In this document: piece by piece, positions 1-64,000 of the stretch
Layout of the letters: each line of letters opens with the position of its first letter
Position numbering within the stretch: position 1 is the stretch's first letter
Source: Flavobacterium macrobrachii
Lineage (GTDB): Bacteria; Bacteroidota; Bacteroidia; Flavobacteriales; Flavobacteriaceae
NCBI RefSeq assembly: GCF_014486675.1
Contig: NZ_JACTAC010000002.1
Span: 62,001 to 126,000, forward strand
Direction: 5' to 3'
DNA: 64,000 nt
Notes under the pieces: generated by a model
What the model was told of the DNA's origin: nothing
Databases searched by the model: none
Seen by the model: the letters and a program-made list of their open reading frames with translations, nothing else
Translations under genes and position numbers: made by a program

Positions 1-597
1 TTTTGTAAAAAAGCAATAATAGAAGAATATATTGATGGAGATGAAGTAAGTGTAGAAACTATTTCTTATGATGGCGAACACACTATTTTAGCTATTACAG
101 ATAAGGTTACAACAGGTGAACCACATTTTGTAGAATTAGCACACCATCAACCATCGAGTTTATCAAATGAAATCCAAGAAAAGATAAAATCAGAAACTAT
201 AAAATGTTTAAATGCTTTAGCAGTTAATTTTGGTGCAGGACATTCTGAATTTAAAATTACTCCTAATGGAGAAGTTTTTATTATAGAAGTTGGCGCTAGA
301 ATGGGCGGCGATTTTATAGGTTCGCATTTGGTAGAACTATCAACAGGTTATGATTTTTTAGAAGGTGTAATTAATATTGCTTTGGGTAAATATGAAAAAC
401 CAGTTTTAAAAAGCAATGCTTTTTCTGGAGTTTATTTTTTATGTAAAGAAACTGAACAAATTTTACCTTATTTTTACCAAAATAATAGTTTTGATATTCT
501 TAAAGAAATTCAAAATATTGCATTGCAAGAAGTCATGAATAGTAATGAAAGATCAGGATACTTAATTTACCAGTCTAATGAAAGAATAAAGCTATAA
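1..597 (+). CDS. ATP-grasp domain protein, 5' truncated by window start
   Basis: The reading frame is open from base 1, so only the last 198 residues are visible. They match the C-terminal half of an ATP-grasp carboxylate-amine/thiol ligase: an EEYIDGDEVSVE strand near the start, and IIEVGARMGGDF around residues 94-105, where family members usually have a metal-binding E-x-N-x-R; here Gly replaces Asn. Such enzymes form an acyl-phosphate and join it to an amine. The stop codon overlaps the next start (TAATG), and the downstream genes are glycan-modifying enzymes, so I infer a ligase acting on an amino sugar or its precursor. The substrate cannot be read from the sequence. Confidence 0.75.
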   Translation, partial: FCKKAIIEEYIDGDEVSVETISYDGEHTILAITDKVTTGEPHFVELAHHQPSSLSNEIQEKIKSETIKCLNALAVNFGAGHSEFKITPNGEVFIIEVGARMGGDFIGSHLVELSTGYDFLEGVINIALGKYEKPVLKSNAFSGVYFLCKETEQILPYFYQNNSFDILKEIQNIALQEVMNSNERSGYLIYQSNERIKL

Positions 598-1523
598 TGA
601 AATTATCAATAGTTACTACTTTATATAAATCTAAAGGTTTTCTTGAAATTTTCTTGAAAGAAATTATTTCTGCTATTGAAATTATTAATGTTAAAGAGTA
701 CGAATTAATCTTTGTAAATGATGGTTCTCCAGACAATTCTGTAGAATATTTATTAGATAGAAAAAAAGAAATTTCACAAATAAAAATTATAGACTTATCT
801 AGAAATTTTGGACATCATTATGCAATTCAAGCAGGTTTAAATTATTCTTCTGGTGAATATGTCTTTTTAATTGATAACGATTTAGAAACTCCTCCGAGTA
901 TTTTGGTTGATTATTATAAAGAAATTAAAAACGATACAAATTTAGATGTTGTTTATGGTTATCAAGAAGCCAGAAAAGGCAATTTTATTGAGAAAAAAGC
1001 AGGAAGTGTTTTTTGGGTTTTAATCAATAAGTTATCAGATACAAAAATACCACATAATATACTTACAGAAAGATTAATGACCAGACAATACGTAAATGAA
1101 TTATTGCGATTGCAAGATGCAAATTTATTTATTGGCGGAATGTTTTATTGGGTTGGATTTAATCAAAAAGGAATTCCGGTAAAGAAAGGAATCCGAGAAG
1201 GAGCAAGCACTTATACTATAAAAAGAAGAGCCGAATTAATGCTTCAGGCTATTACTTCATTTTCAGGCAAACCTTTAGAATGGTTATTTTATATAGGAAT
1301 ATCAATCTCATCTTTTAGCTTTCTTTTTTTAATGTATTTAGCCGTTCAAAAAGTAATTCATCAAGATGATGTACAACTTGGTTGGACATCAATTGTAGCA
1401 ATTAATGTACTAATTTTAGGAATTATTTCTACTTTTTTAGGTTTAATAGGTATTTACATTTTTAAAATATTTAAGCAAGTACAAGGACGACCAAATGCTA
1501 TTATAAAAAAGGTATATGAATAA
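597..1523 (+). CDS. Family 2 glycosyltransferase, GtrB/ArnC/DPM1-like
   Basis: 308 residues, the usual size for polyprenyl-phosphate sugar transferases of the GT2 DPM1-like group. The GT-A core carries VNDGSPDNS (residues 40-48) and the acidic motif DNDLETPP (93-100). Two C-terminal membrane helices (about 230-252 and 264-290) and a basic tail with GRP follow, as in GtrB and ArnC. It probably moves a sugar from a nucleotide donor to undecaprenyl phosphate on the cytoplasmic face. It overlaps the ATP-grasp stop by one base and the next gene by 8 nt, so translation is likely coupled. Confidence 0.85.
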   Translation: MKLSIVTTLYKSKGFLEIFLKEIISAIEIINVKEYELIFVNDGSPDNSVEYLLDRKKEISQIKIIDLSRNFGHHYAIQAGLNYSSGEYVFLIDNDLETPPSILVDYYKEIKNDTNLDVVYGYQEARKGNFIEKKAGSVFWVLINKLSDTKIPHNILTERLMTRQYVNELLRLQDANLFIGGMFYWVGFNQKGIPVKKGIREGASTYTIKRRAELMLQAITSFSGKPLEWLFYIGISISSFSFLFLMYLAVQKVIHQDDVQLGWTSIVAINVLILGIISTFLGLIGIYIFKIFKQVQGRPNAIIKKVYE

Positions 1524-2133
1524 AATTTTAGCAATTTTAGGAGCTGGAGAACTTGGACAACAAATTGCCAATTTTGCTATTAATGACAATCATTACAGTG
1601 ATGTATATTTTTATGATGATCTTAATGATGGAAAACAAATAAAAGGAAATACAATCCAATTAATATTTGATTTTGAGAACAATTTATTTGATGAAATGAT
1701 AATTGGTATAGGATATAATCATTTAAAAGCAAGAGAAGAAAAATTCAACTTTTTACAAAAAAAAATAAAATTCGGAAGAATAATCCATTCAACGTCTTGG
1801 GTTGATAAATCGGCAACTATTGAAGAAGGATGTATTGTTTATCCAAAATGTGTAATTGATAAAAATGTAATTATAAAGCATAATTCAATTCTTAATTTAA
1901 ATTGTACTATTTCGCATGATTCAACAATTGCATCAAGTTGTTTTTTAGCACCATCAGTTTCTATAGCCGGATTTTGTACTATTGGTAGTGAATGTTTTTT
2001 AGGAATAGGAACTACAATTATAGACAACATCAATATTGTTGATCAAACAGCCATTGGAGCTGGAACAGTAGTCGTAAAAAATATTATCAAAAAAGGAATA
2101 TATGTTGGTAATCCAGCAAAACTTATAAAATAG
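1516..2133 (+). CDS. PglD/NeuD-like sugar O- or N-acyltransferase
   Basis: 205 residues. The N-terminal 80 residues form a small Rossmann-like domain starting ILGAGELGQQ, as in the PglD N-terminal domain. The C-terminal half is a left-handed beta-helix of hexapeptide repeats ending in VGNPAKLIK. His134 in the TISHDS segment matches the position of the catalytic His of PglD-type acetyltransferases. The neighbouring WecE aminotransferase makes a 4-amino sugar, the kind of substrate PglD enzymes acetylate, so N-acetylation of that sugar is a reasonable guess. It is translationally linked to the preceding GT2 (8-nt overlap) and lies 2 nt before wecE. Confidence 0.82.
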   Translation: MNKILAILGAGELGQQIANFAINDNHYSDVYFYDDLNDGKQIKGNTIQLIFDFENNLFDEMIIGIGYNHLKAREEKFNFLQKKIKFGRIIHSTSWVDKSATIEEGCIVYPKCVIDKNVIIKHNSILNLNCTISHDSTIASSCFLAPSVSIAGFCTIGSECFLGIGTTIIDNINIVDQTAIGAGTVVVKNIIKKGIYVGNPAKLIK

Positions 2134-2135
2134 AA

Positions 2136-3257
2136 ATGATACCATTTAATAAACCCTATTTAACAGGAAAAGAAACAGAATACATCACAGACGCAGTTGC
2201 TTCTGGTAAAATATCCGGAAACGGAAAATATACCCAAAAATGCCAGCAGTTTTTTGAAAAGCAATTTGGTTTCAAAAAAACCTTGCTCACCACATCCTGC
2301 ACCGATGCGCTGGAAATGGCAGCGATACTGATTGATATCAAAGAAGGTGATGAGGTAATCATGCCATCCTATACTTTTGTTTCTACTGCAAATGCTTTTG
2401 TATTAAGGGGAGCCAAAATTGTTTTTGCCGATAGCAGGAAAGATCATCCGAACATGGATGAAACCAAATTGGAATCACTGATTACATCAAAAACCAAAGC
2501 GATAGTTCCGGTTCATTATGCCGGAGTTGCCTGCGAAATGGATACCATTATGGATTTGGCGGCAAAACACAACTTATTTGTGGTTGAAGATGCCGCACAA
2601 GCAATAGATAGTTACTATACTGGTAAAGACGGAGTGAAAAGAGCACTTGGTTCTATTGGTCATTTAGCAGCTTTTTCTTTTCATGAAACTAAAAACATTA
2701 TTTCTGGCGAAGGCGGAATGTTAGCCATAAACGATGAACAATTTATTGATCGCGCTGAAATTATTTGGGAAAAAGGAACCAATCGTTCTTTGTTTTTTAG
2801 AGGTGAAGTTGATAAATATGGTTGGGTTGATATTGGAAGTTCGTTTTTGCCATCTGAAATAATAGCAGCTTTTTTATGGGCACAATTAGAAAATCTTGAA
2901 GATATTCAGCAAGTAAGAAAACAGCATTGGGAGAAATACCATAACGGATTGAAACAGTTTGCGTCCGACAATGATATCGAACTGCCAATTGTTCCAGATT
3001 ATGCAACCAATAATGCCCACATGTTTTACCTGGTTTGCCAAAGTATTGAGCAACGTTCAGCGTTGATCGAAAAACTTCGAAATCAGGATATCCATCCGGT
3101 ATTCCACTACATAAGCCTGCATTCGAGCCCTTTTTATGAAGACAAGCACGATGGCAGAAATCTATCAGAAACAGACCGATTTACCGATTGTTTGGTAAGG
3201 CTGCCATTGTTTTACGAGTTAAATGTTGACACAGTAATAAACCAAATCTTAAAATAA
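2136..3257 (+). CDS. wecE: dTDP-4-amino-4,6-dideoxygalactose transaminase
   Basis: 373 residues, full length for DegT/DnrJ/EryC1/StrS PLP aminotransferases and very close in motif content to E. coli WecE/RffA: MPSYTFVSTANAFVLRGAKI (76-95), VPVHYAGVACEMDTI, VEDAAQ, and SFHETKN with the PLP lysine at 186, followed by GEGGM. WecE converts dTDP-4-keto-6-deoxyglucose to dTDP-4-amino-4,6-dideoxygalactose with glutamate as amino donor. No rmlA or rmlB lies in the window, so the substrate must come from elsewhere. Base composition is uneven: both ends look richer in G+C and the middle (about 2640-2930) is AT-rich like the flanking genes, suggesting recombination within the gene. Confidence 0.93.
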   Translation: MIPFNKPYLTGKETEYITDAVASGKISGNGKYTQKCQQFFEKQFGFKKTLLTTSCTDALEMAAILIDIKEGDEVIMPSYTFVSTANAFVLRGAKIVFADSRKDHPNMDETKLESLITSKTKAIVPVHYAGVACEMDTIMDLAAKHNLFVVEDAAQAIDSYYTGKDGVKRALGSIGHLAAFSFHETKNIISGEGGMLAINDEQFIDRAEIIWEKGTNRSLFFRGEVDKYGWVDIGSSFLPSEIIAAFLWAQLENLEDIQQVRKQHWEKYHNGLKQFASDNDIELPIVPDYATNNAHMFYLVCQSIEQRSALIEKLRNQDIHPVFHYISLHSSPFYEDKHDGRNLSETDRFTDCLVRLPLFYELNVDTVINQILK

Positions 3258-4084
3258 TGGCTTCTAATTTTCAGAACAATCCTAATTTGTACCTCAAAGA
3301 CGGAATTTATTTTGCAAAAGAGCAATCGGCAATTTCTTATCCGGAAGAAGGAAATCAGGAATGTTTTCAATTGGAAGACAACAGCTTTTGGTTCAGGCAC
3401 AGGAACAACTGTATTGCGGCTCTTGTAGAAAAATTCTCAAAGGATGAGGTTTTTTTTGATATTGGCGGCGGAAACGGTTTCTTTTCGGCAATGCTCCAGC
3501 AAAAAGGCTTTGAAAGCGTTTTGGTGGAACCTGGTATTGCAGGTTGTGTGAATGCTAAAAAAAGAGGTGTGCAAAGTGTAATATGTTCGACACTTTCGGA
3601 TGCCAAATTTGAGAAGAACTCTATCGATAACATCGGATTGTTCGATGTGGTAGAACATATAGATGACCATATCGAATTCCTGACAGAAAATTACGAATAC
3701 CTGAAAAAGGGCGGAAAAATATACATTACGGTTCCAGCCCTTCAAATACTTTTTTCGGAAGAAGATGTTTATGCGGGGCATTTCAGGAGATATACCGTAG
3801 CACAGATGGCGGGCATTTTGGAGAAAATCGGATTTAAGATAAAGTATAAAACCTATTTCTTTACGTTTTTGCCGATCCCGTTATTGTTGCTGAATGCCAT
3901 TCCGTACCGAATGGGATTGAAAAAGAAAAAAAAGGAAGACCATTACGCCAACAGGCATTCGCTGGGCGATGGATTTGTATCCAGAATACTAAATAAGATT
4001 CTAAGATTTGAAAGTAACAGGATAAAAAACCTAAAAACAATGAGCTTGGGTAGTAGCTGTCTAATAGTAGCAGAGAAAAAATAA
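3257..4084 (+). CDS. Class I SAM-dependent methyltransferase
   Basis: 275 residues. Motif I is FFDIGGGNGFF (about 67-77) and the post-III segment is LFDVVEHIDD (128-137), a standard Methyltransf_11/23 pattern. A hydrophobic stretch near residues 198-215 followed by a Lys-rich run (MGLKKKKKED) suggests peripheral membrane contact, as seen in glycan-locus methyltransferases that act on lipid-linked sugars. It shares one base with the wecE stop codon and lies 2 nt before the GT39 gene. The acceptor is unknown; methylation of a glycan hydroxyl or a terminal residue is inferred from context. Confidence 0.8.
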   Translation: MASNFQNNPNLYLKDGIYFAKEQSAISYPEEGNQECFQLEDNSFWFRHRNNCIAALVEKFSKDEVFFDIGGGNGFFSAMLQQKGFESVLVEPGIAGCVNAKKRGVQSVICSTLSDAKFEKNSIDNIGLFDVVEHIDDHIEFLTENYEYLKKGGKIYITVPALQILFSEEDVYAGHFRRYTVAQMAGILEKIGFKIKYKTYFFTFLPIPLLLLNAIPYRMGLKKKKKEDHYANRHSLGDGFVSRILNKILRFESNRIKNLKTMSLGSSCLIVAEKK

Positions 4085-4086
4085 CA

Positions 4087-5955
4087 ATGAATATATCACT
4101 TAATATCAATATCAACAATTCGCAAAAAGTAGTTCAGTTCAATTATCTTCTTTTAGGGATCCTTGTTTTGAGCTGTATACTCAGATTTTATAATCTTGGT
4201 TTTCAGGGAGCATGGATAGATGAACTGTATACACTAAAGCAGGCAGATCCTGATTTGTCCTTCCAGAAGTTCAACGAGATGAACATGTTCTATGACGGGA
4301 TTCCGCACCTGTACTTTTTAATCGTTAAGTTCTTCGGGATTATTTTTGGACATACTATTTATACCATCCGTTTGGTATCGGTGATTTTTGGAGTGCTTGG
4401 CGTTTTTGGAATGTATTTATTGGGTAAAGAAATCGCAGGTAAAAATGTAGGGTACATTGCAGCATTGCTGCTTGCCGTCCATCCATTCCACATCGAATAT
4501 TCGCAGGAAGGAAGATCGTATGCCATGCTGGCATTTTTCGTAATAATGGCTTATTACAGATTGGTCATTTTCCTTAAAAATGTGAACTTGAAAAACGCCA
4601 TTTACCTGGGGCTTTTCACGGGGTTGATAACCAATGCGCAGCCTATCGGCATCATCAGTGTGATCAGCATATTTCTTGTTGTTGGGATCATGCTTTTGTT
4701 TATGAAAGCCAAAAAGGAAAGGATCGATGCTTTTAAATACGGTTTTGCAGCCGGAATTGTCACGCTGTTGGTCTTTTTGCCGGTGTACCAAAAAGTAGTG
4801 AATGCTTCCAAAATAACGTCTTTCTGGGTATTGAAGCCAACATATGATTACGTAAAAATGGTAATGTCGCAGGTTACCGGCGGAAGCATATTGTTTGTTT
4901 ATCTTTCAGTAGCTGCCCTAGCGGTAATCCTTATCATGGCGTTTGTCAAAAAGAGCACAAGCCAAAAGCTTTCTGAAAAGCCTTTCTTTAGTGCAGTCAT
5001 TGTTTTGGTCTGGGTATTGTTTTATTTCCTGTTCATATTTATAAAATCGCTCGGAGAATCTTCGTTGTTCCTTCACAGGTATTTTATCCCTATGGTCCCG
5101 GGATTAGCGCTTGCTATTGCTTTGGCGGTTTCATACATCAAAAGCAATGCGGTAAAGGCCGTATGCGCAACATTGGTTTCGTGCGTATTCCTATACAACA
5201 TGATAATCGAAAGAAGCTATTATACAACAAGGGTAAAATCGCAGTTCAATGACATCTGCCTTCAGATCAAAGAAGAAAACAAGCAAAACGAAACCATCAT
5301 CTCGAGTTGGGGATGGCTGCTTTCTTTTTATCTTGATAAAGATTTTAAGATCAACAATGTCTACGAGAAGACTTTGGATGCCTACATCAATGATGTAAAA
5401 ACCAATTCGGTTGTTCAGGAATCATTCTGGTATATTGATGGAAACTCAAAGCCGTATTCTGTCAGTGCGGAAACTCAGGAGTTCCTTGATAAAAACTATC
5501 AAGTTGAGAAAACCATCGAACTGCATGATTGCTGGGCGAAACATTTCATCTCAAAAAAAGCAGCCGATAACAAGGTAAAAGCCATACGCCTGAATCAATT
5601 CCAGAATGCCAAATTTGACGGAAGCGGTAACCTTGCCTTTTTCGAAAACTCCAAATCGGCGTCGTTGCCGGTTTATCTGACCACAGGCAATTATCAGCTG
5701 ACAATAGCAGGGATAAGCCTTCCGGGAACCAAGATCAAAAACGAAAATGCCAAGGTCAATATTTATCTGAACTCTAAACTATCAAGAACCATTGAGCTGG
5801 ATGAAAAGGAGACCAAAGAGTTTACTATTGATTTTATACAACAGAAAGACGAAAACCTGACTGTGGAAATCGAATTCATAAACGATTTCTGGCTGGATGG
5901 TTTAGACAGAAATGCGCTAATTTCAAATATTAAATTAAAGAAAGTTGATTTTTAA
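4087..5955 (+). CDS. GT39-like polyprenyl-phosphate sugar transferase with C-terminal soluble domain
   Basis: 622 residues. The N-terminal two thirds contain about ten or eleven predicted membrane helices. The first periplasmic loop carries WIDELYTL (Asp45-Glu46), the acidic pair typical of dolichyl/undecaprenyl-phosphate sugar transferases (PMT, ArnT, GT39/GT83). The following loop contains HPFHIEYSQEGRSY, also typical. From about residue 390 the protein is soluble, and the last 120 residues look like a beta-sandwich (alternating short strands, ending KKVDF), possibly carbohydrate binding. It probably transfers a lipid-linked sugar to an acceptor in the periplasm. Its codons are richer in G and C than those of genes after 6.6 kb. 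Confidence 0.75.
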   Translation: MNISLNININNSQKVVQFNYLLLGILVLSCILRFYNLGFQGAWIDELYTLKQADPDLSFQKFNEMNMFYDGIPHLYFLIVKFFGIIFGHTIYTIRLVSVIFGVLGVFGMYLLGKEIAGKNVGYIAALLLAVHPFHIEYSQEGRSYAMLAFFVIMAYYRLVIFLKNVNLKNAIYLGLFTGLITNAQPIGIISVISIFLVVGIMLLFMKAKKERIDAFKYGFAAGIVTLLVFLPVYQKVVNASKITSFWVLKPTYDYVKMVMSQVTGGSILFVYLSVAALAVILIMAFVKKSTSQKLSEKPFFSAVIVLVWVLFYFLFIFIKSLGESSLFLHRYFIPMVPGLALAIALAVSYIKSNAVKAVCATLVSCVFLYNMIIERSYYTTRVKSQFNDICLQIKEENKQNETIISSWGWLLSFYLDKDFKINNVYEKTLDAYINDVKTNSVVQESFWYIDGNSKPYSVSAETQEFLDKNYQVEKTIELHDCWAKHFISKKAADNKVKAIRLNQFQNAKFDGSGNLAFFENSKSASLPVYLTTGNYQLTIAGISLPGTKIKNENAKVNIYLNSKLSRTIELDEKETKEFTIDFIQQKDENLTVEIEFINDFWLDGLDRNALISNIKLKKVDF

Positions 5956-5966
5956 GAAAAACCTAT

Positions 5967-5974
5967 TACATTTG
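5967..5974 (+). promoter_or_regulatory. Bacteroidetes -7 promoter box (TACATTTG)
   Basis: Exact match to TAnnTTTG, 17 nt before the lipoprotein start codon and just after the GT39 stop. It suggests the lipoprotein gene has its own promoter in addition to read-through. Confidence 0.5.
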
Positions 5975-5991
5975 CCAAAAAAAGTAAAAAA

Positions 5992-6543
5992 ATGAGAAAT
6001 AAATTTTTAATAGTTTTATTCGCAGTAAGCTCAGTTTTAGTTTCTTGTAAAAAAGAAAAAGAAGAAACAGTGGTAGAAGACAAAAATGTTAAAAAATTCT
6101 TTAGCGTAGAAGTAGAGGCAGCCGCTTCTAAAGCAGATAATTTCGCTGTGTATTTTTCTGAAGACAACACGGTTGACTTTAAAGGAGCAAACGCTGTTTG
6201 GTCTGGAATAAAGGGCGGAAATGCATTTGAAACCTTGAATTTCGCTTTGTCTGAAGAAAAAATCCCAACACACATAAGATTGGATTTCGGAATGAAGACG
6301 GATCAGGATTCGGTAGTGGTTAAAAACATTAAAGTAGGCTACTACGGAAACGATTACCAGTTCAAAGGTTCTGATTTCTTCCAATACTTTATTGAAGACA
6401 AGCAATTCAACACAAAAATTGATGCAGCTAAAGGAACGATCACCTTCCTGAAAAAAGACGGTGCTTATAAGACACCTTATTACTACCCAACTCAGGCAAC
6501 GATTGATAACATCAAGAAAATCACAACTACGACTAAGAAATAA
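5992..6543 (+). CDS. Hypothetical lipoprotein, glycan locus
   Basis: 183 residues. The N-terminus is a lipoprotein signal peptide: MRNK, a hydrophobic core, then LVSC with Cys19 as the lipidation site, followed by a charged KKEKEE linker. The mature part looks all-beta with no motif I can name. It follows the GT39 gene by 36 nt, shares its relatively G+C-rich composition, and precedes a terminator, so it may be the lipoprotein partner of that transferase or a late acquisition with it. No enzymatic function can be assigned. Confidence 0.7.
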   Translation: MRNKFLIVLFAVSSVLVSCKKEKEETVVEDKNVKKFFSVEVEAAASKADNFAVYFSEDNTVDFKGANAVWSGIKGGNAFETLNFALSEEKIPTHIRLDFGMKTDQDSVVVKNIKVGYYGNDYQFKGSDFFQYFIEDKQFNTKIDAAKGTITFLKKDGAYKTPYYYPTQATIDNIKKITTTTKK

Positions 6544-6563
6544 TTAGCCGAAAGACAATAACG

Positions 6564-6600
6564 AAAATCACAAAATGTTTTAGGGCATTTTGTGATTTTT
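6564..6600 (+). terminator. Rho-independent terminator after the lipoprotein gene
   Basis: Perfect 14-bp inverted repeat (6564-6577 with 6586-6599) around an 8-nt loop, running into T residues. It closes the first glycan transcription unit. Confidence 0.85.
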
Positions 6601-6637
6601 TAGTTTAACCAATCCTGTAAACCCCGTTTTTAGTTTT

Positions 6638-6645
6638 TATATTTG
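6638..6645 (+). promoter_or_regulatory. -7 promoter box (TATATTTG) for the flippase unit
   Basis: Matches TAnnTTTG, 20 nt before the TTG start of the flippase gene. I see no clear -33 box. Confidence 0.5.
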
Positions 6646-6665
6646 ACAAAGCAAATCCGCAAAGT

Positions 6666-7937
6666 TTGAAACAAAAGATTCAAAGTGCCATCAAAAGCGA
6701 CTTTTTTAAAAAATTCTCAATATATGGTTTTGGGCAGTTTTTTAATTTAGTTACACCATTACTGTTGATTCCTTACATTGTTAAAGTATGTGGTGAAGAA
6801 AATTTCGGGAAGGTATCGGTAGCTTTAGCAATAAGTTTCGTTCTAATTGTTTTTATTGATTATGGTTCTGAGTTAGTTGGTGTTCGCGACATTACAATAA
6901 ATAGAAATGACAAGAAGGAATTACAACGAATTTTTTTAACAAATCTTGTTTCAAGGTTTTTAGTCTTGATTTTGGTTTTAGTTATATCGTTGGTGCTTAT
7001 TATCTGCTTTCCTTTTTTGCAATCAGAAACTATTTTATTTGCGTTATCGCTTTTGATTATTCTTGGGCAATATTTAAACCAATCTTGGTTTTTACAAGGT
7101 GTTGATAACATCAAGTGGATTTCAATATCAAATATTATTTCAAAAATTATTTATGTTATTGGTGTTTTGGTCTTGGTGGTTAAAAAAGAAGATTACATCT
7201 ATGTTAATTTTTCTTTCGGTTTAGGAACAATTATTTCCAATGGAATTTTCACTTATTTAATTTTTAAAAAGTATGATTTCAAATTTGAAAAAATAAGTAA
7301 AAGAGAAATTAAAGATTTTCTAAAAAGAGATTTTAAAATGTTCTCTTCACAAATATTTGTTGCCATTCAGCTTTATTCGCCAGTAGTTTTAGTCAGTTTT
7401 TTTGGGAACAACTTTATGGCAGGACAATATCGGATAGTAGAACAAATCATAGTTACTTTTAAAACGTATATTTTTTTATTCTTCAACTTTACTTATCCAA
7501 GAGTTTGTAATGACATTAATAATAATCCGTCTAAAACAAAAAGAAATTGGCTAATCATAAACACTGTCAATGTTTTATTTATAGTTTTTTTAATGTTGAT
7601 TTTATATTTTAATTCAGAATTAATTGTAACTTTTTTTAATGCAACAACGGTCTTTGATTTAAGTAACTTATTAAAGATAGCTGTTTTTATACCAATTTTA
7701 TTAGCTATTTCAATAAGTTTAAAGCAATTAGTTCTTGGTTATAATTTTCAAAAACAATATGTATTGATAACAACAGTTTCTGTGATTATAAGTTTAATTC
7801 TAATTGTTTTATTTCTTCCTATTTATAAACTTCAAGGTGTTTTTTATTCTCTTATTATAACTGAGGTAATTGTCATTATATTTTACTTATTTTGTATCAG
7901 AAAGCGACCAAATCATTTTTTAGCCAAAGATGTTTAG
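6666..7937 (+). CDS. Wzx-type oligosaccharide flippase (MOP superfamily)
   Basis: 423 residues with about 12 hydrophobic helices. The N-terminal FFKKFSIYGFGQFFNLVTPLLLIPYI pattern (split here across residues 14-39) is characteristic of the polysaccharide_synt family. It should flip undecaprenyl-linked repeat units to the periplasmic face. The best start is TTG at 6666, since no ATG lies nearby and a -7 box sits 20 nt upstream. It overlaps the next gene by 8 nt. It is markedly AT-rich compared with the genes before 6.5 kb. A second, different flippase is encoded at 40294-41754. Confidence 0.85.
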   Translation: MKQKIQSAIKSDFFKKFSIYGFGQFFNLVTPLLLIPYIVKVCGEENFGKVSVALAISFVLIVFIDYGSELVGVRDITINRNDKKELQRIFLTNLVSRFLVLILVLVISLVLIICFPFLQSETILFALSLLIILGQYLNQSWFLQGVDNIKWISISNIISKIIYVIGVLVLVVKKEDYIYVNFSFGLGTIISNGIFTYLIFKKYDFKFEKISKREIKDFLKRDFKMFSSQIFVAIQLYSPVVLVSFFGNNFMAGQYRIVEQIIVTFKTYIFLFFNFTYPRVCNDINNNPSKTKRNWLIINTVNVLFIVFLMLILYFNSELIVTFFNATTVFDLSNLLKIAVFIPILLAISISLKQLVLGYNFQKQYVLITTVSVIISLILIVLFLPIYKLQGVFYSLIITEVIVIIFYLFCIRKRPNHFLAKDV

Positions 7938-8607
7938 AAATCAGTTACAAAAAATAATAAACAAAGCCGGAAAATCATACCAAATTGATCCGAGAATTCC
8001 TGAACGATTAATCGTTCGGTCTTTTTACATAAGAGGAATAATGCTATTGAGAGGTTTACTAAAACTAAGAAAAAAAGTTTTTTTAGGAAAAAATGTAACC
8101 GTTTTGAATAAATCAAACTTTGTTTTAGGAAAAAATGTAACCATCGAAAGCTATACAATTTTAGATGGCTATGCATCGGGAAAAATAGTTTTAGGTGATA
8201 ATGCTAAGATTGGAATGTATTCAAAATTACTTTCTACAAGTCATTTAGCAACCTTTGGGAAAGGCTTAAAAATGGGAAATAATTCAGCTATTGGAGATTA
8301 CACTCATTTTGGTGCGCCAGGTGGAATTGAAATCGGAAACGATGTAATTATGGGTTCCTATATTTCGTTCCATTCAGAAAACCATAATTTCTCAGACACA
8401 ACAAAGCTAATTAGAGAACAAGGTGTAACTTCAAAAGGAATAAAATTAGGCAATAATATATGGGTTGGTGCTAAAGTAACCTTCCTTGATGGATGTGTAG
8501 TTGGTGATAATTCAGTTGTTGCAGCTGGAGCAGTTGTTAACGGAATTTATCCTGATAATTCGGTTATTGGTGGTGTTCCGGCTAGAGTAATAAAAAAAAT
8601 TGAATAA
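7930..8607 (+). CDS. Hexapeptide-repeat acyltransferase (LbH/WcaF-like)
   Basis: 225 residues. From about residue 55 onwards the sequence is left-handed beta-helix repeats, with SENHNFSD (catalytic His region, about 152-159) and a C-terminal GNNIWVGAKV...GVPARVIKKI typical of the CAT/maltose O-acetyltransferase group. The N-terminal 50 residues are basic and possibly membrane-associated. It probably O-acetylates a glycan sugar using acetyl-CoA. It overlaps the flippase by 8 nt and the following polymerase-like gene by one base, so these genes form a translationally linked block. Confidence 0.82.
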   Translation: MFRNQLQKIINKAGKSYQIDPRIPERLIVRSFYIRGIMLLRGLLKLRKKVFLGKNVTVLNKSNFVLGKNVTIESYTILDGYASGKIVLGDNAKIGMYSKLLSTSHLATFGKGLKMGNNSAIGDYTHFGAPGGIEIGNDVIMGSYISFHSENHNFSDTTKLIREQGVTSKGIKLGNNIWVGAKVTFLDGCVVGDNSVVAAGAVVNGIYPDNSVIGGVPARVIKKIE

Positions 8608-9830
8608 TGAAGATTATCATTCCAAATAATTGGTTTTATCAACTGCTTTTTATACTCTGTATAGGCGTTACATATTTAGACAATTTTGAATTAACATTTG
8701 GAGTTTGGTCTTTGTCTTTTTTACTCACAATTTCAAGAAATTATTCCATATCATTATTCAAGTTAATAATTCCTTATCTATTAATTCTACTAATTGCTTT
8801 TGTGGTTATGTTGAATTATGATTATAAAAACTACTTCATAATTAGAGATATAACCTATCTTTCTAAACCTATCCTAGGATTTTTACTCGGATACCAGTTG
8901 TGTAAAAAAAATTTAAAGAATGCATTAGATTTAATTATCAAGACAGGATTTTTTATAGCGGTTTGCCATGTAATAATTATAATAATTGCAATTGTTGTTC
9001 ATAAAGCTAGAACGGTTGCCGATTTACGATTGCATTCAGGATATTTTAGTGACTATGAAATTTACACATTTATCATTCTACTTTTTCACAAAAAATTCGA
9101 ATTAAACTATTCTAAAAAACGACTTTTGATATATACAATTGTCATTGGTTTTTCTGCATTTATGTATTTAGCAAGAACAAACTTTATTCAGTTTTTAATC
9201 TTATTTTTGGCATTAAAAGGGTATTTTATAATTAATAAAAAGTCTGTTATTATAATTGGAAGCATTTTAGCAATATCTACTATAAGTTACACTTTAATTT
9301 ATTATTCCTATCCAAGGAGAAGCGCTGAAGGAATAGAAGGATTTTTGTATAAAATTAAAAATGCTCCAATAGAAGCATTTAAAACAAAAGTTAATCTCGA
9401 TGATTGGAAAGATTTTAATGACAATTATCGCTCACACGAAAATATTTCAACAATAAGACAAGTAAGTAATGACGGGATTACATCTATACTTTTTGGTAAA
9501 GGATTAGGTTCACAAATTGATTTAAAACAAGAAGTTTATCTTGGCGATATGAAACTCCGATTTATATCTATTTTGCATAACGGTTTTATGATTGTTTTTT
9601 TAAAATCAGGATTGTTGGGCATATTCATTTATTTATTTACCATTATTTATTTTTTAAAAAATAGAGATAGCAATATTAATATTGTAAATCAAATAAATTA
9701 TATTTTCCTTGGAACTGGAATATTTTTGTTTGTATCCAATTGGGTTTTCTTGGGCTTTTATAATCTTACCGAATCTAAATCAATTCTCATTGGTTTTTTA
9801 ATTGCTTATAAGCAAAAATTTTTAAAATAA
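8607..9830 (+). CDS. O-antigen polymerase-like membrane protein (Wzy candidate 1)
   Basis: 407 residues, with ten or more predicted membrane helices and a large loop (about residues 240-320) before the final helices, as in Wzy/WaaL proteins. Sequence conservation in this family is poor, so the call rests on topology and context: it sits between an acetyltransferase and a GT4 and overlaps both by one base (8607, 9830). Likely role: polymerising or transferring lipid-linked glycan in the periplasm. A second Wzy/WaaL-like protein lies at 12123-13472. Confidence 0.65.
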   Translation: MKIIIPNNWFYQLLFILCIGVTYLDNFELTFGVWSLSFLLTISRNYSISLFKLIIPYLLILLIAFVVMLNYDYKNYFIIRDITYLSKPILGFLLGYQLCKKNLKNALDLIIKTGFFIAVCHVIIIIIAIVVHKARTVADLRLHSGYFSDYEIYTFIILLFHKKFELNYSKKRLLIYTIVIGFSAFMYLARTNFIQFLILFLALKGYFIINKKSVIIIGSILAISTISYTLIYYSYPRRSAEGIEGFLYKIKNAPIEAFKTKVNLDDWKDFNDNYRSHENISTIRQVSNDGITSILFGKGLGSQIDLKQEVYLGDMKLRFISILHNGFMIVFLKSGLLGIFIYLFTIIYFLKNRDSNINIVNQINYIFLGTGIFLFVSNWVFLGFYNLTESKSILIGFLIAYKQKFLK

Positions 9831-10996
9831 TGAAAAGCATTCTTTTTATTCATCAATCAGCCGAACTTTATGGTTCTGACAAGACTATGTTATACTTTCT
9901 TTCAGAGTTAGACAAAACAAAATACTTTCCAGTTATTGTTTTACCATTTGATGGTCCGTTAAAAGTTGAACTTGAGAAAAAGAATATTAAAGTTGTTATT
10001 GCTCCTGTTCTTAAATTGTATAGGAAGATGTTTACACCTAAAAATATGCTTTTATTTTTTAAGGAATATAAAAAAGGAATAAAAGTACTGGATGAACTTA
10101 ACAAAGAACATAATTTTAAATTAGTTTATTCTCATACTTTGGCAGCTTTGATAGGAATTATTTTTGCTGAGAAAAGACAAATAAAGCATTTATGGCATGT
10201 TCAAGAGATTATTGCTAAACCAAAAATATTTAATCTAGGGTTTAAAAAATTACTTTCAAAAAAATCAAACCACAAAGTTGTCTATGACTCAATTGCAACA
10301 ATGAATTTTTGGATTAAAGGGAATAAAAGTTTAGCAGCAAAATCTGAAGCTGTTTGGAATGGTATAGAAACTGATAATGTTCCCACATTTTCTATAGAAA
10401 GAATACAGGAAGTTAGGTGTAATTTTTTTACAGCTAGTGAAGATGAAATAGTTATTGCATTAGTGGGAAGAATAAATAGTTGGAAAGGACAGCAATTACT
10501 TTTAAAAGCATTCAATATTTTATCTAAAACAAATAAAAACATAAAACTTGTTTATTTAGGTTCAGCTCCACCAAATCAGGAAATATTTGAAATAGAACTT
10601 AACGATAAAATAAAGGAGTATAAATTAGATAAAAGAGTTATTATAATACCATTTCAGAAAGAAATTTCTAAATTTTGGAACTCAATAGATATTGCAGTTG
10701 TACCATCGACAGAACCCGAACCTTTTGGAATGGTTGTTATAGAAGCAATGCTTGCTAAAAAACCAGTTGTAGCGTCCAATCATGGCGGACCAACAGAGAT
10801 TGTTATTGATAATTATACAGGTTTTTTGTTTGAGCCTAATAATTTTGAAAGTTTAGCTAATGCTTTGAATAAGCTAATTTACGATAAACAAATGAGGATT
10901 GATTATGGAAAACATGGATACCAAAGGGTTTTGGAAAAGTTTTCACTAAAAAGTCACGTGAGTCATTTTGAGAAAATTTTTGAGGAATTGATATGA
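9830..10996 (+). CDS. Family 4 glycosyltransferase
   Basis: 388 residues in the GT-B fold. The N-terminal domain starts ILFIHQSAELYGSDKT, where the GS loop is typical of GT4 donor/acceptor clefts. The C-terminal domain has GRINSWKGQQLLLKA (about 214-228) and EPEPFGMVVIEAM, the E-x7-E nucleotide-sugar signature (about 293-305). It should add a sugar to the cytoplasmic lipid-linked glycan. It is the last gene of the 6.67-11.0 kb block. Confidence 0.88.
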   Translation: MKSILFIHQSAELYGSDKTMLYFLSELDKTKYFPVIVLPFDGPLKVELEKKNIKVVIAPVLKLYRKMFTPKNMLLFFKEYKKGIKVLDELNKEHNFKLVYSHTLAALIGIIFAEKRQIKHLWHVQEIIAKPKIFNLGFKKLLSKKSNHKVVYDSIATMNFWIKGNKSLAAKSEAVWNGIETDNVPTFSIERIQEVRCNFFTASEDEIVIALVGRINSWKGQQLLLKAFNILSKTNKNIKLVYLGSAPPNQEIFEIELNDKIKEYKLDKRVIIIPFQKEISKFWNSIDIAVVPSTEPEPFGMVVIEAMLAKKPVVASNHGGPTEIVIDNYTGFLFEPNNFESLANALNKLIYDKQMRIDYGKHGYQRVLEKFSLKSHVSHFEKIFEELI

Positions 10997-11044
10997 TCTC
11001 AATTTTAGATTTTAAAAGACTTTATTCCATAAATTTCTTTTTCC

Positions 11045-11052
11045 TATTTTTG
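11045..11052 (+). promoter_or_regulatory. -7 promoter box (TATTTTTG)
   Basis: TAnnTTTG match, 22 nt before the ATG of the DUF1972 glycosyltransferase and inside a 78-nt intergenic gap. It marks the start of a third plus-strand glycan unit. Confidence 0.6.
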
Positions 11053-11074
11053 CCATCGAAAAGAAACTAGGTTG

Positions 11075-12184
11075 ATGAAAATAGCTATACTCGGAACTCG
11101 TGGCGTGCCCAATTATTACGGAGGATTTGAACAATTTGCTGAATTTTTTTCAGTTTATTTGGTTGAACAAGGTCACGAAGTATATTGCTATAATTCTCAT
11201 GATCATCCGTTTCAAGAGAAAACATTTCACGGCGTAAATATTATCCATAAACATGATCCAGAATATAAATACGGTACGTTTGGTCAGTTTATTTATGATT
11301 ACAATTGTATCATAGATTCTCGCAAAAGGAATTTTGACATCATTCTTCAGTTAGGTTATACCAGCAATTCGATATGGTGTTTTCTTTTACCAAAAAAATC
11401 AATTATTATCACCAATATGGATGGTTTAGAGTGGAAACGTTCTAAATATTCGCGACCAGTTCAGCAGTTTTTAAAATTTGCCGAAAGATTGGCAGCTATT
11501 AGTAGTGATTATTTGGTTTCAGATTCTATTGGAATTCAAAAATTCTTGAAAGAAAAATATAAAAAAGATTCAACCTATATTGCTTATGGTGCGCATCCGT
11601 TCGATAACCCAAATGAGCAAATTCTTCAAGAATATTATGTTGAAAAAGGAAAGTACAACATGATAATGGCACGTTTTGAACCCGAGAATAATTTAGATAT
11701 GGTTCTAGAAGGTGTATCTATTAGCGATGTTGAAACCACCATTTTAGTCATAGGAAAAAATCACACAAAATATGGCGAATATTTAAAGAAAAAGTACAAA
11801 GATTTTCCAAATATTCGTTTCATAGGCGCACTTTACAACTTGGAACACCTAGACAATTTGAGATATTTTTCAAATCTCTATTTTCACGGTCATTCCGTTG
11901 GAGGAACAAATCCATCATTACTAGAAGCAATGGCTTCAAAAGCATTTGTAATTGCGCATAACAACGATTTTAACAAAGGAATTTTAAAAGAAAATAGCTA
12001 TTATTTCTCTAATCCTCAAGAAGTTAAAAATATTATCGAAACTATCAAAAAAAATGATAACTTGCATCTGGTTCAAGCCAACTTTAAAGCAATTGTAAAT
12101 CAATTTAACTGGAGCAAAATTAATGGCGAATATTTACAACTTTTTGAAGAATGTTTTGCTAGACATAAAAAGTCAAACAAATAA
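11075..12184 (+). CDS. DUF1972/GT4 glycosyltransferase (rhamnosyltransferase-like)
   Basis: 369 residues from the ATG at 11075; a TTG lies one codon earlier, but the ATG gives the family-typical MKIAILGTRGVPNYYGGFEQ. That N-terminus defines DUF1972, which precedes a GT4 domain in many capsule and O-antigen rhamnosyltransferases. The C-terminal domain has SVGGTNPSLLEAMA in the donor-binding position. Its 3' end is overlapped by the next gene for 62 nt. Confidence 0.85.
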   Translation: MKIAILGTRGVPNYYGGFEQFAEFFSVYLVEQGHEVYCYNSHDHPFQEKTFHGVNIIHKHDPEYKYGTFGQFIYDYNCIIDSRKRNFDIILQLGYTSNSIWCFLLPKKSIIITNMDGLEWKRSKYSRPVQQFLKFAERLAAISSDYLVSDSIGIQKFLKEKYKKDSTYIAYGAHPFDNPNEQILQEYYVEKGKYNMIMARFEPENNLDMVLEGVSISDVETTILVIGKNHTKYGEYLKKKYKDFPNIRFIGALYNLEHLDNLRYFSNLYFHGHSVGGTNPSLLEAMASKAFVIAHNNDFNKGILKENSYYFSNPQEVKNIIETIKKNDNLHLVQANFKAIVNQFNWSKINGEYLQLFEECFARHKKSNK

Positions 12185-13472
12185 TAATATCCTTTTTTTA
12201 TGGTCATTGTTGCTGCTAGTAACAATTCCGCTTCCATTTGCTGTTAACAATGTTGTTTTAGCAGTATTTTTACTTATCAGCATCCTAAAATTTAAGAAAG
12301 AAAATGTAAGTTTCAATCTGTTTTTGATTGTTCCAATTGTACTATTCTTTTGGATGGCTTTGTCCTATTTTTGGAGCATTGACCAAGAAACTACGTTAAA
12401 AGCAATTCCAAAAGAAATCACATTATTACTAATCCCGATTGCTTTTGCGGTAAACAAAAAATTTACTTCAATTCAAACCGAAAAAATAAAGCAATATTAC
12501 AGCTATTCGATGGTTATTTTGGCTGTTTTTTTCATGTTGAGAGCAACGTTTAGATATTTCATAAATCAAGATTCAAGAGCATTTTTTTACCACGGCGAAG
12601 ATTATGTTGATTATGGTTTAGTTCCAAAACTTTTAAATGCCATTCATGTATCGGTTTTTGCAGCTGTTGCTTTGTTTTACTTTGTTTCAAAAGAAGTTAA
12701 GACCAAATTTGAAAACGTAGCTGCTATTTTACTTTTTGCCTTTATAATTTTACTTTCCTCCAAAAATATAATCGTTGTAGTTTTACTGTTAGGATTATTG
12801 TATTTCTTTTATTTTTCAAAATCTTCTCAAAAATTACGACTGAGAAACTTGATAGTTTTTGGATTAGTATTAGGCTTAATCGTTTCGTTTGGAAAAATTA
12901 AAAACCGATTTAAAGAAGAATTTCAAAGTAATACAGACAAAAGTATTAGTGCAGATGTAATTAGTAATGTTCCTCAAGGTGTTCATTACATAAGTTTAAA
13001 AGAAGCTTGGACAAACGAAACATTTTCACCAAATGATTATTTTCCAGGAACAGCTTTCAGAGTGTATCAATTTAGGATTTTTACTGAAATTATTTCTGAG
13101 AATAATGCTTATTTATTAGGATTTGGATTAAATGCTTCCACCCAAAAAATTAAAGAAAAAGCAGTTCAATACAATTTATTTCTTGGAGATAAAGAGCATG
13201 AAGGTTATCAAGATAAGAATCTTCACAATCAATATATTCAAAATTTTTCCGATTTAGGGATTATAGGATTTGCATTATTGTTAATAATAGTACTGTTTAA
13301 CATAAAAAATGCCATAAAAAACAAAGATTTTGTTCATTTTGCTTTTGCAATTCTAATGATAAGTTTATTTTTGACAGAATCATTTTTATGGCGACAAAGA
13401 GGTGTTGTGTTTTTCACACTTTTTTATTGTCTTTTCAATTCTAATGTATTGAAAGACAATCCTAAAAATTAA
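12123..13472 (+). CDS. O-antigen ligase/polymerase-like membrane protein (Wzy_C; candidate 2)
   Basis: 449 residues, about ten to twelve membrane helices. It has the Wzy_C/WaaL pattern: a large periplasmic loop (about 270-360) ending in [19 protein letters not shown], where the H-N-Q-Y segment is the conserved ligase/polymerase motif. The only ATG near the start is 12123, inside the preceding gene (62-nt overlap). TTG codons further in are possible alternatives, but the first membrane helix begins near residue 23, so the true start cannot be far away. It may ligate the finished glycan to lipid A or polymerise the repeat unit. Confidence 0.75.
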
Positions 13473-13480
13473 AAAATTAT

Positions 13481-14464
13481 ATGAAAAGAATTTTAATTAC
13501 AGGTGCAGCAGGTTTTCTTGGCTCACATTTGTGCGATCGTTTTATTGCCGAAGGTTATTTTGTTATCGGAATGGATAATTTAATAACAGGCGATTTAAAA
13601 AATATTGAACATCTTTTTAAAGATAAAAACTTCGAATTTTATCATCATGATGTAACAAAATTTGTTCACGTGCCGGGAAAATTAGATTATATTCTACATT
13701 TTGCTTCGCCGGCAAGTCCGATAGATTACCTGAAAATTCCTATTCAAACTCTAAAAGTAGGTTCGCTTGGAACACATAATTTACTTGGATTAGCTCGAGT
13801 AAAAAAAGCTAGAATTCTTATCGCTTCAACTTCAGAAGTATATGGCGATCCATTAGTTCATCCACAAACCGAAGAATATTATGGAAACGTAAACACTATT
13901 GGTCCAAGAGGTGTTTATGACGAAGCCAAGCGTTTTCAAGAATCAATTACGATGGCATATCATACATTCCATGGTGTTGAAACCAGAATTGTTAGAATTT
14001 TCAATACGTATGGACCAAGAATGCGACTGAATGATGGTCGTGTAATTCCAGCATTTATTGGACAAGCACTTCGCGGAGAAGATTTAACCATTTTTGGAGA
14101 TGGAAGTCAAACACGTTCTTTTTGCTATGTTACAGATCAAGTAGAAGGAATTTTTAGACTTTTACATTCGGATTACGTTTATCCAGTAAACATTGGAAAT
14201 CCTGATGAAATTACCATCAAAGATTTTGCAGAAGAAATTATTAAATTAACCGGGACCAATCAAAAAGTAGTATATCATCCGTTACCAATCAACGATCCAT
14301 TACAACGTCAACCTGATACTACTAAAGCCAAAGAAATATTAGGTTGGGAAGCCAAAGTAAATAGAGAAGAAGGAATGAAATTGACTTACGAGTATTTCAA
14401 ATCACTTTCTTCGGAAGAATTGTTAAAAGAAGAACACAAAGATTTCAAAGGTTACATCCATTAA
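13481..14464 (+). CDS. uxs: UDP-glucuronate decarboxylase (UDP-xylose synthase type SDR)
   Basis: 327 residues. NAD-binding motif [12 protein letters not shown] (5-16), the [11 protein letters not shown] segment specific to UDP-glucuronate decarboxylases (about 73-83), and the catalytic YDEAK (Y-x3-K, about 146-150). Uxs enzymes oxidise and decarboxylate UDP-glucuronate to UDP-xylose, a precursor for the glycan. The next gene starts 5 nt later. No UDP-glucose dehydrogenase is present in the window. Confidence 0.87.
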
Positions 14465-14469
14465 AAAAT

Positions 14470-15837
14470 ATGGTTGCACAACAAACAGGAAGATATTCAA
14501 AATACATTAGACCAATCAATATTGTTTTTGATCTAATAGTTATTACGACTTTAAGTTTATATTTCTTTAGAGATTTAAACCTTCCGTTGTTGTATTACAT
14601 TATTTATCAAACTATTACATGGGTTGTCATAGCATTGATAGTAAAATACTATGAAGTTTTTCGTTTTACAACACCTGTTGAAATCATCAGCAAATTAGTA
14701 AAACAATTTAGCATTTTTTTGTTAGTTGTCATTGCTTTTTTCCCTTTTTCTAAGGAAACTATTTTCAGTGGAAAAGCCATCGCAATGTTTATGATAACAA
14801 GTTTTGTTGCTATTGTTAGTTTCAAATATTTTTGGTTTTTTTATCTAAAAAAATACCGAATAGTTACAGGAAGTAATTTTAGAAATGCTGTGATTATTGG
14901 TTATACAAGTGAATCCATTCGATTAAAAGGAGTTTTAGAAAACAGAAAAGATTATGGATATCGTTTCTTCGGTTTTTTTTCTGACAAAAAACAAAATTCT
15001 GAAATAAAAGGAAGAATAGAAGATTTAAAACACTTTGTGATTGAAAATAAAATTGACGAAATTTTTTGTTCGTTGAATGAAATTTCCAATGAGAAATTAA
15101 AGGATTTAGTTGAATTTGCCGATGATAATAAAAAAGCAATAAAATTCATTCCTGATACCAAAGAGATTTTTTCTAAAAACTTAAAAATCAATTACTATGA
15201 ACTTTTTCCTGTACTTACATTACAGAAAACAGAGCTTCACAATCCTTTGATTAAAGGTTTTAAAAGAACATTTGATATAATATTTTCTTTGATAGTAATT
15301 CTATTTTTACTTTCATGGTTAATTCCACTTTTGGCAATTTTAATAAAACTTGAATCAAAAGGACCAGTTTTTTTCAAACAAGGAAGACCAGGTTTGGACG
15401 AAGAAGAATTTTTCTGTTATAAATTTCGTTCGATGCAAGTCAATCGTTTTACCGAAAAAGAAGCTTCCAAAAACGATCCAAGAGTTACCAAAATGGGTAA
15501 GTTTATGCGAAAAACAAGTATTGATGAATTGCCACAATTTTTTAACGTGCTTCTTGGTGATATGTCAGTCGTTGGTCCAAGACCGCATCTTTGGTCACAA
15601 AACAAAGCTTATGCCAGCAAAATCAAGAAATATATGGTTCGACATTATGTAAAACCAGGTATCACAGGTTTAGCTCAAGTAAAAGGTTTTAGAGGTGAAA
15701 TTGAAACTGAAGAAGACATGATTAACCGAATAAAATATGATGTTTTTTATATCGAAAATTGGTCAATAATCATGGACTTAAAAATTATTTTTCAAACCGT
15801 GGTTAATATCTTTAAAGGAGAAGAAAAGGCGTATTAA
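14470..15837 (+). CDS. Polyisoprenyl-phosphate hexose-1-phosphate transferase (WcaJ-like initiating enzyme)
   Basis: 455 residues. Four N-terminal membrane helices, a CoA-binding-like middle domain (about 135-250), then a bacterial sugar transferase domain: KRTFDIIFSLIVILFLL re-entrant helix (about 265-281), KFRSM, SIDELPQFFNVLLGDMSVVG and GPRPHLW, ending in a KPGITGLAQVKG segment. These enzymes start the repeat unit by moving a sugar-1-phosphate to undecaprenyl phosphate. Its stop codon overlaps the stop codon of the converging GT4 gene (15834-15837). Confidence 0.92.
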   Translation: MVAQQTGRYSKYIRPINIVFDLIVITTLSLYFFRDLNLPLLYYIIYQTITWVVIALIVKYYEVFRFTTPVEIISKLVKQFSIFLLVVIAFFPFSKETIFSGKAIAMFMITSFVAIVSFKYFWFFYLKKYRIVTGSNFRNAVIIGYTSESIRLKGVLENRKDYGYRFFGFFSDKKQNSEIKGRIEDLKHFVIENKIDEIFCSLNEISNEKLKDLVEFADDNKKAIKFIPDTKEIFSKNLKINYYELFPVLTLQKTELHNPLIKGFKRTFDIIFSLIVILFLLSWLIPLLAILIKLESKGPVFFKQGRPGLDEEEFFCYKFRSMQVNRFTEKEASKNDPRVTKMGKFMRKTSIDELPQFFNVLLGDMSVVGPRPHLWSQNKAYASKIKKYMVRHYVKPGITGLAQVKGFRGEIETEEDMINRIKYDVFYIENWSIIMDLKIIFQTVVNIFKGEEKAY

Positions 15838-17018
15838 AAAACATTTTTATCGATTAAATAATTCATTTGATTATCTAAATTGAAAACTTCTTTTGTTTCT
15901 TCAAAAATTCTTTTTTTCATCAAATTCAAATTATATTTATCTAAATTTGAAATCAATTTTAGTTTGTTATTCAAGTCATTATAATCTTCTACAGAAGCAA
16001 CCCAACCTAGATTATTTTCTTCAACTATATTTTCTCCTTCTCCACCACCAAAATATAAAATTGGAAATCCTAGTGAACCATATTCAAATATTTTTGAAGG
16101 AACAGAACCATAAATTCTCGTTTTCAATGGAACCACTGCAATGTCAAAGGACTTAAGTTTTTCATGTAAATCATTGCGATTTAACATTCCATGAAAGAAG
16201 ATATTTTTTCCTTTTTCGGTTAAAATTAATTCTTCAATTTGTTTTTTTTCAGCACCATTTCCAAATAAGTGTAACTCAATATTCAAACCATCTAATTCAA
16301 TTTTTTCACACAGTTCATAAATACCTTGTGCAATACCTAAAAGCCCAGCGTAAAATATTCTAATAGGTTGATTTTCCAGAGATATTAAATTTAAATTTTC
16401 AATTTTATGATCAGGAAAGTTACGATATAAATAACAATTTTTATTAGGAAATAAAGTCTTTATATGAGTTAATATTTCATCAGATTGACCTAAAATTAAG
16501 GTAGCTTTTTTATAAATATATTGTTCTAAAAACAATGAAAATTTATGAGAAAATGAGCCTTTTTTCAACGCTTTCAACTCTACAGCAGCCAATGGCCACA
16601 AATCAGAAACATTAAGAATTATTTTTTTCTTTTTTAGGGAAAGTATAAAAACAGAAATAAATGAAAGTAATAATGGTGGCGATTGAACGATAACTTTATT
16701 AGGCGTTTTTTTAAAAGATAAATAGAAAAATAAACTCAAGGTAAACGATAATACTGATAAAAGTCTAATAAATAGATTTTTACTGATACTTGGATAAATC
16801 CAGAGCCTTTTAACTGTTATAGAATCTTTATTTTCTGTAAGTGAAAATTTCCCTTTATATTCTGGAAATAGTTTTCCTTCTGGGTAATTACCAAGTGGGC
16901 AAACTACGGTAACTGAGTAATTTTTTTCGTGTAGTTTTTTCGCTAATTGTTCAATTCTATTAGCGGCAGCACCTTTTTCTGGTGGATAATAATTGGATAT
17001 AATTAAAATATCATTCAT
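15834..17018 (-). CDS. WbuB/WcaI-like family 4 glycosyltransferase
   Basis: 394 residues from the ATG at 17018, which gives MNDILIISNYYPPEKGAAAN, the typical WbuB-like N-terminus; an upstream start at 17042 would add eight unconserved residues. A hydrophobic helix near 78-98 and the ILNVSDLWPLAAV segment are characteristic of WbuB/WcaI. The C-terminal domain has SVPSKIFEYGSLG in the E-x7-E region. WbuB transfers L-FucNAc in E. coli O26; here, next to WecB, an N-acetylamino sugar donor is plausible. It overlaps wecB by 8 nt. Confidence 0.85.
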   Translation of the reverse strand: MNDILIISNYYPPEKGAAANRIEQLAKKLHEKNYSVTVVCPLGNYPEGKLFPEYKGKFSLTENKDSITVKRLWIYPSISKNLFIRLLSVLSFTLSLFFYLSFKKTPNKVIVQSPPLLLSFISVFILSLKKKKIILNVSDLWPLAAVELKALKKGSFSHKFSLFLEQYIYKKATLILGQSDEILTHIKTLFPNKNCYLYRNFPDHKIENLNLISLENQPIRIFYAGLLGIAQGIYELCEKIELDGLNIELHLFGNGAEKKQIEELILTEKGKNIFFHGMLNRNDLHEKLKSFDIAVVPLKTRIYGSVPSKIFEYGSLGFPILYFGGGEGENIVEENNLGWVASVEDYNDLNNKLKLISNLDKYNLNLMKKRIFEETKEVFNLDNQMNYLIDKNVF

Positions 17019-18105
17019 TATTTTTTGATAAGATAATATCAATTATTCTTTCTGAAGCTTTTCCATCCCAAAGCTCTGGAATTCCTGATTTTTTCGAACC
17101 ATTTTTTAAAAATTCACCAAATATTTTTTCTAAATTATTTATTGATGTCCCAATTAGATTATTAGTTCCAATAGTTATAGTTTCTGGCCTTTCTGTTGTA
17201 GTTCTTAATGTAAAACAAGGAATATTCAAAACTGTAGTTTCTTCTGAAATTCCTCCAGAATCAGTAATTACTGCAAAACTGTTTTTTATTAAATACATAA
17301 AATTAAGATAGCCTTGTGGTTCAACAGTTATAATGTTTTTTAAACTCAGATTTTGTTCACCAAGAATAGATTTTGTTCTCGGATGAATTGGGAAAATTAC
17401 CTTTTTTTCACCTACTATTTTATCAATTCCTTTTAGTAAATCGATTAATGAATTTTCTTCATCTACATTCGACGGACGATGCAATGTTAAAATAATATAA
17501 TTTCCAGTTTCTAACTGATATTCGTTCCAAAAAGATGGAGCGGAAATTCGCTCTAAATTTTGATACAAAGTATCAATCATAACATTTCCAACAAAATGAA
17601 TTGATGATGGTTCTGCACCATATTTTAAAAGGTTTTCTCCAGCCCAAGTTGAGGTTGTAAAAAAATAATCAGTTATGCTATCGGTTACAATTCTATTAAT
17701 TTCTTCTGGCATTGTCATATCGCCAGAGCGAATTCCTGCTTCTACATGAGTAACTTTTATATTTAATTTTTTTGCTACAATCGCACACGCCATTGTTGAA
17801 TTTACATCGCCAACCACCAATACTAAGTCACAAGGATTTTCTAGTAATTCTTGTTCAAATGCAATCATTATTGCAGCGGTTTGTTGCGCCTGTGTTCCAC
17901 TTTTTACTTCAAGATTTGAGTTTGGATGAGGAATATTTAATTCTTCAAAAAAGGTATCACTTAAATTTTTATCATAATGTTGTCCTGTATGAACTAGTCT
18001 AAAAGAAATTGTCTTACCTTCACTTTGGTTCTTTTCAATAGCTTTGATTATAGGTGCAATTTTTATAAAATTTGGTCTTGCACCAGCGACTATGGTAATT
18101 TTCAT
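17011..18105 (-). CDS. wecB: Non-hydrolysing UDP-GlcNAc 2-epimerase
   Basis: 364 residues. Starts MKITIVAGARPNFIKIAPII; has VHTGQHYD (38-45), VGDVNSTMACA, VEAGIRSGDMTMPEEINR and TDSGGISEE, the full set for WecB/MnaA. It interconverts UDP-GlcNAc and UDP-ManNAc and so supplies ManNAc-type sugars. Second gene of a minus-strand operon: the CapK-like gene ends 1 nt upstream and the GT4 follows with an 8-nt overlap. Confidence 0.94.
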   Translation of the reverse strand: MKITIVAGARPNFIKIAPIIKAIEKNQSEGKTISFRLVHTGQHYDKNLSDTFFEELNIPHPNSNLEVKSGTQAQQTAAIMIAFEQELLENPCDLVLVVGDVNSTMACAIVAKKLNIKVTHVEAGIRSGDMTMPEEINRIVTDSITDYFFTTSTWAGENLLKYGAEPSSIHFVGNVMIDTLYQNLERISAPSFWNEYQLETGNYIILTLHRPSNVDEENSLIDLLKGIDKIVGEKKVIFPIHPRTKSILGEQNLSLKNIITVEPQGYLNFMYLIKNSFAVITDSGGISEETTVLNIPCFTLRTTTERPETITIGTNNLIGTSINNLEKIFGEFLKNGSKKSGIPELWDGKASERIIDIILSKNNE

Positions 18106-18106
18106 T

Positions 18107-19423
18107 TTAGTTTTTTATTAGTGATACAAACTGTTTCAATTTTCCACTTTTAGAACGGGTTAATTTTTCTTTTCGTATGAAATTAAAATGTAAACCATTT
18201 TCTAAATATGTAGAAATAGCTTTTCCGATAGTTTTAATTTGATTGTTATCAAGTTCCTTTTGACTTACATATTCGATGTCAAAAGTATCAATTTTTGTTT
18301 GTTTTACCACAAATTCTTTTACATTTCCATCATCCTCAATAATACTTTTGGTAACGTAGTAAAAAGTTAATCCTGGTGATTTTTTTCCGCTTGGAAGAAT
18401 CGCAATATCATTTGTTCTTCCAATTAGTTTTTTTAGAATAGGTTTTTTTAATGTACTTTTTTCATCAAGAATTCCAATATCACCAATGTCATATCTTATA
18501 AAAGAATGTGCTTTGTTGTACAAAGATGTAATTACAATTCGTCCTTCTTTTCCGTTGGGAAGCACGTTATCATTATCGTCTAAAATTTCTACAAATAAGG
18601 TTTCAGAATTTACTTGCCATTCATCTTGAGGATTTTGAAAAGCTATCAAGTCCAATTCTGAAGCACCGTATTCATTTATAATTGGTACACCAAACTGTTT
18701 TTCCATCAAAATTTTATCTTCATCAAATAACATTTCTGAAGTAACAACACAACATTTCAACGTTGGACAAACCGATGTTAATACAATGTTTTTCTTTTGA
18801 AGAAATTTAGCAAATAAAACGATAGAAGAAGTATAACCGTTAATGTAATCGAACTTTTTATTCTGAAATTTCAGCAACACTTTTTCAAGAATTTCATCGG
18901 ATAAATCAAAAATAGTGAATCGATAACTGTTTTTCAAAACATCTTTTAATCGTTCTTTCTTGTTTCCAATAAAATCTAAAGGAATTCCATAAAATCTTGC
19001 TTGTTTAGACGAATTAAAATCAATTCCAAACCATCCAAATCTATTGATGATATTTGCCCAAGTCAAGGCATGACAAAATTTATCTTTCGCAAAAATAAAC
19101 GGATCGCCACTGGAACCCGAAGTTTTATTGACGTAAACATTTTTTAATGTAAAGCCTTTAGAAAGTCTTTCAGATAAAGGTTTCTGAAATTCTTTTTTTG
19201 TCATTATCGGAAGTTCACTCCAATTTTGAATCTCCAATTTTCCAACAATTTCTTGATACGATTTATTGTTTTTTAGATGATATTCAACAATTTCTTTTCG
19301 TTTTAAATTAATATAATTTTCATATTCAGCATCAGAAATGGCTTGAATTTTTTCAAATTCAGCAATTGCTTCCTTCACAGGAAAACCATTTAATTTGAGC
19401 GATAAATTGAAAAGTTGAAACAC
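18107..19423 (-). CDS. CapK/PaaK-like adenylate-forming enzyme of polysaccharide loci
   Basis: 438 residues. Contains NKTSGSSGDPF (about 105-115), the Ser/Gly-rich phosphate-binding loop of adenylate-forming enzymes, plus NEYGASELD and SFIRYDIGDIG further on, as in phenylacetate-CoA ligase and CapK proteins. CapK homologues are common in capsule loci but their exact reaction is unsettled; activation of a carboxylic substituent for the glycan is the usual guess. First gene of the capK-wecB-GT4 operon, with a -7 box 18 nt upstream. Confidence 0.82.
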   Translation of the reverse strand: MFQLFNLSLKLNGFPVKEAIAEFEKIQAISDAEYENYINLKRKEIVEYHLKNNKSYQEIVGKLEIQNWSELPIMTKKEFQKPLSERLSKGFTLKNVYVNKTSGSSGDPFIFAKDKFCHALTWANIINRFGWFGIDFNSSKQARFYGIPLDFIGNKKERLKDVLKNSYRFTIFDLSDEILEKVLLKFQNKKFDYINGYTSSIVLFAKFLQKKNIVLTSVCPTLKCCVVTSEMLFDEDKILMEKQFGVPIINEYGASELDLIAFQNPQDEWQVNSETLFVEILDDNDNVLPNGKEGRIVITSLYNKAHSFIRYDIGDIGILDEKSTLKKPILKKLIGRTNDIAILPSGKKSPGLTFYYVTKSIIEDDGNVKEFVVKQTKIDTFDIEYVSQKELDNNQIKTIGKAISTYLENGLHFNFIRKEKLTRSKSGKLKQFVSLIKN

Positions 19424-19440
19424 AAAAATTCTATTTTGTT

Positions 19441-19448
19441 CAAAAATA
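19441..19448 (-). promoter_or_regulatory. -7 promoter box (TATTTTTG, minus strand)
   Basis: Reads TATTTTTG on the minus strand, 18 nt before the CapK-like start codon. It is paired with a divergent purD promoter at 19501-19508. Confidence 0.55.
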
Positions 19449-19500
19449 CAAAAACAAAAACTTTTCTACTGATTAGCTTTAAATTCTTTTGAAAACAAAC

Positions 19501-19508
19501 TATTTTTG
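19501..19508 (+). promoter_or_regulatory. -7 promoter box (TATTTTTG) for purD
   Basis: Exact TAnnTTTG match followed by CA, 25 nt before the purD ATG. Confidence 0.6.
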
Positions 19509-19533
19509 CAACACAACATAACAGCACAACACA

Positions 19534-20805
19534 ATGACAATTTTACTACTTGGTTCTGGAGGAAGAGAACATGCTCTTGCATGGAAAATGTTACAATCTA
19601 ACAAATGTTCTAAACTTTTTGTAGCTCCAGGAAATGCTGGAACATCGCAAATTGCAACAAACGTTTCTTTAAATATTTTAGATTTTGATGCCATAAAAAC
19701 ATTTGCTTTAGCAGAAAAAGTGGATATGGTTGTTGTTGGTCCAGAAGATCCTTTGGTTCACGGAATTTATGATTTCTTCAAAAACGATTCTGATTTAAAT
19801 CATATTCCTGTAATTGGTCCGTCAAAAGTTGGCGCACAATTAGAAGGAAGTAAAGAATTTGCTAAAGAATTTCTTATCAAACATAAAATCCCAACTGCAG
19901 CTTATGATAGTTTTACCAAAGAAACAGTTGAAAAAGGATGTAATTTTCTAGAAACTTTACAACCTCCATACGTTTTAAAAGCAGATGGTTTGGCTGCTGG
20001 AAAAGGTGTTTTGATTATTCAAGATTTGGAAGAAGCCAAAACTGAATTAAGAAACATGTTGCTTCATGAAAAATTTGGAACAGCAAGCGCAAAAGTGGTT
20101 ATCGAAGAGTTTCTTGACGGAATTGAACTTAGTTGTTTTGTTTTAACCGACGGAAAAAACTACAAAATTCTGCCAACTGCGAAAGATTATAAGAGAATTG
20201 GTGAAGGCGACACAGGTTTAAATACTGGTGGAATGGGTGCAGTTTCTCCAGTTCCTTTTGCAGATGCAGTTTTGTTGGAAAAAATTGAAACCCGAATTGT
20301 AAAACCAACAATTGCAGGTTTGCAAAGCGACGGAATTGAATATAAAGGTTTTGTTTTCATAGGATTAATAAACGTAAAAGGCGAACCAATTGTTATAGAA
20401 TACAATGTAAGAATGGGCGATCCAGAAACGGAAGTTGTAATTCCGAGATTGAAATCGGATTTAGTAGAACTTTTTCAAGCAGTTGGAAATCAAACTTTGG
20501 ATCAAGTTTCTTTAGAAATTGACGAAAGAAGTGCTACTACAATTATGGTAGTTTCTGGCGGTTATCCAGAAGATTACGGAAAAGGATTTGAAATTTCTGG
20601 ATTGGAAAATATAGAAGGTTCAATTGCTTTTCATGCTGGAACAAAACTCGTAAATGGAAAGGTTTTGACTAATGGCGGAAGAGTTATCGCAGTGACTTCG
20701 TATGGAAATAATTTTGAAGAAGCCATAAAAAAATCTTATCAAAACATAGACAAGCTACATTTTGATAAGATGTATTTTAGAAAAGATATCGGTTTTGACC
20801 TCTAA
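19534..20805 (+). CDS. purD: Phosphoribosylamine--glycine ligase (GAR synthetase)
   Basis: 423 residues, the usual PurD length. Starts [19 protein letters not shown]; has [13 protein letters not shown], the ATP-grasp core [33 protein letters not shown] and [13 protein letters not shown]. It ligates glycine to 5-phosphoribosylamine in purine biosynthesis. It has its own promoter and is a housekeeping gene at the edge of the glycan locus. Confidence 0.97.
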
Positions 20806-20849
20806 TTAAAATTGAGAATTTGTAATTCTAAAATCTAATTTCAGAATTC

Positions 20850-21080
20850 TTATTTTAAAAAAGAATGAGCCGTTGTATCTTGATTTTCAGTTCCAGCTTC
20901 GTCAAAAATACGTAATTGTTTAATCCAATATACCATATAATAACCACAAATAGCCATTAATATCCAACTGATAGAATTTGCTAACCACCAATTGTCTAAT
21001 TCAAGTGCGCGTAACCAATCCAATGGTTTGAATAAAAAATCTACAAATAAAGACTGAATCGCTTCAAAAAATGCTTTCAT
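20850..21080 (-). CDS. Small conserved flavobacterial membrane protein (DUF6341-like)
   Basis: 76 residues with one clear membrane helix (about 33-51, SISWILMAICGYYMVYW) and an amphipathic Trp-rich N-terminus (FKPLDWLRALELDNWW). It resembles small proteins I recall as DUF6341, conserved next to purD/upp in Flavobacteriaceae; the family name is from memory. A -7 box on the minus strand (21106-21113) supports real expression. Function unknown. Confidence 0.7.
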   Translation of the reverse strand: MKAFFEAIQSLFVDFLFKPLDWLRALELDNWWLANSISWILMAICGYYMVYWIKQLRIFDEAGTENQDTTAHSFLK

Positions 21081-21105
21081 TTTATAAAGTATTATATTTA
21101 CACCA

Positions 21106-21113
21106 CAAATGTA
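21106..21113 (-). promoter_or_regulatory. -7 promoter box (TACATTTG, minus strand)
   Basis: TAnnTTTG on the minus strand, 26 nt before the small membrane protein start. Confidence 0.5.
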
Positions 21114-21125
21114 TAAAATATCATT

Positions 21126-22055
21126 ATGATTACAACGTTTTTTAGAAAATCTACACTTATAAATTATGCATTTTCGGTATTATTGCTGATTTTCTTTTTT
21201 ACTTTTTCTCAATTTAATGCATCAACTAGTGTTTTAAATAGCAATACTATTTATGAAAAAGCATTGACTATTATAGTATTACTAAGTTCACTTTTCTTGG
21301 TTAACTTTATTGTAAAAAAGAATGGGTTGACCAAAAACAGTAGTTATGCAATTTTGTTTTTCCTGCTTTATTTAGCTTTATTTCCTTCTGTTTTTGGTAA
21401 TTTGAAGCTGTTGTTAGCTAATTTTTTTGTCATTCTTGCCATCCGAAGAATGATTTCGTTACAAACTTTAAAATCTCCCAAAGAAAAAATATTCGATGCT
21501 TCGTTGTGGATTTTTATAGCAAGTTTGTTCCATTTTTGGTGTATTCTTTTCCTTTTTGTGATTTATGTTTCTATAATTTTTCACGTTTCACGAGATTATA
21601 GAAATTGGCTGATACCGTTTATTGCTATTGGAACTGGAGCAATAATTTTTGTTTTATTCTCATTAATTTTTGACCAAACGTGGATTTTACATAGTATCAA
21701 ACAAACCGAAATGAACTTTCAATGGGATTATTTTGTGAATAATTATAAGAAGATTGCATTAACTCTTTTTGCGATTTTCGGAATATATTTTGTTTTTTCG
21801 ATGATATTTACAGTTGGAAATAAACCACTTGTGCTTCAAGCTTCCTATAAGAAAATGATTGTCAGTTTTTTTATTGGCGTATTGGTTTTCCTTTTTTCAC
21901 CAGATAAAAGTAATGCAATTTTAGTCTTCACATTTTTGCCTTTGGCTGTTTTGTCAACCAACAATATTGAGTATTCTCAAAACAAAACCTATCAGGAAAT
22001 AGTATTGTTTACTGTAGCAATTATTACCATTACAACCTATTTTTTCAACTTATAA
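21126..22055 (+). CDS. Multi-pass membrane protein (DUF6427-like)
   Basis: 309 residues with about eight to ten hydrophobic helices and almost no polar domain. No transport motif is recognisable. I recall similar proteins between purD and upp in other flavobacteria as DUF6427. Its stop overlaps the converging upp stop by 6 nt, with no terminator between them. Function unknown. Confidence 0.7.
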   Translation: MITTFFRKSTLINYAFSVLLLIFFFTFSQFNASTSVLNSNTIYEKALTIIVLLSSLFLVNFIVKKNGLTKNSSYAILFFLLYLALFPSVFGNLKLLLANFFVILAIRRMISLQTLKSPKEKIFDASLWIFIASLFHFWCILFLFVIYVSIIFHVSRDYRNWLIPFIAIGTGAIIFVLFSLIFDQTWILHSIKQTEMNFQWDYFVNNYKKIALTLFAIFGIYFVFSMIFTVGNKPLVLQASYKKMIVSFFIGVLVFLFSPDKSNAILVFTFLPLAVLSTNNIEYSQNKTYQEIVLFTVAIITITTYFFNL

Positions 22056-22703
22056 TTTACTGCCATAAGCCAAATCTCCAGCATCGCCAAGACCAGGAAT
22101 GATATAGTTTTTCTCGTTTAATTTTTCATCCAAAGCAGCAACCCAAAGATGACAGTTTTTCGGAAGATTTTCTTCTAGATAAGCAATTCCTTCTGGCGCA
22201 GCAATAACTACAGCAATGTGAATTTCTTTCGGTTTTTGTTCCAAATGTAATTTGTGCAAAACAGCAACAATCGATTGTCCTGTTGCTAACATTGGATCAA
22301 TTAGAATTAAATTTTTTCCTTCAAACGATGGTGCAGCTTGATATTCGACCAAAATTTCAAATTTATCATCGTTGTCGTAATGATGACGATAAGCAGAAAC
22401 AAATCCGTTTTCGGCATCGTCAAAAAAGTTCATAAAACCAGTATGCAAAGCCAATCCAGCACGAAGAATTGAACACAAAACCACAGGTTCGGCAACAGTT
22501 GTAGTATGTTTTATGCCAAGCGGCGTTTGCACGTCAATTGCTTTATAATCCAAAGTTTTACTTAATTCATACGCCATAATTTCGCCAATACGTTCAATGT
22601 TTTTCCTGAAACGCATGCTGTCTTTTTGGATAGAAACATCACGAATTTGTGCCAAAAAATGATTAAGAATACTGTTTTGCTCCGAAATATAATGAATGTG
22701 CAT
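22050..22703 (-). CDS. upp: Uracil phosphoribosyltransferase
   Basis: 217 residues from the ATG at 22703 (MHIHYISEQNSILNHF). A longer frame to 22814 exists, but its extra 37 residues are not family-like and run over the divergent promoter region. It has a SILRAGLALHTG segment and LILIDPMLATGQSIV, the PRPP-binding loop, plus PGLGDAGDLAYG, the uracil-binding C-terminus. It makes UMP from uracil and PRPP in pyrimidine salvage. Confidence 0.95.
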   Translation of the reverse strand: MHIHYISEQNSILNHFLAQIRDVSIQKDSMRFRKNIERIGEIMAYELSKTLDYKAIDVQTPLGIKHTTTVAEPVVLCSILRAGLALHTGFMNFFDDAENGFVSAYRHHYDNDDKFEILVEYQAAPSFEGKNLILIDPMLATGQSIVAVLHKLHLEQKPKEIHIAVVIAAPEGIAYLEENLPKNCHLWVAALDEKLNEKNYIIPGLGDAGDLAYGSKL

Positions 22704-22744
22704 AAAGCTGAAAAATTTGTATGTTTGGGTAAAAGTATAAAAAC

Positions 22745-22752
22745 TATCTTTG
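22745..22752 (+). promoter_or_regulatory. -7 promoter box (TATCTTTG)
   Basis: TAnnTTTG match followed by CA, 18 nt before the DUF4254 start, in the 67-nt gap to the divergent upp gene. Confidence 0.6.
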
Positions 22753-22770
22753 CAATAAAATTTTACTACT

Positions 22771-23376
22771 ATGTTTTCACAATTTGCCTTCCCAATTTTT
22801 GAACAAAGCATCAAAGACTATCATATTATTGATGATGTATATCAACCAACACTAAATCCTTACGAAAAAGGAAGTATTGAGTATCTTTTATATGCAAAGA
22901 ATTGGGTCGACACTGTTCAATGGCATTATGAAGACATCATTCGTGATCCAAATATTGATCCAGTTGCAGCTTTAGATTTAAAACGAAAAATCGATGCTTC
23001 CAATCAAGTTCGTACGGATATGGTAGAATATATTGACAGTTACTTTCTTCAAAAATATGCTTCGGTTCAAGTAAAATCAAATGCCAAAATCAATACCGAA
23101 AGTCCAGCTTGGGCAATTGATAGATTATCGATTTTAGCTCTGAAAATTTACCACATGAATGAAGAAGCAACTCGCGTTGATGCAACAGCTGAACACAGAG
23201 CAAAATGCCAGGAAAAGTTAAACGTTTTGTTAGATCAAAAAAGCGATATGTTTACCTCGATCAATGATTTATTAACTGATATTGAAAACGGTGACAAGTT
23301 CATGAAAGTGTACAAACAAATGAAAATGTACAACGATGATGATTTGAATCCGGTGTTGTATCAGAATAAGAAATAA
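22771..23376 (+). CDS. DUF4254 domain protein
   Basis: 201 residues, largely helical and soluble. YAKNWVDTVQWHYEDIIRDP (51-70) and a DLKRKIDASNQVRTDMVE segment match the DUF4254 family as I recall it. In other flavobacteria this gene is usually beside a family 9 glycosyltransferase gene, which suggests a role with it; here an RNA-NYN module separates the two. Reaction unknown. Confidence 0.8.
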   Translation: MFSQFAFPIFEQSIKDYHIIDDVYQPTLNPYEKGSIEYLLYAKNWVDTVQWHYEDIIRDPNIDPVAALDLKRKIDASNQVRTDMVEYIDSYFLQKYASVQVKSNAKINTESPAWAIDRLSILALKIYHMNEEATRVDATAEHRAKCQEKLNVLLDQKSDMFTSINDLLTDIENGDKFMKVYKQMKMYNDDDLNPVLYQNKK

Positions 23377-23386
23377 TGGTATAAAA

Positions 23387-23418
23387 TTTGTATTTACGAA
23401 TAAAATGTACTATTTTTG
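23387..23418 (+). promoter_or_regulatory. Near-consensus Bacteroidetes promoter of the structured RNA
   Basis: TTTG at 23387-23390, a 20-nt spacer and TATTTTTG at 23411-23418 match the TTTG/TAnnTTTG housekeeping promoter. The expected start site is near 23424-23430, at or just before the first RNA helix at 23432. It lies wholly downstream of the DUF4254 stop. Confidence 0.75.
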
Positions 23419-23431
23419 TAGTACATATAAC

Positions 23432-23515
23432 GTCCAATGAGCGGATTTGTCAGCTTTAGATTGTTCCAGTCTAAAGTAATTATAGCGACAAATACTGACT
23501 TTGGACATTTTTTTT
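23432..23515 (+). ncRNA. Candidate structured small RNA with three nested helices, 5' of the NYN gene
   Basis: Three nested perfect complementary segments are visible: GTCCAA (23432-23437) with TTGGAC (23501-23506); ATTTGTC (23445-23451) with GACAAAT (23487-23493); CTTTAGA (23454-23460) with TCTAAAG (23470-23476). The last can extend by a T-G and a T-A pair to a 5-nt GTTCC loop. Internal loops are 7 by 7 nt and 2 by 10 nt. The outer helix runs into eight Ts (23508-23515), so the RNA would end in its own terminator. A promoter lies directly upstream and the NYN ATG 12 nt downstream. It could be a free RNA, a leader that attenuates the NYN gene, or both. Identity with a catalogued motif such as Flavo-1 is not excluded. 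Confidence 0.7.
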
Positions 23516-23527
23516 ATCTATATTTTT

Positions 23528-24235
23528 ATGAAAACAGCAATTTTAATTGATGGAGGCTTTTTTATTAGAAGGTATAAATATATCAAAGGTTTTGAAAGTT
23601 CAGATACTCCTGAAATAATGGCAAAAAACATAGTTTCGTATTGTTTTAAACATATTCAAAGAATTAATAATTACCGTCAAAAGTACAATCTTCCGCCTAC
23701 GGAACTTTACAGAATATTTTATTATGATGCAGAACCTTTTGATGGAGATTCTAAAAATCCCATATCAGGTAAATCAATGAGTTTTAAAAATACCGATTTA
23801 TATAAATTTAGACACTCTCTTTTTACAGAATTAAAGAAGCAGAGAAAAATTGCATTAAGATTAGGGTTTTTAAAAAATAGCTCGAGAGAATGGCAAATAA
23901 AGTCAAGGCATACTAAATCATTACTTGACGGAACTATAAGCATTTCTGATTTAAAATTCGATGATGTAGAATTTCCCTTAAATCAAAAAGGAGTTGACAT
24001 GAAAGTTGGTTTAGATATAGCAACATTATCTTTTAAAGAACAGGTAAATCAGATTATTTTAATAGCTGGCGATAGTGATTTTGTCCCAGTAGCTAAATTT
24101 GCCAGAAGAGAAGGAGTTGATTTTATTTTAGATCCGATGTTAAATCCTGTTGATCCTAATTTATTGGAACATATTGATGGTTTGATGACAATAAAGAATA
24201 TGACAAAAAAGGATATTGTTCCTAAAGAAATATAA
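23528..24235 (+). CDS. NYN domain protein (LabA/DUF88-like, PIN-fold putative ribonuclease)
   Basis: 235 residues from the ATG at 23528; an in-frame TTG at 23501 lies inside the RNA hairpin and is rejected. The NYN fold is recognisable: ILIDGGFFIRR with Asp8, GVDMKVGLDIATLS (155-168) with Asp157 and Asp163, and IAGDSDFVPVAKFARREG with Asp182 and Asp184. These acidic residues form the metal site of PIN/FEN-like nucleases. Residues 40-150 are a larger Arg/Lys-rich insertion than in minimal NYN proteins and could bind RNA. The start codon comes just after the terminator of the structured RNA, so expression probably depends on read-through. It ends 7 nt before the GT9 start. Confidence 0.85.
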   Translation: MKTAILIDGGFFIRRYKYIKGFESSDTPEIMAKNIVSYCFKHIQRINNYRQKYNLPPTELYRIFYYDAEPFDGDSKNPISGKSMSFKNTDLYKFRHSLFTELKKQRKIALRLGFLKNSSREWQIKSRHTKSLLDGTISISDLKFDDVEFPLNQKGVDMKVGLDIATLSFKEQVNQIILIAGDSDFVPVAKFARREGVDFILDPMLNPVDPNLLEHIDGLMTIKNMTKKDIVPKEI

Positions 24236-24242
24236 TTTTGTT

Positions 24243-25301
24243 TTGTCAAAACCAATCCAACATATCGCCGTTATTCGTCTCTCAGCAATGGGCGATGTTG
24301 CTATGACGGTTCCAGTTATTCGAGCAATGGTTGCACAATCCCGAAGTCTCGGGACAACTGTAAAAATCACAGTCGTTTCTCGACCGTTTTTCAAACCTTT
24401 TTTTGACGGAATTCCCAATGTAGAATTTTTTGCAGTTGACGTAAAAAAACGACACAAAGGTTTATTCGGATTATTGAAATTATATTCTGATTTGAAGAAA
24501 TTAAACATCGATGCTGTTGCCGATTTGCATAATGTGTTGCGTTCCCAAATCATTCGAACTTTATTTTTATTGTCAGGAAAAAAAGTTGCCGCAACCGATA
24601 AAGGCAGAGCCGAAAAACGCGCTTTAACTCGTGCCGAAAATAAAGTTTTTCAACCCTTAAAAACAATGGTCGAAAGACATGTTGAAACGTTTAAAAAACT
24701 AGGTTTTTCTGTTGATTTATCTTTGCCAAATTTCCCTGAAAAAGCATTTTTATCTGAAGAAATTTTAAGTATTTCAGGTAAAAAAGACAATTTTAAATGG
24801 ATTGGAATTGCGCCATTTGCTCAATATGAAAGTAAAGTCTATCCGTTGGATTTAATGCAAAATGTAGTTGATAATTTAGCATTGAAAAGCAACACTAAAA
24901 TCTTCCTTTTTGGTGGAGGAAAAGAAGAAACCGAAAAACTAAATACTTTGGCAAAACAAAGAGAAAATATCGTTGTTGTTGCCGGAAAACTAAAATTTAA
25001 TCAAGAATTACAGCTTATTTCTAATCTTGATATAATGCTTTCTATGGATAGTGGAAACGCTCATATTGCCGCAATGTTAGGTATAAAAGTCATCACACTT
25101 TGGGGTGCAACACATCCTTTTGCTGGATTTGCACCATTCAATCAACCGCTGGAAAATTGCCTAACTTCTGATAGAGAAAAATATCCACTATTGCCAACTT
25201 CGGTTTATGGAAATAAAAAAGTGGAAGGTTATGAAGATGTGATGCGAAGTATTTCTGTGGAAAGTATTGTGAAAAAAATTAATTTAGTTTTAAACCATTA
25301 A
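24243..25301 (+). CDS. Family 9 glycosyltransferase (heptosyltransferase-like)
   Basis: 352 residues from the TTG at 24243 (MSKPIQHIAVIRLSAMGDV). No ATG is available upstream of the conserved N-terminus, and an earlier TTG at 24216 lies inside the NYN gene. It has MGDVAMTVPVIRAM, the GT9 acceptor loop, and SMDSGNAHIAAMLGIKVITL with TLWGATHP, the ADP-heptose-type donor site. It probably adds a core LPS sugar. A palindrome (24339-24354) encodes a short insertion after the first helix. It lacks its own visible promoter and is likely read from the NYN unit or further upstream. Confidence 0.87.
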   Translation: MSKPIQHIAVIRLSAMGDVAMTVPVIRAMVAQSRSLGTTVKITVVSRPFFKPFFDGIPNVEFFAVDVKKRHKGLFGLLKLYSDLKKLNIDAVADLHNVLRSQIIRTLFLLSGKKVAATDKGRAEKRALTRAENKVFQPLKTMVERHVETFKKLGFSVDLSLPNFPEKAFLSEEILSISGKKDNFKWIGIAPFAQYESKVYPLDLMQNVVDNLALKSNTKIFLFGGGKEETEKLNTLAKQRENIVVVAGKLKFNQELQLISNLDIMLSMDSGNAHIAAMLGIKVITLWGATHPFAGFAPFNQPLENCLTSDREKYPLLPTSVYGNKKVEGYEDVMRSISVESIVKKINLVLNH

Positions 25302-25357
25302 GAAATTAAGTTTCATTAAGATTTGCCTTAACTTTTCTTAATTTCTTAATGGTTTAA
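25290..25357. terminator. Bidirectional terminator, perfect 21-bp inverted repeat
   Basis: Arms 25290-25310 and 25337-25357 are perfectly complementary over 21 bp with a 26-nt loop. The left arm includes the GT9 stop. It separates converging genes and probably serves both, although it lacks a long T-run; it may equally be a repeat element. Confidence 0.6.
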
Positions 25358-25361
25358 TAAG

Positions 25362-25670
25362 TTATAAATAAATCTTATTTATTCTGCAAATCTCTAAAAT
25401 ATAACTTTTTAGATTAGAAATTGTAGCTTGATAATTTGGTGCTTCATAGCCAAATCGTTCGTGTTCCAACTGTTCTTTTTCAATAGCATTACAACCTTTT
25501 ATGACTTCCTTAATCATGTCGAGCATAATGAGTTCTTTGCTTTTTTCTTTTTCAAATTTTAAGTCAACCAACTCGTCTTCCAATCGTTCGCAATAATCCA
25601 AAAGCTCCTGAACTTCGGGTTCATCCAAAAGATCAGGAGCTTTTTTAAATATCTCTAGTTTGTTTTTCAT
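25362..25670 (-). CDS. Hypothetical helical protein
   Basis: 102 residues from the ATG at 25670 (MKNKLEIFKKAPDLL); a TTG two codons upstream is less likely. The protein is strongly helical and charged, with a Glu/Lys-rich coiled-coil-like stretch (about 20-50: ELLDYCERLEDELVDLKFEK). No domain recognised. It is monocistronic or follows the oxidoreductase gene (74-nt gap). Confidence 0.65.
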   Translation of the reverse strand: MKNKLEIFKKAPDLLDEPEVQELLDYCERLEDELVDLKFEKEKSKELIMLDMIKEVIKGCNAIEKEQLEHERFGYEAPNYQATISNLKSYILEICRINKIYL

Positions 25671-25744
25671 TTCCAATTACAATATCAATTGCAAAAATCA
25701 AAAGCAATTTTAAAATCTGAAATCATTAATCAACAATCTTCAAT

Positions 25745-26794
25745 CTAAACATCATCAAAATCCACATAAATTTCGGCCGATGTTGGATGTGCTTGACAAG
25801 TTAAAATCAAACCTTCGGCAACTTCGCCATCGGTTAAAATGGAGTTCTTTTTCATTTCAGCTGAACCGTTTGTAATTCGTGCTAAACACGAACTGCAAAT
25901 GCCACCTTGACAAGAGTAAGGTGCATCAATTCCTTGTTTTAAAGCCGCTTCGAGCACGGTTTGTTTCTGCGACATTTCAAAAGTGGTTTCTTCATCATCA
26001 ACCATAATGGTGATTTTTGTGTGACCAGATTGATTGCCAACGTTAGTATTTTCAGCAGTTGAAGTGGAAAACAATTCAAACTTAATATCTTTTTCGGCTA
26101 CATTGTGTTCTTTTAAAACATTGGAAACCACATTAATCATTTCTTCTGGTCCGCATAAATAGAATTTATCAAACTCTTTTTCTTTGTGTTTGTTATTAAG
26201 AATGAAATTCACAGCCGATTTATCAATTCTTCCAAAAAGATCGCCACCATTTGATTTGCTGTAAACAAAATGTACAAACAAACGTCCAACATATTTCAGT
26301 TGTAAATCGTGAAGTTCCTGATGAAAGATGGTTTCTTCGGGTGATTTATTACCATAAACTATAACAAAAGTACTGTTTGGTTCGCTTTCTAAAACCGATT
26401 TTAAGATGGACATTACTGGTGTAATTCCGCTTCCGGCAACGAAACCTGCATAATTTTTTTGTTTATCAGCATTAGGTTCAAATGTAAATTTTCCTTCTGG
26501 TTGACCAACTTCAATAATATCTCCAACTTTTAAATTGTCATTGGCAAATTTTGAAAAATGACCGTTTTGAACTGATTTAATGGCAATGCGAAGTTCGCCG
26601 CTATTTGGAGAAGAACAAATAGAATAAGCGCGACGAATTTCTTGTCCGTCAAGCGTTAATTTTAAATTAACGTATTGACCAGCAATAAATTGATAAGTTG
26701 ATTTTAATTCGGATGGAATGTTGAATGTAATTGAAATTGCGTTGGCAGTTTCCCTTTTTAAATCTTTTATGGTTAGTTTATAATAAGTTGACAT
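25745..26794 (-). CDS. Ferredoxin-NADP reductase-like protein with C-terminal 2Fe-2S domain (PaaE-like)
   Basis: 349 residues in three parts: an FAD-binding domain with RRAYSICSSP (about 54-63), an NAD(P)-binding domain with VAGSGITPVMSIL and YLCGPEEMI, and a plant-type ferredoxin domain with PYSCQGGICSSC (C-x4-C-x2-C) and the fourth Cys in ILTCQAHP. This is the layout of PaaE and related oxygenase reductases. No oxygenase gene is nearby, so it is best described as a general electron-transfer reductase. It has its own -7 box at 26810-26817. Confidence 0.88.
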   Translation of the reverse strand: MSTYYKLTIKDLKRETANAISITFNIPSELKSTYQFIAGQYVNLKLTLDGQEIRRAYSICSSPNSGELRIAIKSVQNGHFSKFANDNLKVGDIIEVGQPEGKFTFEPNADKQKNYAGFVAGSGITPVMSILKSVLESEPNSTFVIVYGNKSPEETIFHQELHDLQLKYVGRLFVHFVYSKSNGGDLFGRIDKSAVNFILNNKHKEKEFDKFYLCGPEEMINVVSNVLKEHNVAEKDIKFELFSTSTAENTNVGNQSGHTKITIMVDDEETTFEMSQKQTVLEAALKQGIDAPYSCQGGICSSCLARITNGSAEMKKNSILTDGEVAEGLILTCQAHPTSAEIYVDFDDV

Positions 26795-26809
26795 GAATAA
26801 TAATTTTTA

Positions 26810-26817
26810 CAAAGGTA
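26810..26817 (-). promoter_or_regulatory. -7 promoter box (TACCTTTG, minus strand)
   Basis: TAnnTTTG on the minus strand, 16 nt before the reductase start. Confidence 0.55.
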
Positions 26818-26828
26818 ATAATATCAAA

Positions 26829-26884
26829 TTCAAAAATCAATTGCAATTTTAACTTCAAAAATCAACTTCAACTTCAAAAATCAA
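26829..26884. repeat. Three copies of TTCAAAAATCAA in the intergenic region
   Basis: Exact 12-mers at 26829-26840, 26854-26865 and 26873-26884, with irregular spacing, embedded in CAATTT-rich DNA. Similar sequence (CAATTGCAAAAATCAAAAGC) lies on the other side of the reductase at about 25685-25710. Likely a slippage-prone or dispersed low-complexity repeat. Confidence 0.6.
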
Positions 26885-26906
26885 TAGCAATTTCAAATTA
26901 AATTTT

Positions 26907-26949
26907 ATACATAGAAGTCTTATGTATATAAAAAACTTATGTATATTTG
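26907..26949 (+). promoter_or_regulatory. padR promoter with probable operator repeats
   Basis: CTTATGTATAT occurs twice (26919-26929, 26936-26946), and ATACATA/TATGTAT form an inverted repeat (26907-26913, 26921-26927). The second copy overlaps the -7 box TATATTTG at 26942-26949. Palindromes of ATAC/GTAT type suit autoregulation by the downstream PadR protein; that is inference. Confidence 0.5.
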
Positions 26950-26991
26950 TGCTGTTGCAAACGTAAGATTGCTTCATAAATCCTCAATGAT

Positions 26992-27324
26992 ATGAAAAAC
27001 TCGCAATTATATAAAGGAAGTTTGACCACGATAGTGATGAAACTATTGGAAGAAAACGGTAGAATGTATGGATATGAAATTACCCAAAAAGTAAAAGAAA
27101 TAACCAAAGGCGAACTAAAAATCACCGAAGGTGCATTGTATCCAGCGTTGCATAAACTGGAAGCCGAAGGCGTTCTTGAAGTAGAAATTGAAAACGTGGA
27201 CAATCGACTGCGTAAATATTATAAACTCACTGAAAAAGGAACTTCGGAAACCGTAAATCGATTGGCAGAACTGGAAGAATTTATTAAAAATATGCAAAGT
27301 ATTGTAAATCCTAAATTAACGTAA
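26992..27324 (+). CDS. PadR-family transcriptional regulator
   Basis: 110 residues, the size of the short PadR-s2 group. The winged helix shows SLTTIVMKLLEENGRMYGYE, ITEGALYPALHKLEAEG (recognition helix and wing) and a C-terminal dimerisation helix. PadR proteins of this type repress neighbouring membrane-protein and ABC-transporter genes. It is followed after 3 nt by two related membrane-protein genes, then an ABC exporter pair. Confidence 0.93.
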   Translation: MKNSQLYKGSLTTIVMKLLEENGRMYGYEITQKVKEITKGELKITEGALYPALHKLEAEGVLEVEIENVDNRLRKYYKLTEKGTSETVNRLAELEEFIKNMQSIVNPKLT

Positions 27325-27327
27325 TTT

Positions 27328-27954
27328 ATGAAACTAAACAAAAACCAAATACAGTTTATTGACGGTTTTTTGCAACGCAATGATGTTATTTATGTTGATA
27401 TTCGAGCTGAAATGATTGATCACATTGCCACTGGCGTTGAAGAAAAAATGAAAGTTGAAGATATTGAATTTCACGATGCTTTTGTTAGTTATGTCAATTC
27501 AAATCGAAAAGAAATTTTCAGTATGAATAAAAAAACGTGGCAGAGTACGTTATCAGAATTAAAAAATTATTTTCGTTTTTTTCTTAAACCGAAAAGTTTG
27601 TTTGCTGTAGTGTTGATTATCATGTTGTTTTTTACATTCCGGAAAACAATGGTTTATACTTTTCTAAAAGAAGATTTATCGTTTTACTTTTTGCTTATTT
27701 TCTTGAGCTATTCAATGTTGAGTATGATTTATTTTTTTGGAATAAAAAAAAAGAGGTATTATTTTATCGAGAGAAGCAATATTGTTTTATCGATTTTATA
27801 CTGGATAAACCTATTTTTATTCAAACCGTTTGATAAACAAGAATACATATCAGATGTATTAACAATAGTTTTCATGTGTTTGTTTGTGGTATATGTTCTA
27901 TATGCAATTAATCAGATAAATAAATTTTTTAATTCTAAGATGATTATTAAATGA
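27328..27954 (+). CDS. PadR-associated membrane protein, HAAS-like N-terminus (1)
   Basis: 208 residues. The N-terminal 60 residues are helical and acidic (YVDIRAEMIDHIATGVEEKM), resembling the cytosolic helical domains found next to PadR regulators (HAAS-like; similarity judged by eye). Four or five membrane helices follow from about residue 87. It overlaps its paralogue-like neighbour by 4 nt. Its probable role is a membrane sensor or adaptor working with PadR; this is inferred from gene order only. Confidence 0.7.
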   Translation: MKLNKNQIQFIDGFLQRNDVIYVDIRAEMIDHIATGVEEKMKVEDIEFHDAFVSYVNSNRKEIFSMNKKTWQSTLSELKNYFRFFLKPKSLFAVVLIIMLFFTFRKTMVYTFLKEDLSFYFLLIFLSYSMLSMIYFFGIKKKRYYFIERSNIVLSILYWINLFLFKPFDKQEYISDVLTIVFMCLFVVYVLYAINQINKFFNSKMIIK

Positions 27955-28643
27955 AACTATCCGCCGAACAAATAGAAAAATTATACCAATTCACGCGTCA
28001 ACATTACGTGGAATATTATGATTTACAAACCGAATTGGTTGATCATTTAGCCAATGCTATTGAAGAACAATGGCAACAAAATCCAAAATTATCTTTTCAA
28101 GAATCGTTACAAATTGAGTTCAAAAAATTTGGTGTTTTTGGGTTTATGGATGTGGTTGGACAAAGACAATCAGCATTGAACAAAAAATACAACAAATTAG
28201 TTTTAAACGAATTAAAAACTTTTTTTTCGGTTCCAAAAATCATAGGAACAGTCGCTGCTATTGGAATTGTATTTTATTTGATGAAACAACTTCAAGGAGA
28301 TTTTTGGGTAGTACAATCATTCTTTTTCGTTTTAGTCATTTCCTATTTTGCTGGAATGGTAATTTTGACGCAAAGAAATAAAAAGAGAAACAAGCAAAAC
28401 GGTAAAAAATGGTTGCTGAAAGAAATCATTTTTGGTTACAGTTCTTCGGCTGGATTGATAAATTTACCGATACAATTTTCACTTCATTTAAAAGGCGAAA
28501 ATTATCATGACGGATTTTTATTGTTGTTCAGTTTTCTATTGATTTTATTAGGATTAACCGAATACATCATGCTGGTTTTAATTCCGTCAAAAGCTGAAGA
28601 TTTTTTAAAAGAAACCTATCCTGAATATGAAATTGTAAATTAA
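27951..28643 (+). CDS. PadR-associated membrane protein, HAAS-like N-terminus (2)
   Basis: 230 residues with the same plan as the preceding protein: an N-terminal helical domain (YYDLQTELVDHLANAIEEQW, about 22-41) and five or so membrane helices from residue 93. The shared ELVDHLAN / EMIDHIAT pattern indicates an old duplication. A dispersed-looking repeat follows, then the ABC exporter genes. Confidence 0.7.
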   Translation: MKLSAEQIEKLYQFTRQHYVEYYDLQTELVDHLANAIEEQWQQNPKLSFQESLQIEFKKFGVFGFMDVVGQRQSALNKKYNKLVLNELKTFFSVPKIIGTVAAIGIVFYLMKQLQGDFWVVQSFFFVLVISYFAGMVILTQRNKKRNKQNGKKWLLKEIIFGYSSSAGLINLPIQFSLHLKGENYHDGFLLLFSFLLILLGLTEYIMLVLIPSKAEDFLKETYPEYEIVN

Positions 28644-28651
28644 AATTTGTG

Positions 28652-28741
28652 TTCTCGATACATTTTTTGGTTCGTCAGTTCGAGTTTTTTCTGGAAGAAA
28701 AAGTATCGAGAACCGAACCAAAAAATACTCGAATTGACGAA
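28652..28741. repeat. REP/MITE-like element with interleaved inverted segments
   Basis: Segments a (28652-28661), b (28662-28674) and c (28675-28685) are complementary to a' (28703-28712), b' (28714-28726) and c' (28727-28737 and beyond), in the order a-b-c-a'-b'-c'. One mismatch or G-U pair is in c. The GTATCGAGAAC and ACTCGAATTGACG core words resemble intergenic repeats I recall from Flavobacterium genomes. It lies between the membrane-protein pair and the ABC exporter genes. Confidence 0.7.
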
Positions 28742-28809
28742 TTTTTTACAGTATTTGTAACATTTTACTATCTTTAGAAACTAACTTTTACAACCAAAAA
28801 CAAAAATCT

Positions 28810-30276
28810 ATGTTCAAACATTTTATTTGGCTCGAGTGGAAATCATTTCTGCGTTCGGCATCATTCGGAACAAATCTCGCCATGAAAATCATCATGGGAT
28901 TAGTTGCCGTTTATTTTCTAGCGTGTTTTGCTATTATGGGCTTGGGTGTTTATTTTATTCTTGAGGACGAAGGCATGAAACCGCTTGAAACCGTGAATAA
29001 ATTTATGATTTATTATTTTGCAGTAGATTTAATGGTTCGTTATTTTCTGCAAAAAATGCCGGTAATGAACATTCGTCCATTGCTAACTTTACCTATCAAA
29101 AAAGGAACAATTGTGCATTTTTCGTTAGGAAAAACAGCTTTGTCTTTTTTCAATTGGACACACGCTTTGTTTTTCATTCCGTTTACCGTTGTTTTATTAG
29201 TAAAAGGTTATGGTTATCAAGCCATTTTGTGGAATATCGCCATGTTTGCTTTGGTGTATTTCAATAATTTCATCAATATTCTAATCAACAATAAAGATGC
29301 TGTTTTTTATAGTGTTTTGGCTGTTTTTGCCGGATTAGGATTGACACAATACTACAATATTTTTGACATTACAGCTTATACACAACCGTTTTTTCAAGGA
29401 ATGTATGACACCAATTATTTGTTTTTACTTCCAGTACTTTTCTTAATTGCGGCTTATTATTTTTCGTTCCAATATTTCAAAAGCAATCTCAATTTGGACG
29501 AAGGTTTGGCTAAGAAAAGCGAAGTGGCTCAAACCGAAAATTATACTTGGTTAGAACAATTTGGAATTTTAGGAACTTTTTTAAAAAACGATATTCGGTT
29601 ATTGAGAAGAAACAAACGCTCAAAAACGACATTGATTATGAGTGTTGTGTTTGTTTTTTATGGATTATTATTTTTCACTAGTTCGATTGAAGCTTATGAT
29701 AATCCGGCGATGAAAGTCTTTGCAGGAATTTTTGTTTCGGGTGGATTTTTGTTCACGTTTGGACAATTTATTCCAAGTTGGGATAGTGCTTATTATCAAC
29801 TATTAATGAGCCAAAATATTCCTTACAAAGAATACATCAAATCAAAATGGTGGTTGATGGTTATTGGAACAGTAATTTCAACACTTTTAGCATCATTCTA
29901 TCTTTATTTTGGAATTCACACTTATTTAATCGTTGTCGTTGCAGCTATTTTTAACATCGGAGTAAATTCACATTTGGTAATGCTTGGTGGCGCATTTGTG
30001 AAAACACCAATCGATTTAACTACGAGCAAACAAGCCTTTGGAGACAAACAAGCCTTTAACGTAAAAACAATGTTGATTGCCATTCCAAAAATGCTTTTGC
30101 CAATGGCTTTATATGCCGCAGGTTATTATCTTTTTTCACCCAATATTGGATTACTTTTTGTAGCATTAGCTGGAGTTATTGGTTTTATGTTTAGAAACTA
30201 TATGTTTACTAAAATCGAAAAAATCTACAAATCCGAAAAATATGCAACCATCGCCGCTTACAAACAAAAAAGCTAA
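28810..30276 (+). CDS. ABC exporter permease, DUF5687-like
   Basis: 488 residues with about ten to twelve membrane helices in two halves separated by a cytosolic segment (about 235-270, LRRNKRSKTT). The start FKHFIWLEWKSFLRSASFGT is typical of DUF5687 permeases. It is followed 54 nt later by the ATP-binding subunit. The substrate is unknown. PadR control is plausible because the padR unit lies directly upstream on the same strand. Confidence 0.82.
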   Translation: MFKHFIWLEWKSFLRSASFGTNLAMKIIMGLVAVYFLACFAIMGLGVYFILEDEGMKPLETVNKFMIYYFAVDLMVRYFLQKMPVMNIRPLLTLPIKKGTIVHFSLGKTALSFFNWTHALFFIPFTVVLLVKGYGYQAILWNIAMFALVYFNNFINILINNKDAVFYSVLAVFAGLGLTQYYNIFDITAYTQPFFQGMYDTNYLFLLPVLFLIAAYYFSFQYFKSNLNLDEGLAKKSEVAQTENYTWLEQFGILGTFLKNDIRLLRRNKRSKTTLIMSVVFVFYGLLFFTSSIEAYDNPAMKVFAGIFVSGGFLFTFGQFIPSWDSAYYQLLMSQNIPYKEYIKSKWWLMVIGTVISTLLASFYLYFGIHTYLIVVVAAIFNIGVNSHLVMLGGAFVKTPIDLTTSKQAFGDKQAFNVKTMLIAIPKMLLPMALYAAGYYLFSPNIGLLFVALAGVIGFMFRNYMFTKIEKIYKSEKYATIAAYKQKS

Positions 30277-30296
30277 TATTTAGATATAAAGTTCAT

Positions 30297-30324
30297 AATA
30301 CAATATACAACAATACAATATACA
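30297..30324 (+). repeat. Tandem AATACAATATACA repeat before the ABC ATPase gene
   Basis: Two copies (30297-30309, 30312-30324), 15-nt period, 6 nt before the ATG at 30331. The word ACAATATAC also occurs between atpA and atpG (39313-39321). Confidence 0.55.
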
Positions 30325-30330
30325 GAAATC

Positions 30331-31029
30331 ATGATACAAGTACATAATCTTTCAAAAACATATAACAACGGAGTTAAAGTATTAAACGTTCAATCGCTAG
30401 AAATTCCAAAAGGACAAAGCTTTGGTTTGGTTGGAAATAACGGTGCAGGAAAAACCACTTTCTTCAGTTTATTATTAGATTTAATTCAACCAAGCACAGG
30501 ACATATTATCAACAATAATGTTCAGGTAAACACTAGCGAAGACTGGAAACCTTTCACGGCTGCTTTCATCGATGAAAGTTTCTTGATAGGTTATTTAACT
30601 GCCGAAGAATATTTTTATTTCATTGGCGAATTACGAAATCAAAACAAAGCCGATGTTGACACTTTATTAGCAAAACATGAAGAATTTTTCAACGGCGAAA
30701 TTTTAAAAAGTAAAAAATACCTTCGAGATTTATCCAAAGGAAACATGAAAAAAGTTGGAATTATAGCAGCTTTAATTGGAAATCCAGAAGTGGTAATTCT
30801 TGACGAACCATTTGCAAATTTGGATCCAACAACCGTAAATCGTTTGAAAAAAATCATCAAAGAATTAGCCGATGATACTAATACAACTGTTCTAGTTTCT
30901 AGTCATGATTTGGTTCACACTGTTGAGGTTTGCAACCGAATTGTAGCTCTAAACAAAGGTGAAATTGTAAAAGATATTCAAACATCGCCAGAAACCTTGA
31001 AAGAATTAGAAGCGTTTTTTGCGGTGTAA
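30331..31029 (+). CDS. ABC transporter ATP-binding protein
   Basis: 232 residues: Walker A GNNGAGKT (35-42), signature LSKGNMKK (about 128-135), Walker B VVILDEPF, and the switch His in SSHD. It pairs with the DUF5687-like permease upstream to form an exporter or an export-related machine in the inner membrane. A terminator follows. Confidence 0.93.
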   Translation: MIQVHNLSKTYNNGVKVLNVQSLEIPKGQSFGLVGNNGAGKTTFFSLLLDLIQPSTGHIINNNVQVNTSEDWKPFTAAFIDESFLIGYLTAEEYFYFIGELRNQNKADVDTLLAKHEEFFNGEILKSKKYLRDLSKGNMKKVGIIAALIGNPEVVILDEPFANLDPTTVNRLKKIIKELADDTNTTVLVSSHDLVHTVEVCNRIVALNKGEIVKDIQTSPETLKELEAFFAV

Positions 31030-31051
31030 TATTGCTCATTTTTAAACAATT

Positions 31052-31089
31052 ATAGCTGTATGTCATAAAAAACATACGGCTATTTTTTT
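31052..31089 (+). terminator. Terminator after the ABC ATPase gene
   Basis: A 12-bp stem (31052-31063 with 31072-31083, one G-U pair) followed by six or seven Ts. Its T-run overlaps the -33 region of the next promoter. Confidence 0.8.
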
Positions 31090-31116
31090 GCCATATCAAA
31101 AAGAAACGTATTTTTA
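31087..31116 (+). promoter_or_regulatory. Promoter of sprE/porW
   Basis: TTTG at 31087-31090, an 18-nt spacer and TATTTTTA at 31109-31116 (one mismatch to TAnnTTTG). It lies downstream of the in-frame TTG at 31088, which therefore cannot be the start, and 19 nt before the ATG at 31136. Confidence 0.6.
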
Positions 31117-31135
31117 CCCGTTAGTTATACTATTT

Positions 31136-34024
31136 ATGACAAATTTACGTTATCGAACAAAACGTTTTACATTGAAAACCACTACTCTTAAATACTTTAT
31201 ATTTTTGGGAACATTTCTTTTTTTGATAGCTTGTTCTACCAAAAAAAATACATTTCTTTCCCGAAATTCTCATGCATTGAGCACCAAATACAATATTTTG
31301 TACAACGGAAATCTTGCGCTCGACAAAGGATTATTAGATTTAAAATCAAAATACCAAGACAATTTTTGGGAAATTCTTCCCGTAGAAAGGATGCAAATTT
31401 CGGAAGAACAATTGCAACCCAATGAAACCAAAAACCCCGATTTTGAAAGAGCTGAAGAAAAAGCAACTAAAGCTATCCAGAAACATTCGATGAATATTCA
31501 AGGTTCAGAGAAAAATCCACAAATGGATGAAGCACATCTTTTGTTAGGAAAATCAAGATATTACAGTCAGCGTTTCGTTCCGGCATTGGAAGCCTTCAAT
31601 TATGTTTTATATAAATATCCATCGAGCGATAAAATTTATGAAGTAAAAATTTGGCGTGAAAAAACTAATATGCGACTAGAAAACGATGCTTTGGCAGTAA
31701 ATAATCTTCGCAAATTGTTGAAAGAAATTAAATTTAAAGACCAAATTTTCGCTGATGCTAATGCTACTTTAGCTCAAGCTTTTATCAATTTAGAAGAAAA
31801 AGATAGCGCAGTTGCCAAGCTGAAATTAGCCAGAGATTTTACAAAATCCAATGAAGAAGTTTCGCGTTACCATTTTATTTTGGCGCAACTTTATGAAAAA
31901 ATGGGTTATAAAGACAGCGCTTTTGCTAGTTATCAAGAAGTGATTGATATGAATAGAAAAGCGGCAAGACGATATGTAATTCATGCGCATATCAATCAAG
32001 CAAGACAAACCGCTATCCAAAAAGGTGACACAATTACATTTCTTAAAAAATTCAACGATTTAATCCAAGATAGAGAAAATCGACCATATCTTGATGCATT
32101 GTACCATCAAAAAGCAAAGTTCTATGAAGGTCAAGAGAATTTCAAAGAAGCAAAGAAAAACTATAATCTTTCTCTGAAAAAGAAAACGCTTGATCAGTAT
32201 TTAATTGCCTCTAATTATAGAAATCTTGCTTCCATTTATTTTGACGATGCAAAATATGCAATCGCAGGAAAATATTACGACAGTACGTTGGTCAATTTAA
32301 AACCAAGAACAAGAGAATTTAATGCCATTAAAAAGAAACGCGAAAATCTTGAAGATGTTATTAAATATGAAGGAATTGCACAAAAAAATGACAGTATAAT
32401 TTCGTTGTTTAAAATGCCAATGGCTGAAAAAACAGCTTATTTTGAAAAACATATTCTTAAACTTAAAACCGAAGAAGAAAAACTTAAAAAAGAACAAGAA
32501 AAACTTGATCGGATTAACCAAAATTCTCAAGTTGGAAACGAAGGAAAATTGGAAGCCAATAACGCAATCAAAACTCCAACTGTTGCAAAAGCTGGAACAT
32601 CAAATCTTGGAGGAATTTTCTATTTTTATAATTCAACTACAGTTGCCTTTGGTAAAAAGGAATTTAGTAAAACGTGGGGAAAAATTAAGTTGACAGATAA
32701 CTGGAAATCAACAAATGGACAAACCTTAGACAAAGGTAATGAAAATGCAATAGAAAAAAATGAAGAAGAAATTCAAAATGCCGAGGTAAAAGAAGAAGAT
32801 AAAAACAGCCCGTACAATCCAGAGTTTTACATAGCGCAATTGCCAACCGATGCAACAGTAATTGATAGTCTATCGAAAGAAAGAAATTTTGCGTATTACC
32901 AACTTGGAATTATTTATAAAGAAAAATTCAAAGAATATGAATTGGCAGTCGATAAATTAGAAAAACTTTTAAAAAATCAACCCGAAGAACGATTGGTTTT
33001 GCCATCAATGTATAATTTGTATAAGCTCTATGAAATTTTAGACAAAAATAAAGCAGCATCAATGAAATCGCAGATTATTTCGCAATTTCCAGAATCGAGA
33101 TATGCTCAAATTTTGCTCAATCCAAACAGCGATATTGCCGAGTCAAGCGACTCACCAAAAGTAGTTTATGAAGCTTTGTTTAAAGAATATCAAAATGGCG
33201 AATTCAAAACCGTTTTAACCAAGACCGAAACAGCAATTGATAGATTTACAGGCGATGAAATGGTGCCAAAATTCGAATTACTAAAAGCTAACATCATCGG
33301 AAAGTTGAAAGGATTGACAGAATATCAACAAGCATTAAACTATGTGAGTTTAAATTATCCAAACAGCGAAGAAGGAAAAACAGCCGAGAAAATTATCAAC
33401 GTAAGCATTCCAAAACTTCAAGCCTTAGAATTAGGAAAATACGGATCTACTAATTGGAAGATTTTATATACTTCAAAAGATTTTGAGGACAAAAACACCA
33501 AACATATTTTGGAGAAAATTACTAAATTTATCAATGAAAGAAGTTTAGATAAATTGTCAGTATCCAAAGATATTTACACGATGACCGATAATTTTGTGGT
33601 TATTCACGGTATGAAATCTGAAGAATATGCTAAAGGAATTGCATCGATTTTAAAAGAGTTTAAAGAATATAAAATTCAAGATTTACCAATTATTATTTCA
33701 ACTGAAAATTATACAGTTGTTCAAATAAAGAAAAACCTCGATGATTATTTGGCAGGAAAATTATCTGATAATCCACAACAACCAAATTGGGATGGAACAA
33801 TTGAGAAGATAGTGGTTCCACAACAAGAACAACCAAAATCAGATCAACAAGAACAACCAAGAGATGTTCAATCAGAAAGACAAGCTATTCAAGAGCAAAA
33901 AAAGCAAATGAATCAGCTAAATTCTGGTAATCAAAATCAAAGCGAAATAAAAAGAAAAAACGACAATTCATTAGAGTTACCTCCAGTTCCAGGAATGATT
34001 CCTAATGATAAAAAAGGCAAATAA
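31136..34024 (+). CDS. sprE: PorW/SprE-type TPR lipoprotein of gliding motility and type IX secretion
   Basis: 962 residues from the ATG at 31136, chosen because a promoter sits between it and the earlier TTG at 31088. A lipoprotein signal (IFLGTFLFLIACSTKKN) puts the lipidated Cys near residue 37. Many degenerate TPR units follow (for example around YYSQRFVPALEAFNYVLYKY and YYQLGIIYKEKFKEYELAVD), a Glu/Lys-rich segment in the middle, and a Gln-rich C-terminus before PPVPGMIPND. This matches the size and layout of SprE/PorW, which supports the T9SS at the outer membrane. The bactofilin gene starts 1 nt after its stop. Confidence 0.77.
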   Translation: MTNLRYRTKRFTLKTTTLKYFIFLGTFLFLIACSTKKNTFLSRNSHALSTKYNILYNGNLALDKGLLDLKSKYQDNFWEILPVERMQISEEQLQPNETKNPDFERAEEKATKAIQKHSMNIQGSEKNPQMDEAHLLLGKSRYYSQRFVPALEAFNYVLYKYPSSDKIYEVKIWREKTNMRLENDALAVNNLRKLLKEIKFKDQIFADANATLAQAFINLEEKDSAVAKLKLARDFTKSNEEVSRYHFILAQLYEKMGYKDSAFASYQEVIDMNRKAARRYVIHAHINQARQTAIQKGDTITFLKKFNDLIQDRENRPYLDALYHQKAKFYEGQENFKEAKKNYNLSLKKKTLDQYLIASNYRNLASIYFDDAKYAIAGKYYDSTLVNLKPRTREFNAIKKKRENLEDVIKYEGIAQKNDSIISLFKMPMAEKTAYFEKHILKLKTEEEKLKKEQEKLDRINQNSQVGNEGKLEANNAIKTPTVAKAGTSNLGGIFYFYNSTTVAFGKKEFSKTWGKIKLTDNWKSTNGQTLDKGNENAIEKNEEEIQNAEVKEEDKNSPYNPEFYIAQLPTDATVIDSLSKERNFAYYQLGIIYKEKFKEYELAVDKLEKLLKNQPEERLVLPSMYNLYKLYEILDKNKAASMKSQIISQFPESRYAQILLNPNSDIAESSDSPKVVYEALFKEYQNGEFKTVLTKTETAIDRFTGDEMVPKFELLKANIIGKLKGLTEYQQALNYVSLNYPNSEEGKTAEKIINVSIPKLQALELGKYGSTNWKILYTSKDFEDKNTKHILEKITKFINERSLDKLSVSKDIYTMTDNFVVIHGMKSEEYAKGIASILKEFKEYKIQDLPIIISTENYTVVQIKKNLDDYLAGKLSDNPQQPNWDGTIEKIVVPQQEQPKSDQQEQPRDVQSERQAIQEQKKQMNQLNSGNQNQSEIKRKNDNSLELPPVPGMIPNDKKGK

Positions 34025-34025
34025 A

Positions 34026-34430
34026 ATGTTTGAAAAAAGTCCAAAATCTTACACCGATTTATTGGGAAAAACCAATAGAATTGTAGAAGGTACAATCATT
34101 CAGGGAAATATAACTTCGCCTGCTGATTTTCGTTTGGACGGACATTTAATTGGTAATTTTCAATCCAAAGGCAAACTAGTTATTGGTCCAGCTGGAATGG
34201 TAAAAGGCGATGTAATTTGTAAAAATGCCGATATCGAAGGAGTTTTTGAAGGAAAAATCCAAGTACTGGAAATCTTAAATATAAAAGCAAAAGCACATAT
34301 CAAAGGCGAAGTGATTTGCGGAAAACTATCCGTTGAACCCGGCGCCGAATTTAGTGCTACTTGTGTTATGAAACCACAAGTAAAAAACCTTCCAAACGAT
34401 GGACAATCAAAAGAAGAAAAAGCAAGCTAA
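34026..34430 (+). CDS. Bactofilin (polymer-forming cytoskeletal protein)
   Basis: 134 residues from the ATG at 34026 (an upstream ATG at 34005 lies in sprE). The core is the bactofilin beta-helix: VEGTIIQGNITSPADFRLDG, then repeated G-x-hydrophobic turns through GKLVIGPAGMVKGDV and KAHIKGEVICGKL. Bactofilins polymerise without nucleotides and scaffold cell-shape, envelope or motility proteins. Its last 32 bases overlap the atpZ-like gene, so cytoskeletal and ATP synthase genes are translationally linked. Confidence 0.9.
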   Translation: MFEKSPKSYTDLLGKTNRIVEGTIIQGNITSPADFRLDGHLIGNFQSKGKLVIGPAGMVKGDVICKNADIEGVFEGKIQVLEILNIKAKAHIKGEVICGKLSVEPGAEFSATCVMKPQVKNLPNDGQSKEEKAS

Positions 34431-34626
34431 CAAATGGTTACAGCTTATTAACATTCCTATCCAAATGGGGATAATCATATTTCTGTTTGCCGCTTTGGGC
34501 GATTGGCTCGACGAAAAATACCCTAATAAAAACGATTGGTACGTAAAGATTTTAGTATTAGTTGGTGTAGCCATTGCTTTTTACAACGTCAATCGTCAAT
34601 TGAAAGAAATCAACAAAAACGAATAA
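34399..34626 (+). CDS. atpZ: AtpZ/AtpI-like ATP synthase accessory protein
   Basis: 75 residues with two membrane helices (about 16-33 and 47-63) joined by the short DWLDEKYPNKND loop, matching the AtpZ/AtpI family. These small proteins help c-ring assembly or ion supply for F-type ATP synthases. It starts inside the bactofilin gene and stands at the head of the atp genes. Confidence 0.82.
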   Translation: MDNQKKKKQANKWLQLINIPIQMGIIIFLFAALGDWLDEKYPNKNDWYVKILVLVGVAIAFYNVNRQLKEINKNE

Positions 34627-34642
34627 TTCCTCCAAGTTCATA

Positions 34643-35032
34643 ATGACTTTCAAAACCTTTTTATACCTTTTTAGTATTTCAATAATTGCTTTTGTAATCC
34701 ATTTTTTTCTGGTAGAAAATGTTGTTCCAAAGAATGAATTGGTAAAATGGACGTATTCTATAGCCAATTTATATACTATCTTTTTTGTGTTTTCAGTAGT
34801 TATTATGAGTTTGCTATTATTCGTTAGAACCAAAAATCTCGACTACGTTGGTTACACCTATTTAATAGCAACATCGATAAAAATGGGAATCGCCTATTTC
34901 TTGCTGCGACCAGTTTTAGCCACAACAACCGATGAAAATTCGACAGAGAAAATAAACTTTTTTATTGTTTTTATTTGTTTTTTGGCAATAGAAACACTTT
35001 TAACCATCAGAATTTTAAACAATAAGCAATAA
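34643..35032 (+). CDS. Four-helix membrane protein preceding atpB (DUF6168-like)
   Basis: 129 residues with four membrane helices (about 4-23, 36-56, 66-86, 105-123). The position, between atpZ and atpB, and the size match a small flavobacterial family that I recall as DUF6168. It may be an ATP synthase assembly factor analogous to AtpI; no motif proves it. Confidence 0.68.
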   Translation: MTFKTFLYLFSISIIAFVIHFFLVENVVPKNELVKWTYSIANLYTIFFVFSVVIMSLLLFVRTKNLDYVGYTYLIATSIKMGIAYFLLRPVLATTTDENSTEKINFFIVFICFLAIETLLTIRILNNKQ

Positions 35033-35099
35033 ATTCAAGAAAAATTGATAATTCAATTAAAAAAACAAAACTTATACTTTTTCATATTAATTAATATTG

Positions 35100-35107
35100 T
35101 ACTTTTG
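35100..35107 (+). promoter_or_regulatory. -7 promoter box (TACTTTTG) for atpB
   Basis: TAnnTTTG match 40 nt before the atpB ATG. It suggests that the main atp promoter lies here, downstream of atpZ and the four-helix protein. Confidence 0.6.
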
Positions 35108-35147
35108 CACCAAATTTGAAGAAATAAAATTTTAGATAAAATCAGAT

Positions 35148-36299
35148 ATGGTGATTTCAAAAAAACCACTCCATTTTATAGTTGCAACATTAGTAGCATT
35201 TTTGCCATTAGTAACGGTTGCAAATCCTACAAACGATTCAACAACTGTTGAGCACACTTCTGTTACTACTGAAGCAAAAACCGAGCATCACGAAGGAGAA
35301 TCGAAAGACTTAAAAACCGAGATTAAAGAATTCATTAATCATCACTTGCAAGATTCTTATGATTTCCATTTGTTTTCTTATGAAGATGATGCAAAAGTAG
35401 AACACCATATTGGTTTTCCATTACCGGTAATTCTTTGGGATAATGGTTTACAATTGTTTTCTTCTTCAAAATTCCACCATGGAGAAAGTGCTGCGGAAAG
35501 CAATGGAAATTACTACAGATTATTTCATGGAAAAATTTACAAAGTAGCCAATGCTGATGAGCAAGTTGCTGTTGATGCAAAACATCACGTAACAAACGAA
35601 AAACCATTTGATTTTTCTATCACAAAAAATGTCTTTATGATGTTGGTGGTTTCAATAATCATGTTCTTGTTATTTACAAGTTTGGCAAAATCTTATGCTA
35701 AAAACGGCGGAATTGCAAAAGGTGCTGGTCGTTTCTTTGAGCCAATCATTCTTTATATTAGAGACGATATTGCTATTCCTAATATTGGAAAAAATTATAA
35801 AAAATACATGAGTTATTTGTTGACTATTTTCTTCTTCGTTTGGTTCTTAAATATTTTTGGATTAACACCGCTAGGAGTAAACGTAACAGGAAATATTGCT
35901 ATTACAGCAGGTTTAGCTTTAATAACTTATTTGATTACAACTTTTACAGCAAATAAAAATTATTGGGGACATATTTTTTGGATGCCTGGAGTTCCAGCAC
36001 CAATGAAATTAGTTTTAGCACCAATTGAGTTATTAGGAACAATTATTAAGCCTTTCTCATTGATGATACGTCTTTATGCAAACATTGTTGCTGGACACGT
36101 GGTTTTAATGAGTATAATAGGATTGATGTTTATTTTCAAAAATTGGTTAGGAAGTAGTTTATCTTTCGTACTTGCTTTTGCGTTATCATTATTAGAAATT
36201 TTAGTTGCCGCTTTACAGGCATATATTTTCACTATGTTATCAGCACTTTATTTTGGTGCTGCAAATGAAGAACATTATAACGATGATGCTCATCATTAA
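35148..36299 (+). CDS. atpB: ATP synthase F0 subunit a
   Basis: 383 residues, about 100 more than E. coli subunit a. The extra N-terminal part begins with a signal-peptide-like helix (residues 8-24) followed by a His/Glu-rich segment up to about 155, as in other Bacteroidetes. The membrane core carries PFSLMIRLYANIVAGH, where Arg308 is the essential proton-channel arginine, and SLLEILVAALQAYIF at the C-terminus. It forms the half-channels next to the c ring in the inner membrane. Confidence 0.96.
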   Translation: MVISKKPLHFIVATLVAFLPLVTVANPTNDSTTVEHTSVTTEAKTEHHEGESKDLKTEIKEFINHHLQDSYDFHLFSYEDDAKVEHHIGFPLPVILWDNGLQLFSSSKFHHGESAAESNGNYYRLFHGKIYKVANADEQVAVDAKHHVTNEKPFDFSITKNVFMMLVVSIIMFLLFTSLAKSYAKNGGIAKGAGRFFEPIILYIRDDIAIPNIGKNYKKYMSYLLTIFFFVWFLNIFGLTPLGVNVTGNIAITAGLALITYLITTFTANKNYWGHIFWMPGVPAPMKLVLAPIELLGTIIKPFSLMIRLYANIVAGHVVLMSIIGLMFIFKNWLGSSLSFVLAFALSLLEILVAALQAYIFTMLSALYFGAANEEHYNDDAHH

Positions 36300-36332
36300 T
36301 AAATTGAATGTTTAATTAAATATATATACATT

Positions 36333-36524
36333 ATGCAAATTCCAACTATTGTAGGAGCAGGTTTGATCGTTATTGGTGCTGGTTTAGGTATCGGTAAAAT
36401 TGGTGGTTCAGCTATGGACGCTATTGCTCGTCAACCAGAAGCATCTGGAAAAATCCAAACAGCTATGCTTATTGCTGCTGCTTTGATTGAAGGTATTGGT
36501 TTCGCTGCGTTATTCGCATCTTAA
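36333..36524 (+). CDS. atpE: ATP synthase F0 subunit c
   Basis: 63 residues, two-helix hairpin. The polar loop is ARQPEA (Arg33-Gln34-Pro35) and the ion-binding carboxylate is Glu53 in ALIEGIGF. The first helix lacks the Gln expected of a sodium-binding c ring, so proton coupling is likely. It is very short at both ends. A strong hairpin follows the stop codon. Confidence 0.95.
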   Translation: MQIPTIVGAGLIVIGAGLGIGKIGGSAMDAIARQPEASGKIQTAMLIAAALIEGIGFAALFAS

Positions 36525-36536
36525 TCTAAAAAAATT

Positions 36537-36574
36537 AACAACAGTTGCAACGGTTGGTTGTAACTGTTGTTTTT
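36537..36574 (+). terminator. Intra-operon hairpin after atpE (partial terminator or mRNA stabiliser)
   Basis: AACAACAGTT and CAAC (36537-36551) pair with GTTG and AACTGTTGTT (36557-36571), one mismatch, followed by three more Ts. It lies in the 83-nt gap between atpE and atpF. It could end part of the transcripts or protect atpE mRNA, helping to make more c subunit than the others. Confidence 0.65.
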
Positions 36575-36607
36575 AAAAAAAAATTTCTAAAACAGAATTT
36601 ATATATA

Positions 36608-37108
36608 ATGGAAAAATTATTAGAACAATTTTCACTTGGCTTATTTTTCTGGATGCTTGTCATCTTCGTTGCGTTGATTTTCTTATTGAAAAAATTCGCT
36701 TGGAAACCAATTCTTGATGCGGTAAACGAAAGAGAAGAAGGAATTAAAAATGCATTACTTTCTGCTGAAAATGCTAAAAAAGAAATGCAAAATCTTAAGT
36801 CAGATAATGAGAAATTATTAGCTGAAGCTAGATTAGAGCGTGACACAATGATTAAGGAAGCGCGTGAAATCAAAGAAAAAATGATTAACGATGCTAAAAC
36901 TGAAGCTCAACAAGCTGGAGAAAAAATGATTTCTCAAGCAAAAGCAGCTATCGAAAGCGAAAAAAATGCTGCTATGGCTGAATTAAAAGCTAAAGTTTCT
37001 AGCTTATCAGTAGAAATTGCAGAGAAATTATTAAAAGACGAATTATCTAACTCAGAAGCTCAAACCAAATTGGTTGAGAAAATGTTAGGTGATGTAAAAT
37101 TAAATTAA
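36608..37108 (+). CDS. atpF: ATP synthase F0 subunit b
   Basis: 166 residues from the ATG at 36608 (MEKLLEQFSLGLFFWMLV); a longer frame from 36545 runs back into the hairpin and is rejected. One N-terminal membrane helix (8-28) is followed by a long charged coiled coil (about 35-140), the peripheral stalk. The atpH gene starts 5 nt after the stop. Confidence 0.94.
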   Translation: MEKLLEQFSLGLFFWMLVIFVALIFLLKKFAWKPILDAVNEREEGIKNALLSAENAKKEMQNLKSDNEKLLAEARLERDTMIKEAREIKEKMINDAKTEAQQAGEKMISQAKAAIESEKNAAMAELKAKVSSLSVEIAEKLLKDELSNSEAQTKLVEKMLGDVKLN

Positions 37109-37113
37109 TCGTT

Positions 37114-37641
37114 ATGTCAAGAGCTGCGATTAGATATGCAAAAGCAATTTTAGAAACCGCTGTTTCTTCTGGAAATACAATTAAGGTAAATGATGACATG
37201 AAGTCAATCGTTGCCTCAATTTCAAATAGCCAAGAATTAAGTGATTTTCTGTCAAGTCCAATCATTTCATCTGAATTGAAAATGAACGCTTTGTCAGAAG
37301 TATTTGCTTCAGTTCAAGCAGAAACAAAAATGCTTTTTAAATTGTTACAAGAGAACAAGAGATTTGGAATTTTAGAACCAATTGCTTCACAATTCAATGT
37401 GTTATTTGACCATATGAACGGTGTTGAGCTTGCCAAAGTAACTACAGCTTTCCCAATCACTGCTGATTTAGAAGGTAAAGTTTTGGCAAAAATTGCTACT
37501 TTTTCAGATAAAAAGATAACTATCGAAAACATTGTTGATCCATCAATTATTGGCGGATTTGTGTTGAGAATAGGTGATAAACAATACAATGCTTCTGTTG
37601 CCAACAGATTGCAAGAATTAAAAAGAGAGTTAAGTAATTAA
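37114..37641 (+). CDS. atpH: ATP synthase F1 subunit delta
   Basis: 175 residues, family-typical. RAAIRYAKAILETA at the N-terminus and VDPSIIGGFVLRIGDKQYNASVANRLQEL at the C-terminus (given here across residues 140-168) are delta/OSCP signatures. It links the b stalk to the alpha subunits. Confidence 0.94.
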   Translation: MSRAAIRYAKAILETAVSSGNTIKVNDDMKSIVASISNSQELSDFLSSPIISSELKMNALSEVFASVQAETKMLFKLLQENKRFGILEPIASQFNVLFDHMNGVELAKVTTAFPITADLEGKVLAKIATFSDKKITIENIVDPSIIGGFVLRIGDKQYNASVANRLQELKRELSN

Positions 37642-37663
37642 TTACCATTAAAGATATATCAAA

Positions 37664-39241
37664 ATGGCGGAAATTAAAGCTGCTGAAATTTCAGCAATAT
37701 TAAAAAAACAATTAGAAGGATTTCAATCTGGAGCAACTTTAGAAGAAGTTGGATCAGTACTTCAAGTAGGTGATGGTATTGCTCGTGTTTACGGGTTATC
37801 AAATGCGCAATACGGTGAGTTAGTTCAATTCGATAACGGATTGGAAGCTATCGTATTGAACTTAGAAGAAGACAACGTTGGGGTTGTACTTTTAGGACCA
37901 TCAACTGGAATTAAAGAAGGTTCAATAGTAAAAAGAACGCAACGTATTGCATCTTTAAAAGTTGGTGAGCAAATCGTAGGTCGTGTTGTGGATACATTAG
38001 GTAACCCAATCGACGGTAAAGGTCCAATAGGTGGAGATTTATACGAAATGCCATTAGAAAGAAAAGCTCCTGGAGTTATCTTCCGTCAGCCAGTAACTGA
38101 ACCATTACAAACAGGTATCAAATCTATCGACGCGATGATTCCTGTTGGACGTGGACAACGTGAGTTAGTGATTGGTGACCGTCAAACAGGTAAAACAACT
38201 GTTTGTATCGATACTATCTTAAATCAAAAAGAATTTTACGATGCTGGTCAACCAGTATTCTGTATATATGTAGCAATTGGACAAAAAGCGTCAACTGTTG
38301 CAGGAATTGCAAAAACATTAGAAGAAAAAGGAGCGATGGCTTATACAACTATTGTTGCGGCTAATGCTTCTGATCCAGCGCCAATGCAAGTTTATGCGCC
38401 AATGGCTGGAGCTGCAATTGGAGAATATTTCCGTGATTCTGGTCGTCCAGCTTTGATTATCTATGATGATTTATCAAAACAAGCAGTAGCTTACCGTGAA
38501 GTTTCTCTTTTATTAAGAAGACCACCAGGACGTGAAGCTTATCCTGGAGACGTTTTCTATCTTCACTCTCGTTTATTAGAAAGAGCTTGTAAAGTGATTG
38601 CTGATGACGATATCGCAAGAAACATGAATGATTTACCAGATTCATTGAAACCAATCGTAAAAGGTGGTGGTTCTTTAACTGCTTTACCAATTATCGAAAC
38701 ACAAGCTGGTGACGTTTCTGCCTATATTCCAACTAACGTAATTTCGATTACTGACGGACAGATTTTCCTTGATGGTGATTTGTTTAACTCTGGAGTTCGT
38801 CCAGCAATTAACGTAGGTATTTCGGTATCTCGTGTTGGAGGAAATGCTCAAATTAAATCGATGAAAAAAGTTTCGGGAACATTAAAATTAGACCAAGCTC
38901 AATTCCGTGAATTGGAAGCGTTTGCTAAATTTGGTTCTGACCTTGATGCAGTTACTTTAAACGTAATTGAAAAAGGAAAAAGAAACGTTGAAATCTTGAA
39001 ACAAGCCGTAAACGATCCATATACAGTTGAAGACCAAGTAGCTATTATTTATGCTGGTTCTAAAAACTTATTGAGAAATGTTCCTGTAAACAAAGTAAAA
39101 GAATTCGAAAGAGATTTCATCGAATACTTAAACAACAAACATAGAGATACTTTAAACGCTTTAAAAGCAGGTAAGTTAGACGATAACATTACTGACGTTT
39201 TAGAAAAAGCAGCTAAAGAAATAGGAGCGAAATATAACTAA
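37664..39241 (+). CDS. atpA: ATP synthase F1 subunit alpha
   Basis: 525 residues. Walker A GDRQTGKT (171-178), [16 protein letters not shown] (Walker B region), [21 protein letters not shown] and the [15 protein letters not shown] segment with the conserved arginine finger region SVSRVGG. Full length and intact. It carries the non-catalytic nucleotide sites; the catalytic beta subunit is not in this window. Confidence 0.98.
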
Positions 39242-39246
39242 AAAAA

Positions 39247-39321
39247 GTATATTGTATAATTGTATACTGTAGTATGTGAAAATCAGATACAGTATACATT
39301 ATACAAATTTTTACAATATAC
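39247..39321 (+). repeat. Long hairpin with alternative pairings between atpA and atpG
   Basis: TTGTATAATTGTATACTGTA (39252-39271) pairs with 39288-39306 (one bulged T). Alternatively, GTATATTGTA (39247-39256) pairs perfectly with TACAATATAC (39312-39321). The two pairings share bases, so two folds compete. It occupies most of the 92-nt gap before atpG. Confidence 0.65.
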
Positions 39322-39333
39322 AATTTATAAAAA

Positions 39334-40194
39334 ATGGCAAACTTAAAGGAAATCCGTAATAGAATTACTTCCGTTCAGTCAACGATGCAGATTACATCGG
39401 CGATGAAAATGGTTTCTGCAGCAAAGTTGAAAAAAGCACAAGATGCGATTACAGCAATGCGTCCTTATGCCGAAAAATTAACGGAATTATTACAAAGTGT
39501 TAGCGCAACTCTTGAAGGTGATGCAGGCGGACAATTTACATCACAACGTGAAGTAAATAAAGTCTTAGTTGTGGTAATCACTTCAAACCGTGGTTTGTGT
39601 GGTGCATTTAATTCAAATGTAATCAAACAATCAAAAATTGTAGCCGATAGTTATGCTGGAAAACAAGTAGATTTTTTTGCTATTGGTAAAAAAGGAAACG
39701 ATGCTTTCAGAAAAGCAAATACGGTTATTGAAAACAAAAGCGAAGTATTTGACAATTTAACTTTTGATAATGTTGCCGAAATTGCCGAGGTTTTAACTAA
39801 AAAGTTTACTTCTGGCGAATACGATAAAATTGAAATTGTTTACAATCAATTCAAAAATGCCGCAACACAAATCGTTCAAACAGAGCAGTTTTTGCCGTTA
39901 GCTCCTGTAAAATCAGATAAACCTGTTTCAGCTGGAGATTATATTTTTGAACCTTCAAAAGAAGAAATTGTATTAACGTTAATTCCAAAATCGTTAAAAA
40001 CACAGTTGTATAAATCAATCAGAGATTCTTTTGCTTCTGAACATGGTGCTCGAATGACTGCTATGCACAAAGCAACTGACAACGCAACCGAGTTGAGAAA
40101 TCAATTGAAATTAACTTATAATAAAGCTCGTCAAGCTGCGATTACTGGAGAAATTCTTGAAATCGTTGGTGGTGCTGAGGCATTGAAAGGTTAA
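39334..40194 (+). CDS. atpG: ATP synthase F1 subunit gamma
   Basis: 286 residues. ANLKEIRNRITSVQSTMQIT at the N-terminus, VVVITSNRGLCGAFN (about 82-96) and the C-terminal coiled coil ending RQAAITGEILEIVGGAEAL are gamma signatures. The central rotor shaft. Last gene of this atp operon; a terminator follows, and atpD/atpC are absent. Confidence 0.97.
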   Translation: MANLKEIRNRITSVQSTMQITSAMKMVSAAKLKKAQDAITAMRPYAEKLTELLQSVSATLEGDAGGQFTSQREVNKVLVVVITSNRGLCGAFNSNVIKQSKIVADSYAGKQVDFFAIGKKGNDAFRKANTVIENKSEVFDNLTFDNVAEIAEVLTKKFTSGEYDKIEIVYNQFKNAATQIVQTEQFLPLAPVKSDKPVSAGDYIFEPSKEEIVLTLIPKSLKTQLYKSIRDSFASEHGARMTAMHKATDNATELRNQLKLTYNKARQAAITGEILEIVGGAEALKG

Positions 40195-40210
40195 TAATTA
40201 ATTTATATAA

Positions 40211-40243
40211 AAAAAGAGCCAACATTTTGTTGGCTCTTTTTTT
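40211..40243 (+). terminator. Terminator of the atp operon
   Basis: Perfect 14-bp stem (40211-40224 with 40228-40241) with a 3-nt loop and a T-run. Confidence 0.92.
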
Positions 40244-40262
40244 ATTCATTCGATTTAATAGT

Positions 40263-40270
40263 TATTTTTG
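40263..40270 (+). promoter_or_regulatory. -7 promoter box (TATTTTTG) for the second flippase
   Basis: TAnnTTTG match 23 nt before the TTG start at 40294. It supports that non-ATG start. Confidence 0.6.
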
Positions 40271-40293
40271 TTACAATTAGTACATAATATACC

Positions 40294-41754
40294 TTGAGTT
40301 TATACAAATCACTTTTTAAACAGACATTAATTTATGGCTTAGCTACGGTTTTGCCAAGGATGATTAGTTTTCTGTTGGTAATGTTACACACGGATAAATT
40401 AGTCAAAGCAGATTATGGCGAAACAACAATTCTAATGGCTTACATGGTTTTCTTTAACGTGATTTTATCATACGGAATGGAAACTGCTTTTTTTAGATTT
40501 TACAGTGCTGAAGAAGATAAAAAAAGGGTTATACAAACGTCAACGATTTCTATTTTTTGGTCATCAATAGCATTTTTATTTCTTTCTCTTTTATATAGAA
40601 ACACACTTTCCAGTTGGATAAATGTCGAAGTAGAATTTGTTACTTACGCCATTTGGATTTTGGTTTTAGATGCTTTGGTGATTGTTCCTTTTTCAAAATT
40701 AAGAGCTGAGCAAAGACCAATTGTGTTTGCTGTAATAAAGATTGGAAACGTTTTGGTTAATATGATATTGAACTTGTTTTTCTTATTGTATTTGCCAAAG
40801 ATTGCTCAAAATAATCCAAACGGATTTTTAGCAACCTTATATTTTGATAATTTTCAAATAGGATACATTTTTGTAGCAAATCTTGTAGCGAGTTTGGCTA
40901 CTTTTGTCGTGCTTTCGCCAGATTATTTACGATTAAAATGGAAATTAGATTTTCAATTATGGAAAAAAATGATGTTTTATGGATTTCCAATTTTAATTGC
41001 TGGAATTGCCTTTGCGGTTAACGAACATTTAGATAAAATAATTTTGGAATTTCTTTTGCCAAAGAATATTGGTAAAGCCGAAGTTGGAGCTTATTCCGCT
41101 TGTTACAAACTTGGCTTATTTATGGTTTTATTTGCAACCGCATTCCGACTAGGAATTGAGCCGTTCTTTTTTAGTCATGCAAAAAACGAAAATGCCAAAC
41201 AAACGTATGCTTTAATAACTAAATTTTTTGTAATTTTTGGTTCATTAATTCTTTTAGGTGTTATTGTTTTTGCCGATTTGCTAAAACAAATTATGATTAA
41301 AGACGAATCCTATTGGGAAGCTATGAAAGTTGTTCCATTAATTATTTTGGCAAACTTCTTTCTCGGGATTTATAACAACCTATCCGTTTGGTACAAACTA
41401 ACCGATAAAACAAAAATCGGAGCTTACATATCAATCATTGGCGCAGTTTTGACATTATTCTTAAACTTTCTTCTCATTCCAAAATACAGTTACATGGGTT
41501 CAGCAATTGGAACAATTGTTGCCTATGGAAGCATGATGACAATATCCTATTTTCTTGGAAAAAAATATTATTCAATTCCATACGATATGAAAAGAATAGG
41601 AAGCTATTTATCGATATCAATACTATTTTCATTTATATCATTTTATTACTTTAGAGAAAATTATTTTGTTGGAATACCGTTAATTATAATTTTTTCAGCA
41701 TTTATATACGTAAATGAAAAGACAACTATTCTAAAAATTATTAATAGAAATTAA
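40294..41754 (+). CDS. Oligosaccharide/lipid flippase of the MOP superfamily (second)
   Basis: 486 residues with 12-14 membrane helices. It starts with TTG ([20 protein letters not shown]); the helical start is typical of polysaccharide_synt_C/MurJ-like flippases, and the C-terminal [18 protein letters not shown] segment is family-like. It is outside the glycan locus and heads a unit with dut and a nucleotidyltransferase, an order I associate with conserved flavobacterial chromosomes, so a housekeeping envelope substrate is more likely than a strain-specific glycan. Confidence 0.82.
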
Positions 41755-41759
41755 TAACC

Positions 41760-42194
41760 ATGACCATAAAAATCATCAATAAATCACAACACGATTTACC
41801 TAATTACGAAACCATTGCCTCAGCTGGAATGGATTTACGAGCTAATATTCAAGAACCAATAACTTTGAAATCACTAGAAAGAACCATTGTAAAAACAGGA
41901 CTTTTCATTGAATTGCCAATCGGTTATGAAGCACAAGTTCGTCCAAGAAGTGGTTTAGCTGCCAAAAAAGGAATTACCGTTCTCAATTCACCAGGAACAG
42001 TCGATGCCGATTATCGTGGCGAAATTGGCGTGATTTTAGTAAATTTATCCCAAGAAGATTTCGTTATCGAAAACGGCGAACGAATAGCACAACTAATCAT
42101 CGCCAAACATGAACGCGCCGAATGGATAGAAGTTCAAGAATTAACCGAAACATCTCGTGGTGAAGGTGGATTTGGCTCAACAGGTGTAAAGTAG
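41760..42194 (+). CDS. dut: dUTP diphosphatase
   Basis: 144 residues with all five dUTPase motifs in order: [37 protein letters not shown] and the C-terminal P-loop-like [10 protein letters not shown]. It hydrolyses dUTP to dUMP and so limits uracil in DNA and feeds dTMP synthesis. It lies 5 nt after the flippase. Confidence 0.97.
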
Positions 42195-42291
42195 TGAGCA
42201 GCGTTCGGTCCCAATAAGCAGTTAAAATAAATAGTTAAAAGTATTCAGTCAAGTCTTAATACTTAATACACAAATCTTAATAATAAATAGA

Positions 42292-43302
42292 ATGAAAATA
42301 ATAGTACCAATGGCTGGTCGTGGTTCCAGATTAAGACCACATACGTTAACAATACCAAAACCATTAATTCCAATTGCAGGAAAACCAATCGTTCACCGTT
42401 TGGTTGAAGATATCGCAGGTGTTTTAAATCAACCGATTGAAGAAGTTGCGTTTATCATTCACGAAAGTTTTGGCAAAAAAGTAGAAGAAGAATTAGTTGC
42501 TATTGCTCAAAAATTAGGAGCAAAAGGAACCATTTATTATCAAAATGAAGCTTTAGGAACAGGTCATGCTATTATGTGTGCCAAAGAATCTTTGAGCGGT
42601 TCAGCAGTTATCGCTTATGCAGATACGTTAATTCGTGCCGATTTCGATTTAGATACATCAGCCGATAGCGTTATTTGGGTAAAACAAGTCGATCAACCCG
42701 AAGCTTTTGGTGTAGTAAACCTAAATGCTAATGGAGAAATAATCGAATTAGTTGAAAAACCAAAAGAATTCGTTTCTGATTTAGCTGTCATAGGAATTTA
42801 CTATTTTAAAGACGTTGCGGTTTTGAAAAATGAGTTACAAGTTGTTTTGGATAATAACATTATTCACGGTGGCGAATACCAAATTAACGACGGAATTAAG
42901 CAAATGATGCAAAAAGGCATGAAATTTGTACCAGGAAAAGTAGACGAATGGATGGATTGCGGAAACAAAGACGTTACAGTTGATACAAACAACAGAATGT
43001 TAGGCTTTTTACATAATGATGGAGAACATTTGGTAGATTATGATGTGAAGTTAGAAAATTCAACGATTATTCCACCATGTTATATTGGAGAAGATGTAGT
43101 TTTAATAAACGCAACCGTTGGACCAAATGTTTCCCTTGGAAAAGGTTGTCACGTTGTTAATAGTACAATAAAAAACAGCTTGGTGCAAACGCATTCTAAC
43201 ATCAAAAACGCCAATTTAGACAATGCAATGATTGGAAATCATGCTACGTTTGATGGTAGTTTCAAAAGTATCAGCATCGGAGACTATTCCGTTTTAGAAT
43301 AA
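42292..43302 (+). CDS. Sugar-phosphate nucleotidyltransferase with left-handed beta-helix tail
   Basis: 336 residues. The N-terminal nucleotidyltransferase domain has MKIIVPMAGRGSRLRP and IPKPLIPIAGKPI (G-x-G-x-R-L and PKP signatures), GTGHAIM and VEKPKEF. From about residue 250, hexapeptide-like repeats appear (YIGEDVVLINATVGPNVSLG). It activates a hexose-1-phosphate with UTP, dTTP or GTP; which one cannot be told. It is part of the dut unit and separated from dut by a 97-nt gap with no clear signal. Confidence 0.85.
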   Translation: MKIIVPMAGRGSRLRPHTLTIPKPLIPIAGKPIVHRLVEDIAGVLNQPIEEVAFIIHESFGKKVEEELVAIAQKLGAKGTIYYQNEALGTGHAIMCAKESLSGSAVIAYADTLIRADFDLDTSADSVIWVKQVDQPEAFGVVNLNANGEIIELVEKPKEFVSDLAVIGIYYFKDVAVLKNELQVVLDNNIIHGGEYQINDGIKQMMQKGMKFVPGKVDEWMDCGNKDVTVDTNNRMLGFLHNDGEHLVDYDVKLENSTIIPPCYIGEDVVLINATVGPNVSLGKGCHVVNSTIKNSLVQTHSNIKNANLDNAMIGNHATFDGSFKSISIGDYSVLE

Positions 43303-43304
43303 TT

Positions 43305-43331
43305 CCTAACAGGTTTTTTTAACCTGTTAGG
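43305..43331. repeat. Perfect palindromic hairpin CCTAACAGGTT/AACCTGTTAGG
   Basis: 11-bp perfect stem (43305-43315, 43321-43331) with a 5-T loop, between the nucleotidyltransferase stop and the TPR gene start. It could be a terminator or a dispersed palindromic repeat; the lack of a following T-run favours the repeat. Confidence 0.6.
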
Positions 43332-43345
43332 TTTAGTAAAGTATT

Positions 43346-44695
43346 ATGAGAAAATTAGCTTTTTATCAATTCATTTTCGGAATATTTTTTATTCCCAACA
43401 TTCTTTTGGCTCAAACCGAACCCGAAGATGTTGCTGCGGTTTCTAGTGAGTTTCAAGACAATTATTATGAGTCGCTAAAGCAAAAAGGAATAGAAAATTA
43501 TGATAAAGCTATCATTGCTTTGGAAAAATGTTTAGCATTGGAACCTAATAATCCAGTGGTGTTTTTTGAATTAGGCAAAAACTATTTGGCACAAAAAAAG
43601 TACAAAGACGCTTATGATAATTTTGAAAAAGTAACCAACATCGATTCTCAAAATCGTTGGGCTTGGGTTGGAATGTATGACGTTTGTTATGACACACAAG
43701 ATTACAATCAAGCCATAATTTTGGTACAAAAACTAGTTGAATTCAAAAGCGAATACAAAGAAGATTTGGTTTCGTTGTACATGAAAACAGCGCAGTTTGA
43801 CAAAGCTTTAGAATTGATAAACGAGTTGAATGAAACCGTCGGAAAATCAGACAAGCGAGAATTATACAAAGCCGATATTCTAAAAGATGCTAAATATCAG
43901 AGTGTTGAAAAAGTTGATTTGCTGAATAAAATCAAAAAAAACCCGAAAGAAGAATCCAATTATATTGCTTTGATTTATATGTATTCACAGAGCAATCAGG
44001 AAGAAAAAGCGTTGGAAATCGCTCAAAAATTAGAAAAAGAAATCCCAACATCCGATTGGGCACAAGTAAGTCTTTTCAAATTTCATTTGAATAATAATGA
44101 TGGTGAAAAAGCCGTAAAATCGATGAATATCGTTTTGCCAAGTGATAAAATTGATTCTAAAATCAAGCACCGAATTTTAAATGAATTTTTGATTTTTGCT
44201 AAAAAAAATCCACAGTTTGAACCCGATTTAGACAAAGCCATAGGTTATTTTAATGACGATAAAGACGTAAAAGTTTCCAAAGAAATTGCCAAGTTTTATT
44301 ACCTAAAAAAAGAATGGAACAAAGCGGAGAAATATTTGAAAATGCATTTGAAATCAGCTCAAGATGATATCGAAGCGCAATTACTTTTGTTACAAACATT
44401 TACCGAGCTAACACAATTTGAAAACGTTTCTAAAACGGCTGATGAATTGACGCAACTATTTCCTAATCAACCCGAGTTTTATTACTATGCAGGTTTGGGA
44501 AATAATCAGTTGGGTAATTTCAAAAAAGCCAAGGAGTTTCTTGAAACAGGAGTAGATTTAATCATTGATGATATGTCATTGGAAATCAATTTTTATGTAC
44601 AAATGGGCGAAGCGTTCAATGGATTAGGTGACATGAAAAAGAAAGAAACCTATTTTACCAAAGCAGATGCTTTAATTAAAAAACAAAAAAGATAA
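43346..44695 (+). CDS. Secreted/periplasmic TPR protein
   Basis: 449 residues. Signal peptide (FYQFIFGIFFIPNILLAQ, cleavage near residue 23). About nine TPR units follow, for example ALEPNNPVVFFELGKNYLAQ (54-73) and YYYAGLGNNQLGNFKKAKEF. It is translationally coupled to the DUF4292 lipoprotein (shared base at 44695), so a common role in envelope assembly is likely. Exact function unknown. Confidence 0.82.
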   Translation: MRKLAFYQFIFGIFFIPNILLAQTEPEDVAAVSSEFQDNYYESLKQKGIENYDKAIIALEKCLALEPNNPVVFFELGKNYLAQKKYKDAYDNFEKVTNIDSQNRWAWVGMYDVCYDTQDYNQAIILVQKLVEFKSEYKEDLVSLYMKTAQFDKALELINELNETVGKSDKRELYKADILKDAKYQSVEKVDLLNKIKKNPKEESNYIALIYMYSQSNQEEKALEIAQKLEKEIPTSDWAQVSLFKFHLNNNDGEKAVKSMNIVLPSDKIDSKIKHRILNEFLIFAKKNPQFEPDLDKAIGYFNDDKDVKVSKEIAKFYYLKKEWNKAEKYLKMHLKSAQDDIEAQLLLLQTFTELTQFENVSKTADELTQLFPNQPEFYYYAGLGNNQLGNFKKAKEFLETGVDLIIDDMSLEINFYVQMGEAFNGLGDMKKKETYFTKADALIKKQKR

Positions 44696-45462
44696 TGATA
44701 AAGAAAATTGCGCCAGCTCTTGTGTTTCTTTTTTTGATTTCATGTAAATCAAAAGCAGTACTTTCCGAAGGAAAAGCGGACGACGTTTTAAGTGCCAAAA
44801 AAATAATTGAAAATCATTACAACAATAAATTAGACTATAAAACGTTATACATTAAAGCATCGGCTCGATATGAAGATGATAAACAAAAGCAAAATGTTTC
44901 GGCTGATATTCGAATAAAAAAGGATGAAAAAATCTTGGTAAGCATTCGTTTTCTTGGAATAACAATGGCAAAAGCCTTGATTACACCTGATGAAGTGAAG
45001 TATTATGAAGTAATTAACGGAACTTATTTTGAAGGAAATTATGAATCGTTAAGTCAATGGCTTGGAACCGAATTGGATTTTCAAAAAGTACAAAACATGC
45101 TTCTTGGAAAACCAATGGACAATCTAGAAAACGGAAATTATAAGGAAGAAATCGCTAATAAATTATACCGATTGTTTGCTAAAGACAACAACATCGAAAA
45201 AGCATTTTCCTTTGAATCAGAACGATTTTTATTAAAAAAACAAGAGATTAGTCAATTTGATAAAAATAGAATGGTAACGGTTAGTTATCCAAATTTTCAA
45301 AATGTTGCTTCGTTAATTTTGCCAACAAATATGTCAATTTCAGCCAATCAAGGAGACAAAAAAACAAATATTGATATTGAATATAAATCAATAGCTGTAG
45401 ACGAAAGTTTTAATTTCCCATACAGTGTTCCAGAAGGTTATGAAAGAATTTTTATTAAATAA
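44695..45462 (+). CDS. DUF4292 lipoprotein
   Basis: 255 residues. Lipoprotein signal IAPALVFLFLISCKSKA with Cys17. The mature protein resembles the LolA/LolB-like beta-sheet fold: DIRIKKDEKILVSIRFLGIT and the pattern LITPDEVKYYEVINGTYFEG. This is the DUF4292 family as I recall it. Lipoprotein or outer-membrane trafficking is a structural inference. The next gene starts 16 nt after the stop. Confidence 0.78.
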   Translation: MIKKIAPALVFLFLISCKSKAVLSEGKADDVLSAKKIIENHYNNKLDYKTLYIKASARYEDDKQKQNVSADIRIKKDEKILVSIRFLGITMAKALITPDEVKYYEVINGTYFEGNYESLSQWLGTELDFQKVQNMLLGKPMDNLENGNYKEEIANKLYRLFAKDNNIEKAFSFESERFLLKKQEISQFDKNRMVTVSYPNFQNVASLILPTNMSISANQGDKKTNIDIEYKSIAVDESFNFPYSVPEGYERIFIK

Positions 45463-45478
45463 AATACACCGATTTACT

Positions 45479-46732
45479 ATGTCTAAATACGTTTTAGGTT
45501 TACTTTTTTTATGTTTTACTTCGCCAATGTGGAGTCAGCTTACGCAAGAACAACTCGAAGAGCGAAAGCTAAAAATTCAGCAAGAAATTCAGGAAAAACA
45601 AGAGCTTTTAAAATCTGTTAAGAGCAAAGAAAAATCAGTTGTTAGTCAGTTATTAATCCAGAAAGAAAAAATTGGATTAAAAGAAAAACTCATCCGAACT
45701 ACTGAAAAACAAACCAAGCTTTTGAGTGATGATATTTATACCAATCAACTAAAAATTAATCAATTAAATAGAGATTTGGTTGAACTTAGAGAAGATTATG
45801 CCGAGATGATTCGTAAGTCGTATAAAAGTCGTTCTGAGCAAAGTCGCGCCATGTTTTTATTGTCTTCAGAAAACTTTTTGCAAGCATACAAGCGTGCACA
45901 ATACATGAAGCAATATGCTAGTTATAGAAAAATGCAAGGCGATGAGATTAAGCAAAAATCAGCTCAATTAATTGCGTATAACGAAAAAATAGGCGCTCAA
46001 AAACAAGAAAAAGAAAAGCTAATTATTGAAAACGAAAAGGAAAAGCAAGAGCTTGAAAAAGAAAAACAAGAACAAGAAAAATTAGCCAAACAAATCCAAA
46101 AGGAGAAAGGGAAAATATCAGCTGAAATCAAGAAAAAGCAAGCTGAAACCAAAAAGATAGATGCCCAAATTAAGAAATTAATTCGCGATGCAATTGCCGC
46201 CGCCAATAGAAAAACAGCAGCTGAAAAAGCAAAATCTAACCCAAAAACAACTGCAACCGAGAAAAAAGCAATTGAATCATCAGACAAGATTATTTTAACA
46301 CCAGAAGGAAAAATTGTTTCAGATAATTTTAAAGCCAACAAAGGAAGATTACCTTGGCCAGTTGAAAAAGGAGCGATTAGTTTAGGATATGGCGATCAAC
46401 CGCATCCAGTTTTTAAATCGTTGACAGTTCACAATAGCGGAATTGAAATTTCTACGGAAAGCGGTGCATCGGCTAGAGCAGTTTTTGCTGGCGAAGTAAC
46501 CCAAGTTCAATTAATCACACCAGTTAAAAAAGCGGTTGTGGTAAAACATGGAGATTTCTTTACAGTATATCAAAATTTAAGTTCGGTAAATGTTCAAGCT
46601 GGAGACAAAGTTTCTGCAAAACAATCTTTAGGAAAAATTAGAACTGATGGCGATGGACGAACAGTATTAAAATTTGTGGTTTCTCAAAACTCAAACTATT
46701 TTAACCCTACAACTTGGTTAGCGCCGAGATAA
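45479..46732 (+). CDS. EnvC-like murein hydrolase activator, M23 peptidase family
   Basis: 417 residues from the ATG at 45479 (MSKYVLGLLFLCFTSPMWSQ, signal peptide); an in-frame ATG further upstream lies inside the DUF4292 gene. A long coiled coil (about 20-255, Glu/Lys/Gln-rich) precedes a C-terminal LytM domain with NSGIEISTESGASARAVFAG and VVVKHGDFFTVY. The metal ligand positions look degenerate: the first site has NSGIEIS where active enzymes have H-x-G-x-D. That fits EnvC, which activates amidases at the septum rather than cutting peptidoglycan itself. Confidence 0.88.
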   Translation: MSKYVLGLLFLCFTSPMWSQLTQEQLEERKLKIQQEIQEKQELLKSVKSKEKSVVSQLLIQKEKIGLKEKLIRTTEKQTKLLSDDIYTNQLKINQLNRDLVELREDYAEMIRKSYKSRSEQSRAMFLLSSENFLQAYKRAQYMKQYASYRKMQGDEIKQKSAQLIAYNEKIGAQKQEKEKLIIENEKEKQELEKEKQEQEKLAKQIQKEKGKISAEIKKKQAETKKIDAQIKKLIRDAIAAANRKTAAEKAKSNPKTTATEKKAIESSDKIILTPEGKIVSDNFKANKGRLPWPVEKGAISLGYGDQPHPVFKSLTVHNSGIEISTESGASARAVFAGEVTQVQLITPVKKAVVVKHGDFFTVYQNLSSVNVQAGDKVSAKQSLGKIRTDGDGRTVLKFVVSQNSNYFNPTTWLAPR

Positions 46733-46736
46733 AAAG

Positions 46737-46765
46737 AAAAGTCCCGAAAATTTTCGGGACTTTTT
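46737..46765. terminator. Bidirectional terminator
   Basis: GTCCCGAAAA/TTTTCGGGAC palindrome (46741-46760) flanked by A-runs and T-runs on both sides; serves the M23 gene and the converging thioesterase gene. Confidence 0.9.
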
Positions 46766-46767
46766 CA

Positions 46768-47277
46768 TTATACAAACAACGCTTTCAATTCGGTAGCATC
46801 GTGAGGTTTCATTTTTCCAGCAAGAACCAAACTCAATTGTTTTCTACGTAAAGCAGCATCATATCGAGCTTTTTCTTCTTCGGTTTCAGGAATAATTTGT
46901 GGCACTGGAACAGGATTTCCAGTTTCATTAACGGCAACAAAAGTATAAATCGCTTCGTTAGCTTTGGTTCTACTACCAGATTCTCTGTCTTCAATCCAAA
47001 CATCCAAGTAAATTTCCATCGAAGAGTTGAAGGCACGCGAAACTTTGGCTTCAACAGTAACAACACTTCCCAGCGGAATAGATTTGTTAAACGCTACGTG
47101 ATTTACCGATGCGGTTACAGTTATTCTACGTGAATGTCTTCGCGCAGCAATACTTGCAGCTCTATCCATTCTAGCCAATAATTCGCCACCAAATAGGTTA
47201 TTTAAAGGATTGGTTTCACTCGGTAAAACTAAGTCGGTTAAAATCGTTAACGATTCTGAAGGATGTTTTGGGTTCAT
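46768..47277 (-). CDS. Acyl-CoA thioesterase (hotdog fold, YciA/BACH type)
   Basis: 169 residues. PSETNPLNNLFGGELLARMD (21-40) and ITVTASVNHVAFNKSI match the single hotdog-domain thioesterases; GG-E-L-L is the catalytic-helix start. It hydrolyses acyl-CoA to fatty acid and CoA in the cytosol. It has its own -7 box at 47289-47296. Confidence 0.9.
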   Translation of the reverse strand: MNPKHPSESLTILTDLVLPSETNPLNNLFGGELLARMDRAASIAARRHSRRITVTASVNHVAFNKSIPLGSVVTVEAKVSRAFNSSMEIYLDVWIEDRESGSRTKANEAIYTFVAVNETGNPVPVPQIIPETEEEKARYDAALRRKQLSLVLAGKMKPHDATELKALFV

Positions 47278-47288
47278 ACTTTTTTTTG

Positions 47289-47296
47289 CAAAGGTA
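47289..47296 (-). promoter_or_regulatory. -7 promoter box (TACCTTTG, minus strand)
   Basis: TAnnTTTG on the minus strand, 12 nt before the thioesterase start. Confidence 0.55.
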
Positions 47297-47336
47297 ATTA
47301 CTGCAAATAAAAAATCCTGATTTCTCAGGATATATT

Positions 47337-48299
47337 TTATAATTCTTCAATTAGTAACCAAGCATCTTTATTATCTAGCTTTTTGATGTCTTTCATCGCA
47401 TCGTGAGCTTCGGCATAAGAAGAAAAACTTCCATAAAGAACAGGAAATAAACCGTGCTTATTTGCTGGCAAACGTTTCGCTTTAAAGCCTAATCGAAGTA
47501 ATGTTTTATATGCGTTTTCGGCATTGCTTTCTATTCTAAAAGCACCAGCAACAACGTGATAAGGTTGTTTGTCTTCGCTTTTTGGAACAGTTAACGTTAC
47601 ACTCGGCAGCGGATTATCGATAAAAAAAGTGGCTTCTTGTATTTTTTGATTTACTTTTTTCTGAACATTAGTTTCTACTAAAAGTGTTTCTTGAGCAATT
47701 TGGTTTTCGTAGTTTTCATACAATTTAAAACCAACAGCACTTGAAATTCCAGCGGTAAGCACAAAAACAGCGGCATATTTTAACCAATTTCTATTATTGC
47801 TTTTTTCTGGAGTAATAGTAATTGGAGCAATTTCTTCCAAAGTTTCCACTTGTTCTTTATAAACTTCACGTAGTGTTTCTCTTTGAACTGATGGCGAAGT
47901 ATAAGAACTTAATCCGAATGATTCTTTTAGATAATTAACATGATCAACAGGAATAAAAACTAGATTTTTTTCAGAATTTAAACTGAAACCCCCAACATTT
48001 TTCAACGTAAATTGACCAATTTCTTGAATGGTGTTTTTCCAAAGATTTACTTCATTTTGAATAACAGTTACAGCAACTTCATAGGTTATTTTTTCGGCTT
48101 GCGCCAAATGATTTGCCAGTAATCCGTCGTTATTTTTTAAATAAGGATTAAACGAAATAGATTTCTTTGGAGGAAAAAATGAATGTGAACTTTCGTCAAT
48201 TTGTGCCGACTGAAATTCGGTTAAAAACGCACCAAATCCAGGCACGGTAACACATTGATAGCGGTATAATAATTGGGAAATATGGTGTTCAATCTTCAT
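47337..48299 (-). CDS. HU-CCDC81 and SPOR domain protein
   Basis: 320 residues. The N-terminus (residues 1-130) has two HU-like halves starting IEHHISQLLYRYQCVTVPGF, the bacterial HU-CCDC81 domains. A membrane helix lies at about 175-195, and a SPOR domain (YHVVAGAFRIESNAENAYKT onwards, about 245-318) ends the protein. SPOR binds denuded peptidoglycan at the division site. The layout puts HU-like domains in the cytosol and SPOR in the periplasm, a candidate link between nucleoid or other cytosolic partners and the septum. Its own -7 box lies at 48305-48312. Confidence 0.88.
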   Translation of the reverse strand: MKIEHHISQLLYRYQCVTVPGFGAFLTEFQSAQIDESSHSFFPPKKSISFNPYLKNNDGLLANHLAQAEKITYEVAVTVIQNEVNLWKNTIQEIGQFTLKNVGGFSLNSEKNLVFIPVDHVNYLKESFGLSSYTSPSVQRETLREVYKEQVETLEEIAPITITPEKSNNRNWLKYAAVFVLTAGISSAVGFKLYENYENQIAQETLLVETNVQKKVNQKIQEATFFIDNPLPSVTLTVPKSEDKQPYHVVAGAFRIESNAENAYKTLLRLGFKAKRLPANKHGLFPVLYGSFSSYAEAHDAMKDIKKLDNKDAWLLIEEL

Positions 48300-48304
48300 A
48301 GTAG

Positions 48305-48312
48305 CAAATTTA
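48305..48312 (-). promoter_or_regulatory. -7 promoter box (TAAATTTG, minus strand)
   Basis: TAnnTTTG on the minus strand only 6 nt before the start codon, so the transcript would be leaderless or nearly so. Confidence 0.4.
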
Positions 48313-48402
48313 GATAAACAATACTTTTGACAAAAAAATATTCACAATATTTATTAACAATCGAAATAAAAAAATGTATATATTGCCTCACAAATAGTTA
48401 GG

Positions 48403-49506
48403 ATGATTTTAGACGATTTACAGTATGTTTTAGCTTTACAAAAAGTAGAAGGTGTTGGTGATATTGTTGCCAAAAAACTCATTAACCATTGCGGTTCAGC
48501 CCGAGAAGTTTTTAATTCGAAATCGCAACACTTAAAAAGTATTGATGGAGTTGGCGATGTTTTGATTAAAAATTTGAAAGATAAAACCGTTCATGAAAAA
48601 GCGGAACAAGAATTAAAATTCATCGAAGCCGAAAAAATCAAATTTTGTTACTATCAAAACGAAAATTATCCTGATAGATTAAAACATTGTATCGATGGAC
48701 CAATTCTTCTTTTCTCTGCAGGAAATATTGATTTCAATAACCGAAGAATGATTAGCATTGTTGGAACGAGAGAAATTACTTCGTATGGAACTGAATTTTG
48801 TAAAAAACTAATCGAAGATTTAGCGGTTTTCAATCCAATAATCGTTAGCGGATTTGCTTATGGCGTTGATATTGTGGCTCATAAAGCGGCAATGGACAAC
48901 AATCTTCAAACTATTGGAGTTTTAGCACATGGATTAAATCAGATTTATCCTAAACCGCATAAAAAATATGTTGCCAAAATGGAACAAAAAGGTGGTTTTC
49001 TAACCGAGTTTTGGAGTAATTCCAATCCTGATAAAGAAAATTTTGTTCGCAGAAATCGGATTGTTGCTGGAATGAGCGAAGCCACGATTGTAATTGAAAG
49101 TGCCGAAAAAGGTGGCTCGTTAATCACGGCAAATATTGCTAATGATTACAGCCGAGATGTTTTTGCCGTTCCAGGAAGAACAACCGATAAGTTTAGTCAA
49201 GGTTGCAACGATTTGATTAAAACCCAACGCGCTAATTTAATGACATCGGCGGCAGATTTAATTTACAATCTCAATTGGGAATTGGAAAATAAACCAACAA
49301 AATCGATACAAAAACAACTTTTTGTTTCCTTAGATAATGACGAGCAAAAAATCTATGATTATCTCCAAAAAAATGGAAAGCAACTACTAGATGTAATTGC
49401 TCTCGATTGTGATTTTCCAATATTTAAAATCTCTTCTATACTGCTGAATATGGAATTGAAAGGTGTAATTCGTCCGTTGCCAGGAAAATTATTTGAAGCG
49501 GTTTAG
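48403..49506 (+). CDS. dprA: DNA-processing protein DprA/Smf
   Basis: 367 residues. N-terminal helix-hairpin-helix motifs (VEGVGDIVAKKLINHCG), the Rossmann-like DprA core with SIVGTREITSYG (about 126-137), VSGFAYGVDIVAHKAAM and AVPGRTTD, and a C-terminal winged-helix domain. DprA loads RecA on incoming single-stranded DNA during transformation. recA lies about 4.5 kb further on. Its stop overlaps the converging trpS stop by 4 nt. Confidence 0.96.
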   Translation: MILDDLQYVLALQKVEGVGDIVAKKLINHCGSAREVFNSKSQHLKSIDGVGDVLIKNLKDKTVHEKAEQELKFIEAEKIKFCYYQNENYPDRLKHCIDGPILLFSAGNIDFNNRRMISIVGTREITSYGTEFCKKLIEDLAVFNPIIVSGFAYGVDIVAHKAAMDNNLQTIGVLAHGLNQIYPKPHKKYVAKMEQKGGFLTEFWSNSNPDKENFVRRNRIVAGMSEATIVIESAEKGGSLITANIANDYSRDVFAVPGRTTDKFSQGCNDLIKTQRANLMTSAADLIYNLNWELENKPTKSIQKQLFVSLDNDEQKIYDYLQKNGKQLLDVIALDCDFPIFKISSILLNMELKGVIRPLPGKLFEAV

Positions 49507-50486
49507 TTTTTTTCAAACCCCAATTTTTCTCTTACTTTATTCAAAACGCCATCAGCAACTAGGGAAGCTTTTTTGGCACCTTCTTTTAAAAGTTCGTCCA
49601 CTTCATTTAGATTATTGATGTAGTAATTGTATTTTTCTCTTTCGGTTTTAAAACGTTCTACGATAAGTTCAAACAATGCTTGTTTAGCATGACCATAACC
49701 AAAATCACGATTAACGTTTTGGTATTTCACTTTCATCTCAGCAATTTGCTCAGCATTGGCAACTAATTTATAAATCGCAAAAATTTTACACGTATCTGGA
49801 TTTTTCGGCTCTTCAAGTGGCGTGCTGTCGGTTTCAATGCTCATAATTTGCTTGCGCAATGCTTTATCATCTAAGAAAATATTGATGATATTACCACGAG
49901 ATTTACTCATTTTATGTCCGTCAGTTCCAGGAATGTACATGGTTTCTTCTTGCACTTTTCCTTCAGGAAGTACAAAAGTTTCGCCCATTTGATTGTTGAA
50001 TTTAGAAGCAACATCACGAGTAATTTCGATGTGTTGCATTTGGTCTTTTCCAACAGGAACAAAATCGATGTCATACAACAAAATATCTGCAGCCATCAAC
50101 ATTGGATAAGAAAATAATCCGGCATTTACATCGGCTAATCTATCGGCTTTGTCTTTAAAAGAATGTGCTAAAGTCAAGCGTTGAAACGGAAAAAAGCAGC
50201 TCAAATACCAAGATAATTCAGCCGTTTGTGCTACATCACTTTGACGATAGAAAACAACTTTGTTTACATCTAAACCACAAGCAAGCCAAGTTGCCGCAAC
50301 ACTATATGTATTTGCTCGAAGCGTTTCGCCATCTTTTATTTGAGTAATCGAATGCAAATCGGCGATAAAAAGAAAAGTTTCATTTTTTTCGTCTTTTGAT
50401 AACTCAATGGCTGGAATAATTGCTCCTAATAAATTTCCTAAATGTGGCGTTCCTGTACTTTGTACTCCGGTTAATATTCTTGACAT
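49503..50486 (-). CDS. trpS: Tryptophanyl-tRNA synthetase
   Basis: 327 residues. Class I signatures: GTPHLGNLLGA (the HIGH equivalent, 12-22) and HKMSKSRGN (KMSKS, about 195-203), plus LMAADILLYDIDFVPVGKDQ, the tryptophan pocket. It charges tRNA-Trp. A minus-strand -7 box lies at 50503-50510. Confidence 0.97.
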   Translation of the reverse strand: MSRILTGVQSTGTPHLGNLLGAIIPAIELSKDEKNETFLFIADLHSITQIKDGETLRANTYSVAATWLACGLDVNKVVFYRQSDVAQTAELSWYLSCFFPFQRLTLAHSFKDKADRLADVNAGLFSYPMLMAADILLYDIDFVPVGKDQMQHIEITRDVASKFNNQMGETFVLPEGKVQEETMYIPGTDGHKMSKSRGNIINIFLDDKALRKQIMSIETDSTPLEEPKNPDTCKIFAIYKLVANAEQIAEMKVKYQNVNRDFGYGHAKQALFELIVERFKTEREKYNYYINNLNEVDELLKEGAKKASLVADGVLNKVREKLGFEKN

Positions 50487-50502
50487 TTTTTTGATTTTAC
50501 CG

Positions 50503-50510
50503 CAAAGTTA
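50503..50510 (-). promoter_or_regulatory. -7 promoter box (TAACTTTG, minus strand) for trpS
   Basis: TAnnTTTG on the minus strand, 17 nt before the trpS start and back to back with the plsC promoter. Confidence 0.55.
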
Positions 50511-50542
50511 ATCGTTTGTTACAAAAATTGCATACGTTTTAT

Positions 50543-50550
50543 TACATTTG
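50543..50550 (+). promoter_or_regulatory. -7 promoter box (TACATTTG)
   Basis: TAnnTTTG match only 6 nt before the acyltransferase ATG at 50556, implying a very short leader. Confidence 0.5.
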
Positions 50551-50555
50551 ACAAC

Positions 50556-51293
50556 ATGAGAACAGTAAAAATTATTTTTTGGACATTATATCGAGTTTGG
50601 TTTTATATCCTAATGGCGATTCCAATAATAGTGATGTTTCCGTTTTTGTTCATTTCGATACTTTCGGAAAAATGGTATCCTTATTTTTTTATCATGGCAA
50701 GAATTTGGGCAAAATGTATTCTTTTTGGAATGGGTTTTCCGACCAAAGTTACTTTTGACCAAGAAATAGAAGAAGGAAAAAGTTATATGTTTGTTGCCAA
50801 TCATACTTCGATGACTGATATTATGCTGATGCTTTCTATTGCTAAAAACCCGTTTGTTTTTGTTGGAAAAAAAGAACTTTCAAAAATTCCGTTATTTGGA
50901 TTTTTCTATAAACGAACTTGTATTTTGGTTGACAGAAGCAGTTCCAAAAGTAGAATGGAAGTTTTTCAACGCGCACAAAAACGTATCAGTCAAGGTTTGA
51001 GTATTTGTATTTTTCCCGAAGGTGGCGTTCCTGACGAAAGTATTTTGTTAGATGAATTTAAAGATGGTGCTTTTCGATTGGCACTTGAACACGAACTTCC
51101 AATCGTTCCAATGACTTTTTATGACAACAAACGTCTTTTTTCATATACTTTTTTTAGTGGAAGTCCAGGATTGATGCGAGCAAAAGTGCATCGTTTTTTT
51201 GAAACTAAAAATCAAAATCCTGAGTATAAAAAAACATTGAAAGAAGAAGTGAGAAATGTGATTTTAGTTGAATTGCAAAATGATTTAAAATAA
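50556..51293 (+). CDS. PlsC-type 1-acyl-glycerol-3-phosphate acyltransferase (1)
   Basis: 245 residues. One N-terminal membrane helix (about 12-34) and the acyltransferase motifs NHTSMTD (H-x4-D, about 77-83) and FPEGG. It probably makes phosphatidic acid or transfers an acyl chain to another lipid. A second, related gene lies at 55139-55873. Followed by a terminator. Confidence 0.88.
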   Translation: MRTVKIIFWTLYRVWFYILMAIPIIVMFPFLFISILSEKWYPYFFIMARIWAKCILFGMGFPTKVTFDQEIEEGKSYMFVANHTSMTDIMLMLSIAKNPFVFVGKKELSKIPLFGFFYKRTCILVDRSSSKSRMEVFQRAQKRISQGLSICIFPEGGVPDESILLDEFKDGAFRLALEHELPIVPMTFYDNKRLFSYTFFSGSPGLMRAKVHRFFETKNQNPEYKKTLKEEVRNVILVELQNDLK

Positions 51294-51323
51294 AAAAGAG
51301 TTCCGAATTTCGAAACTCTTTTT
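51294..51323. terminator. Terminator after the first plsC-like gene
   Basis: AAAAAGAGTT stem with CGAA/TTCG extension (one mismatch) and a T-run on both strands, between converging genes. Confidence 0.75.
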
Positions 51324-51378
51324 AGTTATTGCTCGAAAGCCAATAACACCACTTAACTATCTTTAAACTAAACTAAAC

Positions 51379-52929
51379 TTAAAATCGATAACTTACACCA
51401 GTGTAAATTCCAAAAATATAGGGTTTGAAATTTTGTGAATCTCGGGTGAAAGTATTGAGTTGGTATTTGAATGTTGGTTCAATTCGCGCTTGAAAATTCT
51501 TTAAAAAGCCATAGTTTAAACCAACACCAAAGTTGGTACTAAAATGGACAGAATTCAAGTTAGTCGCTTCGCCAATTTTCATCGTCATATCATCGGTTTG
51601 AAGAAAAACTTCGTTTTCATTAAGGAATAAAGTACTCATTCCACCAAGGATTTCTACGCCAAATTTTTTGTCAACTAATTTATAAGAAACCTCGAAAGGC
51701 ATTTCGATGTAACCCATTTTTTGGTTTAATACACCAAGATTTTGTTCTCCTTGTGTTCGGTTAAAAGTTGTTACAACATTTTTAATAGGAACAATTTCTA
51801 TTAATGAACCTTGAAGCGTTGGATCAACATTTCGCATCATTCTGGCATTACTATTTTGAAAAAATGTAATATCATTGGTGTTATAATTAACAGTAAAAGC
51901 ATTAACTCCAGTTCTAATTTTTACTTTTTTGGACACAGCATAATCAACGGCAACACCATAACTAATGTTGTTATTGTAGCTTTTGGTATTTTCATCCAAA
52001 GCATTGTCAAGCGGCGAACCGTTCTCGAAAGAACCAAAGTAAATAGGAGCAAGATTAGGTGTAACTTGCCACCTATTTAATTTTTGTTCTTTGGCAATCT
52101 GTTTTTCTTTTTCATTTAGCAATTCTTCCAATTCGTTTTTTTCTACAGTAGCAACAGCTGTAGAATCTTTTGGAATAGTAATGTCACCTTTTATAGCAAT
52201 ATTGTCTTGATTTTTCATAGCAATTTTATCAGTTCCAATATTGTTTTCTGTTTTCAACGGATTTTGATTTTCAATCAAAGTTGAATTGTTTTTTTCTTTA
52301 GCATCTTTAGCCAAATTGTTTTCGGCTAAAGGATTTTTATTGTTTTCAAATGCAGCAGTGTTTTCGGATACTGTATTGAATTTGGTGTTTTTATGGTTCG
52401 ATTTTTTATGTTCTGTTTTTGTTGCAACAGCTTCTTCTTTAGCTATAATAATTCCAGAATTTTTTTGTTGAACCGTTTTTTTCTTTTTGTTGTTTGTATT
52501 TAATTTTGTTGATTCCGATGAATTTGCTTCGTTTATAGTTTCGTCAGAAGAATTGCTTTCGGATGAACTACTATTTTCGGTTGAGACAATGGCGTTTTGA
52601 TTGTTTTCGGATGCATTTTTGTTAAAAATAACATCAGATTTTTTATTGTCTAACGTATCATTTTCATCAGAACTTTGTTTGTTGTTGTTATTAACGACAA
52701 TACCGTTAGAAGTATTTATGGTTTGATTAGTATTGGAATTCCAAACCAATAAACCAACCACGAAAAGTGCTGCAACACCAGATGATATCCACCAAAAAGG
52801 TATCACGCGGCGTTTTTTCTTTTCTTTTAGTTTTTCTTCTATGTTTTCCCAAACAAATTCTGGCGGACTGACTTCAAAATTTTGAAATTTCTCCTGAAAG
52901 AGTTGGTCTAAATTTTTTCTTGTACTCAT
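51379..52929 (-). CDS. Putative antisigma factor with outer-membrane beta-barrel-like C-terminus
   Basis: 516 residues. Residues 1-37 are a helical cytosolic segment (LDQLFQEKFQNFEVSPPEFV), a membrane helix lies at about 43-62, and residues 65-260 are low-complexity Asn/Ser/Lys-rich. The C-terminal 230 residues look like a porin-type barrel: alternating strands, ending YIFGIYTGVSYRF with a terminal Phe. The start overlaps the sigma-factor stop by 4 nt, the classic sigma/antisigma arrangement. How one chain with an inner-membrane helix and a barrel-like domain is placed in the envelope is unclear. The C-terminus may instead be a periplasmic beta domain. Confidence 0.7.
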   Translation of the reverse strand: MSTRKNLDQLFQEKFQNFEVSPPEFVWENIEEKLKEKKKRRVIPFWWISSGVAALFVVGLLVWNSNTNQTINTSNGIVVNNNNKQSSDENDTLDNKKSDVIFNKNASENNQNAIVSTENSSSSESNSSDETINEANSSESTKLNTNNKKKKTVQQKNSGIIIAKEEAVATKTEHKKSNHKNTKFNTVSENTAAFENNKNPLAENNLAKDAKEKNNSTLIENQNPLKTENNIGTDKIAMKNQDNIAIKGDITIPKDSTAVATVEKNELEELLNEKEKQIAKEQKLNRWQVTPNLAPIYFGSFENGSPLDNALDENTKSYNNNISYGVAVDYAVSKKVKIRTGVNAFTVNYNTNDITFFQNSNARMMRNVDPTLQGSLIEIVPIKNVVTTFNRTQGEQNLGVLNQKMGYIEMPFEVSYKLVDKKFGVEILGGMSTLFLNENEVFLQTDDMTMKIGEATNLNSVHFSTNFGVGLNYGFLKNFQARIEPTFKYQLNTFTRDSQNFKPYIFGIYTGVSYRF

Positions 52930-53474
52930 TTTACGGATGGTATTTTTTTACTACCAGTATTTTGTTCTATTTTTTCTTTTAAAATCATTTTTGCTCTGGA
53001 TAAATTGGATTTTGATGTGCCAATATTTATCGAAAGCATGTCTGCAATTTCTTGATGTGAATAGCCGTCGATAGTATAAAGATTGAAAACCAATCGATAT
53101 CTATCGGGTAATTCCTGAATGATTTTGGTTAAAAACTCGATGGATATTTCCTCTTCGTTTTCAATTTCTACGTCTATTTCTTCGGGAACATTGTCGTTTA
53201 CTAAACTCAAAAAGGTTTCTTTTCGATATTGTTGAAGAATGAAGTTAACCATTACTTTTTTAATCCAGCCATCAAAAGAACCTTTAAAAGAAAACAGATG
53301 AATTTTTTCAAAAATGAGTAAAAATCCATCTTGCAAATTATCTTGTGCTTCGGTATAGTTACGAGAATACTTCAAGCAAACAGAAAACAATTTTGGAGCA
53401 TATTGTCGGTATAATTGTTCTTGTGCTTTTATGTCATTCTTTTTACAATCATTTATGAGTTGTTCTATACTCAA
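52926..53474 (-). CDS. ECF-type RNA polymerase sigma factor
   Basis: 182 residues. Region 2 includes LYRQYAPKLFSVCLKYSRNY and DNLQDGFLLIFEKI; region 4 includes LPDRYRLVFNLYTIDGYSHQEIADML with its helix-turn-helix (shown in two parts, residues 127-152). It should direct RNA polymerase to envelope-stress or surface genes under control of the adjacent membrane protein. A small lipoprotein gene lies 10 nt upstream on the same strand and may be part of the unit. Confidence 0.93.
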   Translation of the reverse strand: MSIEQLINDCKKNDIKAQEQLYRQYAPKLFSVCLKYSRNYTEAQDNLQDGFLLIFEKIHLFSFKGSFDGWIKKVMVNFILQQYRKETFLSLVNDNVPEEIDVEIENEEEISIEFLTKIIQELPDRYRLVFNLYTIDGYSHQEIADMLSINIGTSKSNLSRAKMILKEKIEQNTGSKKIPSVK

Positions 53475-53484
53475 AGTCTACTAT

Positions 53485-53901
53485 TTAATGATCAACAACT
53501 ACTTCGTGCACAATATATTGGTCAGTTCCGTTAGTATCAACTCCTGTCCAAAATCTAAAGTGATATGTTCCTATTGCTTTTGGTTTGAAACTTAATGGAA
53601 CGGTTAGTGGATAATTGTTTCCACTACCATCAATACAGTTTGAATTACTAACTTTTGAACAATAAACAGCAACTGTTCTTTCATTACCAATGCTGTTATA
53701 ATAAAAATTCGAAAACACGTGACATGATGTTGGTCTTATGTATGTAACCGGAATTTCAGTAATGCTATCAACCCTAAATTTAGTTGGCATTTCTACACTT
53801 GAAACGGGTACAATTTCTGGATTAAACCCTTCATTTGTGTTCTCAAGACTACATGAAAACAATAGTAAACTTGATAATGTTATAAAAATAAACTTCTTCA
53901 T
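53485..53901 (-). CDS. Hypothetical lipoprotein before the sigma factor
   Basis: 138 residues. Lipoprotein signal FITLSSLLLFSCSLEN with Cys17. The mature part looks beta-rich (SFKPKAIGTYHFRFWTGVD near the end), like an immunoglobulin-type fold, with four further cysteines. It is 10 nt from the sigma gene on the same strand, so it is probably co-transcribed and might be an envelope sensor or target. No family recognised. Confidence 0.68.
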   Translation of the reverse strand: MKKFIFITLSSLLLFSCSLENTNEGFNPEIVPVSSVEMPTKFRVDSITEIPVTYIRPTSCHVFSNFYYNSIGNERTVAVYCSKVSNSNCIDGSGNNYPLTVPLSFKPKAIGTYHFRFWTGVDTNGTDQYIVHEVVVDH

Positions 53902-53957
53902 TTTTGGTATTCTTTTTCAGTTAGATGTTCTATTTTACTAATGGTTGCGTTAGTTTT

Positions 53958-53989
53958 ATAAAAAAATCCCGCTTTTAACGGGATTTAAC
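53958..53989 (-). terminator. Terminator of recA (minus strand)
   Basis: AAATCCCG (53964-53971) pairs with CGGGATTT (53979-53986), 7-nt loop; the T-run follows on the minus strand, 7 nt after the recA stop. Confidence 0.88.
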
Positions 53990-53992
53990 ATT

Positions 53993-54997
53993 TTAAGCAT
54001 TATTTTCTTTGATATACTCTTTGATTTTTTGTTCCAATTCGTCGGCTAATTCTGGATTGTCTTTAATTAAAGCTTTTACGGCATCACGACCTTGTCCAAG
54101 TTTTGTATCGCCGTAACTGAACCACGAACCTGCTTTTTTAATAATTTCAAATTCAACAGCCAAATCCAAAATCTCTCCAGTTTTTGAAACACCTTCGCCA
54201 TACATGATGTCAAATTCAGCGGTTTTAAATGGTGGTGCAACTTTGTTCTTGATTACTTTTACCTTGGTTCTGTTACCAATTACATTTTCACCGTCTTTGA
54301 TTTGTGAAGCGCGACGAATATCTAAACGAACAGAAGCATAGAATTTCAACGCATTTCCTCCAGTTGTTGTTTCAGGATTTCCAAACATTACCCCAATTTT
54401 CTCTCTCAACTGATTGATAAAAAATACAGTACAATGTGTTTTACTAATTGTTCCAGTTAATTTTCTCAAGGCTTGTGACATTAATCGAGCGTGTAATCCC
54501 ATTTTTGAATCGCCCATTTCGCCTTCAATTTCACTTTTTGGTGTTAAAGCGGCAACCGAGTCAATAACCACAATATCAATTGCTCCTGAACGGATAAGGT
54601 TTTCGGCAATTTCCAAAGCTTGCTCTCCGTTATCAGGTTGCGAAATGATAAGATTTTCAATATCAACACCTAATTTTTCAGCATAATGTCTGTCAAAAGC
54701 ATGTTCGGCATCAATAAATGCTGCAATTCCGCCAGCTTTTTGAGCTTCGGCAATGGCATGAAGCGTTAACGTTGTTTTACCCGAAGATTCTGGACCATAT
54801 ATTTCGATAATTCTTCCTTTTGGATAACCATTTACACCCAAAGCTAAATCAAGACCAAGCGAACCCGAAGAAATAACTTCTACTTCTTCAACAGCTCTGT
54901 CGCCCATTTTCATAACGGTTCCTTTTCCGTAAGCTTTATCTAGTTTGTCTAATGTTAATTGTAATGCTTTTAATTTGGCTTCTTTTTCTGAACTCAT
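53993..54997 (-). CDS. recA: RecA recombinase
   Basis: 334 residues from the ATG at 54997 ([13 protein letters not shown]), the usual RecA start; the open frame extends 31 codons further but without family-like sequence. Walker A is GPESSGKT (68-75), with [17 protein letters not shown], the [20 protein letters not shown] segment (Walker B and loop L1) and [19 protein letters not shown] (L2). It performs strand exchange and activates LexA-type self-cleavage. A TATTTTTA box on the minus strand at 55034-55041 is a probable promoter. Confidence 0.98.
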
Positions 54998-55111
54998 TTT
55001 CTCTTTTATAAATTGATTTGCACTTATTTTTCGTAAAAATAATGCTTTTTTTGATGTGAAATTCAACAATAATTTAAGATTTATAAACAATCTAAAGCCA
55101 AATATAATCCG

Positions 55112-55132
55112 TACTTTTGTATTCTATTTTTG
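55112..55132 (+). promoter_or_regulatory. Two overlapping -7 boxes (TACTTTTG, TATTTTTG)
   Basis: TACTTTTG at 55112-55119 and TATTTTTG at 55125-55132. The second ends 6 nt before the ATG at 55139, so the first is the more credible promoter. Confidence 0.5.
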
Positions 55133-55138
55133 AAAACT

Positions 55139-55873
55139 ATGGAAAAACTGGTTTCTTACCCGATATCAGTCGTTTATTATTTGTGTTTCGGATTGACATT
55201 GGTTATTTTTCATCCAATTCAATGGATTTGTCTCAATGTTTTTGGATATCAAGCGCACAAAAAAAGTGTAGATTACCTAAATCTGTTTTTAGTCAGATGT
55301 ACGAATATTTTAGGAACAACTTATTCAGTTAAAAACAAAGAAGTCATTCCAAATAATGTCCCGATAATTTTTGTGGCAAATCATCAAAGTTTGTATGATA
55401 TCATAGGGATTATCTGGTATTTACGACGATTTCATGCTAAGTTTGTCAGCAAAAAAGAATTAGGAAAAGGCATTCCGAGTGTTTCTTATAATTTGCGTCA
55501 CGGAGGTTCAGTTTTAATCGATAGAAAAGATCCAAAACAAGCTTTACCAGTAATTAAAGGATTGGGTGAATACATTGAAAAAAATAAACGGTCAGCTGTA
55601 ATTTTCCCAGAAGGAACGAGAAGTAAAACCGGAAAACCAAAGGAATTTGCTCAGAGCGGTTTGAAGATTTTATGTAAATATGCACCGAATGCTTATATAG
55701 TTCCAATTTCAATTAATAATTCATGGAAAATGGTCAAATTTGGTGCTTTTCCAATGGGATTAGGAAATAAATTAGAATTTATAATTCATCAACCAATGGC
55801 GGTAAAGGATTATTCATTTGAAGAAATCATCCAAAAAACAGAAAGTGCTGTTGTAAGCGCTATCAAAATATAA
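55139..55873 (+). CDS. plsC: 1-acyl-sn-glycerol-3-phosphate acyltransferase (2)
   Basis: 244 residues from the ATG at 55139 (MEKLVSYPISVVYYL); an in-frame TTG at 55130 overlaps a -7 box and is rejected. One N-terminal hydrophobic segment, NHQSLYDI (H-x4-D, about 79-86), FVSKKELGKGIP and FPEGTRSKTGKP (about 160-171), the full LPAAT motif set. It acylates lysophosphatidic acid. It is followed after 15 nt by an acyl-ACP desaturase gene, so phospholipid assembly and unsaturation are linked. Confidence 0.93.
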   Translation: MEKLVSYPISVVYYLCFGLTLVIFHPIQWICLNVFGYQAHKKSVDYLNLFLVRCTNILGTTYSVKNKEVIPNNVPIIFVANHQSLYDIIGIIWYLRRFHAKFVSKKELGKGIPSVSYNLRHGGSVLIDRKDPKQALPVIKGLGEYIEKNKRSAVIFPEGTRSKTGKPKEFAQSGLKILCKYAPNAYIVPISINNSWKMVKFGAFPMGLGNKLEFIIHQPMAVKDYSFEEIIQKTESAVVSAIKI

Positions 55874-55888
55874 TTAAAAATAAATAGA

Positions 55889-56878
55889 ATGTCATTAAAA
55901 AATGTCCGATTGGAAGTAATGCAGTTTTTGGAAAAAAACGTCGATAGTTTTGTCGATCAGTTTTTGATTCCGGTAGAAAAAATTTGGCAACCTTCTGATT
56001 TTTTACCCAATTCGGAAAACGAAAACTTCATTGAAGAAGTAAAAGAATTACGCGAAATAGCCAAAGATTTACCCTATGATTTTTGGGTTGTAATGGTTGG
56101 AGATACGATTACCGAAGAAGCTTTGCCTACATACGAATCTTGGTTGATGGAAGTAGAAGGTGTTGATAACGAAGCTCGAAATGGTTGGTCAAAATGGGTT
56201 CGACAATGGACTGGTGAAGAAAACCGTCATGGTGATTTGTTGAATAAATATTTGTATTTATCAGGTCGAGTAAATATGCGTGAAGTTGAGGTTACGACAC
56301 AACATTTAATCAATGACGGATTCGACATTGGAACCGGAAAAGATCCGTATAAAAACTTTGTTTACACCAGTTTTCAGGAATTGGCAACCTATATTTCACA
56401 CAATAGAGTTTCACAATTGGCGAAACAATATGGTGATAAGAAATTGTCTAAACTTTGCAAAATGATTGCTGGTGACGAAATGCGTCATCATCATGCGTAT
56501 TCGGAATTTGTAACTCAAATTTTTAAAGTTGATCCTTCCGAAATGATGTTGGCTTTTCAATATATGATGAAGCAAAAAATTACGATGCCAGCTCATTTCT
56601 TGAGAGAATCAGGAGAAAAAATAAGCACAGCATTTGAAGAGTTTTCTAATTCAGCTCAAAAAATTGGAGTTTATACGGCTAATGATTATGTAGATATTTT
56701 GCAGAAATTAGTTGATAAATGGGAAATTTCAAAAATGACTAATCTAACCGATGAAGCCGAAAAAGCCCGTGATTATTTAATGAAATTACCAGCTAGAATG
56801 GCAAAAATATCGGAACGATTAGTATTGCCAGATGAAACTAAAATCTTCAAATGGGTTGAACCGGCTTTAATCAAGTAA
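55889..56878 (+). CDS. Acyl-ACP desaturase (soluble diiron, FAB2-like)
   Basis: 329 residues, the size of soluble plant-type stearoyl-ACP desaturases. The diiron motifs are EENRHGD (about 110-116) and DEMRHH (about 196-201), both in helical context, with earlier Glu ligands. It introduces a cis double bond into ACP-bound acyl chains in the cytosol using oxygen and reduced ferredoxin. It is probably co-transcribed with plsC, which would then use its products. A terminator follows. Confidence 0.93.
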   Translation: MSLKNVRLEVMQFLEKNVDSFVDQFLIPVEKIWQPSDFLPNSENENFIEEVKELREIAKDLPYDFWVVMVGDTITEEALPTYESWLMEVEGVDNEARNGWSKWVRQWTGEENRHGDLLNKYLYLSGRVNMREVEVTTQHLINDGFDIGTGKDPYKNFVYTSFQELATYISHNRVSQLAKQYGDKKLSKLCKMIAGDEMRHHHAYSEFVTQIFKVDPSEMMLAFQYMMKQKITMPAHFLRESGEKISTAFEEFSNSAQKIGVYTANDYVDILQKLVDKWEISKMTNLTDEAEKARDYLMKLPARMAKISERLVLPDETKIFKWVEPALIK

Positions 56879-56892
56879 AAGAAATATAAACT

Positions 56893-56922
56893 AAATCCTT
56901 TCCGAAAAGAAAGGATTTTTTT
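56893..56922 (+). terminator. Terminator after the desaturase gene
   Basis: 10-bp perfect stem (56893-56902 with 56909-56918) followed by Ts. It ends 13 nt before the next ATG. Confidence 0.85.
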
Positions 56923-56934
56923 AAACCAAAATTT

Positions 56935-57579
56935 ATGTCAGTAATAGATAATACCATACTTTTTGTAAAACAACAATTAGAAAATGCCGAAGGTGGACAC
57001 GATTGGTTTCATATTGAACGTGTGTATAAAAACGCATTGTTGATTGCACGAGAAGAAGAATGTGATTTGGAAGTTGTTAAACTCGGTGCTTTGCTTCACG
57101 ATATTGCCGATAGTAAGTTTCATAATGGAGACGAAACGGTTGGACCAAAAACAGCTCGAAATTTTCTCGAAAAAGAAAATGTTTCCGAACAAACCATTCA
57201 ACATGTGGTAAATATCATTGAGAATATTTCGTTTAAAGGTGGAAATTTTGAAAAGAAATTTACTTCAAAAGAACTCGAAATTGTTCAAGATGCCGACAGG
57301 TTGGATGCCATTGGCGCTATTGGAATTGCCAGATGTTTCAACTATGGTGGATTTAAAAATAGAGCATTATTCAACCCAGCAATTCCTCCAAAAATGAATA
57401 TGACCAAGGATGAATACAAAAAAAGTGATTCGCCAACGATAAATCATTTCTACGAAAAATTGTTGCTCTTAAAAGACAAGATGAACACCGAAACAGGAAA
57501 GAAAATCGCTTTGGAACGCCATAAATACATGGAAAATTTCCTGTCGCAATTTTATGCCGAATGGGAAGGCGAGAAATAA
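56935..57579 (+). CDS. HD-domain phosphohydrolase
   Basis: 214 residues. HD superfamily metal motifs in order: GGHDWFHIERVYKNA (His19/His23 region), LLHDIAD (about 53-59) and QDADRLDAIGAIGI (about 118-131). It resembles the YedJ/YpgQ group of HD phosphohydrolases, some of which cut nucleotides; the substrate here is unknown. It starts just after a terminator, so it may be read by leak-through or from an unseen promoter. Confidence 0.88.
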   Translation: MSVIDNTILFVKQQLENAEGGHDWFHIERVYKNALLIAREEECDLEVVKLGALLHDIADSKFHNGDETVGPKTARNFLEKENVSEQTIQHVVNIIENISFKGGNFEKKFTSKELEIVQDADRLDAIGAIGIARCFNYGGFKNRALFNPAIPPKMNMTKDEYKKSDSPTINHFYEKLLLLKDKMNTETGKKIALERHKYMENFLSQFYAEWEGEK

Positions 57580-57610
57580 AAAAAGAGAACCTAAATTGGT
57601 TCTCTTTTTG
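57578..57610. terminator. Bidirectional terminator
   Basis: Perfect 12-bp stem (57580-57591 with 57598-57609), 6-nt loop, with A- and T-runs; serves the HD gene and the converging enoyl-CoA hydratase gene. Confidence 0.9.
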
Positions 57611-57619
57611 TTTTATAAT

Positions 57620-58402
57620 TTACTTCCCAGTAAAACTAGCTTTTCTTTTCTCTAAGAAAGCTGTTGTTCCTTCTTTAAAATCTTCGGTGCCAAAACATTT
57701 TCCGAAGTTTCTAATTTCTACATCAAATCCGTCAACATCATATTTGTAATTAGCATTTATTGCTTTGATAGCTTTGCCGATTGCCATTGGGGAATTTTTC
57801 ATGATTTTGGCAGCAATTCCTTTGGTGAATTCTAATAATTCGGCTTGTGGAACAACATGATTTACTAATCCATAAGATTTTGCGGTTTCGGCATCAATCA
57901 TTCCAGCAGTCATGATTAATTCCATTGCGCGACCTTTCCCAATGAGTTGAGGTAAACGTTGCGTTCCGCCATAACCTGGAATTACGCCAAGAGAAACTTC
58001 TGGTAATCCCATTTTGGCATTATCGGAAGCAATTCTAAAATGACACGCCATGGCCAATTCCAATCCACCGCCAAGTGCAAAACCATTAACAGCAGCAATT
58101 ACTGGCGTTTTTAATTTTTCTACAAAATCAAATAATAATTCTTGTCCTTGAGCCGCCAATTGTGCGCCTTCTTCAACCGAAAAATTAGCAAATTCCGAAA
58201 TATCTGCACCAGCAACAAATGCTTTGTCGCCTTCGCCACTGATGATAATTACGCGAACATTGTCATCTTTTTCAAGGTTTTCAAAAGCATCGTGCAACTC
58301 TTTTATAGTAGCAACATTTAAAGCGTTTAATTTTGATGGACGATTTATGGTTACTTGTCCAATTCCGTTTTCGGTAGTAATGAGTATGTTTTCGAAATTC
58401 AT
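57620..58402 (-). CDS. Enoyl-CoA hydratase/isomerase family protein (crotonase)
   Basis: 260 residues. Crotonase signatures: DKAFVAGADISEF (oxyanion loop, about 59-71), GFALGGGLELAMACHFRIA (about 107-125) and PEVSLGVIPGYGGTQRLPQL with both catalytic Glu positions present (E in LGGGLELAM region and PEVSLG). It probably hydrates short-chain enoyl-CoA in fatty acid or amino acid breakdown. Full length and intact. Confidence 0.92.
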   Translation of the reverse strand: MNFENILITTENGIGQVTINRPSKLNALNVATIKELHDAFENLEKDDNVRVIIISGEGDKAFVAGADISEFANFSVEEGAQLAAQGQELLFDFVEKLKTPVIAAVNGFALGGGLELAMACHFRIASDNAKMGLPEVSLGVIPGYGGTQRLPQLIGKGRAMELIMTAGMIDAETAKSYGLVNHVVPQAELLEFTKGIAAKIMKNSPMAIGKAIKAINANYKYDVDGFDVEIRNFGKCFGTEDFKEGTTAFLEKRKASFTGK

Positions 58403-58438
58403 AGTATATTCTAAATTTTAATTTGTATAAATCTGTGC

Positions 58439-59902
58439 TTATTTTTTTGGCAAAGAAACTATAAATGTAGTGCCTTTTCCGAGTTCTGTTTCAAATGTAA
58501 TTGTTCCTTTGTAATTTTCGATAATGTTTTTGATAATTCCTAAACCTAATCCCATTCCGCTGTTTTTAGTGGTGAATTTTGGTTCAAAAATTTTCTCTCT
58601 ATTGATTTCTTCAATTCCAATTCCGTTATCGGTAACGGTGATTTCAACCATTGTTTCTTTTTCTTTAACCGAAACCAAAACTACTTTTAAATCTTGGTCT
58701 TCAGGAATGGATTGAATAGCGTTTTTAACCAAATTGGTAATAATTCTAATGAGTTGTGTTCTATCTAAAACGGCAATAATTTCGTCTTTTTGGCTTTTAA
58801 ATTGGATAAAATCTTCGTTGAAAATATCCAATGAAAATTCTACAACTTCAACTACGTTTAGTGTTTCGTTTTGTTGTGCAGGCATCGAAGCAAAGTTTGA
58901 AAATGCTGATGCTACCGAAGTCATTGTGTCAATTTGCTGTATCAAAGTTTTAGAATAATCATCTACTTTTTGTTTCAAATTAGGATCTTCTAAATCAAAT
59001 TTTCGCTGAAAACTTTGCACGGTTAAACGCATTGGCGTTAGTGGATTTTTGATTTCGTGTGCCACTTGTTTTGCCATTTCGCGCCAAGCTTGTTCACGTT
59101 CGCTTTGTGCTAATTTGCTCGCACTTTCTTCCAATTTATCAACCATTTGATTATAAGCATTTATCAACGAATTGATTTCTCGGCTGTTGGCTTCAATGAC
59201 GATTTTTTCGTTTTTTTGATTTAAACTTGTTTCGTTGATTTTATCCGAAATGGTTTTAAGCGGTTTTGTGATGTAACTCGCTAAAAAATAAGCCAATGCA
59301 AAAGCTACAATCAACATAAATGAATACACCTGACTTAATCGGATTAAAAACTGACGTAATTCACTTTCATAAAAACCATCATCTTCTACATAAGGAATGT
59401 TCAAAATTCCAAGAGGTTTGAACTTTTCGTCTTTGATTTGGCTAAACGAAGAACGGTTTTTTACACCATTGATGCTTTTAATGTCAACATAGCGCTTGTC
59501 AACAGAAGATTGTACTAATTTTAGAACATAATTTGGAATTGGCGGTGCAACTTTATCCACAGAAAACGAAGCTTTTGATGATTTAACAAGTTTTCCTTCA
59601 AGTGAATAGATGTTAATTTCAACGTTGTGAATATCGGCTAATTCATGGATTTTATCTTTAAAAACCAGCGGAAGATTTTCGGCAGTTAGCGGATAAGTTG
59701 TTGTAGAAAGCACATAATTGATGTGTTCTTTTATGGCAAATTCTTTTCGGTCTAAACGTTCTTGATGGTATTCTTTTGCTTCATTTTTAAATTGAATAAC
59801 TGAAATAGAAGCCATCAAAATTGACGCAATTAATATCAAAACAATCATCGACAAGAAAATTCTCGTTCTGAGGGAAAGTCGTGCTATTTTGAAATTGTTC
59901 AT
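58439..59902 (-). CDS. NtrY-like sensor histidine kinase
   Basis: 487 residues from the ATG at 59902 (MNNFKIARLSLRTRIF); a TTG six codons upstream is less likely. Two membrane helices (about 17-37 and 193-214) enclose a 155-residue periplasmic sensor; then HAMP, a HisKA domain with AHEIKNPLTPMRL (phospho-His, about residue 280) and an HATPase domain with NLVKNAIQSIPE, DNGIGI and GMGLGLGIIKN. No response-regulator gene is adjacent, so its partner is elsewhere. Confidence 0.93.
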   Translation of the reverse strand: MNNFKIARLSLRTRIFLSMIVLILIASILMASISVIQFKNEAKEYHQERLDRKEFAIKEHINYVLSTTTYPLTAENLPLVFKDKIHELADIHNVEINIYSLEGKLVKSSKASFSVDKVAPPIPNYVLKLVQSSVDKRYVDIKSINGVKNRSSFSQIKDEKFKPLGILNIPYVEDDGFYESELRQFLIRLSQVYSFMLIVAFALAYFLASYITKPLKTISDKINETSLNQKNEKIVIEANSREINSLINAYNQMVDKLEESASKLAQSEREQAWREMAKQVAHEIKNPLTPMRLTVQSFQRKFDLEDPNLKQKVDDYSKTLIQQIDTMTSVASAFSNFASMPAQQNETLNVVEVVEFSLDIFNEDFIQFKSQKDEIIAVLDRTQLIRIITNLVKNAIQSIPEDQDLKVVLVSVKEKETMVEITVTDNGIGIEEINREKIFEPKFTTKNSGMGLGLGIIKNIIENYKGTITFETELGKGTTFIVSLPKK

Positions 59903-59965
59903 TTGTAAATGATTAGTCAATAGTAATCAGTGAATAGAAAAATGCAAGATACTATTCACTAATTA

Positions 59966-60502
59966 CTACTTTTCTCTTATTCTTTTATAAAACTTAAATC
60001 CAAGCATAATCAAAACAGAAAATAAAATAATTCCGATGACGCCATAAATCCAGTTGAAAGCATTTTTTAAAATTACTAAAAAAACAACGGAAAACAATAT
60101 TATTGTTGCACCTTCGTTCCAAAGACGCATAAAATTGGAACTGTATTTAAATTGATCGTTTTGTAATTGGGAATAAATTTGATGGCATTTTAAATGATAA
60201 GCCAAAAGTAAAACTACAAAACCTAATTTGACTTGCATCCATGGCATTAGCAACCATCCAGGCATTAGAAACAACAACCAAAGTGCAAAAATTGTTGCTA
60301 AAACAGCACTCGGCCAAGTGATGATGAACCACAATCGATAGGTCATTATTTTATATTGCGCTAACAAAATTTCTCTCTCTGGCGAAGGCTTTTCGTTGGC
60401 TTCAATTTGATATACAAACAAACGAACAATGTAAAACAAACCCGCAAACCAAGTGATTATAAAGATTAAATGAAGTGATTTTATATAGTTGTAAAGTTCC
60501 AT
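59966..60502 (-). CDS. hemJ: HemJ-type protoporphyrinogen oxidase (CopD/UPF0093 family)
   Basis: 178 residues with four or five membrane helices. The segment HLIFIITWFAGLFYIVRLFV (11-30), with conserved His11, and WMQVKLGFVVLLLAYHLKCH match HemJ, the membrane haem-binding enzyme that oxidises protoporphyrinogen IX. hemH lies two genes upstream on the same strand and hemA is near, which supports the call. The gene is 3 nt downstream of a small lipoprotein gene. Confidence 0.85.
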   Translation of the reverse strand: MELYNYIKSLHLIFIITWFAGLFYIVRLFVYQIEANEKPSPEREILLAQYKIMTYRLWFIITWPSAVLATIFALWLLFLMPGWLLMPWMQVKLGFVVLLLAYHLKCHQIYSQLQNDQFKYSSNFMRLWNEGATIILFSVVFLVILKNAFNWIYGVIGIILFSVLIMLGFKFYKRIREK

Positions 60503-60505
60503 TAT

Positions 60506-60883
60506 TTATAAGTTTGGTTTTCCGTAACAATAAATAGTTAAAACTCCATTTTTCCCCGCAGAACCATATAATGGAATACTTTTTTCAATCGAAAGAATTT
60601 CTATTCTTATTAGGTCACTTCTTTTTAGATTTAGCTTAGAATTAAATTCTCTATCCGAACGAATAATTTCTTGTCCATCTATTTTATTAATTATTAGTGT
60701 TGGAACTTCTCCGATTAATGCTCTATTTTTATTAATATACTCTATTAAAAAATATTTAACTTTCCCTTTATTCTTTAGAAAAAATCTTTTTTGTGCTTCA
60801 TCGATTTTAACTGAACTACAACCAAAAAATGTTAAATTCAAAAATAATAAAAGAGAGATTTTTAATAGTCTATTTTCTTTCAT
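60506..60883 (-). CDS. Small lipoprotein with TonB-plug-like C-terminus
   Basis: 125 residues. Lipoprotein signal FLNLTFFGCSS with Cys22. The C-terminal 40 residues (RIEILSIEKS, then LYGSAGKNGVLTIYCYG) follow the pattern of the end of TonB-receptor plug domains (I-E-I-L...LYGS-x-G-x-NGV-I-x-I). No barrel follows. It lies between hemH (7 nt) and hemJ (3 nt), so it is co-transcribed with haem genes. Function unknown. Confidence 0.68.
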   Translation of the reverse strand: MKENRLLKISLLLFLNLTFFGCSSVKIDEAQKRFFLKNKGKVKYFLIEYINKNRALIGEVPTLIINKIDGQEIIRSDREFNSKLNLKRSDLIRIEILSIEKSIPLYGSAGKNGVLTIYCYGKPNL

Positions 60884-60890
60884 CTTTTTT

Positions 60891-61907
60891 CTATTTTCTC
60901 TGGAAATCCTTCACCCAATTCGCCACAACACCACACCATTCGTCATCGTCATTCATGCATGGAATTGCCATGAACTCTTCGCCACCATGATGTAAAAATT
61001 GTTCATTGGCTTCCATAGCAATTTCTTCCAATGTTTCTAAACAATCGGCAACAAATGCTGGAGTTACAACGGCCAATTTCTTAATTCCTTGTTCGGGCAT
61101 TTTGTTGATTTCAACATCAGTGTATGGCGTTAACCATTTGTCACCAGCCAATCGAGATTGGAAGGTTTGACTGTATTTTCCTTCTGGAATTCCAAGTAAT
61201 TTTACCACTTGTTTAGTCGTTTCATAACATTGATGACTGTAGCAAAATTCATGAGCTGGCGATGGCGTATTACAACACGTTCTATCCATTTTACAATGCG
61301 ATTTGGTCACATCCGTTTTGCGAATATGACGTTTCGGAATTCCGTGATACGAAAACAATAAATGGTCGTATTCAAATCCTTCCAAATGGTTCTTAATCGA
61401 ATTGGCCAATGCCTGAATATAATCGGGTTTGTTGTAAAACGCTGGAACTTTAGTCAGCTTCATTTCTGGAAATTTATTGGCAACCAATTCATCTGCCAAG
61501 GCCCAAATCGTCGTGGTTGAAGCCATGGCATATTGTGGATACAAAGCTAGGAGCATTACATCGGTTACGCCTTTATCTTTTAGTTCTTGCAAGCCTTTTT
61601 GAATGGTCATCGTTCCATAACGCATCGCTAAAGCAACAGGAATATCAACCAAACTTTGCACTTTTTTGTGCATTCTTTTTGAAATCACAATTAACGGCGA
61701 ACCTTCATCTGTCCAAATTCGAGCATAAGCTTCTGCAGATTTTTTTGGACGTGTTTGCAAAATTATTCCTCTAACTAATAAAGCACGCAATAAAAACGGA
61801 ACGTCAATTACGTATTTATCCATTAAAAATTCATCTAAATAAGGCTTAACATCTTTTGGTGTTGGACTTTCTGGCGAACCTAAGTTTACTAATAATACTC
61901 CTTTCAT
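60891..61907 (-). CDS. hemH: Ferrochelatase
   Basis: 338 residues. Starts MKGVLLVNLGSPESPTPKDV; has LLFSYHGIPKRH with the catalytic His (about residue 185), and QTFQSRLAGDKWLTPYT and PAFVADCLETLEEIA in the C-terminal half with its catalytic Glu. It inserts iron into protoporphyrin IX to make haem. A Cys-rich insert after the His motif (CKMDRTCCNTPSPAHEFCYS) contains five cysteines. Confidence 0.96.
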   Translation of the reverse strand: MKGVLLVNLGSPESPTPKDVKPYLDEFLMDKYVIDVPFLLRALLVRGIILQTRPKKSAEAYARIWTDEGSPLIVISKRMHKKVQSLVDIPVALAMRYGTMTIQKGLQELKDKGVTDVMLLALYPQYAMASTTTIWALADELVANKFPEMKLTKVPAFYNKPDYIQALANSIKNHLEGFEYDHLLFSYHGIPKRHIRKTDVTKSHCKMDRTCCNTPSPAHEFCYSHQCYETTKQVVKLLGIPEGKYSQTFQSRLAGDKWLTPYTDVEINKMPEQGIKKLAVVTPAFVADCLETLEEIAMEANEQFLHHGGEEFMAIPCMNDDDEWCGVVANWVKDFQRK

Positions 61908-62002
61908 TGTGGCAATTTTTTTGTAAAAGTAATTTATTTACTTTTTAAGATTTTGTGTTTATACTTTTTTTATCGATTGTTTGATATACGAAATTAATAG
62001 CA

Positions 62003-62875
62003 CTAGGTATTTGAACTTAAACTCATCAAATATTTTTTCGGGGTTGTTGCAAATTTTTTCTTGAAAGCTGCAATAAAATGACTTCCGGTGCTGTAGCCAA
62101 TTTTCAATCCAACTTCGTTTACATTATACGAACCCGAATCTAGTAATTGTCGAGCGTAATCCATTTTATAATCAAAAAGAAATCCGTAAACGGTATCGCC
62201 ATAAATTTGTTTGAAACCCATTTTTAGTTTCTTTAAACTCAATCCAACTTGTTCCGCTAAATCCTCCAATCCTGGCGGTTCAGCCATGTTATTGATGATA
62301 ATTTCCTTGGCTTTTTTGATTTTCAAAACATTTTCTTCATCAATCAAAAACGGACATTGTTCTGCATTTGGATCTTCATTTCTGTTGAAAAATAAACTTA
62401 ACAATTCGTATCCTTTTCCTTTGTAATACAAATTTTTTATCGAAGGATTTAAGGTGTAATGAAACATTTGACTTAATACAATGGCCATCGATGGACTGAT
62501 ATTTTCTTCCTTATAATATTTTTTATCGTTGTTCTCAGGACTTAAAAAAGGAATGTGATTTGCCTCATTCGAAAACAAAGAATGAAACTTTTGAATAGAA
62601 ATAATAACCGAAATCACCCAAGAATTTGGCGCTAATTCCAAGTCTAATGGCAACTCTTTTTGTGGATTATAAAACAACAGCGACTTCTCTTCGTTCAAAT
62701 CTAAAGCATAATTTCCTTGATTGAAAATAAATTTCGCCTTTCCTTTTATACCAAAATGAAATTGTATAAGTCCTTGATTTATATGCTTTTTCACATGAAA
62801 AATTTCATTTCCATCATTTTGAAAACGAATTAAAGTAAAATCATTTTCAATATTTATTATTTCTTGAGAACCCAT
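62003..62875 (-). CDS. AraC-family transcriptional regulator
   Basis: 290 residues. The N-terminal 170 residues form a cupin-like sensing domain without recognisable ligand motifs. The C-terminal HTH pair is clear: LEDLAEQVGLSLKKLKMGFK (first HTH) and VNEVGLKIGYSTGSHFIAAF (second), then FATTPKKYL. It is transcribed away from hemA across a 228-nt shared region and towards hemH, so it is a candidate regulator of haem genes, perhaps in response to iron or haem. Confidence 0.93.
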   Translation of the reverse strand: MGSQEIINIENDFTLIRFQNDGNEIFHVKKHINQGLIQFHFGIKGKAKFIFNQGNYALDLNEEKSLLFYNPQKELPLDLELAPNSWVISVIISIQKFHSLFSNEANHIPFLSPENNDKKYYKEENISPSMAIVLSQMFHYTLNPSIKNLYYKGKGYELLSLFFNRNEDPNAEQCPFLIDEENVLKIKKAKEIIINNMAEPPGLEDLAEQVGLSLKKLKMGFKQIYGDTVYGFLFDYKMDYARQLLDSGSYNVNEVGLKIGYSTGSHFIAAFKKKFATTPKKYLMSLSSNT

Positions 62876-63103
62876 AGCGATATTTTTTCGTATATAAATC
62901 TGAACTCAAGTAAAAATGTTATTTAGAATTAATCTACATAAGAAATTTGCGAAGACTTGATTTCACTACAAATTTATAATAAATAACGCTAAAAAGATAA
63001 ATCAGCTGTAAAAAATCTCACAGCGACACAAAAAGTACTTCTAGCGTTACTTTTATAAATAGTATGCTACTATTTTTGTTGAACTTTTTAAGGAAAGTAA
63101 TTT
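62876..63103. promoter_or_regulatory. Divergent araC/hemA control region
   Basis: 228 nt without a gene. TAACGCTA (62984-62991) and TAGCGTTA (63042-63049) form a perfect 8-nt inverted repeat 50 nt apart, possible regulator sites. TATTTTTG at 63071-63078 is the hemA -7 box, 25 nt before its ATG. No second coding region seen. Confidence 0.5.
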
Positions 63104-64000
63104 ATGGAAAATTTTAATATGTCGAAACATACCTCTTTTTACGCCGTAGGACTTAGTTATAAAAAAGCAGATGCCCAAATTAGAGGTAAATTCAGTTTAG
63201 ATGCTAAAGCTAAGTCAACGTTATTGATGCAAGCCGAAGCCGAAGGAATCGAATCTTTAATCGTTACTTCAACTTGTAACCGAACTGAAATTTATGGTTT
63301 TGCCAATCATCCTTATGAACTAATTAAATTACTTTGTGAAAACAGTCAAGGCTCAGTTCCTGAATTTCAAGAAGTAGCATACATCTACAAAAATCAAGAT
63401 GCTATCAGCCACATGTTTCGCGTTGGAACTGGTTTAGACAGTCAAATTCTTGGTGATTTCGAAATAATCAGTCAAATAAAAACAGCTTTTGCAGAAAGTA
63501 AATCAAACGGTTTAGTGAATGCTTTTCTGGAAAGATTGGTTAATTCAGTAATACAAGCAAGCAAAAAAATAAAAACCGATACCGAAATTTCTTCTGGAGC
63601 AACATCGGTTTCTTTTGCATCGGTTCAATACATCATTAGAAACGTTGAAGATATTTCCAATAAAAATATCCTTCTTTTCGGAACAGGAAAAATAGGTAGA
63701 AACACTTGTGAAAATCTTGTAAAACACACAAAGCATCAACAAATTACATTAATAAATCGAACCAAAGACAAAGCGGAGAAATTGGCGCAAAAATTAGATT
63801 TAGTTGTTAAAGATTATGCCGATTTACAATTAGAACTTCAAAAAGCTGATGTGGTTGTGGTTGCTACTGGCGCACAAAACCCTACGATTGACAAAACGAT
63901 TTTGAATTTAAAAAAACCGTTACTCATTTTAGATTTATCCATTCCAAAAAACGTACATGAAAATGTTCAAGAAGTTGATGGAGTAACGCTTATTCATTTA
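63104..64000 (+). CDS. hemA: Glutamyl-tRNA reductase, 3' truncated by window end
   Basis: 299 codons are visible and the frame runs off the window. The ATG at 63104 gives MENFNMSKHTSFYAVGLSYK; an internal ATG at 63119 is possible. SLIVTSTCNRTEIYG contains the catalytic Cys58, and ILLFGTGKIGRNTCENL is the NADPH-binding motif; DLSIPKNVHENV is near the visible end. It reduces Glu-tRNA to glutamate-1-semialdehyde, the first step of tetrapyrrole synthesis by the C5 route. Confidence 0.97.
   Translation, partial: MENFNMSKHTSFYAVGLSYKKADAQIRGKFSLDAKAKSTLLMQAEAEGIESLIVTSTCNRTEIYGFANHPYELIKLLCENSQGSVPEFQEVAYIYKNQDAISHMFRVGTGLDSQILGDFEIISQIKTAFAESKSNGLVNAFLERLVNSVIQASKKIKTDTEISSGATSVSFASVQYIIRNVEDISNKNILLFGTGKIGRNTCENLVKHTKHQQITLINRTKDKAEKLAQKLDLVVKDYADLQLELQKADVVVVATGAQNPTIDKTILNLKKPLLILDLSIPKNVHENVQEVDGVTLIHL

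Follow-up and report, generated by a model that had tools for sequence, protein, structure and literature searches.

A structured RNA paired with an NYN-domain protein gene in Flavobacterium macrobrachii and across phages, plasmids and chromosomes from several phyla

Introduction

In Flavobacterium macrobrachii, a short structured RNA with its own promoter-like site lies directly in front of a gene for an NYN-domain protein. Such an arrangement raises the question of whether the RNA and the protein belong together and, if so, whether the RNA would control the synthesis of the protein or its activity. A first-pass annotation of the window, i.e. the whole 64,000-nucleotide stretch of DNA analysed here, had listed a promoter, three nested helices (6, 7 and 7 bp), eight Ts, an ATG 12 nt further on and a 235-residue protein with five Asp, all of which are indeed present.

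Organization of the locus

Positions 22771-25301 of the window carry, in this order, a DUF4254 gene, an insert and a glycosyltransferase family 9 (GT9) gene. Both flanking genes are resident; the upstream one (22771..23376, plus strand, as are all the features below) matches PF14063 and the downstream one (24246..25301, start approximate) matches PF01075. The insert, situated within 23387-24235, is composed of a promoter-like site, a nested-hairpin RNA, a U tract and the NYN gene. The promoter-like site TTTG-N20-TATTTTTG (23387..23418; TTTG at 23387, then 20 nt and TATTTTTG at 23411) is presumably of the Bacteroidota consensus type. It is followed by the structured RNA core (23432..23506) and by a tract of eight T (23508..23515), a putative intrinsic terminator. 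The gene for the 235-aa protein (23528..24235) begins with its ATG at 23528, 12 nt past the last T of this tract.

The DUF4254 gene is present in 41/41 genomes of the genus searched, and its junction with the GT9 gene was compared in 30 genus loci, the window included. A GT9 gene follows DUF4254 without any NYN gene in 28 of the 29 other loci and was not found after it in the remaining one. The gap between the two genes is about 18 nt or less in 20 of these 28 loci and 91-334 nt in the other 8; in the window it measures about 869 nt. Since the flanks adjoin without NYN in 28/29 loci, the RNA and the NYN gene appear as one cassette, gained or lost together. The window locus is chromosomal, lying between two resident genes, and nothing mobile was noticed beside the module. 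The order DUF4254, RNA, NYN and GT9 is common to the window and three close relatives (L002, L003 and L004), whose NYN proteins are 94, 91 and 90% identical to that of the window. In one of these loci, a repeat-like stretch ('ggagctatttcccg...', L003:5712-5810) separates the NYN and GT9 genes; from its resemblance we take it to be, possibly, a Flavobacteria intergenic repeat.

Fold and local conservation of the RNA

The RNA core consists of an outer helix P1, an internal loop, an inner helix P2, an apical hairpin P3 and an AUAGC motif. The 5' arm of P1, GTCCAATG (23432..23439), pairs with its 3' arm, CTTTGGAC (23499..23506, placed by alignment), with one mismatch, and P1 contains a perfect 6-bp helix (GTCCAA at 23432, TTGGAC at 23501). 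P2 is formed by 7 bp between ATTTGTC (23445..23451) and GACAAAT (23487..23493), with AUAGC directly before the 3' arm. The apical hairpin P3 (23454..23476), variable in sequence, has 7 extendable base pairs (CTTTAGA at 23454, TCTAAAG at 23470). The fold predicted for the 90-nt RNA has an energy of -27.1 kcal/mol and a z-score of -5.34, equalled by 0/200 shuffles; besides this fold, the core is delimited by its invariant halves and by the architecture shared with other loci. Indeed, both 25-nt RNA halves are identical in the window, L002, L003 and L004, and what varies among these four loci is the spacer of the promoter and, at its tip, the apical hairpin. Over the first 600 nt of the NYN gene, 38, 42.5 and 43.5% of third codon positions in the three relatives differ from the window. 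The invariance of the RNA halves despite this divergence points to selection on the RNA sequence and not on the fold alone.

Within its own genome the RNA gave one match at E ≤ 0.001; an integron attC or MITE, considered from the letters only, was dropped because of this single copy and because no second end was seen. A DNA search of 249 genomes of the family returned, besides the window RNA itself, only partial matches, mostly to the A/T-rich 3' end, the best at 4.7e-5 over query positions 74-108. Compared with all of Rfam at the gathering score, including Flavo-1, to which the earlier annotation had pointed, the window gave no match. At relaxed E-values there were only two hits, STnc410 (E 1.4) and, on the opposite strand, mir-1264 (E 0.023); both lie far below their cut-offs and were taken as chance.

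The NYN protein

The protein matches the NYN family PF01936 with 32.8 bits, above the curated cut-off of 24.2, and over residues 1-225 it matches the phage protein profile phrog_5783 (E 4.8e-84), a family annotated as of unknown function. Residues D8, D157, D163, D182 and D184 are all present and are invariant in 38 sequences. The predicted structure (pLDDT 86.7, pTM 0.82) has as its best PDB folds VPA0982 (2qip, Z 14.5) and the MARF1 NYN domain (5yaa, Z 14.4; 6fdl, Z 14.2); the next fold follows at 11.3, and flap-type nucleases such as ExoIX have values of about 10-11. Foldseek alone gave 2qip as the sole PDB match under E 0.001. AbiF-, ToxN- and VapC-type folds are absent among the PDB matches listed, which excludes none of them. 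PADLOC reported, for the window, only a weak LabA-like match (E 2.6e-4). The CRISPR-associated NYN protein of B. fragilis is described as an RNase whose D13A mutant is without RNA cleavage (PMC11346440). The fold and the acidic residues are common to this protein, MARF1, VPA0982 and the window NYN, but for none of these three RNases do the available parts of the sources describe an RNA gene on the 5' side.

Three subclasses of a covarying RNA

When the letters upstream of NYN genes were inspected by eye, most loci showed a closing helix and, beyond an internal loop, an inner helix, with a U tract a short way ahead of the NYN start. Three subclasses were distinguished: type A, the Bacteroidota type and the enterobacterial type. 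Type A RNAs, which seem to come mostly from Bacillota-like phages, are about 52 nt long, with a P1 of 8 bp, a P2 of 2+4 bp and a loop like ACCAUAA. Their internal loop carries AGUA in 40/56 sequences opposite GAA in 31/56, and certain unpaired or kept bases hardly vary: U at column 14 (56/56), A at 15 (55/56), A at 48 (54/56) and A-U at 30/33 (51/56). The Bacteroidota type has a P1 of 8 bp, a CUAC/CGAC-like loop, a P2 of 8 bp and an apical part ending in AUAR, whereas the enterobacterial type spans 53 nt without gaps in 11 sequences. In type A, 50/56 sequences have an apical loop ending in AUA or AUC, and the Bacteroidota RNAs compared have AUAR at this place; since only 5/11 enterobacterial rows have such an ending, AUA is not universal.

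The type A alignment was derived from 98 upstream regions, in 96 of which a script found the arms; 37 rows, wrongly bounded or of another subclass, were set aside, leaving 59 rows, of which 56 are distinct. In these 56 sequences, 93.1% of the cells pair and 15/16 pairs are changed on both sides. The alignment contains 203 double-change cells versus 48.9±8.2 in shuffled alignments, and its covariation score is 0.629 versus 0.248±0.012, falling to 0.21 or less when the partner is slid; the number of double-change pairs was reached in 30/500 shuffles. As the rows were chosen for visible P1 arms, covariation in P1 is favoured by this choice, in which P2 played no part; P2 has double changes in 6/6 pairs, with 90-91.5% of its cells paired. 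For the other two alignments, rows with visible arms were picked by eye. In the Bacteroidota type (7 sequences, with some misregistered cells), 7/16 pairs have double changes and the score is 0.440 versus 0.274±0.038. In the enterobacterial type, the corresponding values are 12/17 pairs and 0.529 versus 0.259±0.027. The shuffles were not beaten on one of the five measures, that of further pair types, in the Bacteroidota type (15 versus 14.0 in shuffles, 179/500 as high) or in the enterobacterial type (15 versus 17.7, 490/500 as high). Collectively, the covariation of the RNA family is strong, and the covariation of the helices, proposed earlier as a check, is present in all three subclasses.

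Linkage between the RNA and the NYN gene

A covariance model of type A, R1, was used to search 99 sources (638,108 bases). At E ≤ 0.01 it gave 75 matches, 74 of which are located no more than about 90 nt 5' of an NYN gene, out of 98 member loci; 56 of these 74 loci had built the model and the other 18 had not, some of them being near copies of alignment rows. One RNA match stands before each R1-matched NYN gene, i.e. there are no tandem repeats. Only one match is away from NYN: at L060 3944-3995, with 60.6 bits and a terminator, directly before a tyrosine-integrase-like gene. The NYN gene of the same contig has its own RNA upstream, so that this match is a second RNA copy, with no NYN between. 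With default filters and at E ≤ 0.01, 24/98 members were left unmatched, among them the window and the enterobacterial and Bacteroidota types, and most of these loci show a comparable RNA by eye. When the filters were switched off for 17 sources (10 of the 24 unmatched and 7 new ones), four matched at E ≤ 1e-5 (L136, L134, L108 and L128).

The linkage was also followed in the opposite direction. A search of IMG/VR with the RNA pattern only returned 41 stretches, 39 of which have an NYN gene within 250 nt downstream (type A, 6/8; enterobacterial type, 33/33, these being near copies). The two remaining RNAs (L327:9265-9288 and L331:3634-3657) lie on viral contigs and have a terminator and, by eye, a promoter-like sequence; no NYN match was found in the whole of these 27- and 33-kb records, which are possibly fragments. 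Ahead of the L331 RNA are a repressor-like gene and an ORF of 134 aa. The three RNAs without an NYN gene of their own (the second L060 copy, L327 and L331) could be relics.

Hairpin descriptors were run on 107 upstream regions, obtained by thinning 172 loci by shared 8-mers; the window dropped out at this step, presumably because it nearly duplicates L002. A lax hairpin descriptor turned out to be useless (103/107 NYN upstreams versus 613/1,070 shuffles and 193/440 other ORFs). A stricter two-stem descriptor, at a score of at least 32, a threshold set once the counts were known, detected 90/107 NYN upstreams versus 46/535 shuffles and 39/440 other ORFs. The separation is moderate and depends on the threshold, with 101 versus 202 shuffles and 145 other ORFs at 26, and 80 versus 19 and 23 at 34. 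The consensus RNA is unclear at a few loci. L029 (NYN 39% identical) has, besides a strong terminator hairpin, two small ones, L039 reaches only 16.1 bits with R1 (E 0.15), and L139 from H. pylori (27%) has a plain hairpin. The split or partial NYN genes of L132/L130 and L131 are preceded by a plain hairpin or none, and in L045/L046 the insert is much longer.

We regard the existence of the RNA-NYN module as nearly certain. NYN homologues lacking any upstream RNA had been named as a point against it; the homologues do have the RNA, at 74/98 loci by R1, and it occurs upstream of homologous NYN genes in several phyla, as expected of an RNA-protein module.

The window RNA and the staphylococcal Teg147

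The window RNA has the elements of the Bacteroidota type in the same order, namely P1 (7/8 pairs), P2 (7/7), P3 and AUAGC, corresponding to the AUAR with which the apical part ends in other RNAs of this type, followed by the U tract and the NYN start. The internal loop, AGCGG/ACUGA, is peculiar to the window RNA and differs from that of the Bacteroidota type. The covariance search suggested by the first-pass annotation did not recover it at a significant level. The best R1 score on the window stretch was 3.5 bits, at a place other than 23432-23506. R2, a Bacteroidota-type model built without the window lineage, found nothing across the window under default filters; with the filters off, over 1.4 kb, it ranked the window RNA at 23432-23506 best and in the correct register, at 4.8 bits and E 2.7, hardly above the next rows. 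Run on 29 sources, R2 recovered two loci from outside its alignment, L042 at 40 bits and L133 at 24.7 bits, and missed the window, L002, L003 and L004. Since models from other lineages give no significant score, the membership of the window RNA in the family rests on its architecture, its position and the homologous NYN.

One branch of the family has already been catalogued. At its gathering score of 56.1, the Rfam family TEG147 (RF03535) matches L103 (80.9 bits), L100 (58.3 bits) and L087 (56.3 bits) directly 5' of NYN, i.e. 3/8 of the NYN loci given to it, and L117 stays under the cut-off with 39.8 bits. From these matches, the S. aureus sRNA Teg147 belongs to the type A RNA family. Teg147 is described as a bona fide sRNA of 60 nt (S. 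aureus HG003, 386294-386353; PMC5826253), expressed from a genomic island (PMC3053349), and the family is listed in Rfam 14 (PMC7779021). It differs from the module described here in that Rfam labels TEG147 as Cis-reg, that it is under the cut-off in 5/8 NYN loci given and that the available parts of the cited papers link Teg147 to no protein. The window RNA has no gathering-level match to TEG147, and none was found in the window's own genome, where the control sequences gave none either; blastn with the TEG147 consensus in phages and plasmids also gave no match.

The module had been presented as perhaps undescribed. This holds for the pairing: in the open-licence literature, at the level of titles and abstracts, we found no paper joining an NYN gene to an upstream RNA, although absence is not thereby proven, and 'NYN domain' is absent from the main text of PMC8547433 and occurs only in the reference list of PMC3710099. 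It does not hold for the staphylococcal branch of the RNA, which is the only one found in Rfam. The parts have been catalogued separately, as phrog_5783 and RF03535. A protein family of no known function is now joined to an RNA, and both acquire a testable role.

Distribution and genomic context

The first-pass annotation had confined the proposed search to Bacteroidetes, a scope that proved too narrow: the RNA-NYN pair is a mobile module of phages, plasmids and chromosomes in several phyla. By tblastn, the protein was found in 15 phage records (Escherichia 6, unclassified 3, Streptococcus 2, and Moraxella, Dorea, Lactococcus and Proteus 1 each) and in 167 plasmid records (Campylobacter 136, Xanthomonas 13, Aeromonas 8, Helicobacter 3, Thermus 2 and five single ones), 128 of which are conjugative. 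Viral contigs searched with the window protein alone gave no relative; for the IMG/VR alignment scans, the best 80 of 197, 80 of 109 and 79 of 184 relatives were used, with much overlap. In a phylum-wide sample, 6/385 genomes match NYN at E ≤ 1e-10, the window's own included; in 249 genomes of the family, the window protein matches only itself; and in the genus, 7/348 genomes match at E ≤ 0.001, again with itself included. Of these seven, L030 represents another NYN subfamily and L031 is spurious, containing stops. Another locus of the same genus (L028:1501-2139, minus strand) carries an NYN homologue 53% identical to that of the window, with an RNA leader and an in-frame stop; here the RNA was apparently kept while the enzyme was broken.

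In an E. coli prophage and in ev099, a lambda-like phage, the module lies between a CI/LexA-type repressor gene and N, the accessory slot of lambda-like prophages. Part of the lambda-like NYN locus is matched in 274/5,426 E. coli genomes, and at least 80% of it in 73. The module adjoins the repressor in a P22-like Proteus phage, and it stands beside the integrase in a Streptococcus prophage and beside the terminase in a Moraxella phage. In Campylobacter conjugative plasmids it comes after a large helicase gene, and in a Thermus plasmid the order is helicase, RNA, NYN and N6 methylase, with the NYN and methylase genes overlapping. These phage and plasmid positions are those of an accessory or mobile element. 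The Thermus segment (L038:1136-8706), with the module between the helicase and N6 DNA methylase genes, has the look of a defence island. In the Moraxella phage Mcat4 (L032:3792-3979), isrK-like and C4 antisense RNAs, identified by Rfam, come after the NYN gene, a further RNA-based region of a phage. RefSeq annotates an 858-nt NYN ORF of E. coli prophages (L124:4126-4983 and L125:1626-2483) as a pseudogene piece plus a separate 354-nt NYN gene; the DNA of L124 is identical to an open phage NYN ORF despite this annotation.

Possible function of the RNA-NYN pair

The RNA-NYN pair probably serves as a toxin, or as a unit of phage defence, under the control of the RNA. We lean slightly towards a mode of action like that of type III toxin-antitoxin (TA) systems or of the HEPN protein AbiF, in which an abundant, terminated RNA would restrain an RNase made by read-through. 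One promoter would drive the small structured RNA, which would mostly be stopped at its own terminator, and occasional read-through would give the mRNA of an NYN-fold ribonuclease. The RNA, in molar excess, would bind NYN and keep it inactive; if it were depleted or displaced, e.g. by phage takeover, the RNase would be freed, leading to a growth halt or to degradation of phage RNA. The logic would be that of type III TA or AbiF, except that the enzyme has another fold and the RNA consists of a single unit. That unpaired bases are conserved suggests a partner, and NYN is the partner that travels along with them; moreover, RNA units without their own NYN favour action in trans. Against an antitoxin role, many leaders of RNA-protein type regulate in cis only, and control of read-through alone would explain the terminator.

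ToxIN, TenpIN and CptIN have an RNA, a terminator and an RNase gene in this order, expressed from one promoter, and are characterized by a tandem-repeat RNA and a ToxN-like fold. The type III order of RNA gene, terminator and protein gene is likewise predicted, at the sequence level, for the NYN module. Type III antitoxin RNAs are described as tandem repeats (PMC12373285), but such repeats are absent from the RNA of the NYN module, which gives one match per locus; the toxin, too, is not of the ToxN, TenpN or CptN type but an NYN protein, judging from Pfam and from the best solved folds. The module is therefore not a member of ToxIN, a distinction that the earlier annotation had already drawn. 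A parallel in organization is offered by AbiF-RCd22 of Clostridioides difficile, where the short RNA is reported to dominate and the protein to be made by read-through and then bound and neutralized by the RNA in trans (PMC12373285). That system is, by the same account, phage-borne, and it has the promoter, structured RNA, terminator and toxin gene arranged as in the NYN module; AbiF differs in being related to the origin of Cas13 and in the two abiF motifs of its RNA. The abiF motif RF03085 gave no gathering-level match at the NYN leaders given, where the only Rfam match is TEG147. Should the RNA restrain the enzyme, RNases of the NYN/PIN fold would join the HEPN and ToxN folds as effectors of RNA-antitoxin modules.

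Alternatively, NYN could bind or cut its own 5' leader and set termination or mRNA decay, much as some RNases control themselves by feedback, with no job of the RNA in trans. RNase leaders acting as the substrate of their own enzyme are common, and in most loci, by eye, a hairpin and a U tract do lie between the promoter-like site and the gene. We nevertheless find such cis-only autoregulation rather unlikely, since RNAs with a promoter-like sequence and a terminator occur in NYN-less records, a second copy precedes the integrase gene of L060, and Teg147 is listed as an sRNA. A further reading makes the RNA a cofactor, guide or obligatory substrate and the NYN-RNA complex an active ribonucleoprotein. 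The strongly kept unpaired signatures of type A would suit such a role, but the stems change by compensation and nothing like a hypervariable spacer was seen outside the Bacteroidota-type apical hairpin, which renders it improbable. It seems very improbable that the RNA controls integrase or repressor genes, with NYN as a processing enzyme: the RNA directly before the integrase gene in L060 and the modules beside an integrase or repressor in several phages would agree with a lysogeny regulator, but elsewhere the neighbours are a terminase, plasmid genes or, in the window, DUF4254 and GT9. Finally, a plain terminator or insulator that precedes the gene by chance, whose U tract would stop read-through from the resident operon, is scarcely credible in view of the conserved unpaired bases, the two- or three-tier fold, the co-occurrence with one protein family and the post hoc two-stem descriptor counts given above; covariation and linkage speak for rejecting an ordinary terminator or chance hairpin.

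Returning to an RNA that restrains the NYN RNase, a broader scenario may be put forward more tentatively. Such a phylum-spanning RNase could possibly defend the host of the element against other phages, and some phages could carry the RNA alone as an antidote, i.e. an RNA-based counter-defence. The type A AGUA/GAA internal loop would then be the contact site, perhaps mimicking the natural target of the enzyme. RNA anti-CRISPRs are described as carried in the form of solitary repeat mimics (PMC10651486), and counter-defence by NYN-less RNAs would be comparable in logic. If restraint by the RNA holds, the NYN-less RNAs are candidate phage antidotes.

Palindromes at the promoters

Palindromes accompany the promoter-like sites of several loci. 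In the window, ATGTACTA-TTTTTG-TAGTACAT (23405..23426) lies over the -10 box and could possibly be an operator; in an alignment inspected by eye, it is imperfectly retained in L002 and L004 and unseen in L003. Many enterobacterial loci (L222-L277, L036, L037, L153 and L154) show, by eye, a palindrome TTGAC(A/G)-N4..6-(T/C)GTCAA over the -35 box, and in many type A loci a palindrome, variable in sequence, comes just past the -10 box. These palindromes, at the -35 box or after the -10 box, may represent candidate operators or a 5' hairpin.
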